This document shows, one piece after another, positions 1 through 64,000 of a stretch of 64,000 nucleotides of DNA. The position numbers and the translations under genes are program-made. Under the pieces are notes generated by a model, which was not told where the DNA came from, ran no database searches, and worked only from the letters and a program-made list of their open reading frames with translations. The stretch is from Candidatus Gastranaerophilales bacterium (GTDB lineage: Bacteria > Cyanobacteriota > Vampirovibrionia > Gastranaerophilales > Gastranaerophilaceae), in assembly GCA_944326475.1 (NCBI GenBank), contig CALVEC010000007.1, positions 1-64,000 of the forward strand, read 5' to 3'. The number at the start of each line of letters is the position of its first letter. Position 1 is the first letter of the stretch.

Positions 1-663
1 GGCAATCTCGATACTGAATCATTAAAAAGAGATATGATTGTTGCTTCAGGTAAAAACAGTGTACTAAACGAAGTTGAAGCATTAAAAATGCTCGAAGAAC
101 TTAAACAAAACGGCAGACCTGAGCCTGTTACTCCTGCTCCGGAACCTATAGACACTGAACCTGTAGATGTTGAAGATGAAGACATTGATATTGAACCGGT
201 TCCTACACCTGCTCCTGAACCAGAGCCGGAACCAACTCCAGAACCGGAACCAGAGCCTGAACCGGTTGATGAAGGTCCTTGTTATCAGGTTGTTGTTCAA
301 AACAACGAATCTCCGGCTATGCTTGCTAAAAAATACGGTGTATCCGTTGAAGAAATTCTTGAACTCAACAAAGATCAAGTCAGAATCTTCAGCGATTGCG
401 AAGGCAAAAAGCATAAAGGATTTTTGGTCGGTGCTGTTATTGACTTACCTTGTGACGCTAATATTGCAAACGCTAAAGGCAACCTCACAAGCCAGCAGTC
501 TAAACAGCTCTACGAAAATATTTTCGTCAAAAAAGCAAACGAAGGCGATGTCTGGTGCGAAGAAAAACAGGCTACCAGAAAAGAACTCTACGACCTCGCC
601 GTCAAAAACGCTCAAAAACGCTTTGAACAAGACCAGGCTCAACAAAAGAAACAAGCTCAATAA
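1..663 (+). CDS. LysM-domain protein, 5' end outside the window
   Basis: The frame is open from base 1, with an in-frame ATG at 34 that need not be the start, so this is the C-terminal part of a longer protein. About residues 40-90 of the visible part form a Pro/Glu-rich low-complexity linker of repeated PEP units. A single LysM-like module follows (CYQVVVQNNESPAMLAKKYG, then a VSVEEILELN helix). The tail is charged and Gln-rich. LysM domains bind peptidoglycan or chitin, and Pro/Glu linkers usually span the periplasm or wall, so an envelope role is inferred. The catalytic or membrane part, if any, lies upstream and cannot be seen. A strong hairpin terminator follows at 728-757. Confidence 0.75.
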   Translation, partial: GNLDTESLKRDMIVASGKNSVLNEVEALKMLEELKQNGRPEPVTPAPEPIDTEPVDVEDEDIDIEPVPTPAPEPEPEPTPEPEPEPEPVDEGPCYQVVVQNNESPAMLAKKYGVSVEEILELNKDQVRIFSDCEGKKHKGFLVGAVIDLPCDANIANAKGNLTSQQSKQLYENIFVKKANEGDVWCEEKQATRKELYDLAVKNAQKRFEQDQAQQKKQAQ

Positions 664-727
664 GCTTGATAAGCTAAATAGGTTTCTTTATTTGAAACCA
701 GGTATGAAATACAATATGAAACACAAT

Positions 728-757
728 AAAAGCACCGCGCAAATGCGCGGTGCTTTT
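728..757 (+). terminator. Rho-independent terminator after the LysM gene
   Basis: A perfect 13-bp stem (aaaagcaccgcgc pairing with gcgcggtgctttt) closes a 4-nt loop and ends in T residues. It lies 65 bp after the LysM gene stop. Confidence 0.8.
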
Positions 758-770
758 GAGTATAATCAAA

Positions 771-804
771 CAAATTCCCAACCTTATTCAAGATTGGGAA
801 TTTG
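771..804 (-). terminator. Probable terminator of tuf
   Basis: An 11-bp stem (caaattcccaa pairing with ttgggaatttg) lies 28 bp past the tuf stop on the minus strand. It forms a back-to-back pair with the terminator of the convergent LysM gene. Confidence 0.6.
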
Positions 805-831
805 TAAATTTGAAAGTTATATCTAAAATTA

Positions 832-2040
832 TTAAGCGATAATTTTATCTACAACACCTGCACCAACGGTACGTCCGCCTTCTCTGATAGCGAATCTCAT
901 ACCTTCTTCGATAGCTACAGGAGCGATAAGTTCAACTTCCATAACAACGTTGTCACCAGGCATTACCATTTCGCCGTCGAATTTGATAGAACCTGTAACG
1001 TCAGTTGTTCTGATATAGAACTGAGGTCTGTAACCGGGGAAGAAAGGAGTGTGACGTCCGCCTTCATCTTTTGTCAAAACGTAAACGTTAGCTGTGAATT
1101 TAGTGTGCGGAGTGATAGAACCGGGAGCAGCCAATACCTGACCTCTCTGAATTTCAGTTTTATCAACACCACGGAGCAAAGCACCGATGTTATCACCGGC
1201 AAGACCTTCGTCCAACATTTTTCTGAACATTTCAACACCGGTAACAGTTGTTTTTTTAGTTTCGCCGAAACCAACGATTTCAACTTCCTGACCGACTTTA
1301 ACTCTGCCTCTTTCAACACGACCTGTAGCAACAGTACCACGACCTGTGATAGAGAATACGTCTTCAACCGGCATAAGGAACGGTTTGTCAAGATCACGTT
1401 CAGGTGTCGGAACGTAAGAGTCAACAGCATCCATAAGTTCCCAGATTTTGTCAACCCATTTGTCTTCACCTCTTTGAATGCTCGGATTAGCTTGAACAGC
1501 TTCTAATGCTTTCAAAGCAGAACCTTTGATTATCGGAATATTGTCACCGTCAAATTCGTATTTAGATAACAATTCTCTTGTTTCCATTTCAACGAGTTCG
1601 AGCAATTCTTCATCGTCAACCATATCGCATTTGTTAAGGAATACAACAAGTCTCGGTACACCAACCTGACGAGCAAGAAGAATGTGCTCACGAGTTTGAG
1701 GCATCGGACCGTCTGTAGCTGCGATAACGAGAATACCGCCGTCCATCTGAGCTGCACCTGTAATCATGTTTTTAACATAGTCAGCGTGACCGGGGCAGTC
1801 AACGTGAGCGTAGTGTCTGTCTTTTGTTTCGTATTCTACGTGAGCTGTAGAAATAGTAATACCTCTAGCTTTTTCTTCCGGAGCAGCATCGATTTCATCG
1901 AATTTTTTAGCTTGAGCTTGTCCTGCTGCAGCCAGAACAGCTGTAATAGCAGCTGTCAATGTTGTTTTACCGTGGTCAACGTGGCCTACTGTACCAATGT
2001 TAACGTGCGGTTTTGTACGTTCATACTTTTCGCGTGCCAT
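832..2040 (-). CDS. tuf: Elongation factor Tu
   Basis: GTPase that delivers aminoacyl-tRNA to the ribosome. The protein is 402 aa, the usual bacterial length. The G1 loop GHVDHGKT is at residues 19-26, the switch sequence RGITI follows, and G3 (DCPGHADY) and G4 (NKCD) are present, followed by domains II and III ending in [11 protein letters not shown]. The start has a clear AGGAG Shine-Dalgarno 8 nt upstream. The gene stands alone here: the next gene upstream is a TolC family gene, not fusA or rpsG, so it is probably a separate transcription unit with its own strong promoter at 2134-2170. Identification is essentially certain. Confidence 0.98.
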
Positions 2041-2133
2041 GAGATTAATCTCCTTTTCGTAATGTAATATCTTCGTTCTTTATCTATTTATTTTCAAAAT
2101 AGTGACACTAAAGCGGGCATATTTAGCCCCTTT

Positions 2134-2170
2134 ATTATACTTATATTATATGCTCATTTTAATTTGTCAA
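2134..2170 (-). promoter_or_regulatory. tuf promoter and leader hairpin
   Basis: Minus strand: a perfect -35 TTGACA (2165-2170), a 16-nt spacer and TAATAT (2143-2148), with further TATAAT hexamers overlapping at 2145-2150 and at 2134-2139. The roughly 95-nt leader has a small hairpin (AAAG-GGGC pairing with GCCC-CTTT, near 2110-2133). Confidence 0.65.
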
Positions 2171-2202
2171 GATTTTCTTTACCAGAAAGAGCCTACATGG
2201 CT

Positions 2203-3699
2203 TTATTTTTTCCTCAAATAAGACTTTTCATCATAGCCGTTTAGCAGACTTTTAACTGTAATCGCGCCGGTATCAAACAAAAGCTGAATTTGAGAACGGT
2301 TGTATTCAATGACTGAAGAAATATATCCGCGTCTTGCCTGAACTTTTGTTGATTGCGAATCAAGAACATCTATAAAAGTGTTTGTACCGACCTCAAATCC
2401 GACGAGAGAAAAGTTCAAACCTTCATCCGCTGCTTCAACCTCTTTTTCAGCTGCATCTATTTTTTCAAGAGCTGATTTTGAGTTATAGAAAGAGTTTAAA
2501 ATAGCTTTTTTAACGTTATTTTTCAAAACTTTCAATTCAAGTTCTGCAGCACGCACTTTTTCAAGATCGGCATTCTTTTGTGTAAGTGTTTTAACTCCAA
2601 GCTTTTCCCCTAGCGGCCATACGGCATTAAGGCTTAAAGTATAGTTAGCAGACAGACTTCCGCCTTGCAGTGTTCCTGCGCGACCCATTTCATACGACAG
2701 AGTAACATAAGGTGCAAACATTGTGTAATTCCGATTTTTTATCAAATTTAAAGAACGAATATTGAGTTCTTTAGACTTTATATCCTCTCTGAGTTTCAAA
2801 GCTATATTGTAAAGACCTTCAATATTATATTTTGTATCCATCAATTTATGAACCCGGGCATTTGTTTCAACAGGATAAAGAGGAATCGTTATATCTATTC
2901 CCATTATATCTGCAAGATCAGCTTGCCGAAGTCTCAATGCATTAAGCTGTGTTACCAATTCTTTTTTTGCAATGGCAAGTTCTGCATCTGCACGCAAAAC
3001 ATCATATTTAGTGCCTACACCTATTTCATATCTCGCTTTCATCAATTTTTGCTGTTCCGACCGGTCTCGCAAATTCGCCAGTAAAACCTCAAATCCCAGT
3101 TTTGCTTCCAACAGAGAATAATAGCAAAGCGCCGTATTCAGCAGCAATTCATCTTTTGAATAATTATAATCGTGTCCTGCCGCACGATAAAGTTTTTTCT
3201 GACTGGCAATTGTAAAAAGCGGACTGCCGTTTCCGATTATCGGATAAGAAATATTGAAACCGCTGTAGACGGGGTTTGTTTCGATACGCCTCGGCAAAAT
3301 TCCGCCGACAAGAAATTCACCTCTCAAATCCTGCACCTGATATCTGTAGTAAAAGTCCGGAAGCAGTTCAGAGAGTGCATTTGCATACATCCATTTTGCT
3401 TCTTTTTCCTCATGTTTTTTAATTTTTAATCTGGAACTGTTTTCAAGCGCTATTTCAACACAATCTTTCAAATTTACAGGTATCAAATCTATATCAAGCC
3501 CCTGTTTTATCGCATTATCCAATTCTTCCTGAATTTTTGCATTGTCTTTCTCGCTGTTGTTTTTCATACGTTCAAGAAACGTATCATTTGAGTAATCCCA
3601 TATCAAAGAATCGGCAGAATAAGAAATATTCACAGCGGCAAAACAAAATATAATTATACTTATTATAATTTTTTTAATTGCATTCATACTTGAAAGCAT
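2203..3699 (-). CDS. TolC-family outer-membrane channel protein
   Basis: Probable outer-membrane efflux or type I secretion channel. The 498-aa protein starts with a short basic segment and a hydrophobic stretch (IIISIIIFCFAAVNISYSA) that fits a signal peptide cleaved near residue 29. Two long heptad-rich halves follow in the usual TolC arrangement: paired amphipathic helices (LEVLLANLRDRSEQQKLMKA-like, then a matching helix near residues 380-440) with beta-strand segments between them. The end motif (VGFEVGTNTFIDVLDSQ) is typical of the family. No inner-membrane pump genes are adjacent, so the substrate is unknown. A GATAAT box lies exactly 6 nt before the first ATG, supporting that start, though the -35 is poor. 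An alternative ATG is 4 codons in. Confidence 0.88.
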   Translation of the reverse strand: MLSSMNAIKKIIISIIIFCFAAVNISYSADSLIWDYSNDTFLERMKNNSEKDNAKIQEELDNAIKQGLDIDLIPVNLKDCVEIALENSSRLKIKKHEEKEAKWMYANALSELLPDFYYRYQVQDLRGEFLVGGILPRRIETNPVYSGFNISYPIIGNGSPLFTIASQKKLYRAAGHDYNYSKDELLLNTALCYYSLLEAKLGFEVLLANLRDRSEQQKLMKARYEIGVGTKYDVLRADAELAIAKKELVTQLNALRLRQADLADIMGIDITIPLYPVETNARVHKLMDTKYNIEGLYNIALKLREDIKSKELNIRSLNLIKNRNYTMFAPYVTLSYEMGRAGTLQGGSLSANYTLSLNAVWPLGEKLGVKTLTQKNADLEKVRAAELELKVLKNNVKKAILNSFYNSKSALEKIDAAEKEVEAADEGLNFSLVGFEVGTNTFIDVLDSQSTKVQARRGYISSVIEYNRSQIQLLFDTGAITVKSLLNGYDEKSYLRKK

Positions 3700-3848
3700 A
3701 TTTGAATTATCGAATTAATCTTATTACCCCGTACGGTTAATCAGACGGATATATTTTGCAAAAAAATTTGAACATGAAGACCTAAAGATTTTTTTTATTT
3801 TTTAATATAAAATAATACAGGCACAAATCTTAACTTTTCAGGAGAAAT

Positions 3849-5156
3849 ATGACAAAAGTTGCACTTATAAATCACGGATGTTCCAAAAATCTTGTAGACT
3901 CCGAACTTATGCTGGGAATGCTTGCTGAGGAAGGAATAGAAGTAACATTAGACGAATCGAAAGCCGATATTGTCATAGTTAACACCTGTTCATTCATTCA
4001 CGACGCGGAAAAAGAATCCGTGCAATCCATACTGCAAATGGTTAATGAAAACAAAAAAGTAATAATAACAGGATGTCTTCCCCAAAAACACAAAGAAGAA
4101 TTAAAAGAAGCAATCCCGGAGGCTATTGCAATGCTGGGTACTACAGACATAAAAAAAATAGTTGATGTAGTAAAAAAAATAGACAATAAAGAAAATGATT
4201 TTATATATGAGATAGCAGAAAAACCTCAATATATCTATCCTGAAAATGTAGAACGCCAGCAAATTACAATAGGTTCCAGCTCCTACATAAAAATTGCTGA
4301 CGGCTGCAACTACAGATGCGGATATTGTATAATACCGCAGCTTCGCGGAGAATACCGCTCAAGAGATATCGAGCATATTGTTCGGGAAGCAAAACATCTG
4401 GGCGAAAAAGGTGTTGCGGAAATAGTTCTTATTGCACAAGACACAACAAGCTACGGCATTGATATTTACGGCAAGCCGTCTCTTGCAAGACTTTTAAGAG
4501 AATTGAACAAGGTCGAAGAAATAGACTGGATAAGAGTAATGTACACATATCCGTCTATGATTGATGATGAATTGATAAATGCTTTTGCTGAATGCGAAAA
4601 GGTTGTTAAATACATTGATATGCCGCTCCAGCACTCACATCCTGAAATCCTCAGAGCAATGCGGAGACCGGTTATGGATTATGAAGCTCTGATATCAAAA
4701 ATCAGGACAAAAATTCCGGATGTCGCACTGAGAACAACTTTTATTGTCGGTTATCCGGGTGAAACGGATGAATGTTTTGAAGATTTGTATAATTTTGTTG
4801 AAAAAATGCGCTTTGACAGGATGGGTGTTTTTGAATTTTCAAAAGAAAGAAATACAGTGGCTTACAGCCTGCCCCATCAGGTTTATGCAAAAGTAAAAAA
4901 ACAACGAAAAAACAAGTTAATGCAACTGCAGCAAAAAATTTCAAAAGAAATAAACGAAACATTTATCGGTAAAAAACTACCTTGCCTGATAGAAGCGGTC
5001 ACACAGGAACAAACGGTTATAGCAAGAAGTTACAGAGATGCTCCGGAAATTGACGGACTTGTTTATATTGAATCAGATAGAGAATTGATTCCCGGAGATA
5101 TTGAAAATATAGAGATCACCTGCGCAGATGAATATGATCTGTACGGGAATATATAA
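3849..5156 (+). CDS. rimO: Ribosomal protein S12 methylthiotransferase RimO
   Basis: Radical-SAM enzyme that adds a methylthio group to an Asp of ribosomal protein S12. The 435-aa protein has an N-terminal UPF0004 domain whose three Cys (11, 47, 76) should hold one Fe-S cluster. The radical-SAM motif CNYRCGYC (Cys 153, 157, 160) is followed by a TRAM-like C-terminal domain from about residue 370. The opening INHGCSKNLVDSE favours RimO over the tRNA enzyme MiaB. The start has an AGGAGA Shine-Dalgarno 6 nt upstream. It is a single-gene unit, divergent from the TolC-type gene and convergent with the flagellin gene. Confidence 0.95.
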   Translation: MTKVALINHGCSKNLVDSELMLGMLAEEGIEVTLDESKADIVIVNTCSFIHDAEKESVQSILQMVNENKKVIITGCLPQKHKEELKEAIPEAIAMLGTTDIKKIVDVVKKIDNKENDFIYEIAEKPQYIYPENVERQQITIGSSSYIKIADGCNYRCGYCIIPQLRGEYRSRDIEHIVREAKHLGEKGVAEIVLIAQDTTSYGIDIYGKPSLARLLRELNKVEEIDWIRVMYTYPSMIDDELINAFAECEKVVKYIDMPLQHSHPEILRAMRRPVMDYEALISKIRTKIPDVALRTTFIVGYPGETDECFEDLYNFVEKMRFDRMGVFEFSKERNTVAYSLPHQVYAKVKKQRKNKLMQLQQKISKEINETFIGKKLPCLIEAVTQEQTVIARSYRDAPEIDGLVYIESDRELIPGDIENIEITCADEYDLYGNI

Positions 5157-5245
5157 ACAAATACTAACCGGATAATAAAACTGCGCTGCAGACAAAACCT
5201 ACGTAAAACTCCGTACTCTAAAGGTCGGCGGGGGTAATCTGTGCT

Positions 5246-5278
5246 CCCCTCTCCGACGGGAGAGGGGTAGGGTGGGGA
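5246..5278. repeat. REP-like palindrome downstream of rimO and flagellin
   Basis: CCCCTCTCC (5246-5254) pairs with GGAGAGGGG (5259-5267) and is followed by tagggtgggg. This GC-rich palindrome in an AT-rich genome has the form of the REP-like intergenic palindromes common in many bacteria. A related, broken-up version lies at 7817-7980, on the other side of the flagellin gene. It may also serve as a terminator between the convergent genes. Confidence 0.55.
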
Positions 5279-5302
5279 ACGGCATGACGGGGAAAGGAAG
5301 CG

Positions 5303-7287
5303 CTACCCTATCAGTGACAGGACTATTGACGCGTGGAGGTTTTGGGATTGCGCGAGGAGCGCGGAGGAGGTTTGCTGGAGAATCTGATTCTTCACAAAAT
5401 CCGCCGACTCATTCGCAATATCCGCGTCCATTATGGTCGATTTTGCCGATGTAAAATTCTGGATAGTCGTGGTTTGCGACTCGAGAATCGAGGACAAGCG
5501 GTTAATCACAGCGCCGAACTCTGAGCGTTTTGTATTTATGCGCGACAATACCTCGTCAATGTCCTCAATCGCTGCCGCGCAGGAGTCTGCAGACGAAAAA
5601 TCCACATCGAACGCGCCAAGGTCGAATGAGGTGTCGACATAGATCGCAGATGTCGAACTAGAATCCGAGCCTATTTGCAGCCGTACGGCTCCAGGAATCG
5701 GCACATCTCCTCCGCCGGGTGTGTTCGGGTCATCAGCGTCAGAATCACCGCCTGGGTTTGTAGACGATTGGGTCTGCCATTTCAATTTTGGCGGATACGT
5801 CGAAAAATCCCAAACCGTATCATCCCATCCTTGCCAGTTCGTGGGGTCTTGCATTTGAGACGTTGTCAGCCCATTATTATTTGTAAAAACTCCCATACCA
5901 TCATCATAACCATATGCAATATTCTGACCTGTTGTTTCTGGATTCCATATTGAATTTTCAAGTTTTCCACCTCCCATACTTTCTCCAACTAATCCACCAA
6001 CATATGTTACTCCCAGAACAACACCTGTCGCATAAGAATTAGAAATAATTCCACCATAATTGTTACCAACAAGACCACCGACACCTTCGCTCCCAGTCAC
6101 GTCATTCGATGTATAAGAGTTTGAAATTGTACCAAATGCATTCATGCCAACAAGACCACCGGTCAAAACACCATTTCCCTCTATCCTCCCCGCTGCATAA
6201 GAGTTTGATACTGTTCCATAAGTTTGATATCCAACAAGCGCGCCGGAATATGAAGCTCCATCAATATTTCCATTACTGAAAATATTTCCAATAACACAGC
6301 AGTTTGTTATATTACCCATCAACACTGGGGCAATTCCGCCTACATAGCAAGAACCTACTATATTTACATTTTCAAGACACAAATCCTTAACTTCACCTCC
6401 GGTCATTGTATTAGGGTCGCCAATACCTACAAACAAGCCGGCACCATCTTCATCAGGTCTATTTATTGTTAAGTTTGAAATTGTATAACCGTTTCCGTCT
6501 AATACGCCGGTGAAACCCTGTCCGGTTCCAGCATCCACATCAACTTCCCCTATCGGATTCCAGTTGGAGTAGGATGACAGGTCGATGTCGTTCATGAGGA
6601 TGTATTTACCGTCGAGGTCATTGCGGATGTTGTCGAGGTCTTGGGCGGTTTTGATGACTGTATAACCCTGGTCTATGGCTTCTTGTTCGGAGATACGATT
6701 AATCTGTTGGATAAAGCCGCTGCTGCTTTTTGCGTCAGGAGTGGAGTTTAAGGTATTGATACCGGCTAAAGAACTGGTATTAGCGGTATTACCGGTATAC
6801 CCCCCCCCCCCCATAGGGTGGAGATAGCTGCTGTGCCTGCGTTTTGGGTAGTTAGATTCCAAGTTGCGTTTGTATTAAAAATACTTTTGCCGTTGAATAA
6901 TGTGCCCTGCTGAATTTGTTTTAGTTGGGCAACGAGTGAGTCTGCCTCGTTTTGCATGGCATCTAAGGAGTTCTCATCGTAAACTCCGTTTGCGCCCTGG
7001 ACTGCAAGGTCTCTCAGGCGGTTGAGGATGTTTGTCATGTTTGACAAGGAGCCTTCGGCGGTGTTTAGGAGGGATATGCCGTCTTGGGCATTCTTTTGGG
7101 CTTGTTTAAGACCGCGGATGTTGGCATTGAGGTTTGAGGCAACAAACATGCCTGCAGCGTCGTCGGCAGCACAATTCACCTTATACCCCGTGCTCATGCG
7201 CTCTAATGCCGTGTTTAGGCTGAACGATGCAAGGTTAAGGTTTCGTTGGGTTGTCAGCACTGATGGGTTATAGTTTGTGCTTATCAT
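5303..7287 (-). CDS. fliC: Flagellin with GLUG-repeat insert, out of frame at a poly-G tract
   Basis: Flagellar filament protein. Residues 1-145 are a classic flagellin N-terminal domain (LNTALERMSTGYKVN, AADDAAGMFVASNL, LRDLAVQGANG). The last 90 or so residues are the matching C-terminal domain (NRLSSILE, DADIANESADFVKNQILQQ). Between them sits a large insert of about 400 residues with repeated GLUG-type motifs (GGLVG followed by ISNSY), as found in bacterial surface adhesins. Frame is lost at a run of 13 G (6800-6812): as written, translation stops at 6766 after 173 aa. A run of 11 or 14 G would restore one protein of about 660 aa. AGGAG precedes the start. The gene edges look more GC-rich than the insert, suggesting a mosaic. 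Phase variation and assembly error are both possible. Confidence 0.85.
6800..6812 (-). repeat. 13-nt homopolymeric G tract inside flagellin
   Basis: Thirteen C on the plus strand (G on the coding strand) lie just after codon TGG at the end of the conserved N-terminal domain. The reading frames before and after the tract are both long and flagellin-like, but are offset by one base. Homopolymeric G/C tracts of this length are classic slipped-strand phase-variation switches. Confidence 0.9.
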
Positions 7288-8100
7288 TCCTGTATTCTCC
7301 TGTGATTGTTACGATACTTTTTTGCTTTTTTTGTTTTTGGGTTTGTTGCTTTACTTTACGCGTCATCCTGAGCTTGTCTCAGGATCTGTACCAGCATTGA
7401 TTGTAAAAACAATCTTTGAGGTTGGTTGAAAAGTATTTTTTTCGTCACGCTAGGATTATTGCTACCCTCTGCGTTTGTACAGATGCTGAAACAAGTTCAG
7501 CATGACATTATATTTTTTGTAGGATTGGTAAATCCAACCTACTACTGTCATGCTGAAGCGCCAGACGTTTGTGTCAGCTTTAATATTTCCATGTTCAGCA
7601 TCTTGCCGGCGCTGCGTTCAGCGCAAAATGCCAAGCGTGTAAGATCCTGAACACACACGATTATCACTGCGCTCCTGATTTATCGCTTCAGGATGACAGA
7701 AGTTTTTTGTATTTTAAAATACGTCTTTTGTTTTTCTATTCACTTTTCAAGTTGCGATTTTGCCGGATACCGGCGGGGTTGTTGCCTTTGCTTTTTGTTA
7801 CTGAGTGAAAGACATTGACGCCCTCACCCCTGCCCTCTGTCTTGGATTTACTTCACGCTCACAGAGTTTCACCTTTTGTGCTTTGCACAAGCCGGCTCAA
7901 TCTGTTCGCTACCCGGACTAACTCCCTTCTGTCGTGTCGTCCGTCCGTAAATCCGTTCCCCCAGGAGAGGGAGTTGGGTTTATATTTGTTTTTCAGGATT
8001 TCTTTCCATCCCTTATATTGTCATTCTATCTCTTTTTCCTCTCATGACCATTCTTATTTAGTTGGATTTTTTTCATACTTTAGTTGGAAATATTCAATAA
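7288..8100. repeat. Gene-free region with REP-like repeats upstream of flagellin
   Basis: No convincing gene in about 800 bp. It holds several degenerate copies of a palindrome of the type gtcatcctgag-cttgtctcaggatc: 7362-7386, 7481-7507, a half copy at 7546-7562, and a copy with an internal insertion at 7641-7700. A hairpin with AGGATTGG and CCAACCT arms is at 7521-7540. Split arms of the GC-rich palindrome seen at 5246 lie at about 7817-7840 and 7962-7980. A member of the first family recurs at 56183-56210, so these are dispersed genomic repeats. The flagellin Shine-Dalgarno lies at the left edge, and no convincing flagellin promoter was found. Confidence 0.55.
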
Positions 8101-8132
8101 TAAAAAGCCCTTCTGTTAAGACAGAAGGGCTT
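8101..8132 (-). terminator. metK terminator
   Basis: A perfect 12-bp stem (aagcccttctgt pairing with acagaagggctt) with a TAAG loop is followed on the minus strand by TTTTTATTATT. It lies 19 bp past the metK stop. Confidence 0.85.
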
Positions 8133-8150
8133 CGAGATGTATAAAAACAG

Positions 8151-9422
8151 TTAACAAGAGCAGCAATTAGAAGCTGCCTGTTCTTTTAAAAGAGCGGCTT
8201 TATCCGTTTGCTCCCAGGGCACATAAATATCAGTACGTCCCATATGTCCGTATGCAGCAAGTTTCTGATAGAATTTGCCGCCATTTTTTGCCGGAAGTCC
8301 TCTCAAATCAAACTGATTTATAATAGCAGCCGGTCTCAAATCAAAGTTCTTTTTGATTAATTCCGCTATTTCGTCATCAGAGATTTTTCCTGTTCCGAAT
8401 GTATCAACCATAACTGAAACAGGCTCAGCAACACCTATAGCATAGCCGAGTTCTACTTCACATTTTGATGCCAATCCTGCTGCTACAATATTTTTTGCAA
8501 CATATCTTGTCGCATAAGCAGCCGAGCGGTCAACTTTTGTGGGGTCTTTGCCGGAGAAAGCACCGCCGCCGTGTCTTGAATAACCGCCGTATGTATCAAC
8601 AATAATTTTTCTTCCCGTAAGACCGGCATCACCTTGAGGTCCGCCGATTACAAATCTTCCTGACGGGTTGATAAGGTATTTTGTTTTTTCATCAGGCTTA
8701 ATATTGCAATCTTCAAATACAGGTTTTATAACTTTTTCGATTAAGTCTTCTCTGATTATGTCTTGAACCTCTTTGTTGTCTGAAACACCGTTTATTTCAG
8801 GGTCATGCTGTGTAGAAAGAACGATTGTGTCGATTCTTGAAGGCTTTCCGTCTATATATTCAACAGTAACCTGCGATTTTCCGTCGGGTCTGAGATAGCC
8901 TAAAGAGCCGTTTTTTCTGACCTGTGCGAGTCTGTATGCCAGTTTGTGTGCAAGACTGATAGGCAAAGGCATTAGCTCAGGAGTTTCGTCGCAAGCGTAA
9001 CCAAACATAATACCCTGGTCGCCTGCGCCGACATTTTCTGTTTCTTGTGCAGATGTGTCAGCATTGTTATTTCTGGATTCGAGCGCTTTGTTTACACCGC
9101 CTGCAATGTCTGTAGACTGTTCATCAATAGACGTTAATACAGCGCAGGTTTTGTAATCAAATCCGCCGCCTTCTTTGCCGTTATATCCTATATTTTTAAT
9201 AGTATTTCTAACGATTGAGGGGATATCTACATAACAATCGGAGGTAATTTCTCCGCATACAAGAGCCATACCTGTTGTGACCGTAGTTTCTGCGGCAACT
9301 CTGGAATTACGGTCTTTTGTTAAAAATTCATCCAGAATAGCATCTGAAATCTGGTCACAAACTTTGTCAGGGTGACCTTCAGTTACAGATTCGGATGTGA
9401 ATAAGAATCTTTTTGAAGCCAT
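8151..9422 (-). CDS. metK: S-adenosylmethionine synthetase
   Basis: Makes S-adenosylmethionine from methionine and ATP. The start chosen ([20 protein letters not shown]) gives 423 aa. It has an AAAGGGA Shine-Dalgarno upstream and avoids an 11-residue extension that the longer open frame would add. Family motifs are intact: [17 protein letters not shown] near the N-terminus, [12 protein letters not shown] in the centre, and [13 protein letters not shown] followed by [19 protein letters not shown] with the catalytic and K+-binding residues. The extreme C-terminus is odd, ending in SNCCSC. It may supply SAM to the radical-SAM enzymes of the window. Confidence 0.97.
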
Positions 9423-9517
9423 TTTTTTACTTCCCTTTCTAACAATTATCAACAAGATAGTAAATCAAAAGAAATGAAAAGGAAAGAAAGGTCAGTATTG
9501 TACTTTACATAGCTTAA

Positions 9518-10336
9518 TCATGCATTGCGAACGAGCTTGAAAATATCATTGCATGTTTTGAAAAGTTCTTCGGCTTTGTCTAAGAAAAGCATATTTGGTC
9601 CGTCGCAAAGTGCTTTTTCCGGGTCAGGATGAACTTCAAAAAACAGTGCGTCGGCACCTGCCGCTATTGCCGCTTTTGCCAGTGTTGAGACATATTTGCG
9701 TTCTCCGCCGGAACATTCACCGGCGCCGCCCGGAAGCTGGACACTGTGGGTTGCATCAAAAACTACGGGATATCCGGTTTCCTGCATAATAGGAATAGCT
9801 CTCATATCCACCACAAGGTTATTGTAGCCAAAGCTTACTCCTCTGTCTGTCAACAGAATATTATGGTTTCCCGCTTCTTCAACTTTTTTCGCAAGAGGTG
9901 CCATTTGTGCAGGAGCAAGGAACTGCCCCTTTTTAATATTAACAATTTTTCCCGTTTTTGCTGCTGCTACAAGCAAATCCGTCTGCCGGCAAAGAAATGC
10001 CGGTATTTGCAGAATATCGGCTGTCTTCGCCGCAATTACCGCCTGTGAGGGTTCGTGAATATCAGTTACAATCGGAACATTAAACTCTTTTTTCACTTCA
10101 TCCAAAAGCGCAAGTCCTTTCTCGATTCCCGGACCTCTAAAAGATTTTATCGAACTTCTGTTAGCTTTATCAAACGACGATTTAAAAATAAAATTTATGC
10201 CAAGTTTCTCTGTAATTATTTTCAATTTTTCTGCCGTAGTAAAAAGAATTTCTCTGCTTTCTATGACGCAGGGACCGGCAAGAATTGTTAATTTATCGCC
10301 GCCTATTTCAAAATTGTTCAACTTAATCTTATTCAC
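9518..10336 (-). CDS. kdsA: KDO-8-phosphate synthase
   Basis: Condenses phosphoenolpyruvate with arabinose-5-phosphate to KDO-8-P for the LPS core. The 272-aa protein has the family signature KSSFDKANRSS, which separates it from DAHP synthases, plus FRGPG, LTDRG and the C-terminal EVHPDPEKALCDGP. The metal-ligand position is Cys (LAGPCVIES), and the loop reads ATHSVQLPGG, as in the metal-dependent Aquifex-type enzymes rather than the Asn-type E. coli enzyme. The start codon is GTG with GGAGGAG about 9 nt upstream. Together with lpxK and the heptosyltransferase it shows that the cell makes LPS. Confidence 0.96.
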   Translation of the reverse strand: MNKIKLNNFEIGGDKLTILAGPCVIESREILFTTAEKLKIITEKLGINFIFKSSFDKANRSSIKSFRGPGIEKGLALLDEVKKEFNVPIVTDIHEPSQAVIAAKTADILQIPAFLCRQTDLLVAAAKTGKIVNIKKGQFLAPAQMAPLAKKVEEAGNHNILLTDRGVSFGYNNLVVDMRAIPIMQETGYPVVFDATHSVQLPGGAGECSGGERKYVSTLAKAAIAAGADALFFEVHPDPEKALCDGPNMLFLDKAEELFKTCNDIFKLVRNA

Positions 10337-10430
10337 TTCAAAAACTCCTCCAGATGTACTTTGACAACATCCAAACCGGATTGTAATATATATTGTACAT
10401 TAAATAAATTATAATTAAAAGGAGAACGGA

Positions 10431-11507
10431 ATGTTAATAGAGGAATTGCTAGAAGAAGCTGTATCAAAAGGCGCAAGCGACATTCATATTTCATCGAATT
10501 TGCCGCCTGTTTTTCGTATAGACGGTCAATTAATAAGAACAAGCCTTCCTCCGTTAACATCAGACAACGTTGAAACGCTTGTATTTCCGATTTTAAACAA
10601 TGAACAGAGAAGAAGGCTCGAACAGGACTGGGAACTGGATATGAGTTACGGTATCCACGGTATCGGGCGTTTCAGGGTTAATATATACAAAAACCGCGGT
10701 AATTTTGCTGCCGCATTCAGAACTATAAACACGGAAGTTCCGTCTTTTGAAACTCTCGGGCTGCCGGAAATCGTCAGAAAAATTACTGAAAAACCCAGAG
10801 GCTTGATTCTCGTAACGGGTCCTACCGGAAGCGGTAAATCTACAACCCTCGCTTCAATGATTGATTATATCAACGAAAACAGAAATGAACATATTCTTAC
10901 TATCGAAGACCCGATTGAGTTTTTGCATAAGTCTAAAAAAAGTGTTGTGCACCAGAGAGAACTCGGACAGGACACTCGTTCTTTCTCAAATGCTCTAAGA
11001 GCTGCGTTAAGAGAAGATCCTGATATCATTCTGGTAGGTGAGCTTCGTGACCTTGAAACTATTTCGCTTGCAATCACAGCAGCAGAAACAGGTCACCTTG
11101 TTATGGGTACACTCCACACGTCTTCTGCCAGCCAGACAGTTGACCGTATTGTCGACGTATTCCCCGAAGCTCAGCAGCAGCAGATTCGTATTCAGCTCTC
11201 AAACAGCTTAGTTGCAGTATTTTCACAAACCCTGCTCCAAAAAACAGACCGTGAAGGCAACAAGAAAGGTCGTGTAATGGCACAGGAGGTTCTTGTCGTA
11301 AACGGTGCCGTTGCGAACCTTATCAGAGAAGGAAAAACCGCTCAGATGTACTCTATGATTCAAACCGGTGCACAGTACGGTATGCAGACTCTGGAAAGCG
11401 CTCTGGCAGATTTATACCGCAGAGGGCTTGTTACAGCAGAAGATGCGCTTTCAAAATCCAGCAGACCGGATGAGCTTAAGAGAATGCTCGGAGCTAATGC
11501 TTTTTAG
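10431..11507 (+). CDS. pilT: Twitching motility ATPase PilT
   Basis: Hexameric ATPase that retracts type IV pili. The 358-aa protein has an N-terminal PAS-like domain (SKGASDIHI), the Walker A motif GPTGSGKST at residues 130-138, an Asp box (TIEDPIEF), a Walker B region (DPDIILVGELRD) and the His box with the PilT-type TGHLVMGTLHTSSA. The start has a strong AAAGGAGA Shine-Dalgarno. No other pilus genes are nearby. Its 3' end overlaps the convergent matrixin gene by 14 bp. Confidence 0.96.
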   Translation: MLIEELLEEAVSKGASDIHISSNLPPVFRIDGQLIRTSLPPLTSDNVETLVFPILNNEQRRRLEQDWELDMSYGIHGIGRFRVNIYKNRGNFAAAFRTINTEVPSFETLGLPEIVRKITEKPRGLILVTGPTGSGKSTTLASMIDYINENRNEHILTIEDPIEFLHKSKKSVVHQRELGQDTRSFSNALRAALREDPDIILVGELRDLETISLAITAAETGHLVMGTLHTSSASQTVDRIVDVFPEAQQQQIRIQLSNSLVAVFSQTLLQKTDREGNKKGRVMAQEVLVVNGAVANLIREGKTAQMYSMIQTGAQYGMQTLESALADLYRRGLVTAEDALSKSSRPDELKRMLGANAF

Positions 11508-12309
11508 GCGGTTTTTTCTGATTTTTCATCGATAAATTCTTTTTAAGATATTCCTGAACATCAGAAGAAACCTGAATATTTTGAAGACCAATGTTATATT
11601 TTTTCAGCTCGGCAATATTTTGCTGTTCTTCAAGCAGGTCTTTTTGAGGCATTTTTATAGAATTTTTTACATTCTCAAACTCAGACGGACCATTCCTTTG
11701 TGCAAGCTGCAAGATTATATCATCGATATTGTTTGAGCTGATTCCGTAGCGTTTGCCAATCTCATCAACGGTGCTTGCATAAGGAAGACGGTAAAGCCAC
11801 TGTATAGAACGTTTGTCATTTTCAGACAGATTTACAACTCCGTATCTGTGAGGTGTATACATAATGTCTGACGTAAACGGACTGTGTCCGAGTCCGAGAG
11901 CATGACCTATTTCATGCAATATTGTGTGATATACCTCGTTTTCATCCTGATATTGAGCATGTATTATTCCATCAGAAAGACCTATTTGTACTTCTGCAGA
12001 GTATAGCCTTCCTGCATTGTCAAAATTAAAATAGCAGTGTCCGAGAGCCTGTCTGTCTATTCGTTTCCAATCCAGATTTACCTGTGATTCAAGAAGTGTA
12101 TTGACCATAGAAAATCTGATTTTACCGTTGCTTGCCCTTTCCCAAGCATCAAGAGCACGTTTTACGAGCGCCTGATATTTATAACCTTCGTTCTGGGCTT
12201 TGTACCACCTGAACGGTGCTACATAAAATTTCAGCGGAAAACTGTTGTCCATCCAGCGGATTAACCTGTTTTCTTTTACATTGCTTTGAAGATACGTTAT
12301 TCTTTGCAT
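11494..12309 (-). CDS. Matrixin-type zinc metalloprotease
   Basis: Predicted M10A-like peptidase. The zinc site is complete: HEIGHALGLGH (His132, Glu133, His136, His142), followed 8 residues later by Met150 of the Met-turn (SDIMY). The N-terminal part (DAWERASNGKIRFSMV) matches the matrixin catalytic fold. No signal peptide or pro-domain with a Cys switch is visible, which is unusual for a secreted protease. After about residue 175 comes a helical tail with a LysM-like or helix-turn-helix-like stretch (VDEIGKRYGISSNNIDDIIL). It starts 18 bp after rseP with an AGGTGGG Shine-Dalgarno, so it is probably co-transcribed with that intramembrane protease. The substrate is unknown. Confidence 0.85.
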   Translation of the reverse strand: MQRITYLQSNVKENRLIRWMDNSFPLKFYVAPFRWYKAQNEGYKYQALVKRALDAWERASNGKIRFSMVNTLLESQVNLDWKRIDRQALGHCYFNFDNAGRLYSAEVQIGLSDGIIHAQYQDENEVYHTILHEIGHALGLGHSPFTSDIMYTPHRYGVVNLSENDKRSIQWLYRLPYASTVDEIGKRYGISSNNIDDIILQLAQRNGPSEFENVKNSIKMPQKDLLEEQQNIAELKKYNIGLQNIQVSSDVQEYLKKNLSMKNQKKPPKKH

Positions 12310-12327
12310 ATCCCACCTGATATATTA

Positions 12328-13698
12328 TTAAATCTTTTTGGTAATTAAGGCAAAAATGTCATTAAATATTATCAAAAACATTAGTATCAACAAGAAACTA
12401 AAGCCGATATTGCCTATTTTTTCAATAGTTTTTTCATCGAGCGGTCTGCCTTTTATTTTTTCAATGGTAAGAAAGAGAAGGTGCCCGCCGTCAAGAGCAG
12501 GTATGGGCAAAAGGTTTATAATAGCAAGGTTTATACTGATTATAGCAGTAAGCAAAAGACCTTTAAACAATCCCTGATTTTCTATAACATCACCGCCGAG
12601 TTTTGTAATTGCAACAATTCCGTGCAAGTCTTGCATTGGAATCTGACCTGTAAACAGTTTTACAAGCCCTATAACCATAAGTTCTGTGTTTGTCCAAACG
12701 TATTGCGAAGATACTTTTATAATTTGACCGGGAGTGTTTGTCGGAATAAGAACTTCCGTTATTTTCTGTTGTATACCGATAGTTCCGTTTTCATCAGAAT
12801 ATATGGGTTTAAGATTAACTTCCTTTCCGTCTCTGATTACAGTAAAATTCATTGGTCTTTTTGTATCAGACAGAGCGTAAGCAACGTCATTCAGCGTTGT
12901 TTCGCCATCTGATATGTACATTTTTTTACCCTGAATCGAATCTCTGAGTTTTGTCTGCTTGTCACTAAGAGACAACTGTTTTTCCTTATACTGTCCGAGT
13001 CCCATCAATACATCCTGTGAAAGGTGAAGTGCAGGTTCGTCTTCCGGCATAAACAATACAATTTTTTCCCCTTTTTTTAACGGTTCATCTATCGATTTTA
13101 TGTTTTTATTAAGAGTTTGAAGCTCCTTAACGCTTTTCGCATAAGTCTCCGCGGAAATTTTTCCGTCATATTTTTTGCTTAAAGCTGCATATTTGTTCAC
13201 CTGATAAGGTAGTGTAATCAAAGAGCCGTTTATTTTATAGATTTTATCATTAGTTTGGAGTCCTGATTTGTGTACGGCAGCTTCTTTTGGGGCAATGATT
13301 TTTGCAATTTCAATATCATATTTTCCTGCCGGAAGTTTGTGCCATATCATTGCAGTCAACATTACAAGAAATACTGCACAAATAACGTTAGCTATTACAC
13401 CGGCTGAAACAACAACAGCTTTTTGATAAATAGGTTTATTTTGAAAGCGTTCCGGAGAGTCTTCCGGCAATTCAGAGTTTACATCGTCGTCAGGAAAGCT
13501 CACATAACCGCCTAAAAGAAGTGCATGTATTAAAAATTCAGTCTCTCCGATTTGTTTTCTGAACAAAACCGGTCCGAACGGCAAACCGAAACCAAACTTG
13601 TCTACCTTAATTTTAAAAGCTTTTGCTGCAATGAAGTGACCCATTTCATGAATAAGGATAAGAAAACTTATCAAAAGAATCATTATAATTACGTTCAT
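12328..13698 (-). CDS. rseP: Site-2 intramembrane metalloprotease RseP
   Basis: Multi-pass membrane protease that cuts transmembrane segments, for example of anti-sigma factors. HEMGH (His17, Glu18, His21) lies inside the first membrane helix, and the third zinc ligand is in NLLPIPALDGGH (LDG at 402-404). The soluble part between about residues 125 and 320 is longer than usual and contains PDZ-like segments (GLQTNDKIYKINGSLI; PMNFTVIRDGKEV) separated by a charged insert. Membrane helices lie near 95-118, 335-350 and 380-400, with one at the C-terminus. It is first in a two-gene unit with the matrixin gene. Confidence 0.93.
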   Translation of the reverse strand: MNVIIMILLISFLILIHEMGHFIAAKAFKIKVDKFGFGLPFGPVLFRKQIGETEFLIHALLLGGYVSFPDDDVNSELPEDSPERFQNKPIYQKAVVVSAGVIANVICAVFLVMLTAMIWHKLPAGKYDIEIAKIIAPKEAAVHKSGLQTNDKIYKINGSLITLPYQVNKYAALSKKYDGKISAETYAKSVKELQTLNKNIKSIDEPLKKGEKIVLFMPEDEPALHLSQDVLMGLGQYKEKQLSLSDKQTKLRDSIQGKKMYISDGETTLNDVAYALSDTKRPMNFTVIRDGKEVNLKPIYSDENGTIGIQQKITEVLIPTNTPGQIIKVSSQYVWTNTELMVIGLVKLFTGQIPMQDLHGIVAITKLGGDVIENQGLFKGLLLTAIISINLAIINLLPIPALDGGHLLFLTIEKIKGRPLDEKTIEKIGNIGFSFLLILMFLIIFNDIFALITKKI

Positions 13699-13733
13699 AA
13701 ACTCTCTTTCTGTTTTTTACTATGGCTTATATT

Positions 13734-13763
13734 TTAGCATGTAAGCTAAATTCATACTATAAT
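13734..13763 (+). promoter_or_regulatory. Promoter placing the comF start codon at +1
   Basis: TTAGCA (13734-13739), an 18-nt spacer, TATAAT (13758-13763), then exactly 6 nt before the ATG at 13770. No Shine-Dalgarno is present, which suggests a leaderless mRNA. Confidence 0.5.
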
Positions 13764-13769
13764 TATTAT

Positions 13770-14450
13770 ATGCTCAGAATTTTAAAACAATTATCCTATT
13801 TGCTGGATTTTATTTACAAAAAACGGTGTTACTTTTGCCGTTCATCCCGCGAAAATAAAAAGATGTGCAAGAAATGCTATGACACAATTGATTTTTTGCC
13901 TCCTTATCCGGTAATGAAAATTTTAAATAAACAAGTTTACAGCGCATCGGTTTATGCAAAAAATTTACAGAAGTTAATAAGAGGAATCAAATACCATAAT
14001 CAAACCGAGCTTGCACATTTTCAGGCAAAAATAATGTATGACTTCTGGCAAACACTGCCTGTTTCCGAAGAAAAATTTGTTATTGTTCCGGTTCCGCTGC
14101 ACAAAAAGCGGCTGAAAGACAGAAAATATAATCACATGGCGCTCGTGGCGGAAGAATTTGCAAAATTCACCGGTTATACGATAAACGATAACCTAATTCA
14201 CCGTATTAAAGAAACAAAACCACAATACCGCTTGAGTATAAAAGAACGCGAAGCAAATTTAAAAGATGCCTTTAAAGTTGACAAATCTTCTTATGACGGA
14301 GAAAATTTGCTCATAATAGACGATATTTTGACAACAGGAAGCACTTTAAAAGCAATGATTCAGACGTTTATTGACGCAGATATCTATAACATAACGGCTT
14401 TTACGACAAGCTGTACTGAATCACACGCCGTACGTCAAGAGACTTTATAG
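13770..14450 (+). CDS. comF: ComF-family phosphoribosyltransferase-like protein
   Basis: Member of the ComF family, linked in other bacteria to DNA uptake or processing. The start at 13770 (MLRILKQL, 226 aa) is chosen over an ATG 16 codons upstream because it matches family length and sits 6 nt after a TATAAT box. An N-terminal four-Cys zinc finger (CYFC followed by CKKC) is followed by the phosphoribosyltransferase fold with the PRPP motif LLIIDDILTTGSTLK near the C-terminus and the ComF sequence RLKDRKYNHMALVAEEFAK. No other competence genes are adjacent. Its end overlaps the convergent radical-SAM gene by 16 bp. Confidence 0.9.
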   Translation: MLRILKQLSYLLDFIYKKRCYFCRSSRENKKMCKKCYDTIDFLPPYPVMKILNKQVYSASVYAKNLQKLIRGIKYHNQTELAHFQAKIMYDFWQTLPVSEEKFVIVPVPLHKKRLKDRKYNHMALVAEEFAKFTGYTINDNLIHRIKETKPQYRLSIKEREANLKDAFKVDKSSYDGENLLIIDDILTTGSTLKAMIQTFIDADIYNITAFTTSCTESHAVRQETL

Positions 14451-15370
14451 AATTTACCCTGCCAGGAATTTCTGGTTAAAAGCTCTCTGTCAATTTTGTT
14501 CAGTACTTCAAATTTTTTGTTCAGCCATAGCGGAGCTATTTTTAAAGCTTGCAAGCCGTTTCCGGCAAGTCTGTGAATTGTCGTTCCAACCGGTAAAACC
14601 TCAAGAAAATCGCATACAAGCGAAACATATTCATCTTCTTCAAGGAGTTTTATCTCTTGTTCTTTATATATTTGAGCAAGTTTTGTATTTTTCATAATGC
14701 ATAGGTCATGGATTTTTACGCCGTCGACACCCATTTCTGCGAGTGTTTTTGCTGTCTCAAGCATGTCGTCTCTTGATTCACCCGGAAGTCCCAGAATTAC
14801 GTGAGCACAGACTTTTATACCGCGTTTCATTGTTTCGTCGCAAGTCCGGGCAAAGGTTTTAAAATCATGTCCGCGGTTAATATATTTCAGAGTCCTGTCA
14901 TGGACAGATTGAAGTCCGTATTCAATCCATGTTTCATAATCTTTTGTATAAGAAGCAATAAGATTCAGCTTATCACTGTCTACACAATCAGGACGTGTTC
15001 CGATAGAAATACCAACTATGTCAGGATGGTTCAACGCCGAACCGTAAATTTTTTCAAGCTCCTGAACAGGTTTGTAGGTGTTGGTATACGCCTGAAAATA
15101 TGACATAAATTTTTTGGCTTTAAATTTTTCAGACAGGCTGGCTACGCCGGCTTTAACCTGTTCTTCTACCGGGAGTAAATTCGAGTGTGCACGTGAAAAA
15201 CTACCGCCGTCATCACAGAAAATACAGCCGCCCGTAGAAATTGTACCGTCTCTGTTAGGGCAGCTAAAACCGGCATCAAGAGTTATTTTATAAACCTTTT
15301 GACCGAATTTATTTTTTAAATATGCGCTAAACTGATTGTATCTTTTATCCGTGCCGTAAAATTCAGGCAT
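14435..15370 (-). CDS. YhcC-type radical-SAM protein (TIGR01212 family)
   Basis: Radical-SAM protein of the YhcC/TIGR01212 family, whose reaction is not established. The cluster motif is of the long-spaced kind: AGFSCPNRDGTISTGGCIFC, with Cys at the first position and a CxxC pair after GG. The opening RYNQFSAYLKNKFGQKVYKI is typical of the family. The start at 15370 (MPEFYGT) lies one base after the stop of the small zinc-ribbon gene. In-frame ATGs at 15391, 15400 and 15427 would overlap that gene and cannot be excluded. About 311 aa. Probably co-transcribed with the zinc-ribbon gene. Confidence 0.88.
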   Translation of the reverse strand: MPEFYGTDKRYNQFSAYLKNKFGQKVYKITLDAGFSCPNRDGTISTGGCIFCDDGGSFSRAHSNLLPVEEQVKAGVASLSEKFKAKKFMSYFQAYTNTYKPVQELEKIYGSALNHPDIVGISIGTRPDCVDSDKLNLIASYTKDYETWIEYGLQSVHDRTLKYINRGHDFKTFARTCDETMKRGIKVCAHVILGLPGESRDDMLETAKTLAEMGVDGVKIHDLCIMKNTKLAQIYKEQEIKLLEEDEYVSLVCDFLEVLPVGTTIHRLAGNGLQALKIAPLWLNKKFEVLNKIDRELLTRNSWQGKFYKVS

Positions 15371-15371
15371 T

Positions 15372-15548
15372 TTACTGGGCGTAGTTGTCATCTTCTTCAT
15401 TAACAACCGGGTACAGGTAGTGTTCACCGCATTTTGGGCAGATTACTTCCTGCTGCTTGCCGTCCTCGAGAATTGCAACTTCAAAAAGTTCTCTGCAGCT
15501 TGATTGTACACATCTGATTGCCCAAGTTGGTCTGACTATTCTTGCCAT
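15372..15548 (-). CDS. Small zinc-ribbon-like protein, 58 aa
   Basis: Short gene easily missed by length cut-offs. It starts MARIVRPTWAIRCVQSSC and ends NEEDDNYAQ. Two Cys pairs (CVQSSC near residue 13 and CPKCG near residue 42) look like a zinc ribbon, with a CGEHY continuation. TGGAG lies 7-8 nt before the ATG. It ends one base before the likely start of the radical-SAM gene, so the two are probably translated from one message. Function unknown. Codon use and the clean Shine-Dalgarno argue that it is real. Confidence 0.7.
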   Translation of the reverse strand: MARIVRPTWAIRCVQSSCRELFEVAILEDGKQQEVICPKCGEHYLYPVVNEEDDNYAQ

Positions 15549-15630
15549 TTATTTACTCCATTCATTCAATTTTTTATTAAATTTTATCATGTTTTCGTTA
15601 GTTCGTCTATTTGCAAGCCTAAATATACGT

Positions 15631-16152
15631 CTAATATTTAATCATCGAAACAACTTCTATATCCTGAGGCAGTCTCTCTCTGCCTTTTAAGTCGGTAAGT
15701 TCTATGACAAAAGCTGCTCCGATTATATTTGCACCTGTTTGTTTAAGCAGTTTAATGCTCGCATCCACCGTCCCGCCTGTAGCAAGAAGGTCATCGATTA
15801 TCAAAACATTTTTTCCGGACTCTACTGCATCTGCGTGCATTTCTATTCTGTCTGTACCGTATTCAAGGGTATATTCCTGAGAAATAGTCTTTGCCGGAAG
15901 CTTTCCGGGTTTTCTGATTAAAACGAGTCCTGCGCCGAGATTATATGCAAGCGCCGACCCAAAAATAAATCCTCTCGATTCAATACCTACAACGTAGTCT
16001 ATATTTTTGTTTTCAAATTGAGTAGTTAAAAAATCTATGATAAGTTTAAGCGCTTTTGCATCTTTTATTGCAGTTGTAATATCACGAAAAACTATTCCTT
16101 CTTTGGGAAAATCTTTTATATCCCTTATTTTTTCTTCAACGTAGTTTGTCAT
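15631..16152 (-). CDS. apt: Adenine phosphoribosyltransferase
   Basis: Purine salvage: converts adenine and PRPP to AMP. At 173 aa it is of normal length. Motifs are the adenine-binding N-terminus (FPKEGIVFRDIT), GIESRGFIFG, the flexible loop KPGKLPAKTISQEYTLEYG and the PRPP-binding segment VLIIDDLLATGGT. A GAGGGA Shine-Dalgarno precedes the ATG. It lies 10 bp downstream of metY on the same strand and is probably in one operon with metY and the Tic20-like gene. Confidence 0.96.
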   Translation of the reverse strand: MTNYVEEKIRDIKDFPKEGIVFRDITTAIKDAKALKLIIDFLTTQFENKNIDYVVGIESRGFIFGSALAYNLGAGLVLIRKPGKLPAKTISQEYTLEYGTDRIEMHADAVESGKNVLIIDDLLATGGTVDASIKLLKQTGANIIGAAFVIELTDLKGRERLPQDIEVVSMIKY

Positions 16153-16162
16153 ATTTCCCTCT

Positions 16163-17425
16163 CTATTCTAATGATTGTTTCAAATCTTCAATAATATCGT
16201 CTGTATCCTCAAGCCCGACAGAAAGACGCATAAAATTATCAGAAATACCGCATGCTTCCAACTGTTCCGAGTTCATCTGCCTGTGGGTTGTAAGTGCAGG
16301 GTAGGTAATTATGCTTCTGGAATCACCTATATTCGTAGCGTGTATAAGCAATTTTGCCTTTTCAATAAATTTTACACCCGCTTCTTTTCCGCCTTTTAAT
16401 CCAAAACTTACTATGGAAGAAGCACCCTTGGGCATGTATTTTTTAACAAGCGGATAGTATTTATTGGATTCAAGACCGGGATAATTCACCCATGAAATTG
16501 CCGGATGAGTCTGTAAAAATTTTGAAATTTTTAAAGCGGAATCACAGTGTCTTTGCATTCTCAAATGGAGTGTTTCAAGACCTATAAGTGTTAAATAAGC
16601 GTTAAACGGACTCATACACGTACCCAAATCTCTTAAAAGCTGGGCTCTTGCTTTTACAATATATGCAGCAGCACCGAAATCTTTTGTGTAAATCGTACCG
16701 TGATAACTTTCGTCAGGCTCCGTGAGGCAGGCAAATTTTCCGGACTTTTCCCAATCAAATTTTCCGGAATCCACAATAATTCCGCCCATCGCATTTCCGT
16801 GTCCGGAGATATATTTTGTTGTAGAGTGCATAACAATGTCCGCCCCAAACTCAAAAGGTCTGAACAAATACGGGGAGGGCACGGTATTATCTACAATTAA
16901 AGGAATACCGTTTGCATGTGCAACGTTAGCAAGGGCTTCAATGTCGGAAACATTAAGTTTTGGGTTGCCTATTGTTTCCGTAAAAATACATTTTGTTTTT
17001 TCCGTAATTGCTTTTTGATAATCTTCAGAATCTTCCGATTCAACAAAAATAGTTCTAATTCCGAGCTTATCGAGTGTACTGCCCAGCAGATTGAAAGTTC
17101 CGCCATACAATGTAGAAGACGCAACCACTTCATCTCCGGCTTGAGCAATATTTAATACGGTAATAAGAGCTGCAGACTGCCCGGAAGAAACAGCAAGCGC
17201 ACCGACACCGCCCTCAAGCATTGCAATTCTTTCTTCAAGCACCTGAGTCGTCGGATTTGAAATACGTGTATAAATATCACCTTCCGTTTTCAAGTCGAAT
17301 AAATCCGCAGCATACTGAACGCTGTCAAAGTCAAACGCCGTGGTCTGATAGATAGGTACCGGGATGCAATGTCTGTTATTTTTTGCTTTATGCGCCCCTT
17401 GAACCAGAATTGTATCAAACTTCAT
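16163..17425 (-). CDS. metY: O-acetylhomoserine sulfhydrylase (MetY type)
   Basis: PLP enzyme making homocysteine or methionine precursors from O-acetylhomoserine and sulfide or a thiol. The 420-aa protein has the Cys/Met-metabolism signature with the PLP lysine in MHSTTKYISGHG, an N-terminal IYTRISNPT segment and GGVGALAVSSGQSA. The length and the long loop after SGHGNAMGG, including YHGTIYTKDFG, favour MetY over cystathionine gamma-synthase or lyase. GTGAGGAAG precedes the start. It supplies methionine metabolism together with metK. Confidence 0.92.
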   Translation of the reverse strand: MKFDTILVQGAHKAKNNRHCIPVPIYQTTAFDFDSVQYAADLFDLKTEGDIYTRISNPTTQVLEERIAMLEGGVGALAVSSGQSAALITVLNIAQAGDEVVASSTLYGGTFNLLGSTLDKLGIRTIFVESEDSEDYQKAITEKTKCIFTETIGNPKLNVSDIEALANVAHANGIPLIVDNTVPSPYLFRPFEFGADIVMHSTTKYISGHGNAMGGIIVDSGKFDWEKSGKFACLTEPDESYHGTIYTKDFGAAAYIVKARAQLLRDLGTCMSPFNAYLTLIGLETLHLRMQRHCDSALKISKFLQTHPAISWVNYPGLESNKYYPLVKKYMPKGASSIVSFGLKGGKEAGVKFIEKAKLLIHATNIGDSRSIITYPALTTHRQMNSEQLEACGISDNFMRLSVGLEDTDDIIEDLKQSLE

Positions 17426-17441
17426 TTAGATTACTTCCTCA

Positions 17442-17870
17442 CTATCTTACGTTCTGTTTAATTATATCAGAAACAACCGGCAGGTAAGAATACTTGCCCA
17501 AAACAGCCCCAATCGCAAGATACACCAAAATTAACAGTATGAACGCCTGAATTACCGAATAACCGAAAAATATTTGCAAACCGGTTGTGAAAAAATTTAA
17601 AATAATGTTCACTATTTTGTTTATTACAGGGATAAAATCAATAACGCTGACAAGTAAATTTAAACCCATCTGTATAATAAACAGTGCAAACGCAATAAAT
17701 ATGGACTGAAATATATGATACCTCATAAAAGGTTTTATTTCTTTTTTCAAAAGCGCAGCAATAATCAGCCATATAAAACCTATCCAGCAGTTAAGATATG
17801 TAAGCATGGCTATAATTCTCTCCAGCGGCGCCGGATTGTAGTGGTAGGTATTGTTGGTGTAGTTTGACAA
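17442..17870 (-). CDS. Four-helix membrane protein, Tic20/Ycf60-like
   Basis: 142-aa membrane protein with about four hydrophobic helices. The layout resembles cyanobacterial and plastid Tic20 (Ycf60): ML-TYLNCWIG, a basic turn followed by MRYHIFQSIFI (compare the Tic20 RFN-x-QAI segment), and a C-terminal GKYSYLPVVSDII that recalls the Tic20 ending with PLISEA. This is pattern recognition without an alignment. A DUF4870-type protein is the main alternative. The start codon is TTG with CGGAG about 8 nt upstream. It lies between a TPR gene and metY on one strand, with gaps of 18 and 16 bp. Confidence 0.5.
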   Translation of the reverse strand: MSNYTNNTYHYNPAPLERIIAMLTYLNCWIGFIWLIIAALLKKEIKPFMRYHIFQSIFIAFALFIIQMGLNLLVSVIDFIPVINKIVNIILNFFTTGLQIFFGYSVIQAFILLILVYLAIGAVLGKYSYLPVVSDIIKQNVR

Positions 17871-17888
17871 TTTTTTAGCTCCGGCTGT

Positions 17889-18965
17889 TTATTTTTTAGC
17901 TTTTGTTTTTGCTTTTTCTTCTTTTCTTTTTATGTAATCCTGCACCATATCAAGATAGACAAGTTTGTTTTCCTGATTTTTTGTATCTATGTTTATAGCT
18001 TTTCTGTAAGTCTGAATTGCTTTTTCAAGATTGTCCATCATGAAATATGTGTTGCCGATGAAAGTGTATGTCTTGGCGTCATCAGGTTTGAGAGCTGCTG
18101 CCTTTTCGTAAAGCTCAACAGCTTCTTTTAATTTTGACTGTTCAACATAAATGTTTGCAATCAATAAATATGCATTAGGCATATCAGGATTAACAGAAAT
18201 GGCTTCTTCATATTTTTTAATTGCCATTTCAATATTTCCGGCATCAGAGTAGCTTATGCCGTGGCATACATAGACCTGATAGAATTTCGGATCTAACTCA
18301 TAACATTTATTAAAATACTTTTCAGCATTTGCAAAATCCCTTATCGACGAATATGAGTTTGCAATACAAAGACAAGCTTTTGAATTGCCCGGATCAGCTT
18401 TCATTGCTTTTTTCAGCGCGGTTATTGCATCAGTGTAAAGATGCATACTCATAAGCACGCTTGCTTTGCTGATATAATTTTCAGGATCATTCGGGTTCAA
18501 TGCAATAGCTTTATCATAATAGATATTAGCTGAAATATAGTCCTTGTTATCCTGATACAAAAGTCCGATTGCATTATACAATTGCGCACTATCAGGATTT
18601 ATCTCGAGTGCTTTTACATAATTCTGCATAGCGAGTGTGAAGTTTCCAAGCTCAGCGTAAGCATTTCCGAGATTTAAATGTATTGAAAAATTTTCCGTTT
18701 CAAGCTCGGAAGCACGTGTATAGTAGTTTATAGATTTGTTTATATCCTGAAAGTAAAAATACAAACTTCCTGCATTAATAAGCGCCTGAACTTCATTCGG
18801 GTTAATTTTGAGAAGTTTTTCGTAAACCTCCAGTGCTTCTTTATACAATTTGTGGAGTATGTAAAACTTTCCAAGCTCAATATAGTTTTCCTGATTTTCA
18901 GGTTCAGCTTCGATTTTTTTAATTAACTCCGTTTTTATATCATTTTCTCTGCTAATTTTATCCAT
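17889..18965 (-). CDS. TPR-repeat protein
   Basis: 358-aa soluble protein made almost entirely of about nine tetratricopeptide repeats (34-residue period; W/Y-x-x-LG-x-x-Y and P at repeat ends, for example YLELGKFYILHKLYKEALE-like and LGNAYAELGNFTLAMQNYVK). It ends in a Lys-rich tail (KEEKAKTKAKK). No signal peptide or enzyme domain is seen. TPR arrays are protein-binding scaffolds and the partner is unknown. There is no Shine-Dalgarno; a promoter at 18972-19000 puts +1 at the ATG. It is first in a unit running to the Tic20-like gene, metY and apt. Confidence 0.9.
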   Translation of the reverse strand: MDKISRENDIKTELIKKIEAEPENQENYIELGKFYILHKLYKEALEVYEKLLKINPNEVQALINAGSLYFYFQDINKSINYYTRASELETENFSIHLNLGNAYAELGNFTLAMQNYVKALEINPDSAQLYNAIGLLYQDNKDYISANIYYDKAIALNPNDPENYISKASVLMSMHLYTDAITALKKAMKADPGNSKACLCIANSYSSIRDFANAEKYFNKCYELDPKFYQVYVCHGISYSDAGNIEMAIKKYEEAISVNPDMPNAYLLIANIYVEQSKLKEAVELYEKAAALKPDDAKTYTFIGNTYFMMDNLEKAIQTYRKAINIDTKNQENKLVYLDMVQDYIKRKEEKAKTKAKK

Positions 18966-18971
18966 ATAAGT

Positions 18972-19000
18972 ATATTACTACAATTTTTTGAAAATTCCAA
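18972..19000 (-). promoter_or_regulatory. Promoter placing the TPR gene start at +1
   Basis: Minus strand: TTGGAA (18995-19000), 17-nt spacer, TAATAT (18972-18977), then 6 nt to the ATG at 18965. Confidence 0.45.
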
Positions 19001-19067
19001 ATCATAACACTAAATTGTTCTTTTGATATAAAATGTAATAGCATAAATCAAAAAGGAAAAAAACAAA

Positions 19068-20198
19068 ATGCAGTTCAATCGTGCTTCGTATTTAAATACC
19101 CGCCGTGACGCGTGGGTTGAGATAAATCTTGACAGTATTGAAAAAAATATTCTGGAATTTAAAAAATATTTGAATCCCGGCGCAAAACTTTTTGCGGTCG
19201 TAAAGGCTGATGCGTACGGGCATGGCGCGGTTATGATTGCGCCGATTCTTCTGGCGTCAGGCGTCGATTTTCTCGGAGTTGCATCAATTGATGAAGGCAT
19301 GCAGTTAAGAGAAGCAAAAATTGAAGCACCGATTCTTGTACTCGGCGCAGTACCAGTGTGGGCTGTGGATTGGGCAGCGACCAACAATATTTCCATATCT
19401 GTCTTTTCTGACGAACACATTGAGGCTTGCAGACTTTCTTATGAAAAAACAAAAATTAAACCCAAAGTTCACGTAAAAATAGATACGGGCATGAACCGGA
19501 TAGGAGTCCGACCGGACAGGGCTGTCGAATACATCAAAAAAATACAGAATTGTGATTTTATTGAGCTTGAGGGAATATTTACTCATTTTGCAAGTGCAGA
19601 AGAAGAAGACAGAACGAAAGAACAGTATAAAAAATTCAGAAGCGTAGTGGACAATGTTGACACAAAAGGACTTTTAATTCATTGCTGCAATACAGCTGCG
19701 GTTATTTCTTACAACTATATGGACTACAATATGGCTCGTGTCGGCATTGGCATTTACGGACTCCAGCCTGATTTGCCGAAAGGAGTTGTACCGCCGGTTT
19801 TACACCAGGCAATATCTTTGAGAGGAAGAATTACAAATATACACAATGCCGAAAAAGACGAAGGCGTCAGTTATTCACATACATTTATTACACCCGCGCC
19901 AACAAAAATTGCAACTATTCCTATAGGCTATGCGGACGGCGTTTCAAGAAAACTTTCAAATAAAATTTACGGTATCATCAACGGCAGAAAGGTTAAACAA
20001 ATCGGAAATATCACCATGGATCAAATGATGTTCGATGTTTCAGGCTGCGATGTAAACGATGGAGATATTATAACTTTACTGGGACAGGACGGGGCTGAAT
20101 TTATTTCCGTAGACGAATGGGCAAATATTTTAGGCACTATAAATTATGAACTTACCTGCGCTCTGAAAGTTCGTCTTGCTCGTGTTTACACCAGATAA
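19068..20198 (+). CDS. alr: Alanine racemase
   Basis: Makes D-alanine for peptidoglycan. The 376-aa protein has the PLP lysine in AVVKADAYGHG (Lys46), the second catalytic base Tyr269 in GVSYSHTF, and MARVGIGIYG and IGYADGVSR typical of the family. The start is preceded by an AAAGG Shine-Dalgarno and the N-terminus NTRRDAWVEINLDSI matches the family. It is a single gene, divergent from the TPR gene. Its stop codon abuts the stop of the convergent fliI with no gap. Confidence 0.96.
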   Translation: MQFNRASYLNTRRDAWVEINLDSIEKNILEFKKYLNPGAKLFAVVKADAYGHGAVMIAPILLASGVDFLGVASIDEGMQLREAKIEAPILVLGAVPVWAVDWAATNNISISVFSDEHIEACRLSYEKTKIKPKVHVKIDTGMNRIGVRPDRAVEYIKKIQNCDFIELEGIFTHFASAEEEDRTKEQYKKFRSVVDNVDTKGLLIHCCNTAAVISYNYMDYNMARVGIGIYGLQPDLPKGVVPPVLHQAISLRGRITNIHNAEKDEGVSYSHTFITPAPTKIATIPIGYADGVSRKLSNKIYGIINGRKVKQIGNITMDQMMFDVSGCDVNDGDIITLLGQDGAEFISVDEWANILGTINYELTCALKVRLARVYTR

Positions 20199-21512
20199 TC
20201 AGACTTTTTCCGCAATAGATATAAGTTTATCAACGGTTTCATCATAGGCAGTTTTTTCATCAATAGACTGCTGCAAGAATGCATTGATTTCATCCATATA
20301 TTTTATGGCTTTGTCCGTCACCGGATCGCTTCCGTTCACATAAGCACCAATATTAATTAAATCTTCATTCTTTTTATATGCCGCAAGAAGGTTTCTTATT
20401 TTTCCGGCTGCCTTGATGTGTTCTTTTGTGGTAACTTCCTTCATTACACGGCTAATGCTTTCAAGCACATCAACCGCCGGATAATGGTTTTTATGGGCAA
20501 GGTCTCTGGAGAGCATAATGTGACCGTCTAAGATACTTCTTGCCGTATCTGAAATAGGTTCGTTAAAGTCATCACCTTCAACAAGTACTGTGTATAATCC
20601 GGTGATTGTGCCATATTCGTTACTTCCGGCACGCTCCAGAAGTTTTGGCATAAGTGCAAACACAGACGGAGTATATCCTCTTGTTGCCGGAGGTTCGCCG
20701 ACTGCAAGCCCGACTTCCCGCTGTGCCATTGCAATACGGGTAACACTGTCAAGCATAAAAAGCACATCTTTTCCCTGATCTCTGAAATATTCGGCAATTG
20801 CTGTTGCAACAAAGCCTGCTTTAATTTTTACAAGAGACGGCTGCTCTGAGGTAGCAACAACGACAATTGAGCGCTTCATTCCCTCAGGTCCAAGCGTACT
20901 TTCAATAAACTCCCTGACCTCTCTGCCGCGTTCTCCAATCAAGGCAATAACATTCAGGTCGGCGTTCGTGTTTTTTGCCATCATAGCAAGCGTTGTACTT
21001 TTTCCGACACCTGAACCGGCAAAAACACCCAGCCTTTGACCTTTACCTGCGGTTATAAATCCGTCTATGGCTCTGATTCCGAGAGACAGGGGCGTTCTTA
21101 TAAGTTGTCTGTTAAGAGGATTTATTATTTCAGCGTGTGTCGAATATGTAGTTTCCGTGTTAACATCGCCGAGAGTATCAATAGGCTGCCCGAGTCCATC
21201 CAAAACACGTCCTATAAGCTGCGGACCGACTTTTATCTGCATAGGTGCACCAGTATTTGTCACAATAGCGCCGGGGCGCAAACCATCCATTGACCCCAGC
21301 GGCATAAGAAGAAGTTTTTTCGTCTTAAACCCAACAACTTCAGCCCACATAGGTTTGTCATTAAGGTCGTTATAAATATAGCAAAGGTCTCCGATACTTG
21401 CTTTCGGACCGTCAGATTCTATGATAAGTCCGATAATTTGCGTAACCTTGCCCACTTCAACAGAGGGTTTTGTTTCATTAATTATTCTTTTATATCTGGT
21501 TAAATTTATCAT
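20199..21512 (-). CDS. fliI: Flagellum-specific ATPase FliI
   Basis: ATPase of the flagellar type III export apparatus. The 437-aa protein has Walker A GVFAGSGVGKST, the Walker B region VLFMLDSVTRIAMAQREVG (the FliI/SctN signature) and GEPPATRGYTPSVFA. F1-beta-like folding is evident. It is the last gene of the fliF-fliG-fliH-fliI block and overlaps fliH by 23 bp, suggesting translational coupling. Confidence 0.96.
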   Translation of the reverse strand: MINLTRYKRIINETKPSVEVGKVTQIIGLIIESDGPKASIGDLCYIYNDLNDKPMWAEVVGFKTKKLLLMPLGSMDGLRPGAIVTNTGAPMQIKVGPQLIGRVLDGLGQPIDTLGDVNTETTYSTHAEIINPLNRQLIRTPLSLGIRAIDGFITAGKGQRLGVFAGSGVGKSTTLAMMAKNTNADLNVIALIGERGREVREFIESTLGPEGMKRSIVVVATSEQPSLVKIKAGFVATAIAEYFRDQGKDVLFMLDSVTRIAMAQREVGLAVGEPPATRGYTPSVFALMPKLLERAGSNEYGTITGLYTVLVEGDDFNEPISDTARSILDGHIMLSRDLAHKNHYPAVDVLESISRVMKEVTTKEHIKAAGKIRNLLAAYKKNEDLINIGAYVNGSDPVTDKAIKYMDEINAFLQQSIDEKTAYDETVDKLISIAEKV

Positions 21513-22284
21513 TGTTCAAATTCATATCATTGACTTCGTTTGCCAGTTCGGCTTCCGGCACGGAGTTCATTTCATTTATAAGTTTTTGGTAGATTTGCTC
21601 AATCTGCCCGCTCATTCTTGTATCAATTCTTGAATCAAGACTCTCTATGATAGTCCCGTCAGCAGAAACAGAAGAATCCTCCTGGATTTTTATAGTTTTA
21701 AGCCCGTGTATTTTGCTTTTCATGTCGTCAGCAATAGCGTAGAGTTTGTTAATCATTTCAGGATTGGCAATAATTGTTATTTCTTCTTTTTCGCTAAGCT
21801 GATTTATTGATTCTTCAACAAGTGTTCTCAAAATTCTCGGATTCTGGCTGAGTTCCTGTTTGCAAACTTTTTTTGCAATATCAGTAATTAAATCCAAAAT
21901 ATCAAGATGGGCAGATTTTATAATTTTATTTTTTAACTCAAATGTACACTTTGCAAACTCATCGACATTCTGTATTCTGTCTTCAAGTTCAGTCGTTATT
22001 TTTTCTTTACCTTCGGAATAACCGGCATTAAAACCGTCTTCTTTAGCGGCTTCCGTTATGGTTTCAGCCTGGGATTCCGCTTCAAGCCGTGCCTGTTTTA
22101 TAAGATTTTCTGCCTGAGTGTGAGCCTGTGCAATTATTCCCTGTGCTTCAAGTTTTGCATCTGCAACAATTTTTTCCGCTATTTTTTTTGCTTCGACTAC
22201 TTCTTTATTTAAAACCTGATTCCCTTCCGTGTTAATGGTGAAGGAATTACCAAAATTTATTTTATTGCTTTCAATTCTACTCAA
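21490..22284 (-). CDS. fliH: Flagellar assembly protein FliH
   Basis: Stator-like regulator of FliI. The 264-aa protein has an N-terminal Ala/Glu/Gln-rich coiled coil (AKKIAEKIVADAKLEAQGII) with GxxxG-like heptads. A C-terminal domain similar to V/A-ATPase subunit E follows (HLDILDLITDIAKKVCKQEL; EEITIIANPEMI; KIQEDSSVSADGTIIESLDS). The start is TTG, overlapping the end of fliG by 8 bp. Position between fliG and fliI is the standard order and supports the call. Confidence 0.9.
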   Translation of the reverse strand: MSRIESNKINFGNSFTINTEGNQVLNKEVVEAKKIAEKIVADAKLEAQGIIAQAHTQAENLIKQARLEAESQAETITEAAKEDGFNAGYSEGKEKITTELEDRIQNVDEFAKCTFELKNKIIKSAHLDILDLITDIAKKVCKQELSQNPRILRTLVEESINQLSEKEEITIIANPEMINKLYAIADDMKSKIHGLKTIKIQEDSSVSADGTIIESLDSRIDTRMSGQIEQIYQKLINEMNSVPEAELANEVNDMNLNNDKFNQI

Positions 22285-23308
22285 TGTATTCGTCCTCTTG
22301 AGAATCTCTGGTTATAATAATTTCTCCCGCAGCTTCGAGAGCACGGATAATGCCGACAATCTTAGTTTGTTTTTCCTGAACTTCTTTCGCACGAACAGGT
22401 CCCATATATTCAAGTTCTTCTTTTAGCATAGTCTGGGCACGTTCAGACATGTTAGAATAAATTTTTTCTTTTATTTCATCTCTTACACCTTTGAGAGAAA
22501 TGGCAAGGTCTCTCATGTCGACCTCTCGGATTATACGCTGAATAGCATTGTCTTTGAGCTGGATAATATCTTCAAATACAAACATAAGCTCCCTGACGCC
22601 TTCCGCAAGAGCCAGATTTTTGAGTTCAAGATACTCAAGAACATTTTTCTCGGTTGCACGGTCAGAACGGTTAAGGATGTTCGCAAGAGAACCGACACCA
22701 CCTGCCTTAGAAAAGTCTTGCGCAACAACAGAAGAAAATTTACTCTCTACAATTTTTTCTATTTCTGAAATAATTTCAGGGTTTGTAGAGTTCATATCTG
22801 CAATTTTAAAAGCAACCTGCGCCTGCACATCCGGCGGCAAGCTGTTCAAAACCTTCGCTGAGTTTTCAGGTTTTAAATAAGCAAGAATAAGCGCAATAAG
22901 CTGCGGGTTTTCATTCTGAAACGACGTCGCAAGCTGAGAAGGATCAGCTTCATTGAAAAACTGAAACGGATTGGTCGTCAACATCGTAACCAAACGCGAC
23001 AGCATATTCTGTGCCTGCTCGGCGCCATAAGCTTTTTCCAACAGGGTTCTCGCATAGTTTGTACCGCCTGATGCCAGATAGTCGCTCGCCAGAAAAAGAG
23101 AGTGAAATTCTTCAAGTATTTGATTCAGAATTTCATTAGGAACTTTGTTCAAGCTGGCAATATCAAATGTCAACTGTTCCAAAATTTCTTCTTCTTTTAT
23201 ATTTTTAAGAATTTCAGATGCCGTAGTCGGACCCAATGCAATAAGCAGTGCTGCTACTTTTTGCCTTGTGGTCATTGTTTCGTATGTAAATGCGACTTCT
23301 CCTGTCAT
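22277..23308 (-). CDS. fliG: Flagellar motor switch protein FliG
   Basis: Rotor C-ring protein that interacts with the stator and sets rotation direction. 343 aa, typical length. The N-terminal segment TTRQKVAALLIALGPTTASEIL, the middle EHPQ-like region (here NENPQLIALILAYLKPENSA) and the C-terminal charged torque helix (IQRIIREVDMRDLAISLKGV, where the Arg and Asp residues recur) are present. It lies 4 bp after fliF. Confidence 0.95.
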   Translation of the reverse strand: MTGEVAFTYETMTTRQKVAALLIALGPTTASEILKNIKEEEILEQLTFDIASLNKVPNEILNQILEEFHSLFLASDYLASGGTNYARTLLEKAYGAEQAQNMLSRLVTMLTTNPFQFFNEADPSQLATSFQNENPQLIALILAYLKPENSAKVLNSLPPDVQAQVAFKIADMNSTNPEIISEIEKIVESKFSSVVAQDFSKAGGVGSLANILNRSDRATEKNVLEYLELKNLALAEGVRELMFVFEDIIQLKDNAIQRIIREVDMRDLAISLKGVRDEIKEKIYSNMSERAQTMLKEELEYMGPVRAKEVQEKQTKIVGIIRALEAAGEIIITRDSQEDEYIE

Positions 23309-23312
23309 TTAT

Positions 23313-24890
23313 TTAGTCCTTAATATAAGAAATTAGTATTTTGGCTGCTTCTGACGGATCAGCCATAATCGTATCTGTCAAATCCGTTTTGAGTTTGTCA
23401 AGCTCAGGATTCAAACGGGCTTCAATTTGAGGCAGCGATTCTACTTCAAATTTGTCAATCAGGTTGTCTGTAATCGTCTGCGGAGCTTCTTCGTATTCTT
23501 CAAATTCTTCTTCTGCAGCAGTTTTACCAAAGAGCGAACGGAATACAAAGAGTGCCGCAAGTCCGAGAATCAGGATTATCAACATAGGAACAATTTTGTT
23601 GACAACCAATTCCTGTTGTTTTTCCTGTGCAATAGCTTTTGTAACAGCAGCCTCCTGTGCTCTGTTTGCATCAACTGCGGCAAATTGCAGACTGGTAACA
23701 TTTATAATATCTCCGCGGTTTAAATCAGCACCGCTTGCAGATATAATAAGTTTTTCGAGTTCTTCTTTTTCTTGAGTTGTAAGAATTTTATTTACAGCAA
23801 CGGCAATAGTCATTCTTTTTACCGTTCCGGGAGCGTAAATTATTTGTTTCACTTCTTTTGAAACACTGTAATTCGTAGCAGTTTTTTGTTTTTGATAGTT
23901 CAGATTTTTATTTTGTCCGGCCTGTGTTGTAGGAGCAGGAGGATTGTTTGTTCCGGTTGTAACTCCCGGGTTGTTCGGATTCGGGTTTTCGTAATTTTCC
24001 ATCTCGGTTTGAGATGATGTCAAAACTCCTTGCTGCGAACCCTCAACAGGTATATAGCTTTCAATCGTAGAACGCGTGCTGTTGAAATCAATATCAGCAC
24101 TTACCTGTACGGAAGCATTATCTCTGCCGACAATTTTATCTAAAACATCCTGAATTTTTTGTGCTGTTTGGTTTTCAAAGTTCGTTTTGTAACTTTCAAT
24201 GTCACTGGAGCTTTTCTCTGTTTCATCCGAAAGATTATTGCCTGATTGGTCAGTCAGAAAGACTTTTTCCGGTTTCAATCTCGGTATGGAATATGCAACA
24301 AGATTTTTTATTGCTTTTACCTGAGAGGTTTTTAATTTATAACCCGGCTCAAGTATAAGCATAACAGATGCAGATGGTGATTCATCCTTATCCATAAAAA
24401 CAGAACGTTCAGGGTCTGCTATCTGCACTCTGACTTTTCTTACACCGTTCATTTTTTCAATGGAGCGGGTAAGTTCACCCTGATAGATTCTTTGCTTTGT
24501 TAATTTATTTTTAAAGTCGGTAGACCCGAGCTGCATATCATCAAGAAGTTCAAATCCCGGTGCAGAATCTTGTATCAGGTCATTTTCCGCTACATATATT
24601 CTTAATTCGTCAATTTTATCAGAAGGAACAAGCACAGATTTTTTGTCACTGCTGACTTTGTAAGCATATCCGCTTTTTTTAAGACTTTCTGTAATTGCTA
24701 TAGAATCCTGTTCGGATAAATCTGAGTACAACACTGACCAGTTTGGCTCGAGAGATTTTGTAATAAAAAATCCGGTCACGACAAGTGTTATCGCGCTGAG
24801 TACCACAATACCGAATTTTTGTCCGAGTTCTAAGCCGTTCCAAAGTTTTATTAAATCATCCATAAACAGCTTAAAATAGTTAGTTTCCAA
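23313..24890 (-). CDS. fliF: Flagellar MS-ring protein FliF
   Basis: Forms the MS ring in the inner membrane, the base of the flagellum. The 525-aa protein has an N-terminal membrane helix (FGIVVLSAITLVVTGFFI), the YscJ/FliF domain (LYSDLSEQDSIAITESLKKS; GFELLDDMQLGSTDFKNKL; ARL-like VRVQIADPERSVF), a central low-complexity Asn/Pro/Gly segment, a second membrane helix near residue 445 (IVPMLIILILGLAALFVF) and a C-terminal FliG-binding tail. The start is TTG with a strong AGGGGAG just upstream. It is the first gene of the fli operon. Confidence 0.95.
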   Translation of the reverse strand: METNYFKLFMDDLIKLWNGLELGQKFGIVVLSAITLVVTGFFITKSLEPNWSVLYSDLSEQDSIAITESLKKSGYAYKVSSDKKSVLVPSDKIDELRIYVAENDLIQDSAPGFELLDDMQLGSTDFKNKLTKQRIYQGELTRSIEKMNGVRKVRVQIADPERSVFMDKDESPSASVMLILEPGYKLKTSQVKAIKNLVAYSIPRLKPEKVFLTDQSGNNLSDETEKSSSDIESYKTNFENQTAQKIQDVLDKIVGRDNASVQVSADIDFNSTRSTIESYIPVEGSQQGVLTSSQTEMENYENPNPNNPGVTTGTNNPPAPTTQAGQNKNLNYQKQKTATNYSVSKEVKQIIYAPGTVKRMTIAVAVNKILTTQEKEELEKLIISASGADLNRGDIINVTSLQFAAVDANRAQEAAVTKAIAQEKQQELVVNKIVPMLIILILGLAALFVFRSLFGKTAAEEEFEEYEEAPQTITDNLIDKFEVESLPQIEARLNPELDKLKTDLTDTIMADPSEAAKILISYIKD

Positions 24891-24937
24891 AGTCTCCCCT
24901 CTCTTTTGACAGCAAAGTACATTTTTACCTAATAATA

Positions 24938-24965
24938 AGATAGACTATTTTTAATTCTATATCAA
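24938..24965 (-). promoter_or_regulatory. Putative sigma70-type promoter of the fli operon
   Basis: Minus strand: TTGATA (24960-24965), 17-nt spacer, TATCTT (24938-24943), about 48 bp before the fliF start. No sigma28-like element was seen here. Confidence 0.45.
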
Positions 24966-25049
24966 ATATGTTAAATTACGTTAAATTCTGTTTTCGAGAC
25001 TAATGAAACAAGTTTTACAAAACTTAATGTACAAAAAACAGCATGGAAA

Positions 25050-25096
25050 CATGCTTTATTACATGGTTTTGAGGGAACAAAACCATGTAAAGCATG
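25050..25096. other. Long imperfect hairpin between fliF and the small Cys-rich genes
   Basis: CATGCTTTA-tta-CATGGTTTTG pairs with CAAAACCATG-TAAAGCATG, giving 19 bp with one 3-nt bulge and a short loop (25072-25077). There is no T-run directly after it, so it is not a plain terminator. It could be an RNA structure, a protein-binding site or a remnant of a mobile repeat. Confidence 0.5.
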
Positions 25097-25194
25097 ATAA
25101 TATTTGTATTTATCGTTTTTAAAAACGCTATAATTGTTAGTATTAACGGCATACAGACTCTTGAAACATCTCGTAACATTTACTCATGATTGGC

Positions 25195-25222
25195 TTGTAA
25201 AAAGAATCTTTGATTATATAAT
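25195..25222 (+). promoter_or_regulatory. Promoter and leader of the 72-aa Cys-rich gene
   Basis: TTGTAA (25195-25200), 16-nt spacer, TATAAT (25217-25222). The resulting leader to 25361 is about 130 nt. It contains a 24-codon ORF (25233-25307) and a stem-loop with ACCGGA and TCCGGT arms (25276-25301), which would suit translational or attenuation control. Confidence 0.5.
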
Positions 25223-25232
25223 AAGAAAAAGG

Positions 25233-25307
25233 ATGTCAAAAACGGCTGTGGAAGCTGAAAGACAAAATGGGGACACCGGAAGTTTTATTGAAAATCCGGT
25301 AATGTAG
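25233..25307 (+). CDS. Possible 24-aa leader peptide
   Basis: ATG-initiated ORF MSKTAVEAERQNG and on to a TAG, just 10 nt after a good TATAAT box and preceded directly by AAAAAGG. It ends 53 nt before the GTG of the 72-aa Cys-rich gene. It may be a leader peptide or chance. No regulatory codon run stands out. Confidence 0.25.
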   Translation: MSKTAVEAERQNGDTGSFIENPVM

Positions 25308-25360
25308 TTAATAAGTTGATATAAAATCAATATGCGAGACAAATCGTCGGGGAGGACTTA

Positions 25361-25579
25361 GTGTTGAGAAGCAGAGACATGGGAAGGGCAATAGCTGTTA
25401 GAAGATGGACTAATACTGCTCTTGAATGTTATAAAAGAGGGTGTATGTGCGAAGGATGTTTTTATGCAGACTTTTTTAGCGGAACATCCCAAAAATGCCA
25501 GATGAAAGCTTCTGTTTTAGAATTGGTTAGGGTTTTAGGAAAGCCGGATGTTGATATGCCGCAAGTTTTGGCAGATTAG
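25361..25579 (+). CDS. Small Cys-rich protein, 72 aa
   Basis: I do not recognise a named family. The N-terminus is basic (RSRDMGRAIAVRRWTNTA). It is followed by a tight Cys cluster, CYKRGCMCEGC (Cys 23, 28, 30, 33), a fifth Cys in QKCQMK (46) and a helix SVLELVRVLGKP. The spacing suggests a zinc or Fe-S site, and the basic start suggests nucleic-acid or protein contacts. The start is GTG at 25361 or TTG at 25364, with GGGAGGA 5-8 nt upstream. It lies divergent from fliF and upstream of another small Cys protein. Strong codon bias and a Shine-Dalgarno support a real gene. Confidence 0.7.
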   Translation: MLRSRDMGRAIAVRRWTNTALECYKRGCMCEGCFYADFFSGTSQKCQMKASVLELVRVLGKPDVDMPQVLAD

Positions 25580-25596
25580 AAAAAAAGTACTATAAT
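25568..25596 (+). promoter_or_regulatory. Promoter placing the 61-aa gene start at +1
   Basis: TTGGCA (25568-25573), 17-nt spacer, perfect TATAAT (25591-25596), then 6 nt to the ATG at 25603. This is the clearest leaderless-type promoter in the window. The -35 box lies inside the end of the upstream gene. Confidence 0.65.
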
Positions 25597-25602
25597 ATTT
25601 AT

Positions 25603-25788
25603 ATGTATGAAAATAAATCCGTTAAAAATTTTGTAGGTATTATATTCACTTGCTGTAACGTATACGGGCGTTTATACAAAAACAAAGAAGGAACCGCTTA
25701 TGTCGGCAGATGCCCAAAGTGTATGAAATCTTTGAGACTAAAAATTGGTCCCGGCGGCTGCAACGCAAGATTTTTCTATGCAGGTTAA
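25603..25788 (+). CDS. Small Cys-rich conserved-looking protein, 61 aa
   Basis: Contains FTCCNVYGRLYKNKEGTAY, then CPKC (Cys 37, 40), a basic SLRLKIGPGG and a final Cys53 with ARFFYAG. The Cys17/Cys18 plus CxxC arrangement suggests a zinc ribbon. The pattern GTAYxGxCPxC with xxIGPGG recalls small uncharacterised proteins I have seen in other bacterial phyla, but I cannot name the family. It has no Shine-Dalgarno but an excellent promoter whose +1 would be the ATG. It ends convergently with the metalloprotease-like gene, overlapping by 4 bp. Confidence 0.7.
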   Translation: MYENKSVKNFVGIIFTCCNVYGRLYKNKEGTAYVGRCPKCMKSLRLKIGPGGCNARFFYAG

Positions 25789-26861
25789 TCGAAAAAGGTT
25801 TTTACAGCATTGGGAAATAATGCTTGCAGATATTCCGTTGATTTTTCATAATCTTTAAGCGCAATTGTGCCGTACTTTCTGGCATCAACTTCAAGAAAAT
25901 TGTCATAGTATTGCTGACGGTATACGCTATTTGAGTCATAAATAATTCTTGCAATATGATATCTTCTGGCAAGATAAATTTCTTTTTTTGTCAAATTTGA
26001 ATTTTTGGGTTTTTTCCCTAATACAAAATTTATAAAACCGAGTTTTTGTCTGAGTACACGCTGATATTGGTGCCGGACTTCATGATTTATTGTTTCTACG
26101 AGATTTGATTTTTTAGGGTTCAATTTTGAATTAACGGCTATACAATTTAAAAACGCAACCCCTTTTATCCCCGGAAAATTGAAAAACTTTAAGTTAATTT
26201 TTTTATCTTCTATACCCTGAGTTTTTTTTGCAATCAAAAAAACTTCTTTAATAAAATTTTTAATATCATAATTTCTTATAAAAAGATAATTGTCACTGGT
26301 CAATTCTTCTACGTTTCCGGCATTTGCATATATGTTTTTTGATATAAACTTTCCGTTTTCATCCTTAAGCGCAAATGTTTCTATATACTTTCTGTCTTTG
26401 TTTTTCTTTGTAAATTGTTCATATATCTGTTTTTCAAAAGTTTTACCGTCTGAGTAGTTAGTTATGTCTAATTTTATACGATTTATTATATTCGTGTTAT
26501 TTTGTATTTTTACTGAGATTTTTTCTCTGATATTTTGCGTTTCTTCTCCCGCAGAAAATTTTTTTCTTACAGTTTCTTTTACTTTATCCCCCAAAGACAA
26601 ATCTTCTTTGTATTCACTAACAACAATTGTACGTCTGTTTTTGTCTTCGGTAATTCTTTTTATTAAATTTCCGTTTTTTGTTCTGTACGAGGAGATAATT
26701 TTTTTGCCCGTGCCAAAATCCGTTTCAATCTCAACAATATCCATAGAGACAGCATTTTTTGGAATGCCGTTTTTAAATATTGCCTTTAGCTTTGAAATTT
26801 TAAGCCCTGTTTGCTTTGATAAAAGCCGTGAGCCGATTGAATTATAAATTTTTTCTATCAT
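25785..26861 (-). CDS. Putative zinc metalloprotease with HEVRH motif
   Basis: 358-aa protein of unknown family. Near the C-terminus VETINHEVRHQYQRVL gives an HExxH motif (His260, Glu261, His264). About 60 residues later YYDNFLEVDARKYG offers a Glu (324) in an ExDA context, the third-ligand arrangement of gluzincin-type metallopeptidases. Residues 1-200 are a Lys-rich region with beta-strand character and no recognisable domain. There is no signal peptide, so it may act in the cytoplasm or be exported by another route. Assignment as a protease is inference from the motif and its flanks only. Confidence 0.6.
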   Translation of the reverse strand: MIEKIYNSIGSRLLSKQTGLKISKLKAIFKNGIPKNAVSMDIVEIETDFGTGKKIISSYRTKNGNLIKRITEDKNRRTIVVSEYKEDLSLGDKVKETVRKKFSAGEETQNIREKISVKIQNNTNIINRIKLDITNYSDGKTFEKQIYEQFTKKNKDRKYIETFALKDENGKFISKNIYANAGNVEELTSDNYLFIRNYDIKNFIKEVFLIAKKTQGIEDKKINLKFFNFPGIKGVAFLNCIAVNSKLNPKKSNLVETINHEVRHQYQRVLRQKLGFINFVLGKKPKNSNLTKKEIYLARRYHIARIIYDSNSVYRQQYYDNFLEVDARKYGTIALKDYEKSTEYLQALFPNAVKTFFD

Positions 26862-26965
26862 TATCTGTCTTTAGTTCTGATGCAATTTAATCAAAACCGG
26901 TGATTTACAAAATTTGCTAAAGTATTTATCATATTTTTGAGTATTACTTAAAAAAGGAGTTTTGT

Positions 26966-28210
26966 ATGACTGATATAAATTGTTTAAGAAAAGAACACGA
27001 CTTAATCGATATATTCTGCACGCTGGCGGAAATCCCTTCCCCGTCAGGTAAAGAGGATAAAGTTGCTGATAAAATTGTGGAAATTTTAACTACAAACGGC
27101 GTAAATGCACACAAAGACGCTTTTGGCAATGTTATGGCGTATATAGAACCGACAGACGGCACAAAAAAACCGTTATTACTGTCTGCGCACATGGATGTAG
27201 TCGGAGATTCATCTCCCGTTAATATCAGAATTTCAGAAGATGGAAAATTTATAGAAACAGACAAAACAAGAACTCTCGGCTCTGACGACAAAACCGGAGA
27301 CGCAGCAGCTATAAAACTTGCGCTTGAGATAGCAAAAAGCGACATAAAACACGGCGGACTGGAACTTGTTTTCACAAAAGACGAAGAACAGACCATGACC
27401 GGTATAAATAATGTTGAATTTAATAAAATAAATTCAGAATACGTTCTTGTTCTGGACGCTGACAAAATGGGGCAGGTGCAAATTTCAGGCGCAAGTTACA
27501 CAAACGGAACGCTTATTGTTAACGCAGTGAAAGGCGGTCATTCCGGTATCGATATAGGTGACAAAACAAGACTAAATGCCGTAAAACTCATTGCTGAACT
27601 GATAAATGAAATCCCGCAAGGCGAGTATAAGCGTGATGACTATGGTACAGTTACATCAATAAACATAGGTTCTGTAATCGGCGGCGGAGTTGAAGCTGTT
27701 ATTCAAAGAATTTCTCAAGAAGGAATAAAAGCTGAAAGCTATATTGATTATGTTGCTGATAATTCAATGACAAATATCATAAACACAAAGGCTGTGGCAA
27801 AATACTCTATCAGAAGTTCGGAAGAAGCAAACGAAAACCAATTGATTGAAGATATTAAAGCTATTGTTGAAAAATTTAATAAAAAATATGACGGTCTTGC
27901 GAATGCTGAATTTATAGCTAAATCAAAAATGAAAGCGTTTGAAAAATCCGGAGATGAAACAATCCAAAAAATCGGACTGGAAGCCGGTAAAAAAGTTGGT
28001 ATTGAGGTTGAAGTATCCTCCTTCCATGCCGGAGCAGAGACACACATTTACGCACACAAAACGAATAAGAACGGTAAAGTATTCAAACCTTATTTGATAG
28101 GACTTGCCGATATTTACAATATGCATTCCTCCGATGAAAAAATGGATTATGCTTCATATCTTAAAGGTTATGAATTTTTAAAAGAACTGTTTTTGATATT
28201 CAATGCGTAG
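26966..28210 (+). CDS. M20-family peptidase, PepT-like
   Basis: Cytosolic zinc aminopeptidase of the peptidase T type, or a related M20 enzyme. The 414-aa protein has the metal-ligand segments LSAHMDVVGD (His, Asp), LGSDDKTGDAAA (bridging Asp) and FTKDEEQTMTG (catalytic Glu pair). A lid domain starts with VKGGHSGIDIGDKTRLNAVK, and the last ligand is near FHAGAETHIYA. SD AAAGGAG is well placed. The unusual tail PYLIGLADIYNMHSSDEKMD is in the expected place for the family end. It is a single gene ahead of typA. Confidence 0.9.
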   Translation: MTDINCLRKEHDLIDIFCTLAEIPSPSGKEDKVADKIVEILTTNGVNAHKDAFGNVMAYIEPTDGTKKPLLLSAHMDVVGDSSPVNIRISEDGKFIETDKTRTLGSDDKTGDAAAIKLALEIAKSDIKHGGLELVFTKDEEQTMTGINNVEFNKINSEYVLVLDADKMGQVQISGASYTNGTLIVNAVKGGHSGIDIGDKTRLNAVKLIAELINEIPQGEYKRDDYGTVTSINIGSVIGGGVEAVIQRISQEGIKAESYIDYVADNSMTNIINTKAVAKYSIRSSEEANENQLIEDIKAIVEKFNKKYDGLANAEFIAKSKMKAFEKSGDETIQKIGLEAGKKVGIEVEVSSFHAGAETHIYAHKTNKNGKVFKPYLIGLADIYNMHSSDEKMDYASYLKGYEFLKELFLIFNA

Positions 28211-28296
28211 CAAATAAAAATTTTTTCCGTTTTTATTTTTGTTATATTATTGGTACATAGGGTACATAATAATCAAATAGCTGAACAGGAATAACA

Positions 28297-30084
28297 ATGG
28301 AAAATACAAAATTAAGAAATATCGCAATTATCGCACACGTTGACCACGGCAAAACGACGCTGGTCGATTGTATGCTAAAACAGTGCGGTGTTTTCAGAGA
28401 AAATGAACAGGTACAGGAACGAGTGCTGGACAGTAACGACCTTGAACGAGAAAGAGGGATTACTATTCTTGCCAAAAACGTTTCAGTGCATTACAAGGAT
28501 TACAAAATAAATATCGTGGACACCCCCGGTCACGCTGATTTTGGCGGAGAAGTCGAACGAGTTTTGGGCATGGTGGACGGCGCATTACTTATCGTAGACG
28601 CCGCAGAAGGACCTATGCCGCAGACAAGATTCGTACTGTCAAAAGCGCTGGAATTGGGAATAAGAGTTATTGTTGTCATAAACAAAATTGACAAACCCGC
28701 AGCCGATCCTGATAATGCTTTGAACAAAGTTTTTGACCTGTTTACGGAATTGACTGATGACGAATATCTGCTTGATTTCCCTGTCATATATTCAAGCAGC
28801 TTAAATGGTTATGCAAAAAAAGAACTTGAAGATGAATCAAAAGATATTATACCGCTTTTGGACTCTATAATTGAAAATATAAAACCGCCTCTTGGCGACA
28901 ACACCAAAGACCTGCAATTTCACGTAACCACATTGGACTACAATGAATACGTCGGCAGAATAGCAATAGGCAGAATAGTTAACGGTTCTATTCATTCTCA
29001 AGAACAGGTTAACCTTATGAAATCAGACGGCACAATAGAGAAAGGTAAAATCGTAAAACTCTATGGCTTTGAAGATTTGGGACGTGTTGAAATAAAAGAA
29101 GCACAGGCAGGTGATATCGTAGGTATTGCAGGATTCGCTGATATTCAGATAGGTGAGACCATTGCGTCATTAGAAAATCCGAAAGCTCTGCCTTTGATAA
29201 AAATTGATGAACCAACACTACAGATGAATTTTTCTGTAAATGACAGCCCGTTCGCAGGTCAGGAAGGAAAATTCGTCACCTCAAGACAATTGAGAAAAAG
29301 ACTTTATCAGGAACTTGAAAAAAATGTAAGTCTTCGCGTTGAAGACACTGAAAACACGGATGTATTTAAAGTTTCAGGCAGAGGCGAGCTGCATTTGAGT
29401 ATTCTGATTGAGACAATGAGACGTGAAGGATATGAGTTTCAGGTTTCAAAACCTGAGGTTATCTACAAAACTATCGGTGATGAATTATTTGAACCTTTTG
29501 AGGACTTGATGATAGATGTACCTGAAGAATTTGCCGGAAGCTGTATTGAAAAACTTGCCTCCAGAAAAGGCGAGATGCAGGAAATGCAAGCAATAGGAAC
29601 ACGTTCTCACATGAGATTTATAATTCCGGCAAGAGGACTAATAGGGTTCCGCGGTGAATTTATAAGAATGACCCGCGGCGAAGGTATCATGAACCATACA
29701 TTCTATGACTATCAGTATTACGCCGGAGACATAAACAGACAAAGAACAGGCTCTTTAATTGCATTTGAGGAAGGGGTTGCCGTTCCCTACGCACTGGCTC
29801 AGTTTGAAGACAGAGGAGTATTCTTTATTACTCCAAAAACAAAAATTTACAGAGGCATGATAGTCGGAGAATGCAACAGACCGCAAGACATAGCAGTTAA
29901 CGTATGCAAGACAAAAAAACTCACGAATATGAGAACAGCAACCGCTGATGTTATGGTAACGCTGCAGGCACCGCGTATTATGTCACTCGAAGAATGTCTT
30001 GAATATATCTCAGATGACGAGCTGGTCGAAGTTACACCGAAAAGCGTCAGAATGAGAAAAGCTGATTTAGTAAAATTGAGATAA
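28297..30084 (+). CDS. typA: GTP-binding protein TypA/BipA
   Basis: Ribosome-binding translational GTPase involved in stress adaptation and ribosome assembly. The 595-aa protein has G1 [12 protein letters not shown], the switch RERGITI, G3 DTPGHADFGGEVER, G4 NKID, then EF-G-like domains III and V and the BipA-specific C-terminal domain (RGLIGFRGEFIRMTRGEGIM). GAACAGGAA is a weak Shine-Dalgarno. Upstream is a pair of GGTACATA/GGGTACATA repeats (28252-28268). Confidence 0.96.
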   Translation: MENTKLRNIAIIAHVDHGKTTLVDCMLKQCGVFRENEQVQERVLDSNDLERERGITILAKNVSVHYKDYKINIVDTPGHADFGGEVERVLGMVDGALLIVDAAEGPMPQTRFVLSKALELGIRVIVVINKIDKPAADPDNALNKVFDLFTELTDDEYLLDFPVIYSSSLNGYAKKELEDESKDIIPLLDSIIENIKPPLGDNTKDLQFHVTTLDYNEYVGRIAIGRIVNGSIHSQEQVNLMKSDGTIEKGKIVKLYGFEDLGRVEIKEAQAGDIVGIAGFADIQIGETIASLENPKALPLIKIDEPTLQMNFSVNDSPFAGQEGKFVTSRQLRKRLYQELEKNVSLRVEDTENTDVFKVSGRGELHLSILIETMRREGYEFQVSKPEVIYKTIGDELFEPFEDLMIDVPEEFAGSCIEKLASRKGEMQEMQAIGTRSHMRFIIPARGLIGFRGEFIRMTRGEGIMNHTFYDYQYYAGDINRQRTGSLIAFEEGVAVPYALAQFEDRGVFFITPKTKIYRGMIVGECNRPQDIAVNVCKTKKLTNMRTATADVMVTLQAPRIMSLEECLEYISDDELVEVTPKSVRMRKADLVKLR

Positions 30085-30101
30085 TACAACAAAACGCTCT
30101 T

Positions 30102-31478
30102 TTATAAAATGCCTTCCATCATATCGTTTAGGGCTAGTTTTGCGCTGCGTATAGGTGTCGAAAAAGAAGTACCCGTGATTTTTTCAGGGGATATTTCATA
30201 ACGTCCGCCAATTCTGAAAAGCTGATTTGTAAAATCAAGCAATTTTTTCTTCCTTTGTTCATACATCATTATTTTTTTGTCGATTTTTTGTTTTTCTTTC
30301 AAAACTTCTGATATATTCTTCTTCTGTTTGAATAACAATAACGATTCTTTTCGCAGTTCATTAATTTCAGAATCAATACATCTAATCAATTTGTCTACTC
30401 TTTGAACTGATTTTCCTACAAGCGGATTGTGCCTGTATGCTTCGAGAAGTTTCGGATTTATTTCTATATCCGTTCCTTTTAGACCTGTTATATTCAACCC
30501 GTGCGGAGTCATCCTCGGCACAAACTCGCCTAACTCATAATGCTGAGTAAGTTCCGAGTTTCTTGAAGAAGAAAACCCTGAAATTTTTCCGGTGGTATTT
30601 GACAGAGAGCCGACGCCTTCCACCCGCTCCTGAGAAACAAGCAAATGATTTGTAATATTTTTTGCACTCTCTTGAGACTTTGCGTTGCCGGCACTGCAAA
30701 GGATTCTTGCATCTTTAATATTGTCAAGTCTTGAGCTGTCTTGTTTTATTAGTTTCTGCATTCTGTCAGGCAGCCGGGAAATTTTTACTTTATGCGGAAC
30801 AATTCCTTTTACATTGACAGAATATGAAAAAGAAATGTAATCCGCTTTGCCTTCTCTTTTTATTGCTTCTCTAACAGCGTTTACATCCGCCTGTAAGTCA
30901 AAATTTGTTAAATCTTTCTGAATTTTTATATAATTCGCAAATGGATTATATCTTCTTGCATAAACAGAAACTAAATCACCGTGCGAAAGGTCAAAAAATC
31001 TTGTCTGCTCCTGAAAGTTATCCAATATTATAATATTTTTCGGGGTAAGTTCAGCTTCTTTTATAAAAGCACCTTCTGCATCCAAAATTCTGACTTTTAT
31101 CTTTCCGTCGTCTGTCATTCCCTGTTTAATTAGATTGTATGTTTTTCCATCCTTAGGGTTTGTCCATTCAGCACGTGAATATGTATCTTCAATTGTTTCA
31201 GAAGTTAGTCTTTTATAATCCTGCGCTGTTGCTTTTTCGTATTTTCTGTTTACAGGTGTTTTTATCTGTCTTATGGCAATTTTGTTCATGACCCTTGACT
31301 GCTGCATTTCAACAGAAGAAAATCTTGGCAGCTCAAAATATTTCTCTGATATTTCATATTTTAAAGACGGATTTATGCCGTGAATTTGTACAGGTTTTGT
31401 CTGCAGTATGCTCTGTTTGCCTGCTGCTTTTACAAATTGCGCTGTCAATGTTTTCAAACTGCTTACTGATAAATGCAT
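30102..31478 (-). CDS. Divergent subtilase-like (S8) protein
   Basis: 458-aa protein not obviously a protease by overall similarity, but the subtilisin landmarks occur in order: Asp153 in IIILDNF, His166 in SHGDLVSVYA, an oxyanion Asn265 in ILCSAGNAK, and Ser438 in GTSFSTPIRSAKLAL. Between them are the family-like strand YISFSYSV and GVGSLSNTTGKISGFSSSRN, which resembles the vGAv-x-FSs region. A 60-residue coiled-coil insert (370-415) separates the core from the Ser motif. The N-terminal 100 residues could be a pro-region. No signal peptide is evident. There is no clear Shine-Dalgarno. It looks lineage-specific, and activity is inferred. Confidence 0.65.
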   Translation of the reverse strand: MHLSVSSLKTLTAQFVKAAGKQSILQTKPVQIHGINPSLKYEISEKYFELPRFSSVEMQQSRVMNKIAIRQIKTPVNRKYEKATAQDYKRLTSETIEDTYSRAEWTNPKDGKTYNLIKQGMTDDGKIKVRILDAEGAFIKEAELTPKNIIILDNFQEQTRFFDLSHGDLVSVYARRYNPFANYIKIQKDLTNFDLQADVNAVREAIKREGKADYISFSYSVNVKGIVPHKVKISRLPDRMQKLIKQDSSRLDNIKDARILCSAGNAKSQESAKNITNHLLVSQERVEGVGSLSNTTGKISGFSSSRNSELTQHYELGEFVPRMTPHGLNITGLKGTDIEINPKLLEAYRHNPLVGKSVQRVDKLIRCIDSEINELRKESLLLFKQKKNISEVLKEKQKIDKKIMMYEQRKKKLLDFTNQLFRIGGRYEISPEKITGTSFSTPIRSAKLALNDMMEGIL

Positions 31479-31532
31479 AAAATACCAAAATTAACTAACC
31501 TGTATATTAATAAAAAAATATTTTTTAAAAAA

Positions 31533-31562
31533 TTGCGTTTAAAAATTCAGAAATGATATAAT
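31533..31562 (+). promoter_or_regulatory. Promoter of the HepT-MntA pair
   Basis: TTGCGT (31533-31538), 18-nt spacer, perfect TATAAT (31557-31562). Transcription would start near 31569, 18 nt before the first ATG, with GGAG at 31578-31581. Confidence 0.5.
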
Positions 31563-31586
31563 GATAAAAAATTCAATGGAGCTGAT

Positions 31587-31991
31587 ATGACGAGAACAAG
31601 GCTTACTGAGCGTATTGAAAATTTTAATAATGCCTTTTTGCTGTTAAAAAAATCAAACGAAAAATATGTTACAGATAAAACCGACGATATTTATAAACTC
31701 GCTTTGATACAAAGTTTTGAGATAACTTTTGAATTGGGCTGGAAAGTTTTAAAAGACTATCTTTTTTTAAAGGATATAGAAGTGTTTACACCAAGGGATG
31801 TTATAAAATCCGCTTTTTCCTCTGAAATTTTGCCTTCTGCACAAATTTGGATTGATATGGCAAAAGACAGAAATGCAAGCTCGCATGAATACAATCAGGA
31901 CAAAGTAGATAAAATTTTAGAACGAATTTCAGGTGAATATTTTGAAGAACTTTGCAGATTTCAGAAAGGACTCTCCGGATTTTATGAATAA
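31587..31991 (+). CDS. HepT-like HEPN toxin (HI0074-type nucleotidyltransferase partner)
   Basis: 134-aa all-helical protein of the HI0074/HepT type. It carries the HEPN ribonuclease motif R-x4-H-x-Y in DRNASSHEY (Arg95, His100, Tyr102). The Tyr is the residue AMPylated by the MntA antitoxin in characterised type VII systems. The next gene, overlapping by 8 bp, encodes the matching minimal nucleotidyltransferase, so the pair is read as toxin then antitoxin. Its own promoter and GGAG site precede it. By established knowledge HepT is a tRNA- or mRNA-cleaving HEPN RNase; the target here is not known. Confidence 0.85.
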   Translation: MTRTRLTERIENFNNAFLLLKKSNEKYVTDKTDDIYKLALIQSFEITFELGWKVLKDYLFLKDIEVFTPRDVIKSAFSSEILPSAQIWIDMAKDRNASSHEYNQDKVDKILERISGEYFEELCRFQKGLSGFYE

Positions 31992-32286
31992 TTTTGGTCT
32001 GCCTCATAGAACCATCAAAGAGCTTCTTGAATATTTCACATCAAAACCTGAAATTGAAAAAGTCTGTATTTATGGTTCCAGAGCAAAAGGAAATTATAGA
32101 AACGGTTCTGATGTGGATTTTGCAATCTGGACTGACAATCCTGATGCCATTTCAACCTATCTTTGGGAGTTGGACGAACTCTCGACCCCATACAAATTTG
32201 ACGTTACGGATTATAAAAATCTTACGCACATCGAAATGAAAAACAGCATAGATAAATACGGTGTATTGTTTTACAAACGAAAATAG
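31984..32286 (+). CDS. MntA-like minimal nucleotidyltransferase antitoxin
   Basis: 100-aa minimal nucleotidyltransferase. The active-site signature GS-x10-DxD is complete: GSRAKG at residues 31-36 and DVD at 43-45 (SDVDFAI), with a likely third Asp at 73 (KFDVTD). The start at 31984 (MNNFGLPH) overlaps the HepT gene in an ATGAATAA arrangement typical of coupled translation. A longer frame starting at 31933 would lie inside HepT and is less likely. In type VII toxin-antitoxin systems this enzyme transfers AMP to the HEPN toxin. A shared terminator follows at 32297. Confidence 0.88.
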   Translation: MNNFGLPHRTIKELLEYFTSKPEIEKVCIYGSRAKGNYRNGSDVDFAIWTDNPDAISTYLWELDELSTPYKFDVTDYKNLTHIEMKNSIDKYGVLFYKRK

Positions 32287-32296
32287 ATTAGACTAA

Positions 32297-32322
32297 AAAA
32301 GCCCTCAATATTGAGGGCTTTT
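32297..32322. terminator. Bidirectional terminator
   Basis: A perfect 12-bp stem (aaaagccctcaa pairing with ttgagggctttt), rich in A on one side and T on the other, lies between the convergent mntA-like and HEAT-repeat genes. Confidence 0.85.
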
Positions 32323-32344
32323 AATTTCTGGTTTGGTTTAAAAA

Positions 32345-33199
32345 TTAAGCATTAACCGGTTTTTTCTGAGCGCTTGCTCCCGGGATTGCCTGCCAGTTAG
32401 CTGCCATAATTTTCTTGAATGATTTAAGAGCTGTGTCTTCAAGTTCGCCGAGCTCGTCTGCTGCCATAATGAGTTCTCTCAACGGCATCAAAGCTCTCTG
32501 GTCGCGAAGAACACCGAGAGCAGCGGCTGCACCGGCTCTTACTAAATCATTTTCTTTAGTATTTTGCATAACTTCAATCAAAGCAGGAACTGCTTTTTTG
32601 TCATTCAATTTTCCGAGTGAAGTTACTGCGTAAATTCTGACGTTAACCCATTCATCTTTAAGCATTGTAATAATTTTATCAACTGCTTTCGGATTTCCGA
32701 TTTCTCCGAGTGCTCTTGTTGCATCGCATCTTACGTTAACTTTTTCGTGAGTAAGTGATTCCATAAGTGCGTCAGTAGCAACATCTCCAATTTCAATAAG
32801 AGCATCTGTTGCAGTAATACAAACCTGGGGATTTTCGTCATTTAATGCTTCAACCAGCGGTTCTACAACTTCTTTCCCGCCTAAACGACCGAGTGCACGG
32901 GCTGCACGGACACGTACATCAACGTTTCGGTCTTCTCTTAATGATTCAATAAGAGGCATTGTTGCACTGGTGTCGCCAAGTTCACCAAGTGCACGGGCTG
33001 CATAAAGACGTACGGAACCGTTTTTGTCATTTTTCAATACGTCAATAAGCGGTTCAACTGCCTGTGAATCACCGATTTCTCCGAGAACACGGGCAGCATT
33101 GTATCTGACTTTTTCAGAATTGCTGGTACGTAAATCATTTAATAATTCGTCAAATGATTTTTTTGCTTGTTTCTTTCTTGAGTTCACACTAATTGTCAT
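32345..33199 (-). CDS. HEAT/PBS-lyase-like repeat protein
   Basis: 284-aa protein made of about eight HEAT-like repeats of 31 residues (VRLYAARALGELGD, VRVRAARALGRLGG, VRCDATRALGEIGN), the type found in phycobilisome lyases CpcE/NblB and many cyanobacterial scaffold proteins. No bilin-lyase partner is seen and the window shows no phycobiliproteins, so a general protein-binding role is more likely. An alpha-solenoid fold is confident and the partner is unknown. GGAGG lies 6-8 nt before the ATG. The terminal PVNA tail is disordered. Confidence 0.9.
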   Translation of the reverse strand: MTISVNSRKKQAKKSFDELLNDLRTSNSEKVRYNAARVLGEIGDSQAVEPLIDVLKNDKNGSVRLYAARALGELGDTSATMPLIESLREDRNVDVRVRAARALGRLGGKEVVEPLVEALNDENPQVCITATDALIEIGDVATDALMESLTHEKVNVRCDATRALGEIGNPKAVDKIITMLKDEWVNVRIYAVTSLGKLNDKKAVPALIEVMQNTKENDLVRAGAAAALGVLRDQRALMPLRELIMAADELGELEDTALKSFKKIMAANWQAIPGASAQKKPVNA

Positions 33200-33515
33200 G
33201 TCTTTCCTCCGACATTAATTCACACACTTTCTAATTTTTTCCCTACTAAATTAATTAAAAAATGTTGAATTTATTAATTGACTTTTTTATACCTATTATT
33301 AACAATTTTGTTACATATTTTTCTGTTTTTTATATTAAGGGTAAACAGAACACTTATTTATTCTCTGTTTTTATATTATATCATTTTTTTTCTCCTTTTG
33401 CTATATTTTTTAAAATATTCATACTAAATAAGTAATATTGTTTTTTAAATAATTGAGTTCTTTCTTCAAAATTAGCATGATTTATGTTACAGAATTTTAA
33501 TACTTTTGACACAAT
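33200..33515. other. AT-rich gene-free stretch
   Basis: About 316 bp of very AT-rich sequence with long T and A runs. It must contain the promoter of the HEAT-repeat gene (minus strand), but no convincing -35/-10 pair stands out. No ORF, hairpin or repeat of note was seen. Confidence 0.6.
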
Positions 33516-33968
33516 TTAGTAACCTTTTTTCAATTTGATTTCTAATCTTAAAAAAGTGACCGCTAAAAATATTCCGATAAACATTCCAGCCAACATACTA
33601 ATGTATAACGGAGGGAAAAACAAATTAAAATATTCCAGCAAAAATTCACCTATACCAAGTACTCCGAAAAATACATAGAACCCGTGACCGATTTTTATTT
33701 GCTCAAAATATAATAAAAGTGTCAAAAATATTCCTGAATAAATTCCGAGACACCTTGCACAAATCGGCATCGGGTAGCCTTTTAGAAAAAACGCATGATT
33801 TGTGGACGCATGGCAGATTCTGTCATACAAACCATAAAACGAATCTGAAAGCCCTACGTGATAATAACACAATATCGGAACGAGCAAAGCGCCCAAAACA
33901 ATTAAAAAAGAACATCCGGTCAAAACTGTCAGAACAAATGTTTTTAATGTTACCTTTTCAACTTTCAT
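33516..33968 (-). CDS. DUF2085 membrane protein
   Basis: About 150-aa membrane protein with three or four helices. It has the DUF2085 signature: RICHASTNHAFFLKGYPMPICARCLGIYSG, with the conserved Cys-His and CARCxGIY residues. The start at 33968 (MKVEKVTL) is preferred to one 12 codons upstream because a TATAAT at 34006-34011 would begin transcription between them. The function of the family is unknown. It is probably an inner-membrane protein, as several hydrophobic helices but no cleavable signal are seen. Confidence 0.75.
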   Translation of the reverse strand: MKVEKVTLKTFVLTVLTGCSFLIVLGALLVPILCYYHVGLSDSFYGLYDRICHASTNHAFFLKGYPMPICARCLGIYSGIFLTLLLYFEQIKIGHGFYVFFGVLGIGEFLLEYFNLFFPPLYISMLAGMFIGIFLAVTFLRLEIKLKKGY

Positions 33969-34037
33969 AAATTTATTTTTAACTCCAACGCATTCCCGAA
34001 ACATGATTATACAGCATGTTTTGAATTAAATAAAGAG

Positions 34038-35483
34038 TTATTTTATAACTTCAATAAATTTATATTCGTTGAGATATGGCATATGAGCTTCCGTGATAAG
34101 TTCACCCGGAAGCAAAATTGAAATTCCCGGAGGACATTCGGCAATAACTTCTGCTGAAATTCTGCCCACAGCTTCTTCTTTCGGAATGGTTTCTTTTTCA
34201 CTGTAAAATGCATCACGGGGTTTCATAATAATTTTCGGCGTGAGCATAGGCATGTGTTTTCTTTTTTCTATGTAATAAATATCGGAATAATTCGATTTTG
34301 CAATTGTCTCTAAACTATTTACAAGATACTGGATTTCATGTTTTGTATTACCGATATTTATTAAGAGCAAAACACCATCATCACTTGCGCTTTCGACTTC
34401 AATATCAAAATCGATTTCCAGAATACTTTCAAGACGTTTCCCTGAAAGTCCCTGCATTTTTATAAATATTTTTGTCAAATCAAGATTGTAATTTTCTGTC
34501 GGCTCAAGACAATCTATTCCGTCGATTTTTTTCAATTTTTTTCTTATAAATTGAGCATACTGGATAGCTCTTTTTAACTGCCTTTTACCTCGTTTTGATT
34601 CAAGATTTGCACGTGCCGCATCCAAACTTGCCATCAAAAGCATAGACGGACTGGTTGTTTGTAAAAGCTGAATAGCCCGTTCAACTTCGTCCGGATTAAA
34701 CATCGAATCTTTTGAAATATGAAGCATTGAACTCTGGGACATGCTTCCGCCTGTTTTGTGCAAAGAATGAATAACAGCGTCAGCACCGAGATGCAAAGAG
34801 GATGTCGGAAGATTTTTGTTAAAATTCCAGAGACATCCGTGTGCTTCATCCACAATAAGAGGTACATTATATTTTTTACAAATTGCACTGATTGATTTTA
34901 TATCACTTACAACACCTTCGTAAGTCGGGTTTGTTATCCAAACAAGAGCAACATCGTCATTTTCCCGCAATGCTTTCTCAATATTTTTAGGTTCAATTTC
35001 ACCCCACAAAGACCAGTCCTCAAGTTTTTCAGGAACAATCCAGACAGGCTCTGCACCTGAAATAATCATGCCGGTCAAAATAGAACGGTGGCAGTTTCTA
35101 TTTACAATAACCTTCTTACCGGGTTTTGTAAGCCCCATTGCGAGTGCAAGATTTCCGATGGTCGAACCGCCGACAAGAAAGAAGGTTCTCTGTGCGCCAA
35201 AAGCCTCTGCTGCCAGTTTTTGAGCTTCTTTTATCGGACCTGTTGCAGGGTGCAGCGTACCTAAATTGTCAAATTCATCTGTAGTATCAAGAACAAGTGC
35301 CTTGCTTCCGATTAGTTCTCTAAATTCCGGATAAACAGCTCTGCCGCCGGTGTGCCCGGGGATATGGAACTGCATCATAGGATTTTTGTAAAATTTTTCT
35401 AATGCTTCAACAAGCGGAGCATGAACATCATTTTGCGATTCAATTGATTTCTGTTTTAATTTAAGTATTTTCGGCTTCAACAT
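34038..35483 (-). CDS. Orn/Lys/Arg decarboxylase family PLP enzyme
   Basis: Fold-type I PLP enzyme of the Gram-positive-like (SpeA/Cad) decarboxylase family, 481 aa. The start MQFHIPGHTGGRAV (from residue 37), LGTLHPATGPI, the PLP-binding VDEAHGCLW and the Schiff-base lysine in HSLHKTGGSMSQ (Lys243) are all present, as is the C-terminal domain ending PYLNEYKFIEVIK. Substrate (arginine, lysine or ornithine) cannot be decided from sequence reading. It probably makes a polyamine or its precursor. An AGGAG site lies 13 nt before the ATG, somewhat far. Confidence 0.9.
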   Translation of the reverse strand: MLKPKILKLKQKSIESQNDVHAPLVEALEKFYKNPMMQFHIPGHTGGRAVYPEFRELIGSKALVLDTTDEFDNLGTLHPATGPIKEAQKLAAEAFGAQRTFFLVGGSTIGNLALAMGLTKPGKKVIVNRNCHRSILTGMIISGAEPVWIVPEKLEDWSLWGEIEPKNIEKALRENDDVALVWITNPTYEGVVSDIKSISAICKKYNVPLIVDEAHGCLWNFNKNLPTSSLHLGADAVIHSLHKTGGSMSQSSMLHISKDSMFNPDEVERAIQLLQTTSPSMLLMASLDAARANLESKRGKRQLKRAIQYAQFIRKKLKKIDGIDCLEPTENYNLDLTKIFIKMQGLSGKRLESILEIDFDIEVESASDDGVLLLINIGNTKHEIQYLVNSLETIAKSNYSDIYYIEKRKHMPMLTPKIIMKPRDAFYSEKETIPKEEAVGRISAEVIAECPPGISILLPGELITEAHMPYLNEYKFIEVIK

Positions 35484-35784
35484 TTAGCATAAAATCTCCT
35501 ATAAATTTATTCTAATGTTGCCTTTCTGTTCAATACCCTTCATTATGCGAATTTCGTTTTTGTCGGTTCTTGTTCTTGAGGCATTTCCCATCTTAATTAT
35601 TGTTAACGGTAATTAATACTTTACTACAAAATACATGTAATTAACACATATTTTTGTGGGATAATTTACATTATTATAAATACTAAATAAAATAAATAGA
35701 AAAATTTTGAAAATTTATAAAAATTCAGGGATATATTTCTATTTTGTTACAAAATAGTCATTAATAACGTTAGAAAGGGACACT
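35484..35784. other. Divergent intergenic region
   Basis: About 300 AT-rich bases between the divergent decarboxylase and aroF genes. It should hold both promoters. AAAGGGA before the aroF ATG is a good Shine-Dalgarno. No strong palindrome or riboswitch-like structure was recognised. Confidence 0.5.
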
Positions 35785-36819
35785 ATGCTGGTAATAATGC
35801 GCCATGGAGCATCTGATGAACAGATACAAACTGTAATTTCGTTTATAAAGAAAAAAGGATTCGACACGCACGTTTCACACGGTGAACTGCATACTGTAAT
35901 CGGCGCGGTCGGAGGCAAAGTTATAGATCCGAGAGACATTGAACTTTTGGACGGCGTAAAAGAAGTTATAAAAATCACCTCAAGCTACAAACTTGCAAGC
36001 AGAATTTTTCAACCGCAGGATACTGTTATCGAGGTTAACGGCGTAAAATTCGGCGGAGAATATTGCGGAGTTATTGCGGGTCCTTGCACAATAGAAAGTC
36101 TTGAACAGATGGAAGAAACCGCAAAACAGCTTAGCCAAAAAGGTGTAAAAATATTAAGAGGCGGTGCTTTTAAACCGAGAACTTCACCTTATGCTTTTCA
36201 GGGATTAGGCGAAGAAGGCTTAAAAATAATCCGAGATGTTGCCGACAAATACGGTATGGCTGTTACATCGGAGGTTATGGAAATTTCACAAATACCGATG
36301 TTTATAAAATACGTAGATATTTTGCAGGTCGGTGCACGAAATATGCAGAATTTCAATCTGCTGCGTGAACTCGGATATATCAATAAACCCGTTATTATAA
36401 AACGCGGACTCTCCGCTACTTTTGAAGAACTTCTTATGGCAGCAGAATATGTAATGTCAGGCGGAAACAGACAAATTATACTGTGCGAACGCGGTATCAG
36501 AACTTTTGAAAAAACAACAAGAAATACTCTTGATTTATGCGCAATTCCCGTCATTAAAAAACTCAGCCACCTTCCGATAATAATTGACCCGAGCCATGGT
36601 ACAGGTTTAAGAGACAAAGTTGCGCCTATGTCAAGAGCTGCGGTTGCTGCCGGTTGTGACGGATTAATTATAGAAGTTCATTATGACCCTGATACGGCAT
36701 TGTGCGACGGTGCGCAGTCTCTGTATCCTGACCAGTTCGGCGGATTGTACAACGATTTGAAAAAAATTGCACCAATTGTCGGGAAAAAAATAGACAACGA
36801 ACAGACCGTTGAAGTATAA
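35785..36819 (+). CDS. aroF: DAHP synthase (3-deoxy-7-phosphoheptulonate synthase)
   Basis: First enzyme of aromatic amino-acid synthesis. The 344-aa protein has an N-terminal ferredoxin-like (ACT-like) domain of about 70 residues (MLVIMRHGASDEQIQTVISF; GAVGGKVIDPRDI) as in Thermotoga-type enzymes, often a feedback-regulatory module. The KDO8P/DAHP barrel follows with AGPCTIES, GGAFKPRTSPYAFQG, LQVGARNMQNF, IIDPSHGTG and EVHYDPDTALCDGAQS. The KPRTSP motif separates it from kdsA (9518-10336). The enzyme is type I beta. Confidence 0.94.
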   Translation: MLVIMRHGASDEQIQTVISFIKKKGFDTHVSHGELHTVIGAVGGKVIDPRDIELLDGVKEVIKITSSYKLASRIFQPQDTVIEVNGVKFGGEYCGVIAGPCTIESLEQMEETAKQLSQKGVKILRGGAFKPRTSPYAFQGLGEEGLKIIRDVADKYGMAVTSEVMEISQIPMFIKYVDILQVGARNMQNFNLLRELGYINKPVIIKRGLSATFEELLMAAEYVMSGGNRQIILCERGIRTFEKTTRNTLDLCAIPVIKKLSHLPIIIDPSHGTGLRDKVAPMSRAAVAAGCDGLIIEVHYDPDTALCDGAQSLYPDQFGGLYNDLKKIAPIVGKKIDNEQTVEV

Positions 36820-36831
36820 ACATAAAAAAAA

Positions 36832-36857
36832 GCTGTTGAATCTGAGGGTTCAACAGC
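36832..36857 (-). terminator. Terminator of the receiver-like gene
   Basis: A 9-bp stem (gctgttgaa pairing with ttcaacagc) followed on the minus strand by TTTTTTTTATG. It lies 30 bp after the stop of the 129-aa gene and just past aroF, which it may also terminate. Confidence 0.8.
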
Positions 36858-36887
36858 ACAGTCTAAACAGGGATGATAAAATAAAAG

Positions 36888-37277
36888 TTATATAGCTTGT
36901 TGTATGTACTGATACATATTTACATTTCTCGGTTTCAGATATAAGCCGAGTTTTGAAATATCATTCAGATACCTGAGTGATTTGTCAGATAACATTCTGA
37001 GGGTTTTGTTTGTTTCATCAGCGTTAGTTATAATAACGGTGATGGGGAAATACTCGGAGAATTTTTCAACTGCCGCTTCTACGACAACATTGTATAGTCC
37101 GGCATCTACTATTATGTGAGAAATGCCTGCGATTTCCATATATCTCTCTGCGCTCTCCGGTTCTGTTACGGAATAAATATCTTGTTCGGAAATCCCGCAG
37201 TTAATGCATTCCTGAATAAGTTCTGATAAAGTTTTTATATTGTTTTGTATTAAGAGTATTGTATTTTTGTTTGACAT
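36888..37277 (-). CDS. Receiver-like protein, degenerate acidic pocket
   Basis: 129-aa protein with the length and alternation of a CheY-like receiver domain: ILLIQNN (strand 1), SHIIVDAGLYN with the central Asp in strand 3, TVIITNAD (strand 4), then LYLKPRN, where the Lys-Pro recalls the conserved KP of strand 5. The acidic pair normally in strand 1 is replaced by Gln-Asn, so Mg2+-dependent phosphorylation may be lost or altered. No output domain is present. SD AAAGG is well placed. A close match to a sigma28 promoter precedes it (37302-37328), so a flagellar or motility role is suspected. Confidence in the fold is moderate. Confidence 0.5.
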   Translation of the reverse strand: MSNKNTILLIQNNIKTLSELIQECINCGISEQDIYSVTEPESAERYMEIAGISHIIVDAGLYNVVVEAAVEKFSEYFPITVIITNADETNKTLRMLSDKSLRYLNDISKLGLYLKPRNVNMYQYIQQAI

Positions 37278-37301
37278 CTCTAATTCCTTTATCTGTTATA
37301 T

Positions 37302-37328
37302 ATATCGACTTTTGAAAAAAAATCTTTA
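37302..37328 (-). promoter_or_regulatory. Sigma28-like promoter
   Basis: Minus strand: TAAAGATT (37321-37328), exactly 11 nt, GTCGATAT (37302-37309). The enteric FliA consensus is TAAAGTTT-N11-GCCGATAA, so 13 of 16 positions match. It lies 25 bp before the receiver-like gene. Confidence 0.5.
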
Positions 37329-37380
37329 GGTCTTTTAACAAATATTCCTCCAAATGTATGAGATTATATTCATACGGGCA

Positions 37381-37409
37381 ATGAAAAGTTCAAAAATACT
37401 TTATACAAT
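37381..37409 (+). promoter_or_regulatory. Promoter placing the oxidoreductase start at +1
   Basis: ATGAAA (37381-37386), 17-nt spacer, TACAAT (37404-37409), then 6 nt to the ATG at 37416. The -35 is weak. Confidence 0.35.
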
Positions 37410-37415
37410 CATTGA

Positions 37416-38783
37416 ATGAAAGAACGTGTTGTAATACTGGGCGGCGGTGCTGCAGGTCCCAAAATAATGGCAAAACTGTTAAGAACAACGGATTATGACT
37501 GCCGGATAGATATGTATACGGATGAAGACATGATATCTTACTCTGCTTGCGGCATGCCTTTTTATATAGAAGGGTTGATTGAAAACTACAGGCGGCTTAT
37601 AGTGCGAACTCCGCAGCAGTTTGAAGAAAAAGGCGCTCACATACATCTCGGGCAAAGATGTATTAAAATCATGCCGGCTGAAAAAAAAGTCATGCTTGAA
37701 GATGTAAAAACAAAAGAAATTTCTTACGCAGATTATGACAAACTTGCAATTACAACCGGTGCAAGCCCCTACATACCAAACATAAAAAATATAAATCTTA
37801 AAAATGTTTTTACACTGCGAAAGCTTGAGGACGCAATTAATATAAAAGACACAATGCTTCAATCAAAAAAGGCTGTAATAATCGGCGGAGGATATATAGG
37901 TATAGAACTTCTGGAGGCATTTGTTGTTAATGATATCCAAGTTGATTTAATTGAGAGGTCTTCTCACATACTTTCTATATTTGATAACGACATGTCAGAT
38001 ATGATTAGAACACATATACAAAATACAAGCCCTGATAAAGTCAATATCATAACCGATGATGCAGTCACAGCACTCGTAGGAGAAGACCGGGCTGAAAAAG
38101 TTGTAACCCAAAACGGGAAAATAATAGATACCGATATGGTAATAATTGCCGCAGGAGTCATTCCAAACACAAAAATTGCAGCAGAAGCAGGTATAGAGCT
38201 TGGTGTCGGAAATACAATACGGGTAAACCATCGTATGCAAACCTCAATAAAAGATATTTATGCTGCAGGAGATTGTATTGAAAATTATCATCTTGTCTCA
38301 AGAAGCCACGTATGGATTCCGCTCGGTTCTTCCGCAAACAAAGAAGGAAGATGTGCCGCCATAAATATTTCAGGCGGATATGACACACTACCAGGGATTC
38401 TGGGATCATCCGTTACAAGATATATCGGATTCACCATGTCATTAACCGGGTTGACTGAACGTGATGCAAGAACACACGGCTTTGACGTCATTACCTCTGT
38501 CACAACAAAACAGGACAAAGCCGGTTACATGCCGGAGTCTGAAAATATTACAATAAAACTTGTAGCTGACAGGAGAACACAAAAAATTTTAGGTGCACAG
38601 GCGGTTGGAACGGGTGATGCGGACAAAAGAATAAATACTGTAGCTTCGGCAATAATGGCGGATGAAACTGTAGATGATTTTTTACATCTTGACATGACTT
38701 ATGCACCGCCTTATTCGACAGCAATTGATCCCTTACTCTCTGCAGCAATCGTTTTGAACAACAAAATAAAATCAAATGACTAA
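37416..38783 (+). CDS. CoA-disulfide reductase / NADH oxidase-like flavoprotein
   Basis: 455-aa pyridine nucleotide-disulfide oxidoreductase of the class with a single redox Cys. An FAD-binding GGGAAG-P begins at residue 9. The single active Cys45 is in SYSACGMPFYI, as in CoA-disulfide reductase and NADH oxidase/peroxidase. An NAD-binding GGGYIGIELLEAF and the FAD-binding IYAAGDCIEN follow, then a dimerisation domain ending PPYSTAIDPLL. Likely roles are thiol redox balance or oxygen/peroxide removal in an anaerobe. It lacks a Shine-Dalgarno. The stop overlaps the convergent STAS gene by 4 bp. Confidence 0.88.
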   Translation: MKERVVILGGGAAGPKIMAKLLRTTDYDCRIDMYTDEDMISYSACGMPFYIEGLIENYRRLIVRTPQQFEEKGAHIHLGQRCIKIMPAEKKVMLEDVKTKEISYADYDKLAITTGASPYIPNIKNINLKNVFTLRKLEDAINIKDTMLQSKKAVIIGGGYIGIELLEAFVVNDIQVDLIERSSHILSIFDNDMSDMIRTHIQNTSPDKVNIITDDAVTALVGEDRAEKVVTQNGKIIDTDMVIIAAGVIPNTKIAAEAGIELGVGNTIRVNHRMQTSIKDIYAAGDCIENYHLVSRSHVWIPLGSSANKEGRCAAINISGGYDTLPGILGSSVTRYIGFTMSLTGLTERDARTHGFDVITSVTTKQDKAGYMPESENITIKLVADRRTQKILGAQAVGTGDADKRINTVASAIMADETVDDFLHLDMTYAPPYSTAIDPLLSAAIVLNNKIKSND

Positions 38784-39136
38784 TAACCGTAACGTAAAAA
38801 TCTTTTTGCAGATTGTTCAAAATCAATGTATTTTGATTTTTTAGCAACCAGTAAAACTTCTGTATTTGAGAGTTTCAAACGTTTTATCAAATTTCTCGTT
38901 GTTTCATCTTTAACATACCACGTTATTTTCCCTGTCGGATATTTAGAAAAATGGAATGTGGAACACAACACACAAATTTTTGTCGTATCAATCATATTCA
39001 AACCGGATATGTCAATACAAAGAATTTGGCAGTCATTGTCATTAATGTATTCTTTAATCTCGTTAACCTTTTCAAAAATGTCTTCTTTGTACTTCTGCAA
39101 GGTTAAATCAATTTTAGTCGGTTGTGTGTTATTCAT
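38780..39136 (-). CDS. STAS-domain protein (anti-sigma antagonist-like)
   Basis: 118-aa single-domain protein. ILCIDISGLNMIDTTKICVL matches the STAS phosphorylation loop, where the usual Asp-Ser/Thr-Ser becomes Asp-Thr-Thr, and VKDETTRNLIKRLKL follows as the third helix. STAS proteins act as anti-sigma antagonists or as modules in signalling and transport; no kinase or sigma factor is near. A weak sigma28-like element precedes it. It overlaps the convergent oxidoreductase by 4 bp. Confidence 0.7.
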   Translation of the reverse strand: MNNTQPTKIDLTLQKYKEDIFEKVNEIKEYINDNDCQILCIDISGLNMIDTTKICVLCSTFHFSKYPTGKITWYVKDETTRNLIKRLKLSNTEVLLVAKKSKYIDFEQSAKRFLRYGY

Positions 39137-39202
39137 AAGTATCCGGGTTTTCTAATTTTTGGGTCTGATAATCTACAAGTTTTGATGAACTCTATATATA
39201 AT

Positions 39203-39229
39203 ATATCGATACTTTTTTGAAAAAATTCA
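39203..39229 (-). promoter_or_regulatory. Weak sigma28-like element before the STAS gene
   Basis: Minus strand: TGAATTTT (39222-39229), 11 nt, ATCGATAT (39203-39210). The stretch CAAAAAAGTATCG here is identical to one upstream of the flagellin start (near 7309-7323). It is a poorer match than the element at 37302. Confidence 0.3.
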
Positions 39230-39286
39230 GTATTAAGACTAAAACTACACCATTTGGAGGAGATAATTTTTTCTTAATATAACAGG

Positions 39287-39305
39287 CTTTTTAACATAAA
39301 AAGCA
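39287..39305. other. Short hairpin after the outer-membrane operon
   Basis: GCTTTTT pairs with AAAAAGC around a 5-nt loop, about 75 bp past the heptosyltransferase stop on the minus strand. It could be a weak terminator for the mla-lpxK operon, but no T-run follows on that strand. Confidence 0.3.
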
Positions 39306-39376
39306 AAACTGCATGACAGACTGTAATTAACTATACCGAACAACAAATTCCGTCTGCTTGCATGGTTAATATGCAT

Positions 39377-40420
39377 CTATAAAACATCATCAATTGCTTT
39401 TTTAACCATGTCAGGAGAAATTTTCTTTATACAATCATAGTCAAATTTACATTTTTTCTTTAACGAACAGGGTCGGCAAGGAAGGTCAGCAGTAATGATT
39501 TGTGCTTTCTCACACCACGGGTGCCACTTGTCAGGATTCATGGGTCCGTATATACCTATAACAGGTATGCCGACAGAAGCTGCAATATGAAGGTTGCCGC
39601 TGTCACATCCAACTATCAAATCACATTTTTCAGTCAGAGCAAGACTTTCTCTCAGAGTGAGTTCACCGCAAAGATTAAGAGGTTTTCGTTCCAAACCACA
39701 AGTAATAAATTCTCCGATTTTTTCATAAGTCAAACTGTCATTTTTTGTACCTGAAAATATTACCTGCACATGTTTTTCATTGGTTAAATATTCTATAATT
39801 TTTGCAAAATTTTCCTTTGTCCATTCTTTTTTACGGTTTCCGCTCGTTGCATGCACCAGAACCTTTTTTTTATTTTCTATGTTATTTTTTTTGAATATTT
39901 CATTTATTTTTTGATATTCTTCATTGTTTATCCAGTTTTCAAGATAATCATCTTTTACTTCTATGTCATCTACTCTCAGAATATCTAAAAAACACTCCAC
40001 TTCATGTCTGTTATTTTCGTATGGTACACGTTTTGTTAAAAAAATACCGCGTCCTTCCGTGTCAAAACCCACACGTTCTTTAATACCCGCAGCGAATGCC
40101 AAAAAGGCACTGGACAAAGAACGTTTTAAGACATAAGCTTTATCGTACTTTTTTTCTCTTAAAAGTTTTACATAACTCCAGAAAGTTTTTTTCTTTCCGC
40201 CATCGTTTTCATAGCGGTGTTTTCGTGTTGTGTCAAAGTATATGAAATTGTCAACATAGGGACATTCTTTAATAATGTCCCCCGATACCGGCGCAACCAG
40301 CATATCTATTTGTGCTTCAGGATATGCGTACCTGAGATTTCTTAAAAAAGGGACTGTCAAAAGAGTGTCGCCAATAAATCTGTATCTTATAACCAGAATT
40401 TTTTTTACATCATTTTTCAT
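39377..40420 (-). CDS. Heptosyltransferase-family glycosyltransferase (GT9)
   Basis: GT-B fold family 9 glycosyltransferase that adds heptose or a related sugar to the LPS core, on the cytoplasmic side of the inner membrane. 347 aa: N-terminal ILVIRYRFIGDTLLTVPFLR, the linker GNRKKEWTKENFAKIIEYL and the C-terminal donor site CDLIVGCDSGNLHIAASVGIPVIGIYG. A Cys-rich segment (PCRPCSLKKKCKFDYDC) is common in this family. It is the last gene of the operon and overlaps lpxK by 11 bp. WaaF, WaaC or RfaQ-type activity cannot be distinguished. Confidence 0.9.
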   Translation of the reverse strand: MKNDVKKILVIRYRFIGDTLLTVPFLRNLRYAYPEAQIDMLVAPVSGDIIKECPYVDNFIYFDTTRKHRYENDGGKKKTFWSYVKLLREKKYDKAYVLKRSLSSAFLAFAAGIKERVGFDTEGRGIFLTKRVPYENNRHEVECFLDILRVDDIEVKDDYLENWINNEEYQKINEIFKKNNIENKKKVLVHATSGNRKKEWTKENFAKIIEYLTNEKHVQVIFSGTKNDSLTYEKIGEFITCGLERKPLNLCGELTLRESLALTEKCDLIVGCDSGNLHIAASVGIPVIGIYGPMNPDKWHPWCEKAQIITADLPCRPCSLKKKCKFDYDCIKKISPDMVKKAIDDVL

Positions 40421-41450
40421 TTAATAATCCCTCTATATCAAGCTCCGGTTTTAATTTCAACGCATATATATTTATATTTTTTAAATCAAGAGTTTTTAAT
40501 TTTACCGCATCTTTTTCTGTAGTGACAAGAATTTTATTATATTTTGCGAGTATTTCAATATCTTCCTGTGTATAAATATGATGATCAGGGAAGTTTTTTG
40601 TACCGCAAAGATAATTTTGGGGGAGAAAATTGTAAAACTGTTCCGGCTGACCGATTGCGCAAAAAGCAAACATCTCTGTATTTTCGGGAAATATTTCTTC
40701 TGTTTCAATGTTATAAATTTTTTCAGGTTTCATATTACAGAGAAATACAGGTTTTTTGTATTTATTTTTCAGTTCGTCTACATAAACTTTTGCAGACTTA
40801 TCATCAAAATTTTTGTTCACAACAACAATTTTATCAGCACGCTGAATGTTTCTTTTTGACTCTCTTAAAGCACCAAGCGGCAGAACATGTCCGTTTGAGA
40901 ATTTTTTTTCGGAATCAACAACGAGTATATTCAGGTCTCTTTTAAGTTTTTGATGTTGAAATCCGTCATCCAGAACGGCTGTATCAGAACTAAGAATATT
41001 TTTTGCATACTCAGCCGCTTTCACACGAGAAGAACATGTCAAAACCGCTGTTTTTACGCAATTTTTTGCCAGCCAGAAAGGTTCATCTCCGGCTTCTTTT
41101 GCGTTGTAATTTATTCCGTTTTCATCAGAAATAACGTGAACTTCTTTGTTGTTAAGTCCGCCGCCGTATCCTCTCGAAAGTATGGAAACTTTTCTGCCGT
41201 TATTCGTAAGGTAGTTTGCTATCTCTGCCGTTATCGGGGTTTTTCCGGTTCCGCCCGTCGTAAGATTTCCGACGGATATTATATACATGTCAGGTTTAGT
41301 TGATTTAAGTATATTTCTTTTGTACAAAAAATTCCTGACTTCCGTTATTGCAGAATAAATCCAAGACGGAACAAGCAGCAAAATATAAATCATATAATCA
41401 ATAAATTTATATTTTTTTTTGTAATGGAATTTTGTCAGATATATCTTCAT
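40410..41450 (-). CDS. lpxK: Tetraacyldisaccharide 4'-kinase LpxK
   Basis: Adds the 4'-phosphate in lipid A synthesis at the inner membrane. The 346-aa protein has an N-terminal membrane-associated helix (MIYILLLVPSWIYSAI), the P-loop SVGNLTTGGTGKTP (66-72), the LSRGYGG motif, SDTAVLDDGFQHQKLKRDL (LpxK signature DDGFQH), and the C-terminal FPDHHIYTQEDI. It follows mlaD by 10 bp. Confidence 0.95.
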   Translation of the reverse strand: MKIYLTKFHYKKKYKFIDYMIYILLLVPSWIYSAITEVRNFLYKRNILKSTKPDMYIISVGNLTTGGTGKTPITAEIANYLTNNGRKVSILSRGYGGGLNNKEVHVISDENGINYNAKEAGDEPFWLAKNCVKTAVLTCSSRVKAAEYAKNILSSDTAVLDDGFQHQKLKRDLNILVVDSEKKFSNGHVLPLGALRESKRNIQRADKIVVVNKNFDDKSAKVYVDELKNKYKKPVFLCNMKPEKIYNIETEEIFPENTEMFAFCAIGQPEQFYNFLPQNYLCGTKNFPDHHIYTQEDIEILAKYNKILVTTEKDAVKLKTLDLKNINIYALKLKPELDIEGLLNEK

Positions 41451-41460
41451 GTTTTATATT

Positions 41461-42822
41461 TTAGAACATCAATCTAAACAGTAAAAATCTTTTATTCAGC
41501 TTTTCAGAGAATTTACGCAGATTTTTAGAAGTTTCGCAAGCGTTGTTCAATGTGGATTCAATGTTAGATTTCTGTTCGGTTGTGAGATTGTTAACGTTTG
41601 TAAGAGTCAATGTAAGTTCATCCATTGCTTTGTTGAACTTCTTCATTGTATCATTTATTTCAGCTTTCAGTTTTTCATCCTTTGTCATAGTGTTAACAAA
41701 TTCTGAAATTTCAGCAATATTTTTGCTTGCAACCTGAAGGTTCTGGAGAGTTTGTTTTGTAGTCGGATCTTCAAGCAGCGAGTTCATATTTGTAGACAGT
41801 CTGTCGATTGATTTTGTAGTAGACATTAATGTCTCTTTAAATTCTTCGTCTCCGACAATATTATTCAAATTGTCTGTCAGAACAATTACCTTTTGAGAAA
41901 CAGTATCTGTCGTGACCATAAGCTTATCCAAATCTTCTTTTGAAGATTCAAGCAAAAGCTGGGTCTTATCAAGTGTAGTGCCTGCTTTTACTGTTAAATC
42001 ATTAATATTTTGAACTATTCCTTTTATTTCAGTAATTATATCGTCTGAAAGAATAGTGTTAATCTTTTCATTCATCTCTGTCATAGAAGAAGCGGCACGG
42101 TACTGTAAATCCAAGAAATCAGAAAGTCTTAACGGTTCTATAACTGTGTATTTTGAGTTTGTTTTTGGATATGCAAGCGCAATTTGATTTCTGGGAGCAA
42201 GTCTCAGCTTGTTGCCGTTATTTACATTTTTAATTTTTCCGGTAACTCGGTCGGGCAGTATCAACCCCGGAAGGGTAATTACATAGCCGACTTTGTAAGC
42301 AAATTCAGTTTTTATTTCTTCCTGAACAGTCAGGGGGAGGGTTTTTGTTTCAACAATTTCAATTTTTTTGACATTTCCGACATCGTAATATTTGTCGCTG
42401 AGTTTCATTTCTACTTTGTCGTTTAAATGCAAAAATTGTGATTTTTTACCTATCGGCATATAAATAAATCTTATTTTAGGCGGGGTAATTTCAAGGAACT
42501 GTTCTCCGATTATACCGGACTGCTGGATAGAAATGGTCGATGCCTGAGGTATCGTAATATCGGGTTCTGTAATAACAAATTTTACACGCACAACAGAATT
42601 TTCATTGTTTACAACAGGAGTAATTTCTTCAACCTGTCCGACTCTGAAACCCATAAGCTGAACAGCAGACCCCGGACGCATACCGTTTACATCTTTAAAT
42701 TCTATAGTAAGTCTTTCTCCGGCAGAAAGTGCTCTGCCTTTTATCCACAGTATACTGAACACTAAAATCAAAAGTGCAGCAAGTGTCAGTATTCCAACTT
42801 TGAATGATGAAGAAAAACGCAT
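41461..42822 (-). CDS. MlaD-type MCE substrate-binding protein
   Basis: Periplasmic lipid-binding subunit of an Mla/Tgd-type ABC transporter. The 453-aa protein has an N-terminal membrane helix (VGILTLAALLILVFSILWI) and an MCE domain (VNGMRPGSAVQLMGFRVGQV). An insert and a beta-rich region occupy about 110-215. A long helical/coiled-coil domain (about 225-440) with LTDNLNNI-type heptads follows, longer than E. coli MlaD (183 aa) and more like the cyanobacterial and chloroplast TGD2. It lies between mlaF and lpxK. Confidence 0.9.
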   Translation of the reverse strand: MRFSSSFKVGILTLAALLILVFSILWIKGRALSAGERLTIEFKDVNGMRPGSAVQLMGFRVGQVEEITPVVNNENSVVRVKFVITEPDITIPQASTISIQQSGIIGEQFLEITPPKIRFIYMPIGKKSQFLHLNDKVEMKLSDKYYDVGNVKKIEIVETKTLPLTVQEEIKTEFAYKVGYVITLPGLILPDRVTGKIKNVNNGNKLRLAPRNQIALAYPKTNSKYTVIEPLRLSDFLDLQYRAASSMTEMNEKINTILSDDIITEIKGIVQNINDLTVKAGTTLDKTQLLLESSKEDLDKLMVTTDTVSQKVIVLTDNLNNIVGDEEFKETLMSTTKSIDRLSTNMNSLLEDPTTKQTLQNLQVASKNIAEISEFVNTMTKDEKLKAEINDTMKKFNKAMDELTLTLTNVNNLTTEQKSNIESTLNNACETSKNLRKFSEKLNKRFLLFRLMF

Positions 42823-42838
42823 TATATATTTTTATTCC

Positions 42839-43567
42839 TTATTCTTCTGTTGTACCTACTTTCATAGGTCCTTCTATTTTAGCATTTACGAACTGTTTTG
42901 TATATTCGTTGCCATTATGAATCATATCATACGGCGTTCCATTGTATACTATTTTTTCATTATATAACATAATAACTTTATCGGCACATCTTTTTATAGT
43001 AGATAATTGGTGCGTTACAACAATTGATGTAGCTTTTAACTCATTTTTAAGCCTTACAATATAGTCTTCAATTATAGTAGAGGAAACAGGATCAAGACCG
43101 GCTGTGGGTTCATCGTAGAGAATTGTTGTAGGATTTGTCACGATTGCACGGGCAAAACTTACACGTTTTTGCATACCGCCCGAAAGTTCATGCGGCATTT
43201 TTTCTTCAATTCCTTCCAACCCAACCATTTTTAATTTTTGTGCAACAATATCTTTTAACTCCGCTTCCGAATATTTGTTTCTGAACTCTTTTCTTTCTTT
43301 AAGTGCAAAAGCAATATTTTCAAAGACATTCAGCGAATCAAAAAGTGCTGAATATTGAAAAACCATTGCTATGTCGCCTTCTGAAAGTATAATTTCACCG
43401 CTGTCGGGTTTTGTCAAACCGCAGATGAGTTTCAAAATCGTACTCTTTCCGGCACCGCTAAGTCCGACTATCGCAAGTATTTCACCATCTTCAACTTTAA
43501 ATGATATGTCATTCAATATTTCTTTGTCTTTAAAGGATTTTGTCAGGTTTTTAATTTCAATGCTCAT
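42839..43567 (-). CDS. MlaF-type ABC transporter ATPase
   Basis: ATP-binding subunit of the phospholipid transporter. The 242-aa protein has Walker A GLSGAGKST, the signature LSGGMQKRVSFARAI, Walker B TILYDEPTAGLD and a switch His in VVTHQL. The order mlaE, mlaF, mlaD matches the classical set, and in the MCE context it is a TGD3/MlaF subunit. The gap to mlaE is 16 bp. Confidence 0.93.
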   Translation of the reverse strand: MSIEIKNLTKSFKDKEILNDISFKVEDGEILAIVGLSGAGKSTILKLICGLTKPDSGEIILSEGDIAMVFQYSALFDSLNVFENIAFALKERKEFRNKYSEAELKDIVAQKLKMVGLEGIEEKMPHELSGGMQKRVSFARAIVTNPTTILYDEPTAGLDPVSSTIIEDYIVRLKNELKATSIVVTHQLSTIKRCADKVIMLYNEKIVYNGTPYDMIHNGNEYTKQFVNAKIEGPMKVGTTEE

Positions 43568-43583
43568 AATATACTTTCTATTT

Positions 43584-44393
43584 TTAAAAGAAAAAAATTA
43601 ACGCTATCAGATAGTCGATGATTGTTATTGCAACAAATGACCACACAACAGCTTTTGTCGTCGCAATACCGACTCCTTTTGCCCCGCCGTACGCCAAATA
43701 CCCGCAGCAAGAACTTATTAAAGAAATTGCAGCACCAAAAAGTGCTGATTTCAAAATACAAACGTTTATATCTTTCACAAAAAGTCCTTGCCACACGGAG
43801 CTTATATAGTTAAGTTTGCTTATATGCGCAGACAGATGTGCAGCCACACCGCCGCAGATTATACCGAAAAGTGAAGCTATAACCACAACTATCGGCATCA
43901 TAATAAACCCTGCAACGACCTTAGGTACAAACAAGTATCTTATTGGATTAACCTTCAGCACCTTCAACGCATCTATCTGTTCAGTTACTCTCATAGTAGC
44001 AATTTCTGACGCATAAGAAGAACCTATCATTGATATAATTGCAAAACCGGCCATGATTGCGCCGAGTTCTCTTGTAACCACAAGCGCCATAAGAGCGCCC
44101 ACAAATTTTTCTCCGCCTTGTTTTACCATTTCCGGAGACAATTGCATTGAAATAATAATGCAGCTCATACCGACAATCGATAATGTAATCGGCAAAGAAT
44201 CCCATGCAAATCTGGAACATTCGTCAATAATCTTTCTCCAGTGCAGCTCGCCTTTTAAAATAAATTTTAAAACTTGAAGCAGCCTAATACCCATCTCACC
44301 TAAGGTTTCAAAGAAATCGGTTACTTCTTTTATCAGCAGCCTGTACAAATTGTAGGTAGCTGATTGTTTAAAAAGATTTAGAAATGCATTCAT
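43584..44393 (-). CDS. MlaE-type ABC permease
   Basis: Membrane subunit of the MCE transporter (MlaE/TGD1 family). About 269 aa with 5-6 hydrophobic helices. Motifs include the family Glu-Leu-Gly box in VVTRELGAIMAGFAI and ATMRVTEQIDALKVLKVNPIRY, with MMPIVVVIASLFGI. The ATG at 44393 (MNAFLNLF) is preferred to a TTG two codons upstream because the promoter at 44400-44428 puts transcription start there. The transporter with mlaF and mlaD moves phospholipids between membranes. Confidence 0.93.
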   Translation of the reverse strand: MNAFLNLFKQSATYNLYRLLIKEVTDFFETLGEMGIRLLQVLKFILKGELHWRKIIDECSRFAWDSLPITLSIVGMSCIIISMQLSPEMVKQGGEKFVGALMALVVTRELGAIMAGFAIISMIGSSYASEIATMRVTEQIDALKVLKVNPIRYLFVPKVVAGFIMMPIVVVIASLFGIICGGVAAHLSAHISKLNYISSVWQGLFVKDINVCILKSALFGAAISLISSCCGYLAYGGAKGVGIATTKAVVWSFVAITIIDYLIALIFFF

Positions 44394-44399
44394 AAACAA

Positions 44400-44428
44400 A
44401 TTATAAAAAAATAACCTCTTTTAATCAA
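44400..44428 (-). promoter_or_regulatory. Promoter of the mlaE operon placing the ATG at +1
   Basis: Minus strand: TTGATT (44423-44428), 17-nt spacer, perfect TATAAT (44400-44405), then 6 nt to the ATG at 44393. No Shine-Dalgarno. Predicts a leaderless message for mlaE. Confidence 0.6.
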
Positions 44429-44461
44429 ATTATTTTTGTGAAAAAATGTTAAATTAAAGGG

Positions 44462-45142
44462 ATGTGCTTAGCACAAATTTTCTTGTTCAAACTTTATTCT
44501 GTTTGGAAGACATTACCTGTTATGAAAGTACCGTTTTTAAATCAAATTGCAGAAAAGTCGAAACTTGGCTTAAAAGGATTGTGCGTGTCACTTGGCAAAC
44601 ACAACGATGCTTTGTATGCGGTTTTGGCAATTGCTGTTTTTAAAGGTATTTTCCGCCCTACTTTCACAATGATGGATAAAAATGAAAAGCCTGAGGTTAA
44701 ACGATATGCAGCTTTTCGCGAAGGGTTAACAGAGGGAATAGCTTTTGTCAGTTATTTTGTGTCTTCAAAAGTATTGAAAAAAATTGCAACACCGATATGC
44801 AATGCGGTCAAACGTCCTGAAGCTCTCGGACAGGTGGAACATTCAATGTCTTTTCTTGCGGTTTGTCTATCGGCAGGTATTGTTATTCCTGCAGTTTGTA
44901 ACTTAACCCTGAAACCGCTTATGGATTTATATACAGGTTTTTTAAAAAAACGACACTGCGGTCTTGAGGAATATGAAAAAACAAAAAATAAAAAACTTGA
45001 TATTAAAGAAAACGCCGCCCCAAAACCTGCAGTCTCTCAGCCCGTAAGTAATATATACACGGTTAAACCTGCATCCGGAGGCAGTCTTATTACACTAATG
45101 CAAAACAGTATGGCAGCAAAAAATATGAGGATTGGAGGTTAG
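44462..45142 (+). CDS. Unknown membrane protein A, first of a related pair
   Basis: 226-aa protein of unknown family. Hydrophobic segments lie near 48-60, 90-110 and 128-155. A conserved-looking block, IFRPTFTMMDKNEKPEVKRYAAFREGLTEGIAFVSYFV, matches the pattern of a block in the following gene, as does the closing CNLTLKPLMDLYTGFL. A basic and then Pro/Ser-rich tail follows. The start may instead be the ATG at 44522 (MKVPFLNQ). No Shine-Dalgarno is convincing. Ends 1 bp before the next gene's start codon. Confidence 0.6.
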   Translation: MCLAQIFLFKLYSVWKTLPVMKVPFLNQIAEKSKLGLKGLCVSLGKHNDALYAVLAIAVFKGIFRPTFTMMDKNEKPEVKRYAAFREGLTEGIAFVSYFVSSKVLKKIATPICNAVKRPEALGQVEHSMSFLAVCLSAGIVIPAVCNLTLKPLMDLYTGFLKKRHCGLEEYEKTKNKKLDIKENAAPKPAVSQPVSNIYTVKPASGGSLITLMQNSMAAKNMRIGG

Positions 45143-45143
45143 T

Positions 45144-45773
45144 ATGATAGATAAGGTTTTTAATATACTAACAAATCCCAGCCTCGTTAGCACCTCGCAA
45201 AACACAGTTGCTTCGGTAACTATTGAGACAAGCTTGAAAGCCGTTGGCAGACCTGCTGCAACACTATTAGACAAACACGCCGATAAAAAAACAAGGCAGT
45301 ATTCTTCCGTAAAAGAGTTGTTTTATCAAATATTGTGCCTTGGAATTTATATGTCAGTAATTCCTTTATTCAAAAAAGGCGGTTTTCAACTTGCAAAAAA
45401 AATATTCAAAGATGAAGTTAGTATGCAAAACTTTAAAAATGCTGCCGAGTACCTTAATTATCACAAACTCGCTTGTCTGCCCAAAGAACAGAGGGCTTCG
45501 CATGAGCTTATGAAATTAATACCTGATAAGGAAATTATAAGCGGTGCAAAAAAGAAAATATCTATGCGCGATGAACTTTTAACAAAAGAAAAACCGTTCA
45601 AATTTCCGCTTGCAAAAGGGGCGATAGAATTAAGCTCGATTATAGGTTCAGTTATCGGTTTGACAATACTTGCACCGGAGTTAAGCCACTTGTTTTTACA
45701 CCCGCTGATGAAACTCGTCGGTATGAACGATAAAGTCCAAACCCCAGAAAAAAAGGTTGACACAAAAGTTTAG
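45144..45773 (+). CDS. Unknown membrane protein B, paralogue of the preceding gene
   Basis: 209-aa protein starting MIDKVFNIL, with TTGGAGG 6-10 nt upstream. The block AVGRPAATLLDKHADKKTRQ, then SVKELFYQILCLGIYMSVIPLFKK, has the same arrangement as in the previous gene (Arg-Pro-x2-T-x2-DK, then Arg/Lys-Tyr, a hydrophobic helix and two Lys). The end LSHLFLHPLMKLVG mirrors its LKPLMDLY. The two are therefore likely tandem duplicates that have diverged. Function unknown; membrane location is likely. The stop overlaps the convergent TPR gene by 4 bp. Confidence 0.65.
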   Translation: MIDKVFNILTNPSLVSTSQNTVASVTIETSLKAVGRPAATLLDKHADKKTRQYSSVKELFYQILCLGIYMSVIPLFKKGGFQLAKKIFKDEVSMQNFKNAAEYLNYHKLACLPKEQRASHELMKLIPDKEIISGAKKKISMRDELLTKEKPFKFPLAKGAIELSSIIGSVIGLTILAPELSHLFLHPLMKLVGMNDKVQTPEKKVDTKV

Positions 45774-47410
45774 ATATCTTCTCCGAGAAGTTTGAGATTA
45801 TTTTTTGCCTCGGGATGATTCGGATTAAGTTCAAGCACCTTGTGGTATTCATTTTTTGCCCGTTCAATATCTCCGGAAAGTTCGTAAACAAGCGCCAGAT
45901 TATATCTTATGTCACAATTGTTCGGTTCAAGTGATGCCGCTGTTTCAAGAGATTTTTTTGCACTTTCGTTTTCTTTATCTTTAGCTTGCAATATACCCAA
46001 AAGTGAATGTGCCCTTGCATTTCTCGGGTCAATGAAAACCGCTTCTTTATAATGTTTTTTTGCTTCGATTTCATTTTGAAGTTCATAAAAAATATCAGCA
46101 AGTGTTTCGTAATAAAGACTGACCTCCGGAGCAAGTTCAATCGCTCTTTTACATTGTCTGATTGCCTCAGAGTAATTCTTTATATCTCTGTTTGCATTAG
46201 ATAATTTGTAATAGACTTCAGGATTTTCATTGTTGTACTGAAGCGCTTCGGTAAATTTATCAAAACCTTCTTTTGTCTTGCCTTGTTCCAGGAGATAGAC
46301 TGCATTTTCAGCAAGAATCGTACTCATATTGTTATGTATAACTTTAATATCAGAAGGCATTGCGACTTCGAGAGCATCTGTGCAAACCTTCATTGCCTTT
46401 TCAAAGTCTTTATTCATACAATAAGCCATTGCGAGAGTCTGACTGAGATACAGATTCGTCGGATCTTCAAGAATGGTTTCGTTTATGAGATTAATCCCGT
46501 CTTGTATTTTGTTAGTATAAATATAGATTTTTGCAATCATATTTTTTATTTCAAATATATCTTTTTTCTCAAGATTCAATGCTTTATTCGCAAACTCCAA
46601 AGCCTCATCATACTGCTGAATATGAAACAATAACTCAATAATTTCTCTGTAATAAAGATAATTTTCAGGCTCCAGGTCAATCAATTTCCTTGTACAATAA
46701 AGTACATTCTCGGTATCTTTTAGTTTCAAATAAATTTTACGGCAATTAAGTATTGCCTCAATATTTTCCGGCTGATAATCAAGAACTTTTTTGTACAAAT
46801 TCAAAGCTTTTTCATTGTCATTCATACCAAAATAAATATCAGCCATTCGTTTGTAATAATCAATTTTTTCGTCTTCATCATCAATGTAAGAAACAAGCTG
46901 TTTATACATTTTCAGAGCAGACTCTTTTTGTTTGTTGTTATAATACAAATCCGCAAGATTTCTGATTGCCATAATATTATACTGGTCTTTTCCGAGTATG
47001 TAGGCATAATAATGCATTGCCTTTTTTTGCTGATGGGTATTTTTATACAATGTCGCAAGCTGTGAAAACAATTCCAAATCATCCGGAAAAAATTTTGTTA
47101 AAATACACAAATTATTTATTGCTTCGTATTCTTTTTTTTGTTCAATGTAAGATTTTACAAGCAATTTTCTCAATTCGTGATGTTCCGGATTCTTATCAAG
47201 ATACTTTTTCCCCAATTTCTGGGCAGTACCACTGTCACCTGAATCCAATAACATCTTAACCTGAGCAAGAACTTCTTCGGGTGTTATTTGCAAATCTTCA
47301 CCTTTTTGTGTCCGTTTGGATTTAGTCTCCTCTTTGACTCTCAGCATTACATATGCAACCCCGGAAACAAAAAGTATAAATAAACATGTTAATATTACAT
47401 TATTAATCAT
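45770..47410 (-). CDS. Membrane-anchored TPR protein
   Basis: About 546 aa with an N-terminal membrane helix (MINNVILTCLFILFVSGVAY) followed by 12 or more tetratricopeptide repeats (for example YKRMADIYFGMNDNEKALNL, LADIFYELQNEIEAKKHYK, LLGILQAKDKENESAKKSLE, NLALVYELSGDIERAKNEYH). The start at 47410 is chosen because the longer frame begins next to the HIT stop and adds only a polar stretch. The TPR array probably lies in the periplasm or cytoplasm as a protein-binding scaffold. Neighbours give no clear clue. It may be co-transcribed with the HIT gene 24 bp upstream. Confidence 0.85.
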   Translation of the reverse strand: MINNVILTCLFILFVSGVAYVMLRVKEETKSKRTQKGEDLQITPEEVLAQVKMLLDSGDSGTAQKLGKKYLDKNPEHHELRKLLVKSYIEQKKEYEAINNLCILTKFFPDDLELFSQLATLYKNTHQQKKAMHYYAYILGKDQYNIMAIRNLADLYYNNKQKESALKMYKQLVSYIDDEDEKIDYYKRMADIYFGMNDNEKALNLYKKVLDYQPENIEAILNCRKIYLKLKDTENVLYCTRKLIDLEPENYLYYREIIELLFHIQQYDEALEFANKALNLEKKDIFEIKNMIAKIYIYTNKIQDGINLINETILEDPTNLYLSQTLAMAYCMNKDFEKAMKVCTDALEVAMPSDIKVIHNNMSTILAENAVYLLEQGKTKEGFDKFTEALQYNNENPEVYYKLSNANRDIKNYSEAIRQCKRAIELAPEVSLYYETLADIFYELQNEIEAKKHYKEAVFIDPRNARAHSLLGILQAKDKENESAKKSLETAASLEPNNCDIRYNLALVYELSGDIERAKNEYHKVLELNPNHPEAKNNLKLLGEDI

Positions 47411-47434
47411 ATAATGCTTATTACCCTGATTCAA

Positions 47435-47767
47435 CTAGCCCGGCGGCCACTTCATGTCTCTGCCGGCAAGTATATGGATATGTATATGAAAAACTTCCTG
47501 ACCGGCATCTTTTCCTGTATTTATGACCGTACGGTAGCTTTGGATTTCAAGTTTTTTTGTAATTTCTCTTACTGCATTAAGTAATTCACCCATTAATGAA
47601 ACGTCGTCTAATTCATTAAGCGACGCATAATGCTTTTTCGGGATTACCAGTATATGTGTCGGTGCTTGCGGATTTATGTCACGGAAACCCACAACATTTT
47701 CACCTTCATATACAAGTTTCGCCGGAATTTCTTTGTTTGCAATTTTACAAAAAATACAATCTTCCAT
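47435..47767 (-). CDS. HIT-family (HINT-type) nucleotide hydrolase
   Basis: 110-aa protein of the histidine-triad family. The active-site HxHxHxx reads FHIHIHILAG, with GRDMKWPPG at the C-terminus; CIFCKIANKEIPAKLVYE gives the zinc-binding start and DINPQAPTHILVIPKKHY the dimer strand. HINT proteins hydrolyse purine nucleoside phosphoramidates. SD GAGGA is 7 nt upstream. Confidence 0.95.
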   Translation of the reverse strand: MEDCIFCKIANKEIPAKLVYEGENVVGFRDINPQAPTHILVIPKKHYASLNELDDVSLMGELLNAVREITKKLEIQSYRTVINTGKDAGQEVFHIHIHILAGRDMKWPPG

Positions 47768-47839
47768 GTTAAATTCCTCTATCTGTCTTTATATTATAGA
47801 GCATTATGATACAATTATACAAGCATTTAATAATATTAA

Positions 47840-48419
47840 ATACTTGTAGCTCAGTTGGCTCGTTAAATCTTTTACGAAGTAAAAGTTTAACTATTTTTTA
47901 ATTACACTCTAGACAACTGAGCCGGATTATAAAATAATTGTATAGTAAATATCATGTGCTTGTAGCTCAGTTGGCTCGTTAAATCTTTTACGAAGTAAAA
48001 GTTTAACTATTTTTTAATTACACTCTAGACAACTGAGCCGGATTATAAAATAATTGTATAGTAAATATCATGTGCTTGTAGCTCAGTTGGCTCGTTAAAT
48101 CTTTTACGAAGTAAAAGTTTAACTATTTTTTAATTACACTCTAGACAACTGAGCCGGATTATAAAATAATTGTATAGTAAATATCATGTGCTTGTAGCTC
48201 AGTTGGCTCGTTAAATCTTTTACGAAGTAAAAGTTTAACTATTTTTTAATTACACTCTAGACAACTGAGCCGGATTATAAAATAATTGTATAGTAAATAT
48301 CATGTGCTTGTAGCTCAGTTGGCTCGTTAAATCTTTTACGAAGTAAAAGTTTAACTATTTTTTAATTACACTCTAGACAACTGAGCCGGATTATAAAATA
48401 ATTGTATAGTAAATATCAT
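47840..48419 (+). repeat. Tandem array, 116-bp period, five copies, built from the tRNA-Arg 5' end
   Basis: The sequence cttgtagctcagttgg begins at 47843, 47959, 48075, 48191, 48307 and 48423, exactly 116 bp apart. The last is the real tRNA-Arg gene; the five earlier ones break off after the D-arm. Each unit then has a hairpin (CTTTTAC-GAA-GTAAAAG within longer arms), an AT-rich segment, an inverted D-arm look-alike (its reverse strand reads GCTCAGTTGtcTAGAGTG, 16 of 18 as in the tRNA), and a flank with TATAGT identical to the sequence before the tRNA. The first copy differs slightly at its start. No ORF spans the units. Confidence 0.9.
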
Positions 48420-48493
48420 GTGCTTGTAGCTCAGTTGGATAGAGTGACAGTCTCCGAAGCTGTAGGTCATGGGTTCGAGCCCCATCAAGCACG
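48420..48493 (+). tRNA. tRNA-Arg (anticodon CCG)
   Basis: Complete cloverleaf: acceptor GTGCTTG pairing with CAAGCAC, D-arm with AGCTCAGTTGGATAGAG, anticodon loop CTCCGAA (CCG at 34-36), T-arm ATGGG-TTCGAGC-CCCAT, discriminator G. No CCA is encoded. A T-run follows directly and may help end transcription. It sits at the right end of the 116-bp tandem array. Confidence 0.95.
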
Positions 48494-48525
48494 TTTTTCA
48501 CTATTTAATAGCCGAACCCCTGACC

Positions 48526-48588
48526 TACGGTCATGGGATAATCTGAAATTTTGCTTCGAGCCAAGGCTCTAAGCGCCCATCAAGCACG
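48526..48588 (+). repeat. tRNA-Arg 3'-end derived repeat, copy 1
   Basis: Reads like the 3' half of the tRNA with two insertions: tacggtcatggg, 17 extra nt, ttcgagcc, 13 extra nt, cccatcaagcacg. Its last 42 nt before the final g (48546-48587) recur identically at 48952-48993. The flank gttttt and a run to attaatagcc is also shared with the real tRNA's downstream flank. Confidence 0.75.
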
Positions 48589-48646
48589 TTTTTCGTTGAT
48601 TAATAGCCATCTCTGACGAATTTAATTTATTATTCATCATAGGAAT

Positions 48647-48851
48647 TAAGCTTAACCACCGACCTCTGTGAAGCGAATTACCAGAAAGTTAATTAAACAA
48701 CAATTAGTCTCATCTGTTTGAGCAGCCCGTAGTTATTTCCAAGGTCCTCCCTCTCCGTTCTGCTCTGGACTCAATTTTGGGCTGCGAGTTATGAGACTCA
48801 GGTTTAATTTACTTTCTGTTTGAGCGGAACAACAGGTCGGCATGTTTCTTA
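48647..48851 (+). ncRNA. Rod-like structured RNA candidate, 6S-like
   Basis: Nested pairing over about 200 nt: CCGACCT (48659-48665) with AGGTCGG (48834-48840); a 17/16-nt internal bubble; AGAAAGTTAATTAAAC (48683-48698) with its partner at 48802-48817, one mismatch; AGTCTCAT (48706-48713) with 48791-48798; GCAGCCC (48722-48728) with 48779-48785; and an apical GTCC/GGAC. A closing TAAG/CTTA may extend it. Length and a large symmetric bubble next to a closing stem resemble 6S RNA, which binds RNA polymerase. The strand is uncertain since the stem is near-palindromic. 6S identity is tentative. Confidence 0.45.
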
Positions 48852-48854
48852 GGC

Positions 48855-48887
48855 TCCACCCGTTCTTTGCATCAAAGAATGGGTGGA
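48855..48887. other. Strong 15-bp hairpin after the rod-like RNA
   Basis: TCCACCC-g-TTCTTTG pairs with CAAAGAA-t-GGGTGGA around a 3-nt loop (one G-T pair). No T-run follows on either strand, so it is not a standard terminator. It may cap the RNA element or form part of the cassette. Confidence 0.6.
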
Positions 48888-48951
48888 ACAAAAAGCTAAA
48901 AACGTATTTTTGTTTATCCAGGTTTATATTTAGTTCAAATTAGTTTTCTAA

Positions 48952-48993
48952 AAATTTTGCTTCGAGCCAAGGCTCTAAGCGCCCATCAAGCAC
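48952..48993 (+). repeat. tRNA-Arg 3'-end derived repeat, copy 2
   Basis: 42 nt identical to 48546-48587, ending in cccatcaagcac, the 3' end of the tRNA-Arg. The two copies flank 364 bp containing the rod-like RNA and the strong hairpin. The arrangement looks like attachment-site direct repeats. Confidence 0.75.
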
Positions 48994-49243
48994 ATTTTTT
49001 CAACGACTAAAACCAGCCCTTTTAATAATTCACACTTAAAATATTCACTTCGTATATAAAAATCACGATTAAAATAAAAATCGTGATTTTTGCTACAACG
49101 CTAGTATCAGTAAGCTTTTCCCCTTGTCTTACCGCGTTTTTGAGTATATACAATTTTAAAAATTGTAAAAATTACACGATTAATATGAACATGATTTACA
49201 TTTTTTGTGTTTATATATATGTAGAAGGAAAGTGTAGGTGTTC

Positions 49244-49387
49244 ATGTTTAGTCCCGAGTTTATGAAGTTTTTAGTTGGTCGCGATATTAATGATTATTTA
49301 GCAGCAGAAAAAGAAGAAGTTGTTAAAGAAAATAAAATTTTCAGATATTCTAAATTAGCGACAGTTCCTATTGAAATTAAAGAATAG
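49244..49387 (+). CDS. Small hypothetical protein, 47 aa
   Basis: Starts MFSPEFMKFLVGRDIND and ends in VPIEIKE. Acidic/basic helix in the middle (LAAEKEEVVKENKIF). AGGTG lies 5 nt before the ATG, and a strong terminator follows 24 bp after the stop, which supports a real gene. No known domain was recognised. It is too short for common length cut-offs. Confidence 0.5.
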   Translation: MFSPEFMKFLVGRDINDYLAAEKEEVVKENKIFRYSKLATVPIEIKE

Positions 49388-49410
49388 CAACAATGCATAT
49401 AAAAATATTA

Positions 49411-49442
49411 AAAAAGACTCATCGTTATTGATGAGTCTTTTT
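49411..49442. terminator. Bidirectional terminator
   Basis: A 13-bp stem (AAAAAGACTCATC pairing with GATGAGTCTTTTT) with a 6-nt loop lies between the 47-aa gene and the convergent DUF1858 gene. Confidence 0.85.
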
Positions 49443-49461
49443 ATAATTTAAAGAAAACTTG

Positions 49462-49662
49462 TTAGCCGATAATAGCATTAATTTCAGCAACCATTTCATC
49501 AGGATCAAATCCGTGAACTTTGGCACCTGCTTCAAGGTTTTCAAATTTTGCAGCAGCACAACCAATGCAGCCCATTCCGTATTTTGCAAAAACTTCTAAA
49601 GATTCAGGATGTTGTTGAACAATATCTATTATGCTCATTTCTTTGGTTACTTTTTCTGACAT
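49462..49662 (-). CDS. DUF1858 / hybrid-cluster-associated redox disulfide protein
   Basis: 66-aa protein with the DUF1858 fold: opening MSIIDIVQQHPESLEVFAKYGMGCIGC, where the CxxC pair at the N-terminus of a helix is the family redox motif, then FENLEAGAKVHGFDPDEMVAEIN. Such proteins often sit near hybrid cluster proteins or Fe-S assembly genes; none is near here. SD AAAGGA precedes the ATG. Confidence 0.9.
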   Translation of the reverse strand: MSEKVTKEMSIIDIVQQHPESLEVFAKYGMGCIGCAAAKFENLEAGAKVHGFDPDEMVAEINAIIG

Positions 49663-49961
49663 AATTTAATCCTTTCCTACATTGATTTTTTCTCTGATAT
49701 CGTTAATAAGTATTATACATGAAAAACTTACATTTTTACAGAAGAATATTTATCCGTTTTCTGAGACAGTTTGGAGCTTTGAAAAAATGCTGCATAAATA
49801 TAATTTGCAAATTTGACAATGATGAAACTCCAATAGGTTTGACATCTTTGGGTTTGCAGGTAAATTATTTTGACGGAATATACAAAAACCGATTTAGTAA
49901 AAACCGGTTTTTGCATTCAATATCGTCACCCGTGCATGAACCGCACTATTTTGACAGGTAG
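49663..49961. other. Gene-free region with a possible terminator
   Basis: Several short ORFs cross here, but none has a Shine-Dalgarno or protein-like composition. AAAAACCG (49884-49891) pairs with CGGTTTTT (49905-49912) with a 13-nt loop, a plausible terminator for the permease gene on the minus strand. Confidence 0.5.
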
Positions 49962-51599
49962 TTATTTTTTAGAAACAGCCGCTGCTGCAGCTTTTTCGCG
50001 AGCTTCACGATTTGCACGCTTTTTGTCTTCTATTGCTTCCATACGTCTGTTGCGCTTGTAACCGTAAGAGAAGTAAATTGCAAGACCGATAAAAAGCCAC
50101 AATGGGAATAGTAATGCTGTTTTACCCATGCTTATGACAGCAACGACCATCAATGTACCGCACAGCAGTATTCCGAGCGCAGGAAACAGCGGAGAACAAG
50201 GAACTTTAAATGGTCTTGGTCTATCCGGATCAGTTTTTCTAAGTATCAATACACCAATACATACTATTATAAATGAAGTAAATACGCTGAAGATACAAAG
50301 ACTTGCAGCCAAATTCAAATCCAGGAACATACAGCCAATTACCATAGCGATTCCAACAACCCAGGTAATTACATGCGGAGTTTTATAGACGGGGTGAACT
50401 TTTTTCAATATAGTCGGGAAAAAGTTATCACGCGCCATTGAGAATAAGATTCTTGTGGCAGCAAGCTGCATAACGAGAAGCACCGAAGTCAATCCGGTCA
50501 ATGCACCTACAGAAATCAAACCGGCAACCCAGCCTTGACCTGTAACCTGCATTGCATGTGCAATCGGCGCATGAATATTTATCATATCCCATCTGACAAC
50601 ACCCGTTAAAACAAGTGCTACAAATATATATACAACCGTACATAAAACCAGTGTGCCGATAATACCTATCGGAATATCTCTTTGCGGATTTTTCGTTTCC
50701 TCAGCAGCCGTCGAGATTGCATCAAAACCTGTATAAGCAAAGAATATAGTAAAAGCACTAATCAAAACACTACCGAGTCCGTTAGGCATAAACGGAGTCC
50801 AGTTGTCAGGTTTTACATAAAATGCACCGACACCGATAAATAAACCTATAACCACGAGTTTTATGATAACCATAATTCCGGCCATATTTTTTGACTCGGA
50901 AATACCTTTTACAAGAATTGCCGTAACCAGCAATATCATCAAAATTGCGGGAATATTAACGGATAAAGGTATTAAACCGAACAGATGGGGAATATGATCT
51001 GCCGGATTCAACCCCATTTTAAGGTAAGCTGCTTTTGCTGTACCATAATCACTGACCAGCCACAAAGGCGGATACATGATATGGTGTGCAATACCCTGCA
51101 AAAATGCCGGAAGATGTGCAGTATACGGTTCAAATCCGCGCAAAAACTGAAGCAAATAGCCTGTCCAACTGCATGCAACCGCAATATTTCCGATTGTGTA
51201 TTGAAGCATCAATACCCAGCCGACTATCCAGGCTGCAAGTTCACCCATTGTTGCAAAAGTATAGGTGTAAACACCGCCCGAGACAGGAATCATTGAAGCA
51301 AATTCCGCATAACACAATGCTGAAAATATACACGCTATCGCCGCAATAATCATTGAAATAATCAAAGCAGGTCCGGCTCCGGGGTGTTCCGGAGTTCCTA
51401 CAACGGCTGAACCAACCATTGAAAAGATTCCGGCACCTATTACCGCACCGATACCCAAAATGATTAAATCTACCCAGTTAAGTGTTTTTTTAAGTCCCGT
51501 TTCTGCTGATTGAGCAAGCATATCATCCGGATTCTTTGTCTTCAATAACTTTGAAACAAAGCGCTCAACCAAACCTGCTTCTGTTACGTCTTGGCTCAT
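49962..51599 (-). CDS. APC-family amino acid permease
   Basis: 545-aa integral membrane protein with about 12-14 helices. N-terminal LGIGAVIGAGIFSMVGSA is the APC helix-1 GxG motif, EFASMIPVSGGVYTYTFATMGELAAWIVGW covers helices 2-3, and FAYTGFDAISTAAEETKNPQRDIPIGI is the typical helix-6 region. Closest in layout to cationic or YfnA-like transporters. Substrate not determined. The C-terminus ends in a long Lys/Ala-rich cytosolic tail. The gene follows glyQ by 16 bp. Confidence 0.92.
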   Translation of the reverse strand: MSQDVTEAGLVERFVSKLLKTKNPDDMLAQSAETGLKKTLNWVDLIILGIGAVIGAGIFSMVGSAVVGTPEHPGAGPALIISMIIAAIACIFSALCYAEFASMIPVSGGVYTYTFATMGELAAWIVGWVLMLQYTIGNIAVACSWTGYLLQFLRGFEPYTAHLPAFLQGIAHHIMYPPLWLVSDYGTAKAAYLKMGLNPADHIPHLFGLIPLSVNIPAILMILLVTAILVKGISESKNMAGIMVIIKLVVIGLFIGVGAFYVKPDNWTPFMPNGLGSVLISAFTIFFAYTGFDAISTAAEETKNPQRDIPIGIIGTLVLCTVVYIFVALVLTGVVRWDMINIHAPIAHAMQVTGQGWVAGLISVGALTGLTSVLLVMQLAATRILFSMARDNFFPTILKKVHPVYKTPHVITWVVGIAMVIGCMFLDLNLAASLCIFSVFTSFIIVCIGVLILRKTDPDRPRPFKVPCSPLFPALGILLCGTLMVVAVISMGKTALLFPLWLFIGLAIYFSYGYKRNRRMEAIEDKKRANREAREKAAAAAVSKK

Positions 51600-51615
51600 G
51601 TAAATTTATCCTTTA

Positions 51616-52491
51616 CTATTTTTTTAATAAGGGGAAACCCAGTTTTTCTCTCTGTTCTACGTATAACTTAGCTACCATCGCAGCCATTCTTCTTACCCTG
51701 TTTATGAAATTGATTCTTTCATCTTTGCTGATAACACCGCGTGCATCAAGCAAATTGAAAGTATGGGAACATTTCAAAACATAATCGTACGCGGGAAGTA
51801 CAAGACTGTTTTCCACGCAATTTTCAACTTCTGCCTGAAAAATATCAAACATTTTGAACAATCTTTCAGCACTTGACACCTCAAAATTATACTTAGACTG
51901 CTCAATTTCGTTTTGAAGATATATTTCGCCGTATTTTAATTCTTTATTCCACATAACGTCATAAACCGAATTTACGTTTTGCAGATACATTGCAATTCTC
52001 TCAAGCCCGTATGTCAGTTCAAGAGCAACCGGTCTGATTTCCAAACCGCCGACCTGCTGGAAATATGTAAACTGGGTAATTTCCATACCATCAAGCCATA
52101 CTTCCCAGCCGACACCGGCTGCACCCAAAGTGGGAGATTCCCAGTTGTCTTCAACAAATCTGACATCGTGCTTTGATAAATCAATGCCCATAGCCTCAAG
52201 GCTCTTAAGGTATAACTCCTGAGCGTTGTCCGGAGAAGGCTTTAAGATAACCTGATACTGAAAATAATGACCGAGTCTGTTTGGATTTTCTCCGTATCTT
52301 GCATCGGTCGGTCTTCTGCAAGGTTCAACCATTGCCGTATTCCAAGGCTCAGGTCCCAATGAACGTAAAAACGTAGCAGGGTTCATGGTACTTGCACCTT
52401 TTTCAATATCGTAAGGCTGTTGAATTATACATCCATAGTCTGACCAAAATTTTGATAAATTTAAAATTAATTCTTGAAAAGTTAAAGCCAA
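51616..52491 (-). CDS. glyQ: Glycine--tRNA ligase alpha subunit
   Basis: Catalytic class II subunit of the alpha2beta2 glycyl-tRNA synthetase. The 291-aa protein opens with [19 protein letters not shown] and has the class motifs [29 protein letters not shown] (motif 2 region), [15 protein letters not shown]-like sequence, [16 protein letters not shown] and [12 protein letters not shown] (motif 3). The start is TTG (TTGGCTTTAAC) with AGAGAA upstream. The beta subunit glyS is not adjacent. Confidence 0.97.
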
Positions 52492-52682
52492 TTTATTCTC
52501 TATTCCTACACGTTTAGCTCTAATATTATATAATAATAAATTTTATTTTACAAACCATTGTTATAAATAGTTTGCAAATTATGTAACATGTAAGACACAT
52601 GCAAGACGCGCTTTTTGCCCTTATAACAATTAATTTGCTATGATTGTACCACTGCATTTAAATTGTAACAAAATTCATGTTT

Positions 52683-52711
52683 TTGCCATTTATATTCTGT
52701 TTTGTCATGAT
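52683..52711 (+). promoter_or_regulatory. Promoter placing the spmA start at +1
   Basis: TTGCCA (52683-52688), 17-nt spacer, CATGAT (52706-52711), six A, then ATG at 52718. No Shine-Dalgarno. Confidence 0.5.
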
Positions 52712-52717
52712 AAAAAA

Positions 52718-53335
52718 ATGAATTACATCTGGTTTTTTATAATTTTAATTTCAATAATTTCAGCAGCAATCACAGGTAAAATGGAAAATCTGATAAATGC
52801 CGTGTTAAACAGCGCACAAAAAGCAATAGAAGTTTCAATTTATTTAGCCGGCATAATGGCTTTCTGGTTAGGTATAATGCGCATTGCCGAAAAATCAAAA
52901 CTGGTAAATATAATATCTGAATTTCTTTCTCCTGCCGCAAAATTTTTGTTCCCGTCCGTACCGAAAAATAGCCCGGTAATCGGTGATATTGCAATGAATT
53001 TTACGGCAAATGCTATCGGCGTGACAAACGCAGCTACTCCGATGGGGATTCAGGCACTGAAAGGTTTACAAGAATTAAACAAAGAAAAAAGTTCAGCTTC
53101 TAACGATATGTGTATGCTTGTCGCAATGAACACTGCGTCATTTCAGCTTGTTCCGGCGACAGTCATTGCAGTTCTTGCAGCAAACGGTGCAAAAAATCCG
53201 ACTGAAATAGTTTTGCCGACGCTGATTGTTACAACAATTTCATTTTTATCAGCAATCCTGATTGCAAAAATTCTCGAAAAAATCATGCCCGCTCAAAATA
53301 CAAATAATACGGAACAAACCGGAGGTGAAAAATGA
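52718..53335 (+). CDS. spmA: SpmA-like membrane protein
   Basis: Nucleoside-recognition (Gate) domain membrane protein. 205 aa from the ATG at 52718 (MNYIWFFI), preferred over an upstream start because of the promoter and the membrane helix at once. Motifs include GIMAFWLGIMRIAEKSKLV, a helix with PNSPVIGDIAMNFTANAIGVTNAATPMG-like sequence and CMLVAMNTASFQLVPATVIA. In Bacillus, spmA/spmB affect spore core dehydration, but homologues are common in non-sporulating bacteria, probably as transporter halves. The stop overlaps spmB. Confidence 0.9.
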   Translation: MNYIWFFIILISIISAAITGKMENLINAVLNSAQKAIEVSIYLAGIMAFWLGIMRIAEKSKLVNIISEFLSPAAKFLFPSVPKNSPVIGDIAMNFTANAIGVTNAATPMGIQALKGLQELNKEKSSASNDMCMLVAMNTASFQLVPATVIAVLAANGAKNPTEIVLPTLIVTTISFLSAILIAKILEKIMPAQNTNNTEQTGGEK

Positions 53336-53871
53336 CATTAAAATCAATTATGGACGTCATTTCAGTCTGGCTCATTCCGCTAATTATAATTGCCGTTTTA
53401 ACTTTCGGATTAATAAAAAAAATTCCGGTTTATGAAGTATTTATTGACGGCGCAAAAGACGGACTAAAAATTACTGTTGAAATTATACCGTATCTGCTTG
53501 CCATAATGGTCGCAGTCGGAATGCTCAGAGCGTCAGGTGCAATTGAACTTTTACAAACGATTTTAGGCGGAATACTAAACAAATTCGATGTTCCTGTTGA
53601 TGTTCTGCCGGTTATGATTGTACGCTCACTTTCAGGCAGCGCCGTTTTGGGATTATTTTCAGATATTGCAAGCCAGCATGATGTGGAATCTTACACTACA
53701 AAACTTGCGGCAATAATGGTCGGAAGTTCTGAAACAACATTCTACATACTTGCTGTATACTTTGGTGCAGTCGGAATAAAAAAATTAAGGCATGCCCTTC
53801 TGACAGGGATATTATCCGATTGTGTCGGAATAATTGCGGCTATTGCTGTTGCAAGGTGGCTATTTTTGTAA
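53332..53871 (+). CDS. spmB: SpmB-like membrane protein
   Basis: Partner of the preceding gene, coupled by an ATGA overlap, with GGAGGTG upstream. 179 aa with the SpmB sequence VYEVFIDGAKDGLKITVEIIPYLLAIMVAVGMLRASGAIELL and PVMIVRSLSGSAVLGLFSDI, then VGSSETTFYILAVYFG. Membrane helices alternate as in the family. The two proteins are expected to form one transport complex. Function in this organism unknown. Confidence 0.92.
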   Translation: MTLKSIMDVISVWLIPLIIIAVLTFGLIKKIPVYEVFIDGAKDGLKITVEIIPYLLAIMVAVGMLRASGAIELLQTILGGILNKFDVPVDVLPVMIVRSLSGSAVLGLFSDIASQHDVESYTTKLAAIMVGSSETTFYILAVYFGAVGIKKLRHALLTGILSDCVGIIAAIAVARWLFL

Positions 53872-53920
53872 TATTTGCTAAAATAAATATATAATTATAA
53901 CAGCATGGGTTAATTTTAAT

Positions 53921-54754
53921 ATGATAAAAAGAATATTCTTAAGTTTTTTATTGTGCACTGTTTTTTTGCTTTGCGGATGCAGCAAAAAAGAAGAACAGCA
54001 GCCTGACAAACTATCCGCGATAAAAGAACGCGGGCATCTTATTGTCGGAGTTAAATACGATACAAAACCCTTCGGCTTTATAGACAAAGACAATGTTTTA
54101 AAAGGTTATGACGTTGACTTAGCGAGGGCGCTTGCCGGTAAAATCTGCGGTAATGAAAAAAATGTTGTTTTCAAACAAGTCTCTCCAAGCAATCGTATTT
54201 CTAAACTAAACTCCGGTGAAGTCGACATTTTAATTGCAACAATGACTATAACCCCCCAGCGAGAAGAAGTTGTCAGATTTTCAAAACCTTATTATACGGT
54301 CGGACAAGCAATTATGGTACCAAAAGGAAGTCCGATTGAAACTATTGCCAACCTCAACGGAAAACGAACAATTGTCGTACTGGGAACAACCGGTGAAAAA
54401 AATCTCAGAAGATTTGCACCCGAAGCACGTGTTCTCGGATACAGAACTTATGAACAGGCTTTTCAAGCGTTAAAAGAAAAAAGAGCTATGGCTTTCACAA
54501 GTGATGACACAATTCTTTCAGGATTTGCGCAGGATTATCCGGAATTTATTATTCTCCCGCAGCGATATACAAAAGAAGGTTACGCAATTGCAATGCAAAA
54601 AGGAGAATCAACTGACTCTCTGGCTCTTGACATAAATCACATACTTGAAGAAATGACAAGAGACGGAACACTTGTTGCTTTAAAACATAAATGGGTTCCT
54701 TCTGAATCCGACAAACAAATCCTTTCAAAAAGATTGAAAAGACAAATAAAATGA
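53921..54754 (+). CDS. Amino-acid-type ABC solute-binding lipoprotein
   Basis: Family 3 periplasmic binding protein, 277 aa. The start is a lipoprotein signal with lipobox LLCGC (Cys at about residue 20). The binding fold follows: LIVGVKYDTKPFGFID, VDLARALAGKI, LNSGEVDILIATMTITPQREEVVRFSKPYY (the SBP-bac-3 signature), LGTTGEKNLRRF and KRAMAFTSDD. No permease or ATPase genes are adjacent, so it may work with a distant transporter or as an orphan sensor. AT-rich leader without a clear Shine-Dalgarno. Confidence 0.9.
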   Translation: MIKRIFLSFLLCTVFLLCGCSKKEEQQPDKLSAIKERGHLIVGVKYDTKPFGFIDKDNVLKGYDVDLARALAGKICGNEKNVVFKQVSPSNRISKLNSGEVDILIATMTITPQREEVVRFSKPYYTVGQAIMVPKGSPIETIANLNGKRTIVVLGTTGEKNLRRFAPEARVLGYRTYEQAFQALKEKRAMAFTSDDTILSGFAQDYPEFIILPQRYTKEGYAIAMQKGESTDSLALDINHILEEMTRDGTLVALKHKWVPSESDKQILSKRLKRQIK

Positions 54755-54763
54755 GGTAGAAAA

Positions 54764-55039
54764 ATGAAAAAAATCTTCGGAATTTTATTTTTATCGTTTT
54801 TAATTGCTTCAACAGCGCAGGCAGAAAACTATGTCCCCTCATCAGCGGAATATCCGACAGACGGAACCGTTGTAGTTCAGGAATATGACGAACAAATGCA
54901 AGCTGCAGATGAAGAAACAAAAAAGGCAAAATCTAAAAAAACCGGAAAAAAATTTCCAAGAATTATAAGACCGGCTATATACAATCCACAGGATTTAAAC
55001 GCCGGCAGTTATTATAAAAGACGCTATATTGGATATTAG
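54764..55039 (+). CDS. Small secreted hypothetical protein, 91 aa
   Basis: Clear signal peptide (MKKIFGILFLSFLIASTAQA) followed by a short, charged, low-complexity mature part with a KKAKSKKTGKK basic stretch and the ending AGSYYKRRYIGY. Unknown family. SD GAGGTAG is 5 nt before the ATG. It follows the binding-protein gene by 9 bp, so it is probably co-transcribed. The final codons overlap the stop of the convergent 308-aa gene by 4 bp. Confidence 0.65.
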   Translation: MKKIFGILFLSFLIASTAQAENYVPSSAEYPTDGTVVVQEYDEQMQAADEETKKAKSKKTGKKFPRIIRPAIYNPQDLNAGSYYKRRYIGY

Positions 55040-55962
55040 GTGTTGCCTATTGCAACCTCAGAAAGAATATCTTTAAAGTTTTTAACCAAAACTTCCGCAA
55101 AATCAAGCGGGTCAATCTGAGTGATAACAGCCGACAGGAAGTCGTCAGGCAGTTCTTGAACCATCTTAATCAAATCTTCCGGTTCAAGTTTATCCATCGC
55201 TTTTACTATTTCAGGTTTGTCTAACTGTTTGAGCGGGAATATGAGTGCGTCTTTTGAAAATTCCGTGAAAAGTTCAGGCTCATCTTTTGTTAAATGGAGA
55301 ATTATTCCCATTTTTTCTTCTTTTTCAAAGCATTTCAAAGCCTCTTTAAAATGATCTGGTTTCAGTTTTTCCAAAAATTGAAATATCTGTTCAGGTTCCA
55401 TTTCAAGATTTTCCATTTTTTTACCAGTCATTTTCTTTATAAATTTTTGCATCATTTTATTTAACTTATCCGGATCTATGGTCTTTATATAGTCCATAAT
55501 TTTGTCTTTATCCAGTTTGTCCGAATCAAAAAATTTATTGATTTCTTTTTCCGGAATCATCTTCAAAAATCTTTCCGGAGAAATTTTGTTAAACAAAATT
55601 TTTGCCATTTTCTCTTTAGGCAGTTTATATATAAGCTGCAAAAGTTTTTCTTTTGTGAAAAACATAAGCCCCATAAGCAAATCCTGCTGGTCCAGATATT
55701 GCAGTAAATAAATTAAATCAGCGGTGTTCAGGTTTCGTAAAATACGATATCTGTTTTCAGGGCTGGCAAGTTTAAAAAGTTTTACAAGCTCTCTGGGATT
55801 ACTCAAAACATCCATCTCAAAATCCGCAGCCTGAGTATTGCCCTGAGCTGCTTCGGCTTCCATTATCTCGTCTATCGTCTTATACGTATACTGGTTTATA
55901 CGAGACGTGCCGATTTGATAATTTTTTGCAAGATAGCTTAAATCTATGTCTAATCTAATCAT
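55036..55962 (-). CDS. Helical repeat protein, MgtE-N/FliG-like
   Basis: 308-aa all-helical protein. From about residue 55 it consists of repeats of 25-35 residues with the pattern L-x2-L-x3-D-L-x2-L-x2-L and LLKLI-type helices (LVKLFKLASPENRYRILRNL; KLLQLIYKLPKEKMAKILFN; PEELIKMVQELPDDFL-like), as in the MgtE cytosolic N-domain and the FliG middle domain. No transmembrane part, so not an MgtE transporter. Probably a protein-binding scaffold. A link to the flagellar genes is possible but unsupported by location. The start lacks a strong Shine-Dalgarno. Confidence 0.6.
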   Translation of the reverse strand: MIRLDIDLSYLAKNYQIGTSRINQYTYKTIDEIMEAEAAQGNTQAADFEMDVLSNPRELVKLFKLASPENRYRILRNLNTADLIYLLQYLDQQDLLMGLMFFTKEKLLQLIYKLPKEKMAKILFNKISPERFLKMIPEKEINKFFDSDKLDKDKIMDYIKTIDPDKLNKMMQKFIKKMTGKKMENLEMEPEQIFQFLEKLKPDHFKEALKCFEKEEKMGIILHLTKDEPELFTEFSKDALIFPLKQLDKPEIVKAMDKLEPEDLIKMVQELPDDFLSAVITQIDPLDFAEVLVKNFKDILSEVAIGNT

Positions 55963-56182
55963 GGATGCTCGCCCTGCTTATTTACTTGTACCGACCGATT
56001 TGTTTAACATACTTTTTATAATACGTCAAACGTATCTATAATAATAAAAACATTTATATACAAAGTATTGAAGTAATTCGAGAAATTGTAACTTTTCGTA
56101 ACAAATTAATTAAATTCACTCAAAGTCAATAATTTTGATATTTAACTAAATCCAATATTTCAAATACAACCTCCAGAGATAC
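55963..56182. other. Gene-free region left of the tRNA-Pro array
   Basis: About 220 AT-rich bases with no convincing ORF. It must contain the promoter of the helical repeat gene (minus strand). Nothing else was recognised. Confidence 0.4.
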
Positions 56183-56210
56183 AGATCCTGAAACAAGTTC
56201 AGGATGACAG
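56183..56210. repeat. Dispersed palindromic repeat
   Basis: agatcctgaaacaagttcag and the next 8 nt form a palindrome (ATCCTGAA-aca-aGTTCAGGAT type) of the same family as those at 7362-7700. Confidence 0.6.
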
Positions 56211-56214
56211 TTCG

Positions 56215-56710
56215 GAGATAGCGTAAGCGTATCTTTGGCGTGTTGTGGCAAGATGAAATCTTGTCCTGCCATTTGTGTATACAGAAAAAATCGGGATGAT
56301 AGGCTCATCGTAGGCGAGGTACGAGCCGTACGAGAGCGAACCAGAACCGCCAAAAGATAGCGTAAGCGTTATCTTTGGCGTGTTGTGGCAAGATGAAATC
56401 TTGTCCTGCCATTTGTGTATACAGAAAAAATCGGGATGATAGGCTCATCGTAGGCGAGGTACGAGCCGTACGAGAGCGAACCAGAACCGCCAAAAGATAG
56501 CGTAAGCGTTATCTTTGGCGTGTTGTGGCAAGATGAAATCTTGTCCTGCCATTTGTGTATACAGAAAAAATCGGGATGATAGGCTCATCGTAGGCGAGGT
56601 ACGAGCCGTACGAGAGCGAACCAGAACCGCCAAAAGATAGCGTAAGCGTTATCTTTGGCGTGTTGTGGCAAGATGAAATCTTGTCCTGCCATTTGCGTAT
56701 ACAGAAAAAA
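56215..56710 (-). repeat. Tandem array, 140-bp period, built from the tRNA-Pro 3' end
   Basis: The sequence cgggatga starts at 56292, 56432, 56572 and 56712, exactly 140 bp apart. The last belongs to the tRNA-Pro gene; the three others follow the same upstream run (tgtatacagaaaaaat) but turn into non-tRNA sequence after 9 tRNA nucleotides. Units also contain a hairpin CAAGAT-GAA-ATCTTG whose flanks (GCAAGATGAAATCTTGTC) resemble the tRNA T-arm in inverted orientation, and AGATAGCG-taa-GCGTTATCT. Similar in concept to the rtT repeats after E. coli tyrT. Short ORFs on both strands recur by repetition only. Confidence 0.88.
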
Positions 56711-56784
56711 TCGGGATGACAAGATTCGAACTTGCGACCCCCGCGACCCGAACACGGTGCGCTACCAAGCTGCGCTACATCCCG
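56711..56784 (-). tRNA. tRNA-Pro (anticodon CGG)
   Basis: Minus-strand cloverleaf: acceptor CGGGATG pairing with CATCCCG, D-arm GCGCAGCTTGGTAGCGC, anticodon stem CCGTG/CGCGG with loop TTCGGGT (CGG), T-arm GCAAG-TTCGAAT-CTTGT, discriminator A. No CCA encoded. The 140-bp array lies directly downstream of its 3' end and shares that end. Confidence 0.95.
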
Positions 56785-56824
56785 ACATATTCAAGATATC
56801 CACAAAGCTTTACTGTTTCCTCTT

Positions 56825-56851
56825 AAAAATATGACATTTAGTCATATTTTT
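56825..56851. terminator. Perfect AT-rich hairpin upstream of tRNA-Pro
   Basis: AAAAATATGAC pairs with GTCATATTTTT around a 5-nt loop. The T-rich end would let it act as a terminator in either direction, most likely for the gene unit at 57094. A partial copy of the tRNA 5' end and flank (tcccgacat) lies just after it at 56863-56871. Confidence 0.45.
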
Positions 56852-56963
56852 CTCTGCAGAGTATCCCGACATTCATATTCTGTTTTCAAATACATGATAA
56901 TTTTATCATAAAAATAATAAAAACAAGACCACGAGCAAAAAAATACAAGATATATGCTTATTC

Positions 56964-57053
56964 CTATCGGACAAGTATGAAACAATGCAGTTTAGTAAAC
57001 AATCTTTTAATCTAATCAACTCTGCATTAGTATAAATCATACTTATCCGATAG
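56964..57053. repeat. Large inverted repeat
   Basis: CTATCGGACAAGTATGA (56964-56980) pairs with TCATACTTATCCGATAG (57037-57053), 16 of 17 plus a G-T. Inside it AATGCAG (56984-56990) pairs with CTGCATT (57022-57028). The 30-nt interior is AT-rich. Could be a small MITE-like element or the 3' UTR structure of the gene at 57094. Confidence 0.6.
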
Positions 57054-57093
57054 TAAGACAGTTACCGTGACAAATCCAAACTGTAAACTATAT

Positions 57094-57339
57094 TTATGAG
57101 AAAATCATTTGTTGAATTTCAATTTCCTCGATATCGCAAAGTTCATTTGCAATATCAACAGCCTTTTTATCGTCGATAATTTCTAACAAAATTAATCCTT
57201 TGGGTGAACATTGTCCGTTAATTTCCTCGTGAAGCCCTATTCTTGTTTTTATAATACATCCGAACTTTGTGAGGATTTCTTGTACAGCAATCGCACTTTG
57301 AAGCCGGTTACTGATTTTTATACCAATAATTGTTGTCAT
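57094..57339 (-). CDS. Small ACT-like / TM1266-type protein
   Basis: 81-aa single-domain protein. The pattern IIGIKISNR-AIAVQEILTKFGCIIKTRIGLHE, then GLILLEIIDDKKAVDIANEL and a final IEIQQMIF, follows the ferredoxin-like ACT/NikR-C fold and resembles the small TM1266-type family annotated near iron-only hydrogenase systems. No hydrogenase gene is visible. It could be an allosteric or regulatory protein. SD AAGGAGA is well placed. An inverted repeat lies 40 bp past the stop. Confidence 0.65.
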   Translation of the reverse strand: MTTIIGIKISNRLQSAIAVQEILTKFGCIIKTRIGLHEEINGQCSPKGLILLEIIDDKKAVDIANELCDIEEIEIQQMIFS

Positions 57340-57354
57340 AAAATTCTCCTTAAA

Positions 57355-57385
57355 AAAATACCCGCACCGGATGTGCAGGTATTTT
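57355..57385 (-). terminator. Terminator of the hsp20 gene
   Basis: AAAATACC-c-GCAC pairs with GTGC-a-GGTATTTT around a 5-nt loop. It lies 9 bp past the hsp20 stop, with a TTTTTTTA run on the minus strand. Confidence 0.8.
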
Positions 57386-57393
57386 AAATCCTG

Positions 57394-57846
57394 TTATTTT
57401 ACTTCCAGTTTTTTATTTTCTTCTTCTTCTTTTTTGAGTTTTGGGAGGTCAAGACGCAAAACCCCGTGTTCAAGCCTTGCTTCAGAATCTTTTATATCTA
57501 TTTCATGAGGGAAATAGACTGTTCTTGAATAATTGCCGTAACGAAATTCTGTTTTGTGATATTTGTGATTTTTTTCTTCTTTTTCTTCTTCTTTTTTGGC
57601 GCTGATTGTGACTGAAGATTTGTTGATATCAATATCAAGATTTTCTTTTTTCACACCGGGCACTTCCGCTTTTATTTTATATCCGTTGTCAAACTCCTGA
57701 ACATCAATAGGCATAGCCATTCCGTCAATTTCTTTTTCAAGAATATATTCAGGAAAAACTGTATCAAAACTTTTTCTGAGTATAGTATTAATTTCATCAT
57801 TCAATGAACTCATGAAAGTATCGGGTTTTCTTATGAGATATTTCAT
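57394..57846 (-). CDS. Small heat-shock protein, Hsp20/alpha-crystallin
   Basis: ATP-independent holdase chaperone. The 150-aa protein has an N-terminal arm, an alpha-crystallin domain (FDNGYKIKAEVPGVKKENLDIDINKSSVTISA; KTEFRYGNYSRTVYFPHEIDIKDSEARLEHGVLRLDLPK, containing the GVL motif) and a Lys/Glu-rich tail. The C-terminal I-x-I/V motif is not clear. The ATG has a perfect GGAGG 7 nt upstream. No HrcA-type CIRCE repeat was seen. Confidence 0.95.
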   Translation of the reverse strand: MKYLIRKPDTFMSSLNDEINTILRKSFDTVFPEYILEKEIDGMAMPIDVQEFDNGYKIKAEVPGVKKENLDIDINKSSVTISAKKEEEKEEKNHKYHKTEFRYGNYSRTVYFPHEIDIKDSEARLEHGVLRLDLPKLKKEEEENKKLEVK

Positions 57847-57886
57847 TCAAGCCTCCTTTGTTAATCTATACTTATTTTTTACAAAA

Positions 57887-57921
57887 AAAATGATACTTAC
57901 ATTGCCTGTAAGTATCATTTT
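57887..57921 (-). terminator. Terminator of the 104-aa gene
   Basis: A 14-bp perfect stem (AAAATGATACTTAC pairing with GTAAGTATCATTTT) with a 7-nt loop lies 76 bp past the 104-aa gene stop. The A-run on the plus side gives T-rich sequence on the minus strand. Confidence 0.8.
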
Positions 57922-57997
57922 CAAATCTAGTTAAAACCGGCTAAATCAGGAGTTACAGTTATTGTTGTTGATTTTAGATTTCAGATTATTTCAATAT

Positions 57998-58312
57998 CTA
58001 AATATCTTTAGCAGAAAACTGTTCATCCAGTTGTGCAAGCTGTTTTTTCTTCAAATTATGGACAACTGCATCAACAAGAAGTTCATATGATTTCATGTTT
58101 TGGATTTCCGGAGAAAATTCTTTTATCAAAGATTCCCGAACCATTTGTTCAAGGCGTGCATTCTGGGTTTTTGCGCCCGCGTCAGAACATATCATATCAA
58201 TATATTTTGAGTTAATTTTGTAGTCCTGAATCTGAGAAAACATCAGCCACTTGAGTTTTGGTTTTATTGATTTCAAGTGTTTTACAATTTTTAAATTTTT
58301 CAAATTAAACAT
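57998..58312 (-). CDS. Hypothetical protein, 104 aa
   Basis: Basic, mostly helical protein (MFNLKNLKIVKHLKSIKPKL; VRESLIKEFSPEIQNMKSYE) with one Cys-Ser-Asp stretch (MICSDAGAKTQ). No domain recognised. SD GAGG lies about 6-8 nt before the ATG, and a good terminator follows. It lies upstream of hsp20 by about 150 bp and is probably a separate unit. Confidence 0.6.
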   Translation of the reverse strand: MFNLKNLKIVKHLKSIKPKLKWLMFSQIQDYKINSKYIDMICSDAGAKTQNARLEQMVRESLIKEFSPEIQNMKSYELLVDAVVHNLKKKQLAQLDEQFSAKDI

Positions 58313-58480
58313 ATAAACCTCACCGAATATGGTTTTTTATCTTTCACATTTATACTAACGGGGATGAATAATTTAATTTACTCAATTAGTATACACTCTT
58401 AACAAAATGTTACCTTTACTCCGTATAGCTTATATTTATATCATTTTCGCTTTTTATTCACAGTTTGTCAAATTTTTATT
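58313..58480. other. Gene-free AT-rich region
   Basis: About 170 bp before the short transcript. No ORF or structure of note. Confidence 0.4.
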
Positions 58481-58577
58481 TTGCATAAGTTAAGAAAAAA
58501 TGATATAGTATTATAAATTTAGGAGTTTTTTACATAAGGAAAAATGACGACGTAATTAAAAAATTGCGTCTTTTTTT
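58481..58577 (+). ncRNA. Short promoter-terminator transcript with a 3-codon ORF
   Basis: TTGCAT (58481-58486), 17-nt spacer, TATAGT (58504-58509) is a good promoter. The RNA would start near 58516, contains AAGGAAAA and an ATG-ACG-ACG-TAA mini-ORF (58544-58555), and ends in a terminator: GACGTAATT (58549-58557) with AATTGCGTC (58562-58570) and seven T. About 60 nt long. It may be an sRNA, or an attenuator leader for something read from the plus strand, but no plus-strand gene follows. Confidence 0.5.
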
Positions 58578-58740
58578 GTCCGGTTCTATTGTTTGTAACT
58601 GGATAAAACAGTCTTGTACAAAACGCACCAATCGAAGCACAGTATAAAAATACAAGAAAAGATTTTTTCGGCTATTAAACAAATCCAAAGTTTGTTGAAA
58701 ATGAGAACTGCCGCGACCGCCAATATATCTCAGATTGCTG

Positions 58741-59934
58741 CTACTTTTTCTCGGGCAAAAATTTTACAAAATAAGCCAGAACAAACGGTACAAAAGATAT
58801 AATCAACAGAGTCACCGGTATTCCGATACGTTCTGCGCTAAAGCCTATTATCGGAAACAGAACCCCTATAACCCCCCAGCTAAAACCTCCTATAAATCCG
58901 GATATCATGCTTTTATACTGAGGCATGGTTTTTTGCGCCATTACCATATTTATTGAAACAGAAAGCATTGCAATAAAACCGATAAGAATAAATACAATAA
59001 ACGAAACTATCGTGGTTTTTTCAACCAGATAAGCAAAAAGCGCTGTCAAAATAAAAGGCATTATCAACGAAAATGCAAAAACTTTTTTATACCCGACATA
59101 TTTTTCAAACTTTGTACTCAAATATGTACCCAACGCCCCGACGGTAAGAAAAAGAAACATTGCCGCACCTATTTCATAAGGACTATAGCCATGGCTTTTC
59201 CAAAAAAACGGCATAAGAACCGTAAAACTTGATGTAGTAAGGGATTTAAGCACAGAAACCATTATTAAAAGACACATTGTCTTGTTTTTCAAAATATCCG
59301 CAAGTGTTTTTTTGAACGAATTTTCATTCTTTACAAAATTGCATTCCTCTACTTTTGGAACACACACAAAAACCAGCAGAGCAAAAATAATACCGGCAAT
59401 AGAGGTATATGGCAATGCACCTAGCCCGAATTTTCCGGTTATTGCAGACGAAACAAGCGGTCCTATTGAAAAACCGATTGTTCCTGCGGCAATAAAAATA
59501 CTCATATTTCGAGCTGTATTTTGACCGCTATAGCGAGGAACAAGCCCGGTTGCCTGCGGATGATAAAACCCGACCCCGACACTTCCGAGTACAAGACACG
59601 CAGCTAACTGCCAGAAATTTGAAACAATACCTGTCAAGGACAGAAATGTTGAGGCAATCATAATACCCCAGAAAATAAAAAATCTTTTGCTGCATTTATC
59701 CGCAATATATCCGAACACCGGCTGCATCATAGACGAAAAAAGCTGCGCAATACTCAACGCACAGGTCGCTATGCCGAGAGTAATACCGATATTAGCTGTT
59801 ATAAACGGAAGAATCGGATTTATAAATCCGGAATAACAGTCTGCAACCCCATGCCCGAGAGTCAGCCAGGTTACGGCTCTTTTGTTTTCCGTATTATTTA
59901 TATGATTTTTATTAATGTTTGAAATGTCTGACAC
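58741..59934 (-). CDS. MFS transporter, Fsr-like
   Basis: 397-aa major facilitator protein with 12 helices. The N-terminal LGHGVADCYSGFINPILPFI resembles the Fsr (fosmidomycin resistance) subgroup, followed by SMMQPVFGYIADKCSKRFF (motif A-like). The second half mirrors it. Substrate unknown. Its start lies inside the end of purH (23-bp overlap), so it is likely translated from the purH message, an unusual pairing. Confidence 0.85.
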   Translation of the reverse strand: MSDISNINKNHINNTENKRAVTWLTLGHGVADCYSGFINPILPFITANIGITLGIATCALSIAQLFSSMMQPVFGYIADKCSKRFFIFWGIMIASTFLSLTGIVSNFWQLAACLVLGSVGVGFYHPQATGLVPRYSGQNTARNMSIFIAAGTIGFSIGPLVSSAITGKFGLGALPYTSIAGIIFALLVFVCVPKVEECNFVKNENSFKKTLADILKNKTMCLLIMVSVLKSLTTSSFTVLMPFFWKSHGYSPYEIGAAMFLFLTVGALGTYLSTKFEKYVGYKKVFAFSLIMPFILTALFAYLVEKTTIVSFIVFILIGFIAMLSVSINMVMAQKTMPQYKSMISGFIGGFSWGVIGVLFPIIGFSAERIGIPVTLLIISFVPFVLAYFVKFLPEKK

Positions 59935-61432
59935 CTGTTGTTACCATCACTATGTTGTATTTGTCTGCTTGTTCAATAACGTCTTTGTCTTTAATACTTC
60001 CGCCCGGCTGGATAATACCTGCGATTCTGCACTGTGCTGCAGCCTGGATATTATCGATTGCCGGGAAAAATCCGTCAGATGCCGCTACTGCATCTTTTGC
60101 ACCGTCACATGCTTTATTCAACGCCGTTTCCATTGCATCTATGCGGCTGGTTTGTCCACCGCAGATACCGAGTGTTTTAAAATCCTTTGCAATAACTATT
60201 GCGTTAGATTTTACGTGTTTCGCCACTTTCCACGCAAACACCATGTCCTCTATCATTTCTGTCGTTGGTTTATTTTTTGTCACAACCTTAAAGGTATCTT
60301 TATCCAGTTCCTTATTATCCGCATCCTGCATAAGTGTACCAAAAGGGGTGATTTTTATTTCTTTATTAACAAGATTTTTGTACACCCTAAGCGGAGTATT
60401 CAATTTTATAATCCTAAGATTTTTCTTTTGAGTCAATAGTTTTAAAGCTTCATCCGTAAAATCCGGCGCAATTAAAACTTCAAGAAAAATTGAGGAGGCA
60501 TGTTTTGCAATTTCTTCATCAACCGTCCTTGAGAATGCGATTATACCGCCAAATGCACTAATCGGATCTGCGTCAAATGCTTTCATATAAGCTTCATTCA
60601 AGCTTTTACCCAATGCAACACCGCAAGGAGTCGTATGTTTCACGATAGCACAAGCAGGAACATCGTAAAATTCACTTACAATATTAACCGCAGCAGTCAC
60701 ATCCAAAATATTATTGTAAGAGAGCTCTTTTCCGTTCAATATCTCAAAATCCGCTGTGCTTTTATATTCATAAATAAACGCTTTCTGGTGCGGATTTTCA
60801 CCGTATCTCAGTTCTTTTGTTTTTTTCAGATAGAGTGTTTCGTAATCTTTGTTTTCGGAAAGCTCCTTAAGTATCTCGGAGTCGTATTTTGAAGTCAAAG
60901 CAAAAGCCTTGAGCGCAAGCTCTTTTCTAAATTCCTTGTCTGTTGTTCCGTTGTTTTTCGCTAAATTTTCCGAAAGTTTTTCATAATCCTCCGGCGTACA
61001 AACAACAGTAACGTTTTTATTATTTTTAGCAGCGGCTCTAAGCAGCGTAACACCGCCTATATCAATATTTTTTATAAGTAAATCTTCGTCATGTTCCTCT
61101 TTTGCAACCTTTTCAAACGGATACAAATTCACAACAATAATATCAAAAGGTTTTATGTTTTTGTCAGAAATTTCTTCTAATTCAGCATTGTTCTGCACGT
61201 CTGCCAGTATGCCGGCATGGATATTCGGATGCAGCGTTTTAACTTTACCGGAAAGCATTTCAGGATATCCTGTAACTTCGGTTACTTCAATTGTTTGTAC
61301 ATTATTTTTGTTCAGCGTCTCTGCAGTTTGACCCGTTGAAACAATTTCATAGTCATATTTTTCGCATAGCTCTTTTGCCAGTTCAACAATTCCTGTTTTG
61401 TCAAAAACACTCAACAATGCCCTTTTTTTCAT
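59912..61432 (-). CDS. purH: Bifunctional AICAR transformylase / IMP cyclohydrolase
   Basis: Final two steps of de novo purine synthesis. The 506-aa protein starts KRALLSVFDKTGIVELAKEL (IMPCH domain, residues 1-190: GFPEML-like TGYPEMLSGKVKTLHP, INLYPF-like VVNLYPFEKV) and continues with the transformylase domain (ELRYGENPHQKA, KHTTPCGVALG, SNAIVIAK, GVGAGQ-like GICGGQTSRIDA, DGFFP). A GGAGG site is 5 nt before the ATG. Confidence 0.97.
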   Translation of the reverse strand: MKKRALLSVFDKTGIVELAKELCEKYDYEIVSTGQTAETLNKNNVQTIEVTEVTGYPEMLSGKVKTLHPNIHAGILADVQNNAELEEISDKNIKPFDIIVVNLYPFEKVAKEEHDEDLLIKNIDIGGVTLLRAAAKNNKNVTVVCTPEDYEKLSENLAKNNGTTDKEFRKELALKAFALTSKYDSEILKELSENKDYETLYLKKTKELRYGENPHQKAFIYEYKSTADFEILNGKELSYNNILDVTAAVNIVSEFYDVPACAIVKHTTPCGVALGKSLNEAYMKAFDADPISAFGGIIAFSRTVDEEIAKHASSIFLEVLIAPDFTDEALKLLTQKKNLRIIKLNTPLRVYKNLVNKEIKITPFGTLMQDADNKELDKDTFKVVTKNKPTTEMIEDMVFAWKVAKHVKSNAIVIAKDFKTLGICGGQTSRIDAMETALNKACDGAKDAVAASDGFFPAIDNIQAAAQCRIAGIIQPGGSIKDKDVIEQADKYNIVMVTTGVRHFKH

Positions 61433-61555
61433 TTTGCCTCCGATTGCAATTTGTAACTTATTTTAATCTATCACAAAATCAGTAAAAAAGCAGAACACAA
61501 AGAACTGTACACCATAATTTACTTGATAATTTACACACATATTTTGTTTGTTCTC

Positions 61556-62293
61556 TTATTTATTTTCAATATATCCGTATTCAGAACCGTTACTATCCCA
61601 AGTTATACCGGATTTTATATATTTTGCGGGATTACCTGCTATTGCACAATTCGATTTGTCAAAATGCCCTGATACAACACTGCCCCAGCCTATTATACAA
61701 TCATCAGCAATCGTTGTATTTTTCAATATAGTTGCTTTATTGCCTATCCAACAATGATTTCCTATTTTTATTCCTTTGACTTTATTCAACACAACCCCGG
61801 TTTCTTTATCTAAAACGGGATGTGCATCTGTATTGAATATATTTATATCACTTGCAAACATGCAGTTTTTACCCGCTTCAAAGAAAGTATTAGCATTGTA
61901 TGTGATATAATTCATACTTTCAATTGAAGAATCCTCGTCTATAATAAATTTTGAATTTGAAACACCGGGCTCAAAGTTCGGACTTTTCAACCCCATGACA
62001 ACAGACAACTCTTTGTTCAACGCAAAACCTTTTTTAATTCTGATTTCATTGTTATTCCCGTAAATTGAAATATTAATTTTTGCTTTGTAGAGAATGTTGT
62101 TGTCTTCTATAATAATTACGTTATTTTTGCCGGCAATTTTAATTTTTATATTCTTGTAATTGTTTTTAGGAATAGAAATTTTGTTGGATTTATCAACAGA
62201 CAACCGGATTTTTAGCATACCCGGTATATTTTTCAGGTTTGCTATAACATTGCGCAGTTTAAGTTCCAGATTGTACAAAAATGCTATTTTCAT
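61556..62293 (-). CDS. Hexapeptide-repeat O-acyltransferase-like protein
   Basis: 245-aa left-handed beta-helix protein of the acetyl/acyltransferase type. The N-terminal half is a predicted helix/strand lead-in (IPKNNYKNIKIKIAG, NVIIIEDNN). Hexapeptide-like turns follow (FEAGKNCMFASDINIFNTDAHP, IGNHCWIGNKATILKNTTIADDCIIGWGSVVSG, CAIAGNPAKYI), which is the typical end of WbbJ/Maa-like O-acetyltransferases. Probably modifies a surface polysaccharide or LPS; the substrate is unknown. SD AGGAG 7 nt upstream. Confidence 0.8.
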   Translation of the reverse strand: MKIAFLYNLELKLRNVIANLKNIPGMLKIRLSVDKSNKISIPKNNYKNIKIKIAGKNNVIIIEDNNILYKAKINISIYGNNNEIRIKKGFALNKELSVVMGLKSPNFEPGVSNSKFIIDEDSSIESMNYITYNANTFFEAGKNCMFASDINIFNTDAHPVLDKETGVVLNKVKGIKIGNHCWIGNKATILKNTTIADDCIIGWGSVVSGHFDKSNCAIAGNPAKYIKSGITWDSNGSEYGYIENK

Positions 62294-62361
62294 TTTAAAC
62301 TCCTATTCGTCAACATTAGTTTGACACTGTTAAAGTATAGCCCAACCGGCATTGTCTATCC

Positions 62362-64000
62362 TTATTTAAGTGTTTCAATGAGTTCTTTTATTGCATTTAT
62401 CTGGGTATTGAGTTCGTCTGCACGCGCTTTTGTTTCTTCAATAAGTTCTTTAGGCGCCTTTTCAACAAAATTCTTGTTTTTCAGTCTGCCCTCAAGGCTC
62501 ATTCTTTCTTTGTCCAATTTTTCTATTTTCTTGTTCTGGCGTGCGATTTCCTCGTCAAAATTTATCAAACCTTCAAGCGGAATGATAATTTTTGAGTTTC
62601 CGACTACAGCAGAAGCTGATTTTTTCGGCATTTCGGTATCTTCCGATTTAAAATCAACGCTCTCAATCCTTGCAAGCCGCTTCAAATAAGGAACAACAGC
62701 CTCGAATACGGGTTTCTCAGCAGCACTGGCAAGAACTGTTATATCCATCTGCGCGCTGAGTGGAATATTCAGCCCCTGACGAACGTTTCTTAAGGATTTG
62801 ATTGTCTCAAAAACAAGTTCCATTTCTTTGTTTTCTGTCTCGAAAACAAATTCCTGTTTATATGTCGGAAATTCAGCTTTTATAATACCGATTGTTTCTT
62901 TTTCCTGCGGAATAAGCTGCCATATCGCCTCTGTAATATGCGGCATAATCGGATGGAGCATTCTCAAAGACATATCAAGAACATATCTCAAAACTCTTTG
63001 TGTATTAACTTTTTGAAATGAATCCTGCAACTGAATTTTTGCAATCTCTACATACCAATCGCAGTACTCATTCCAGAAAAAGTCATAAAGTGTATGTGCC
63101 GTTTCACCGATACGATAGTTCTTTATGTTCTCGTTAACTTCTTTTGCCGTCTTATTCAATCTGTGTAAAATCCATTTATCGGCAATTGTAAGATTGTTCA
63201 TATCAACGGGTTTGTTGTCCACGCCCTCGAGATTCATCAACACAAATCTTGATGCATTCCAGATTTTGTTAGCAAAATTTCTGCCATATTCAAATTTATC
63301 ATCTGAAACTTTGATATCCTGTCCGCCATAAGTAGACATTGAGGTGAGGGTAAATCTCAAAGCGTCACAACCGTATTTGTCAATTATTGTAACAGGGTCG
63401 ACAGTGTTGCCTTTTGATTTTGACATCTTTTGACCTTTTTCATCACGGATTAATCCGTGAATGTAAACCGTTGAAAATGGGGCTTTTCCGGTAAATTCAT
63501 ATCCCATGGTAATCATTCTTGCAACCCAGAAGAAAATAATATCAAATCCGGTTACAAGAGTCGTGGTCGGGTAGAATTTTTTGAAATCTTCAGCCTCAGT
63601 GTTAGGCCAGCCCATTGTCGAAAACGGCCAAAGACCGGATGAAAACCACGTATCTAATACATCTGTCTCCTGCGTATAATTTTCAGGGTCGGGATTTTCT
63701 TTTGCAACAACCATTTCACCGGTTACATTGTGATAATAAGCAGGTATTTGATGTCCCCACCATAGCTGTCTTGAAATACACCAGTCTCGTATATTTTCCA
63801 TCCATCCAAGGTAGTTCTTTTCCCATTTTTCCGGAATAAATTTTATTTCACCTGTTTTTACTGCTTTTATAGCAGGCTCTGCAAGCGGTTTCATTTTTAC
63901 AAACCACTGTTCTGAAAGTAACGGTTCTATTGTTGTATGGCATCTCTGGCATTTGCCGACGTTATGTTCATGGTCAACGATTCTGATTAAATCATTATGG
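62362..64000 (-). CDS. valS: Valine--tRNA ligase, 5' part outside the window
   Basis: Charges tRNA-Val. The frame stays open to the right edge of the window. Visible features: [10 protein letters not shown]-like end of the catalytic core, [27 protein letters not shown], the class I KMSKS loop ([14 protein letters not shown]), anticodon-binding helices ([15 protein letters not shown]) and the C-terminal valyl coiled-coil ([24 protein letters not shown]). The N-terminal HIGH region is not in the window. Confidence 0.96.

Follow-up and report, generated by a model that had tools for sequence, protein, structure and literature searches.

Is the run of 13 G inside a flagellin gene of this Gastranaerophilales genome a switch, or is the gene simply broken or misassembled? 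The window (the whole 64,000-nucleotide stretch of DNA analysed) carries the gene on its minus strand, and its parts are as follows.

7287 to 5303, minus strand: flagellin gene, window copy (C7:6865)
7288 to 7340, minus strand: leader and ribosome-binding site (CAGGAGAATACAGG)
6766 to 7287, minus strand: open reading frame as assembled, giving a 173-aa truncated product, with Flagellin_N at 7275-6865
6800 to 6812, minus strand: G13 tract on the coding strand (C13 on the plus strand), in the linker past the flagellin N-domain; proposed switch
5303 to 6799, minus strand: body plus C-domain of the flagellin, in the alternative register and open as far as the stop at 5303-5305
6017 to 6094, minus strand: best GLUG motif, in the variable domain
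5321 to 5566, minus strand: Flagellin_C domain (PF00700)
20199 to 24890, minus strand: fliI, fliH, fliG and fliF, all intact

The tract occupies coding nucleotides 476-488, counted from the start at 7287. When the frame was computed for tract lengths from 9 to 16, the assembled 13 G led to a stop after 173 aa and 11 or 14 G gave 660 or 661 aa; every other length gave only 164-174 aa. The first piece of the gene matched Flagellin_N (PF00669; residues 5-141, 2.9e-35). The second matched Flagellin_C (8e-17) and GLUG repeats (PF07581) and had no internal stop, so that with PF00669 and PF00700 at its two ends the gene qualifies as a bacterial flagellin. The preliminary description, made from sequence alone, had reported 13 G at these positions at the end of the N-domain, two intact halves out of register, a protein of about 660 aa with 11 or 14 G and a 173-aa truncation with 13; all of this held, and every number for the tract was exact. 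The tract and its frames are thus shown directly. All other G and C runs in the 64 kb are 6 bases or shorter, and extrapolation of run lengths gives a chance expectation of ~1e-7 runs of ≥13 G/C per window. The base preceding the tract is G in this copy where the paralogs have C (CTATGGG.. vs CTATCGGG..), so it is possible that some of the 13 G stem from substitution and not from expansion alone.

Gastranaerophilales are non-photosynthetic relatives of cyanobacteria known from animal guts, and a termite-gut relative has been described as probably motile (PMC5877343). The window holds intact fliF, fliG, fliH and fliI: the flagellar machinery is present, and the source is a flagellated member of the group. 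The genome has 23 Flagellin_N matches and 14 G/C runs of ≥11, against a chance expectation of ~0.0004 per genome. Twelve of the 14 runs lie directly past a flagellin N-domain (two of the 12 as C runs on the coding strand), and a thirteenth flagellin has a G8 tract. Lengths among these paralogs are 8, 11, 12 and 13. As assembled, seven of the 13 tract-bearing flagellins are unreadable (OFF), five are readable (ON), and one is ON but truncated by a contig end. The repertoire of 13, shown here copy by copy and followed by three further flagellins, is:

C2:83697: G12, OFF as assembled
C2:45945: G12, OFF as assembled
C16:52840: G12, OFF as assembled
C4:113462: G12, OFF as assembled
C7:6865 (window copy): G13, OFF as assembled
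C14:62023: G8, OFF as assembled
C34:1448: G11, OFF as assembled; body truncated by the contig end
C21:25360: G11, ON, 665 aa
C4:141719: G11, ON, 667 aa
C14:52124: C11, ON, 603 aa
C16:6758: C11, ON, 1160 aa
C6:103683: G12, ON, 1435 aa
C4:139: G11, register open as far as the contig end
C13:45: truncated just ahead of its tract
C6:118198 and C12:2961: interrupted runs (e.g. CCCCTCCTCCC), both ON

The genome is a 35-contig draft in which several contigs terminate at flagellin repeats; the length or pairing of some copies may therefore be wrong, any one tract length may be one base off, and the ON and OFF states are those of the assembly, not of a population. The exterior domain of the 1435-aa ON flagellin (locus L027) carries GGxGxDT-like repeats that look RTX-like by eye.

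Each complete OFF body is open through to an identical C-terminus, SALLAQSQNLHASIVLSLIG, without a second lesion, and the OFF copies retain the start codon and both conserved ends. The leader and ribosome-binding site are nearly identical in most tract-bearing copies, ON and OFF alike. Among OFF copies the C-domain dN/dS had a median of 0.019 (range 0 to 0.048); between the window copy and C14:62023, both OFF, the C-domains differ at pN 0.000 and pS 0.309, with zero amino-acid changes. OFF bodies are thus under strong purifying selection, and a dN/dS near zero makes a long-standing pseudogene unlikely. Flagellin copies differ by 0.1-0.6 at third positions and their identity is patchy; they are therefore distinct copies that have undergone some exchange in the past.

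Comparison with sister species showed that tract lengths vary between species whereas the required register stays constant; this rests on a syntenic flagellin pair and on an acetylation locus. The flagellin pair has C13 and is OFF in G002, a species of the same genus, vs the interrupted run (CCCCTCCTCCC) and ON here. The acetylation locus (L029, C2:121136) holds one of the two non-flagellin runs of ≥11 in the genome, in an AlgX-like operon; it encodes an AlgX-like SGNH protein, upstream of an apparent MBOAT gene. Its tract is G12 here, G13 in G002 and C10 in G003, and in each of the three species it is computed to be open at lengths of 11 or 14. (The other non-flagellin run, L030 at C14:25932, lies in an Acyl_transf_3 gene.) G002 also has a flagellin with G13 at the equal coding position, ON at 703 aa, whose linker resembles by sequence that of C4:113462 here (G12, OFF); the flanks match only partially, and synteny was not established. 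The window flagellin has no counterpart beside metK in G001 or G002, where metK is kept and similarity ends just past its 3' end, and so looks like a lineage-specific copy; in the G003 assembly, the third one compared, the contig ends. The tract of the window copy itself consequently lacks a syntenic comparison in the sister species checked. Length differences between copies and between species are shown; they come from paralogs and other species, with no second isolate of this species.

Taken with these data, the tract is very likely a translational phase-variation switch, and the window gene one of a phase-variable flagellin repertoire, with slippage within populations and expression being inferred. 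Four criteria for a simple-sequence-repeat phase-variable gene are satisfied: a tract far beyond chance length in a coding region, a length that toggles between full-length and truncated frames, a gene intact and selected outside the tract, and lengths that differ among copies or strains (here paralogs and syntenic orthologs). The preliminary description had proposed phase variation by slippage and, as a check, a comparison of tract lengths in related genomes. The proposal is supported, and the check found differing lengths between species; switching or length mixing in a population was not directly shown. Support that was new to that first reading comprises a similar tract in 12 other flagellins of the same genome, the coexistence of readable and unreadable states, OFF bodies that are open and selected, and a syntenic sister-species locus in the opposite state. 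The reading is limited by the draft assembly, by the absence of reads that could show length mixing, and by the absence of expression data.

In the proposed mechanism, slipped-strand mispairing in the G run would alter tract length, and one length in three would put the variable body and C-domain in frame with the conserved N-domain and so give a full-length flagellin; the other two would give a short N-terminal fragment. That fragment should fail to polymerise because the C-terminal helix is missing, an inference that has not been shown. Modelled with AlphaFold (mean pLDDT 66), the ON paralog C21:25360 has long N- and C-terminal helices around a strand-rich domain at ~209-478, which corresponds to the region of the best GLUG motif in the window copy and resembles the beta-helix, non-catalytic part of M26 IgA1 proteases. 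The model's matches are to that protease region (best 3n6z, E 1.1e-7) and to flagellar filaments. The tract of this paralog falls within linker residues 139-195, where pLDDT is under 50. As the G run encodes glycines in a linker predicted to be disordered, changes of three bases should be tolerated; a slip of one or two bases would cost the protein both its exterior domain and its C-terminal helix. With ~13 flagellins having different exterior domains and a tract each, filament composition would vary among the cells of one clone, surface diversification being the inferred benefit. MutS1 is present in the genome, which counts against the switch reading in so far as its loss is not aiding slippage; hypermutability through a lost MutS1 was rejected.

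Several other explanations need to be weighed. The preliminary description had named assembly error as the main alternative: the true tract would be 11 or 14 and the window copy simply ON. Homopolymers are error-prone and this draft is broken at flagellin repeats, but such error could affect the exact length of one copy and not the overall pattern; it cannot yield thirteen copies with differing tract lengths plus orthologs elsewhere, and were it limited to the window copy, what was captured would simply be a switch in its ON state. We therefore consider it very unlikely. A plain pseudogene, permanently broken by the frameshift, was the other alternative raised, and there is indeed no read-through as assembled. 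It is contradicted by the near-zero dN/dS of OFF C-domains, the lack of second lesions in complete OFF bodies and the retention of leader and start, and is all but excluded.

In another reading, patterned on pilin antigenic variation, the OFF copies would serve as silent donors for recombination with whichever flagellin is expressed. The paralogs are dispersed, local identity is patchy and some exchange is likely. However, silent cassettes of the pilin type are donors devoid of start signals and of one conserved end, and the OFF copies do not fit this criterion: in them the start, the leader and the ribosome-binding site are all present, as are the two conserved ends. The tract would moreover be unnecessary, and N-domain and C-domain divergences between copies correlate (r 0.82), so that the ends have not been scrambled by exchange. 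This alternative seems unlikely. So does the idea that RNA polymerase slips, or ribosomes shift frame, on the G run, so that some full-length protein is made at any DNA length. Polymerase or ribosome could slip on 11-13 consecutive G, and this would also account for selection on OFF bodies, but the open register needs different lengths in different copies, and interrupted runs are confined to ON copies (C6:118198 and C12:2961), as expected of a DNA switch locked open. Slippage of this type might nevertheless add to DNA slippage.

The phase-variation reading has partial precedents. The poly-G/C contingency loci of Campylobacter (its phasome; PMC6321876, PMC8355987) are likewise G/C homopolymers in surface-structure genes, with frame set by length and many loci per genome; they belong to a different phylum, and the flagellum-related switches known to us there spare the filament protein and affect genes for modification or export (C. 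coli flhA, for example; PMC2831843). In Helicobacter pylori fliP and Campylobacter coli flhA (PMC2831843 reference list), a reversible frameshift in a short homopolymer toggles flagella; there one basal-body or export gene controls all motility and presence changes, whereas here single filament subunits would switch and composition would change. Neisseria Opa proteins are several paralogous surface proteins that switch independently, each with its own in-frame repeat. The likeness lies in that arrangement; unlike the present genes, they have a pentamer repeat in the signal peptide and are outer-membrane proteins of an unrelated family. Salmonella Hin (fliC/fljB; cited in PMC7018530) also alternates antigenic flagellins, but by site-specific DNA inversion between two alternatives.

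Slippage phase variation is well known, with examples in genes of flagellar export and of the basal body (PMC2831843 reference list) and in flagellin modification (PMC3068675). In the literature searched, which left out most subscription journals, we found no case of slippage on a flagellin repertoire and none of phase variation or homopolymeric tracts in Melainabacteria/Gastranaerophilales; the first reading, too, knew of none for flagellins of this lineage. The best-known slippage switches are those of a few pathogens; in this case the switched genes would be a large set encoding flagellin itself, and the bacterium belongs to an uncultured sister group of cyanobacteria that lacks photosynthesis and is known from animal guts. 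Since flagellin is among the chief targets of both host immunity and phages, switchable exterior domains bear directly on how a gut resident varies its surface. The prediction is open to testing through tract lengths in existing metagenome reads. A bolder reading, which we favor by a narrow margin only, is a combinatorial filament: ~13 poly-G/C-switched flagellins with different exterior domains would allow thousands of compositions per clone, as one branch of a family-wide Gastranaerophilales poly-G contingency system that also controls prepilin-like proteins and glycosyltransferases.

Beyond this genome, runs of ≥11 G/C occurred in 84 of 117 sampled genomes of the same family, and in a class-wide sample of 240 genomes G/C runs were commoner in this family than in others; sampling was uneven, and we regard these observations as leads. 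Among the loci read in relatives, prepilin-like genes (N_methyl motif) have the tract a few codons past their start, and genes for glycosyltransferases and acyltransferases carry tracts as well. For certain flagellins of other genera the run, G9-G13, instead precedes the start by about 80-260 bases (L076, L083, L086, L088, L092, L094), which suggests that a transcriptional switch, possibly of promoter spacing, may operate there. In genus g37 an upstream G tract is followed by a short inverted repeat. A general dispersed element combining a G tract with a short inverted repeat (TAnAACCC...GGGTTT) is not claimed, the strict pattern having occurred 6 times, in 3 of the 117 genomes.

Many contigs of the G006 draft have an end no more than a few hundred bases away from a G11+ tract; repeats or mixed tract lengths may be the reason. 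Genomes of genus g10 contain about 225-780 positional matches to G11. Four genomes (G012, G004, G006 and G033; L050-L055, L098-L111) have many G11-14 tracts, in differing registers, shortly past the starts of prepilin-like paralogs. At L099 (G004:C1:205000-211500) and L112, adjacent glycosyltransferase genes (GT8, GT2) each carry a G11-G13 or C14 tract.
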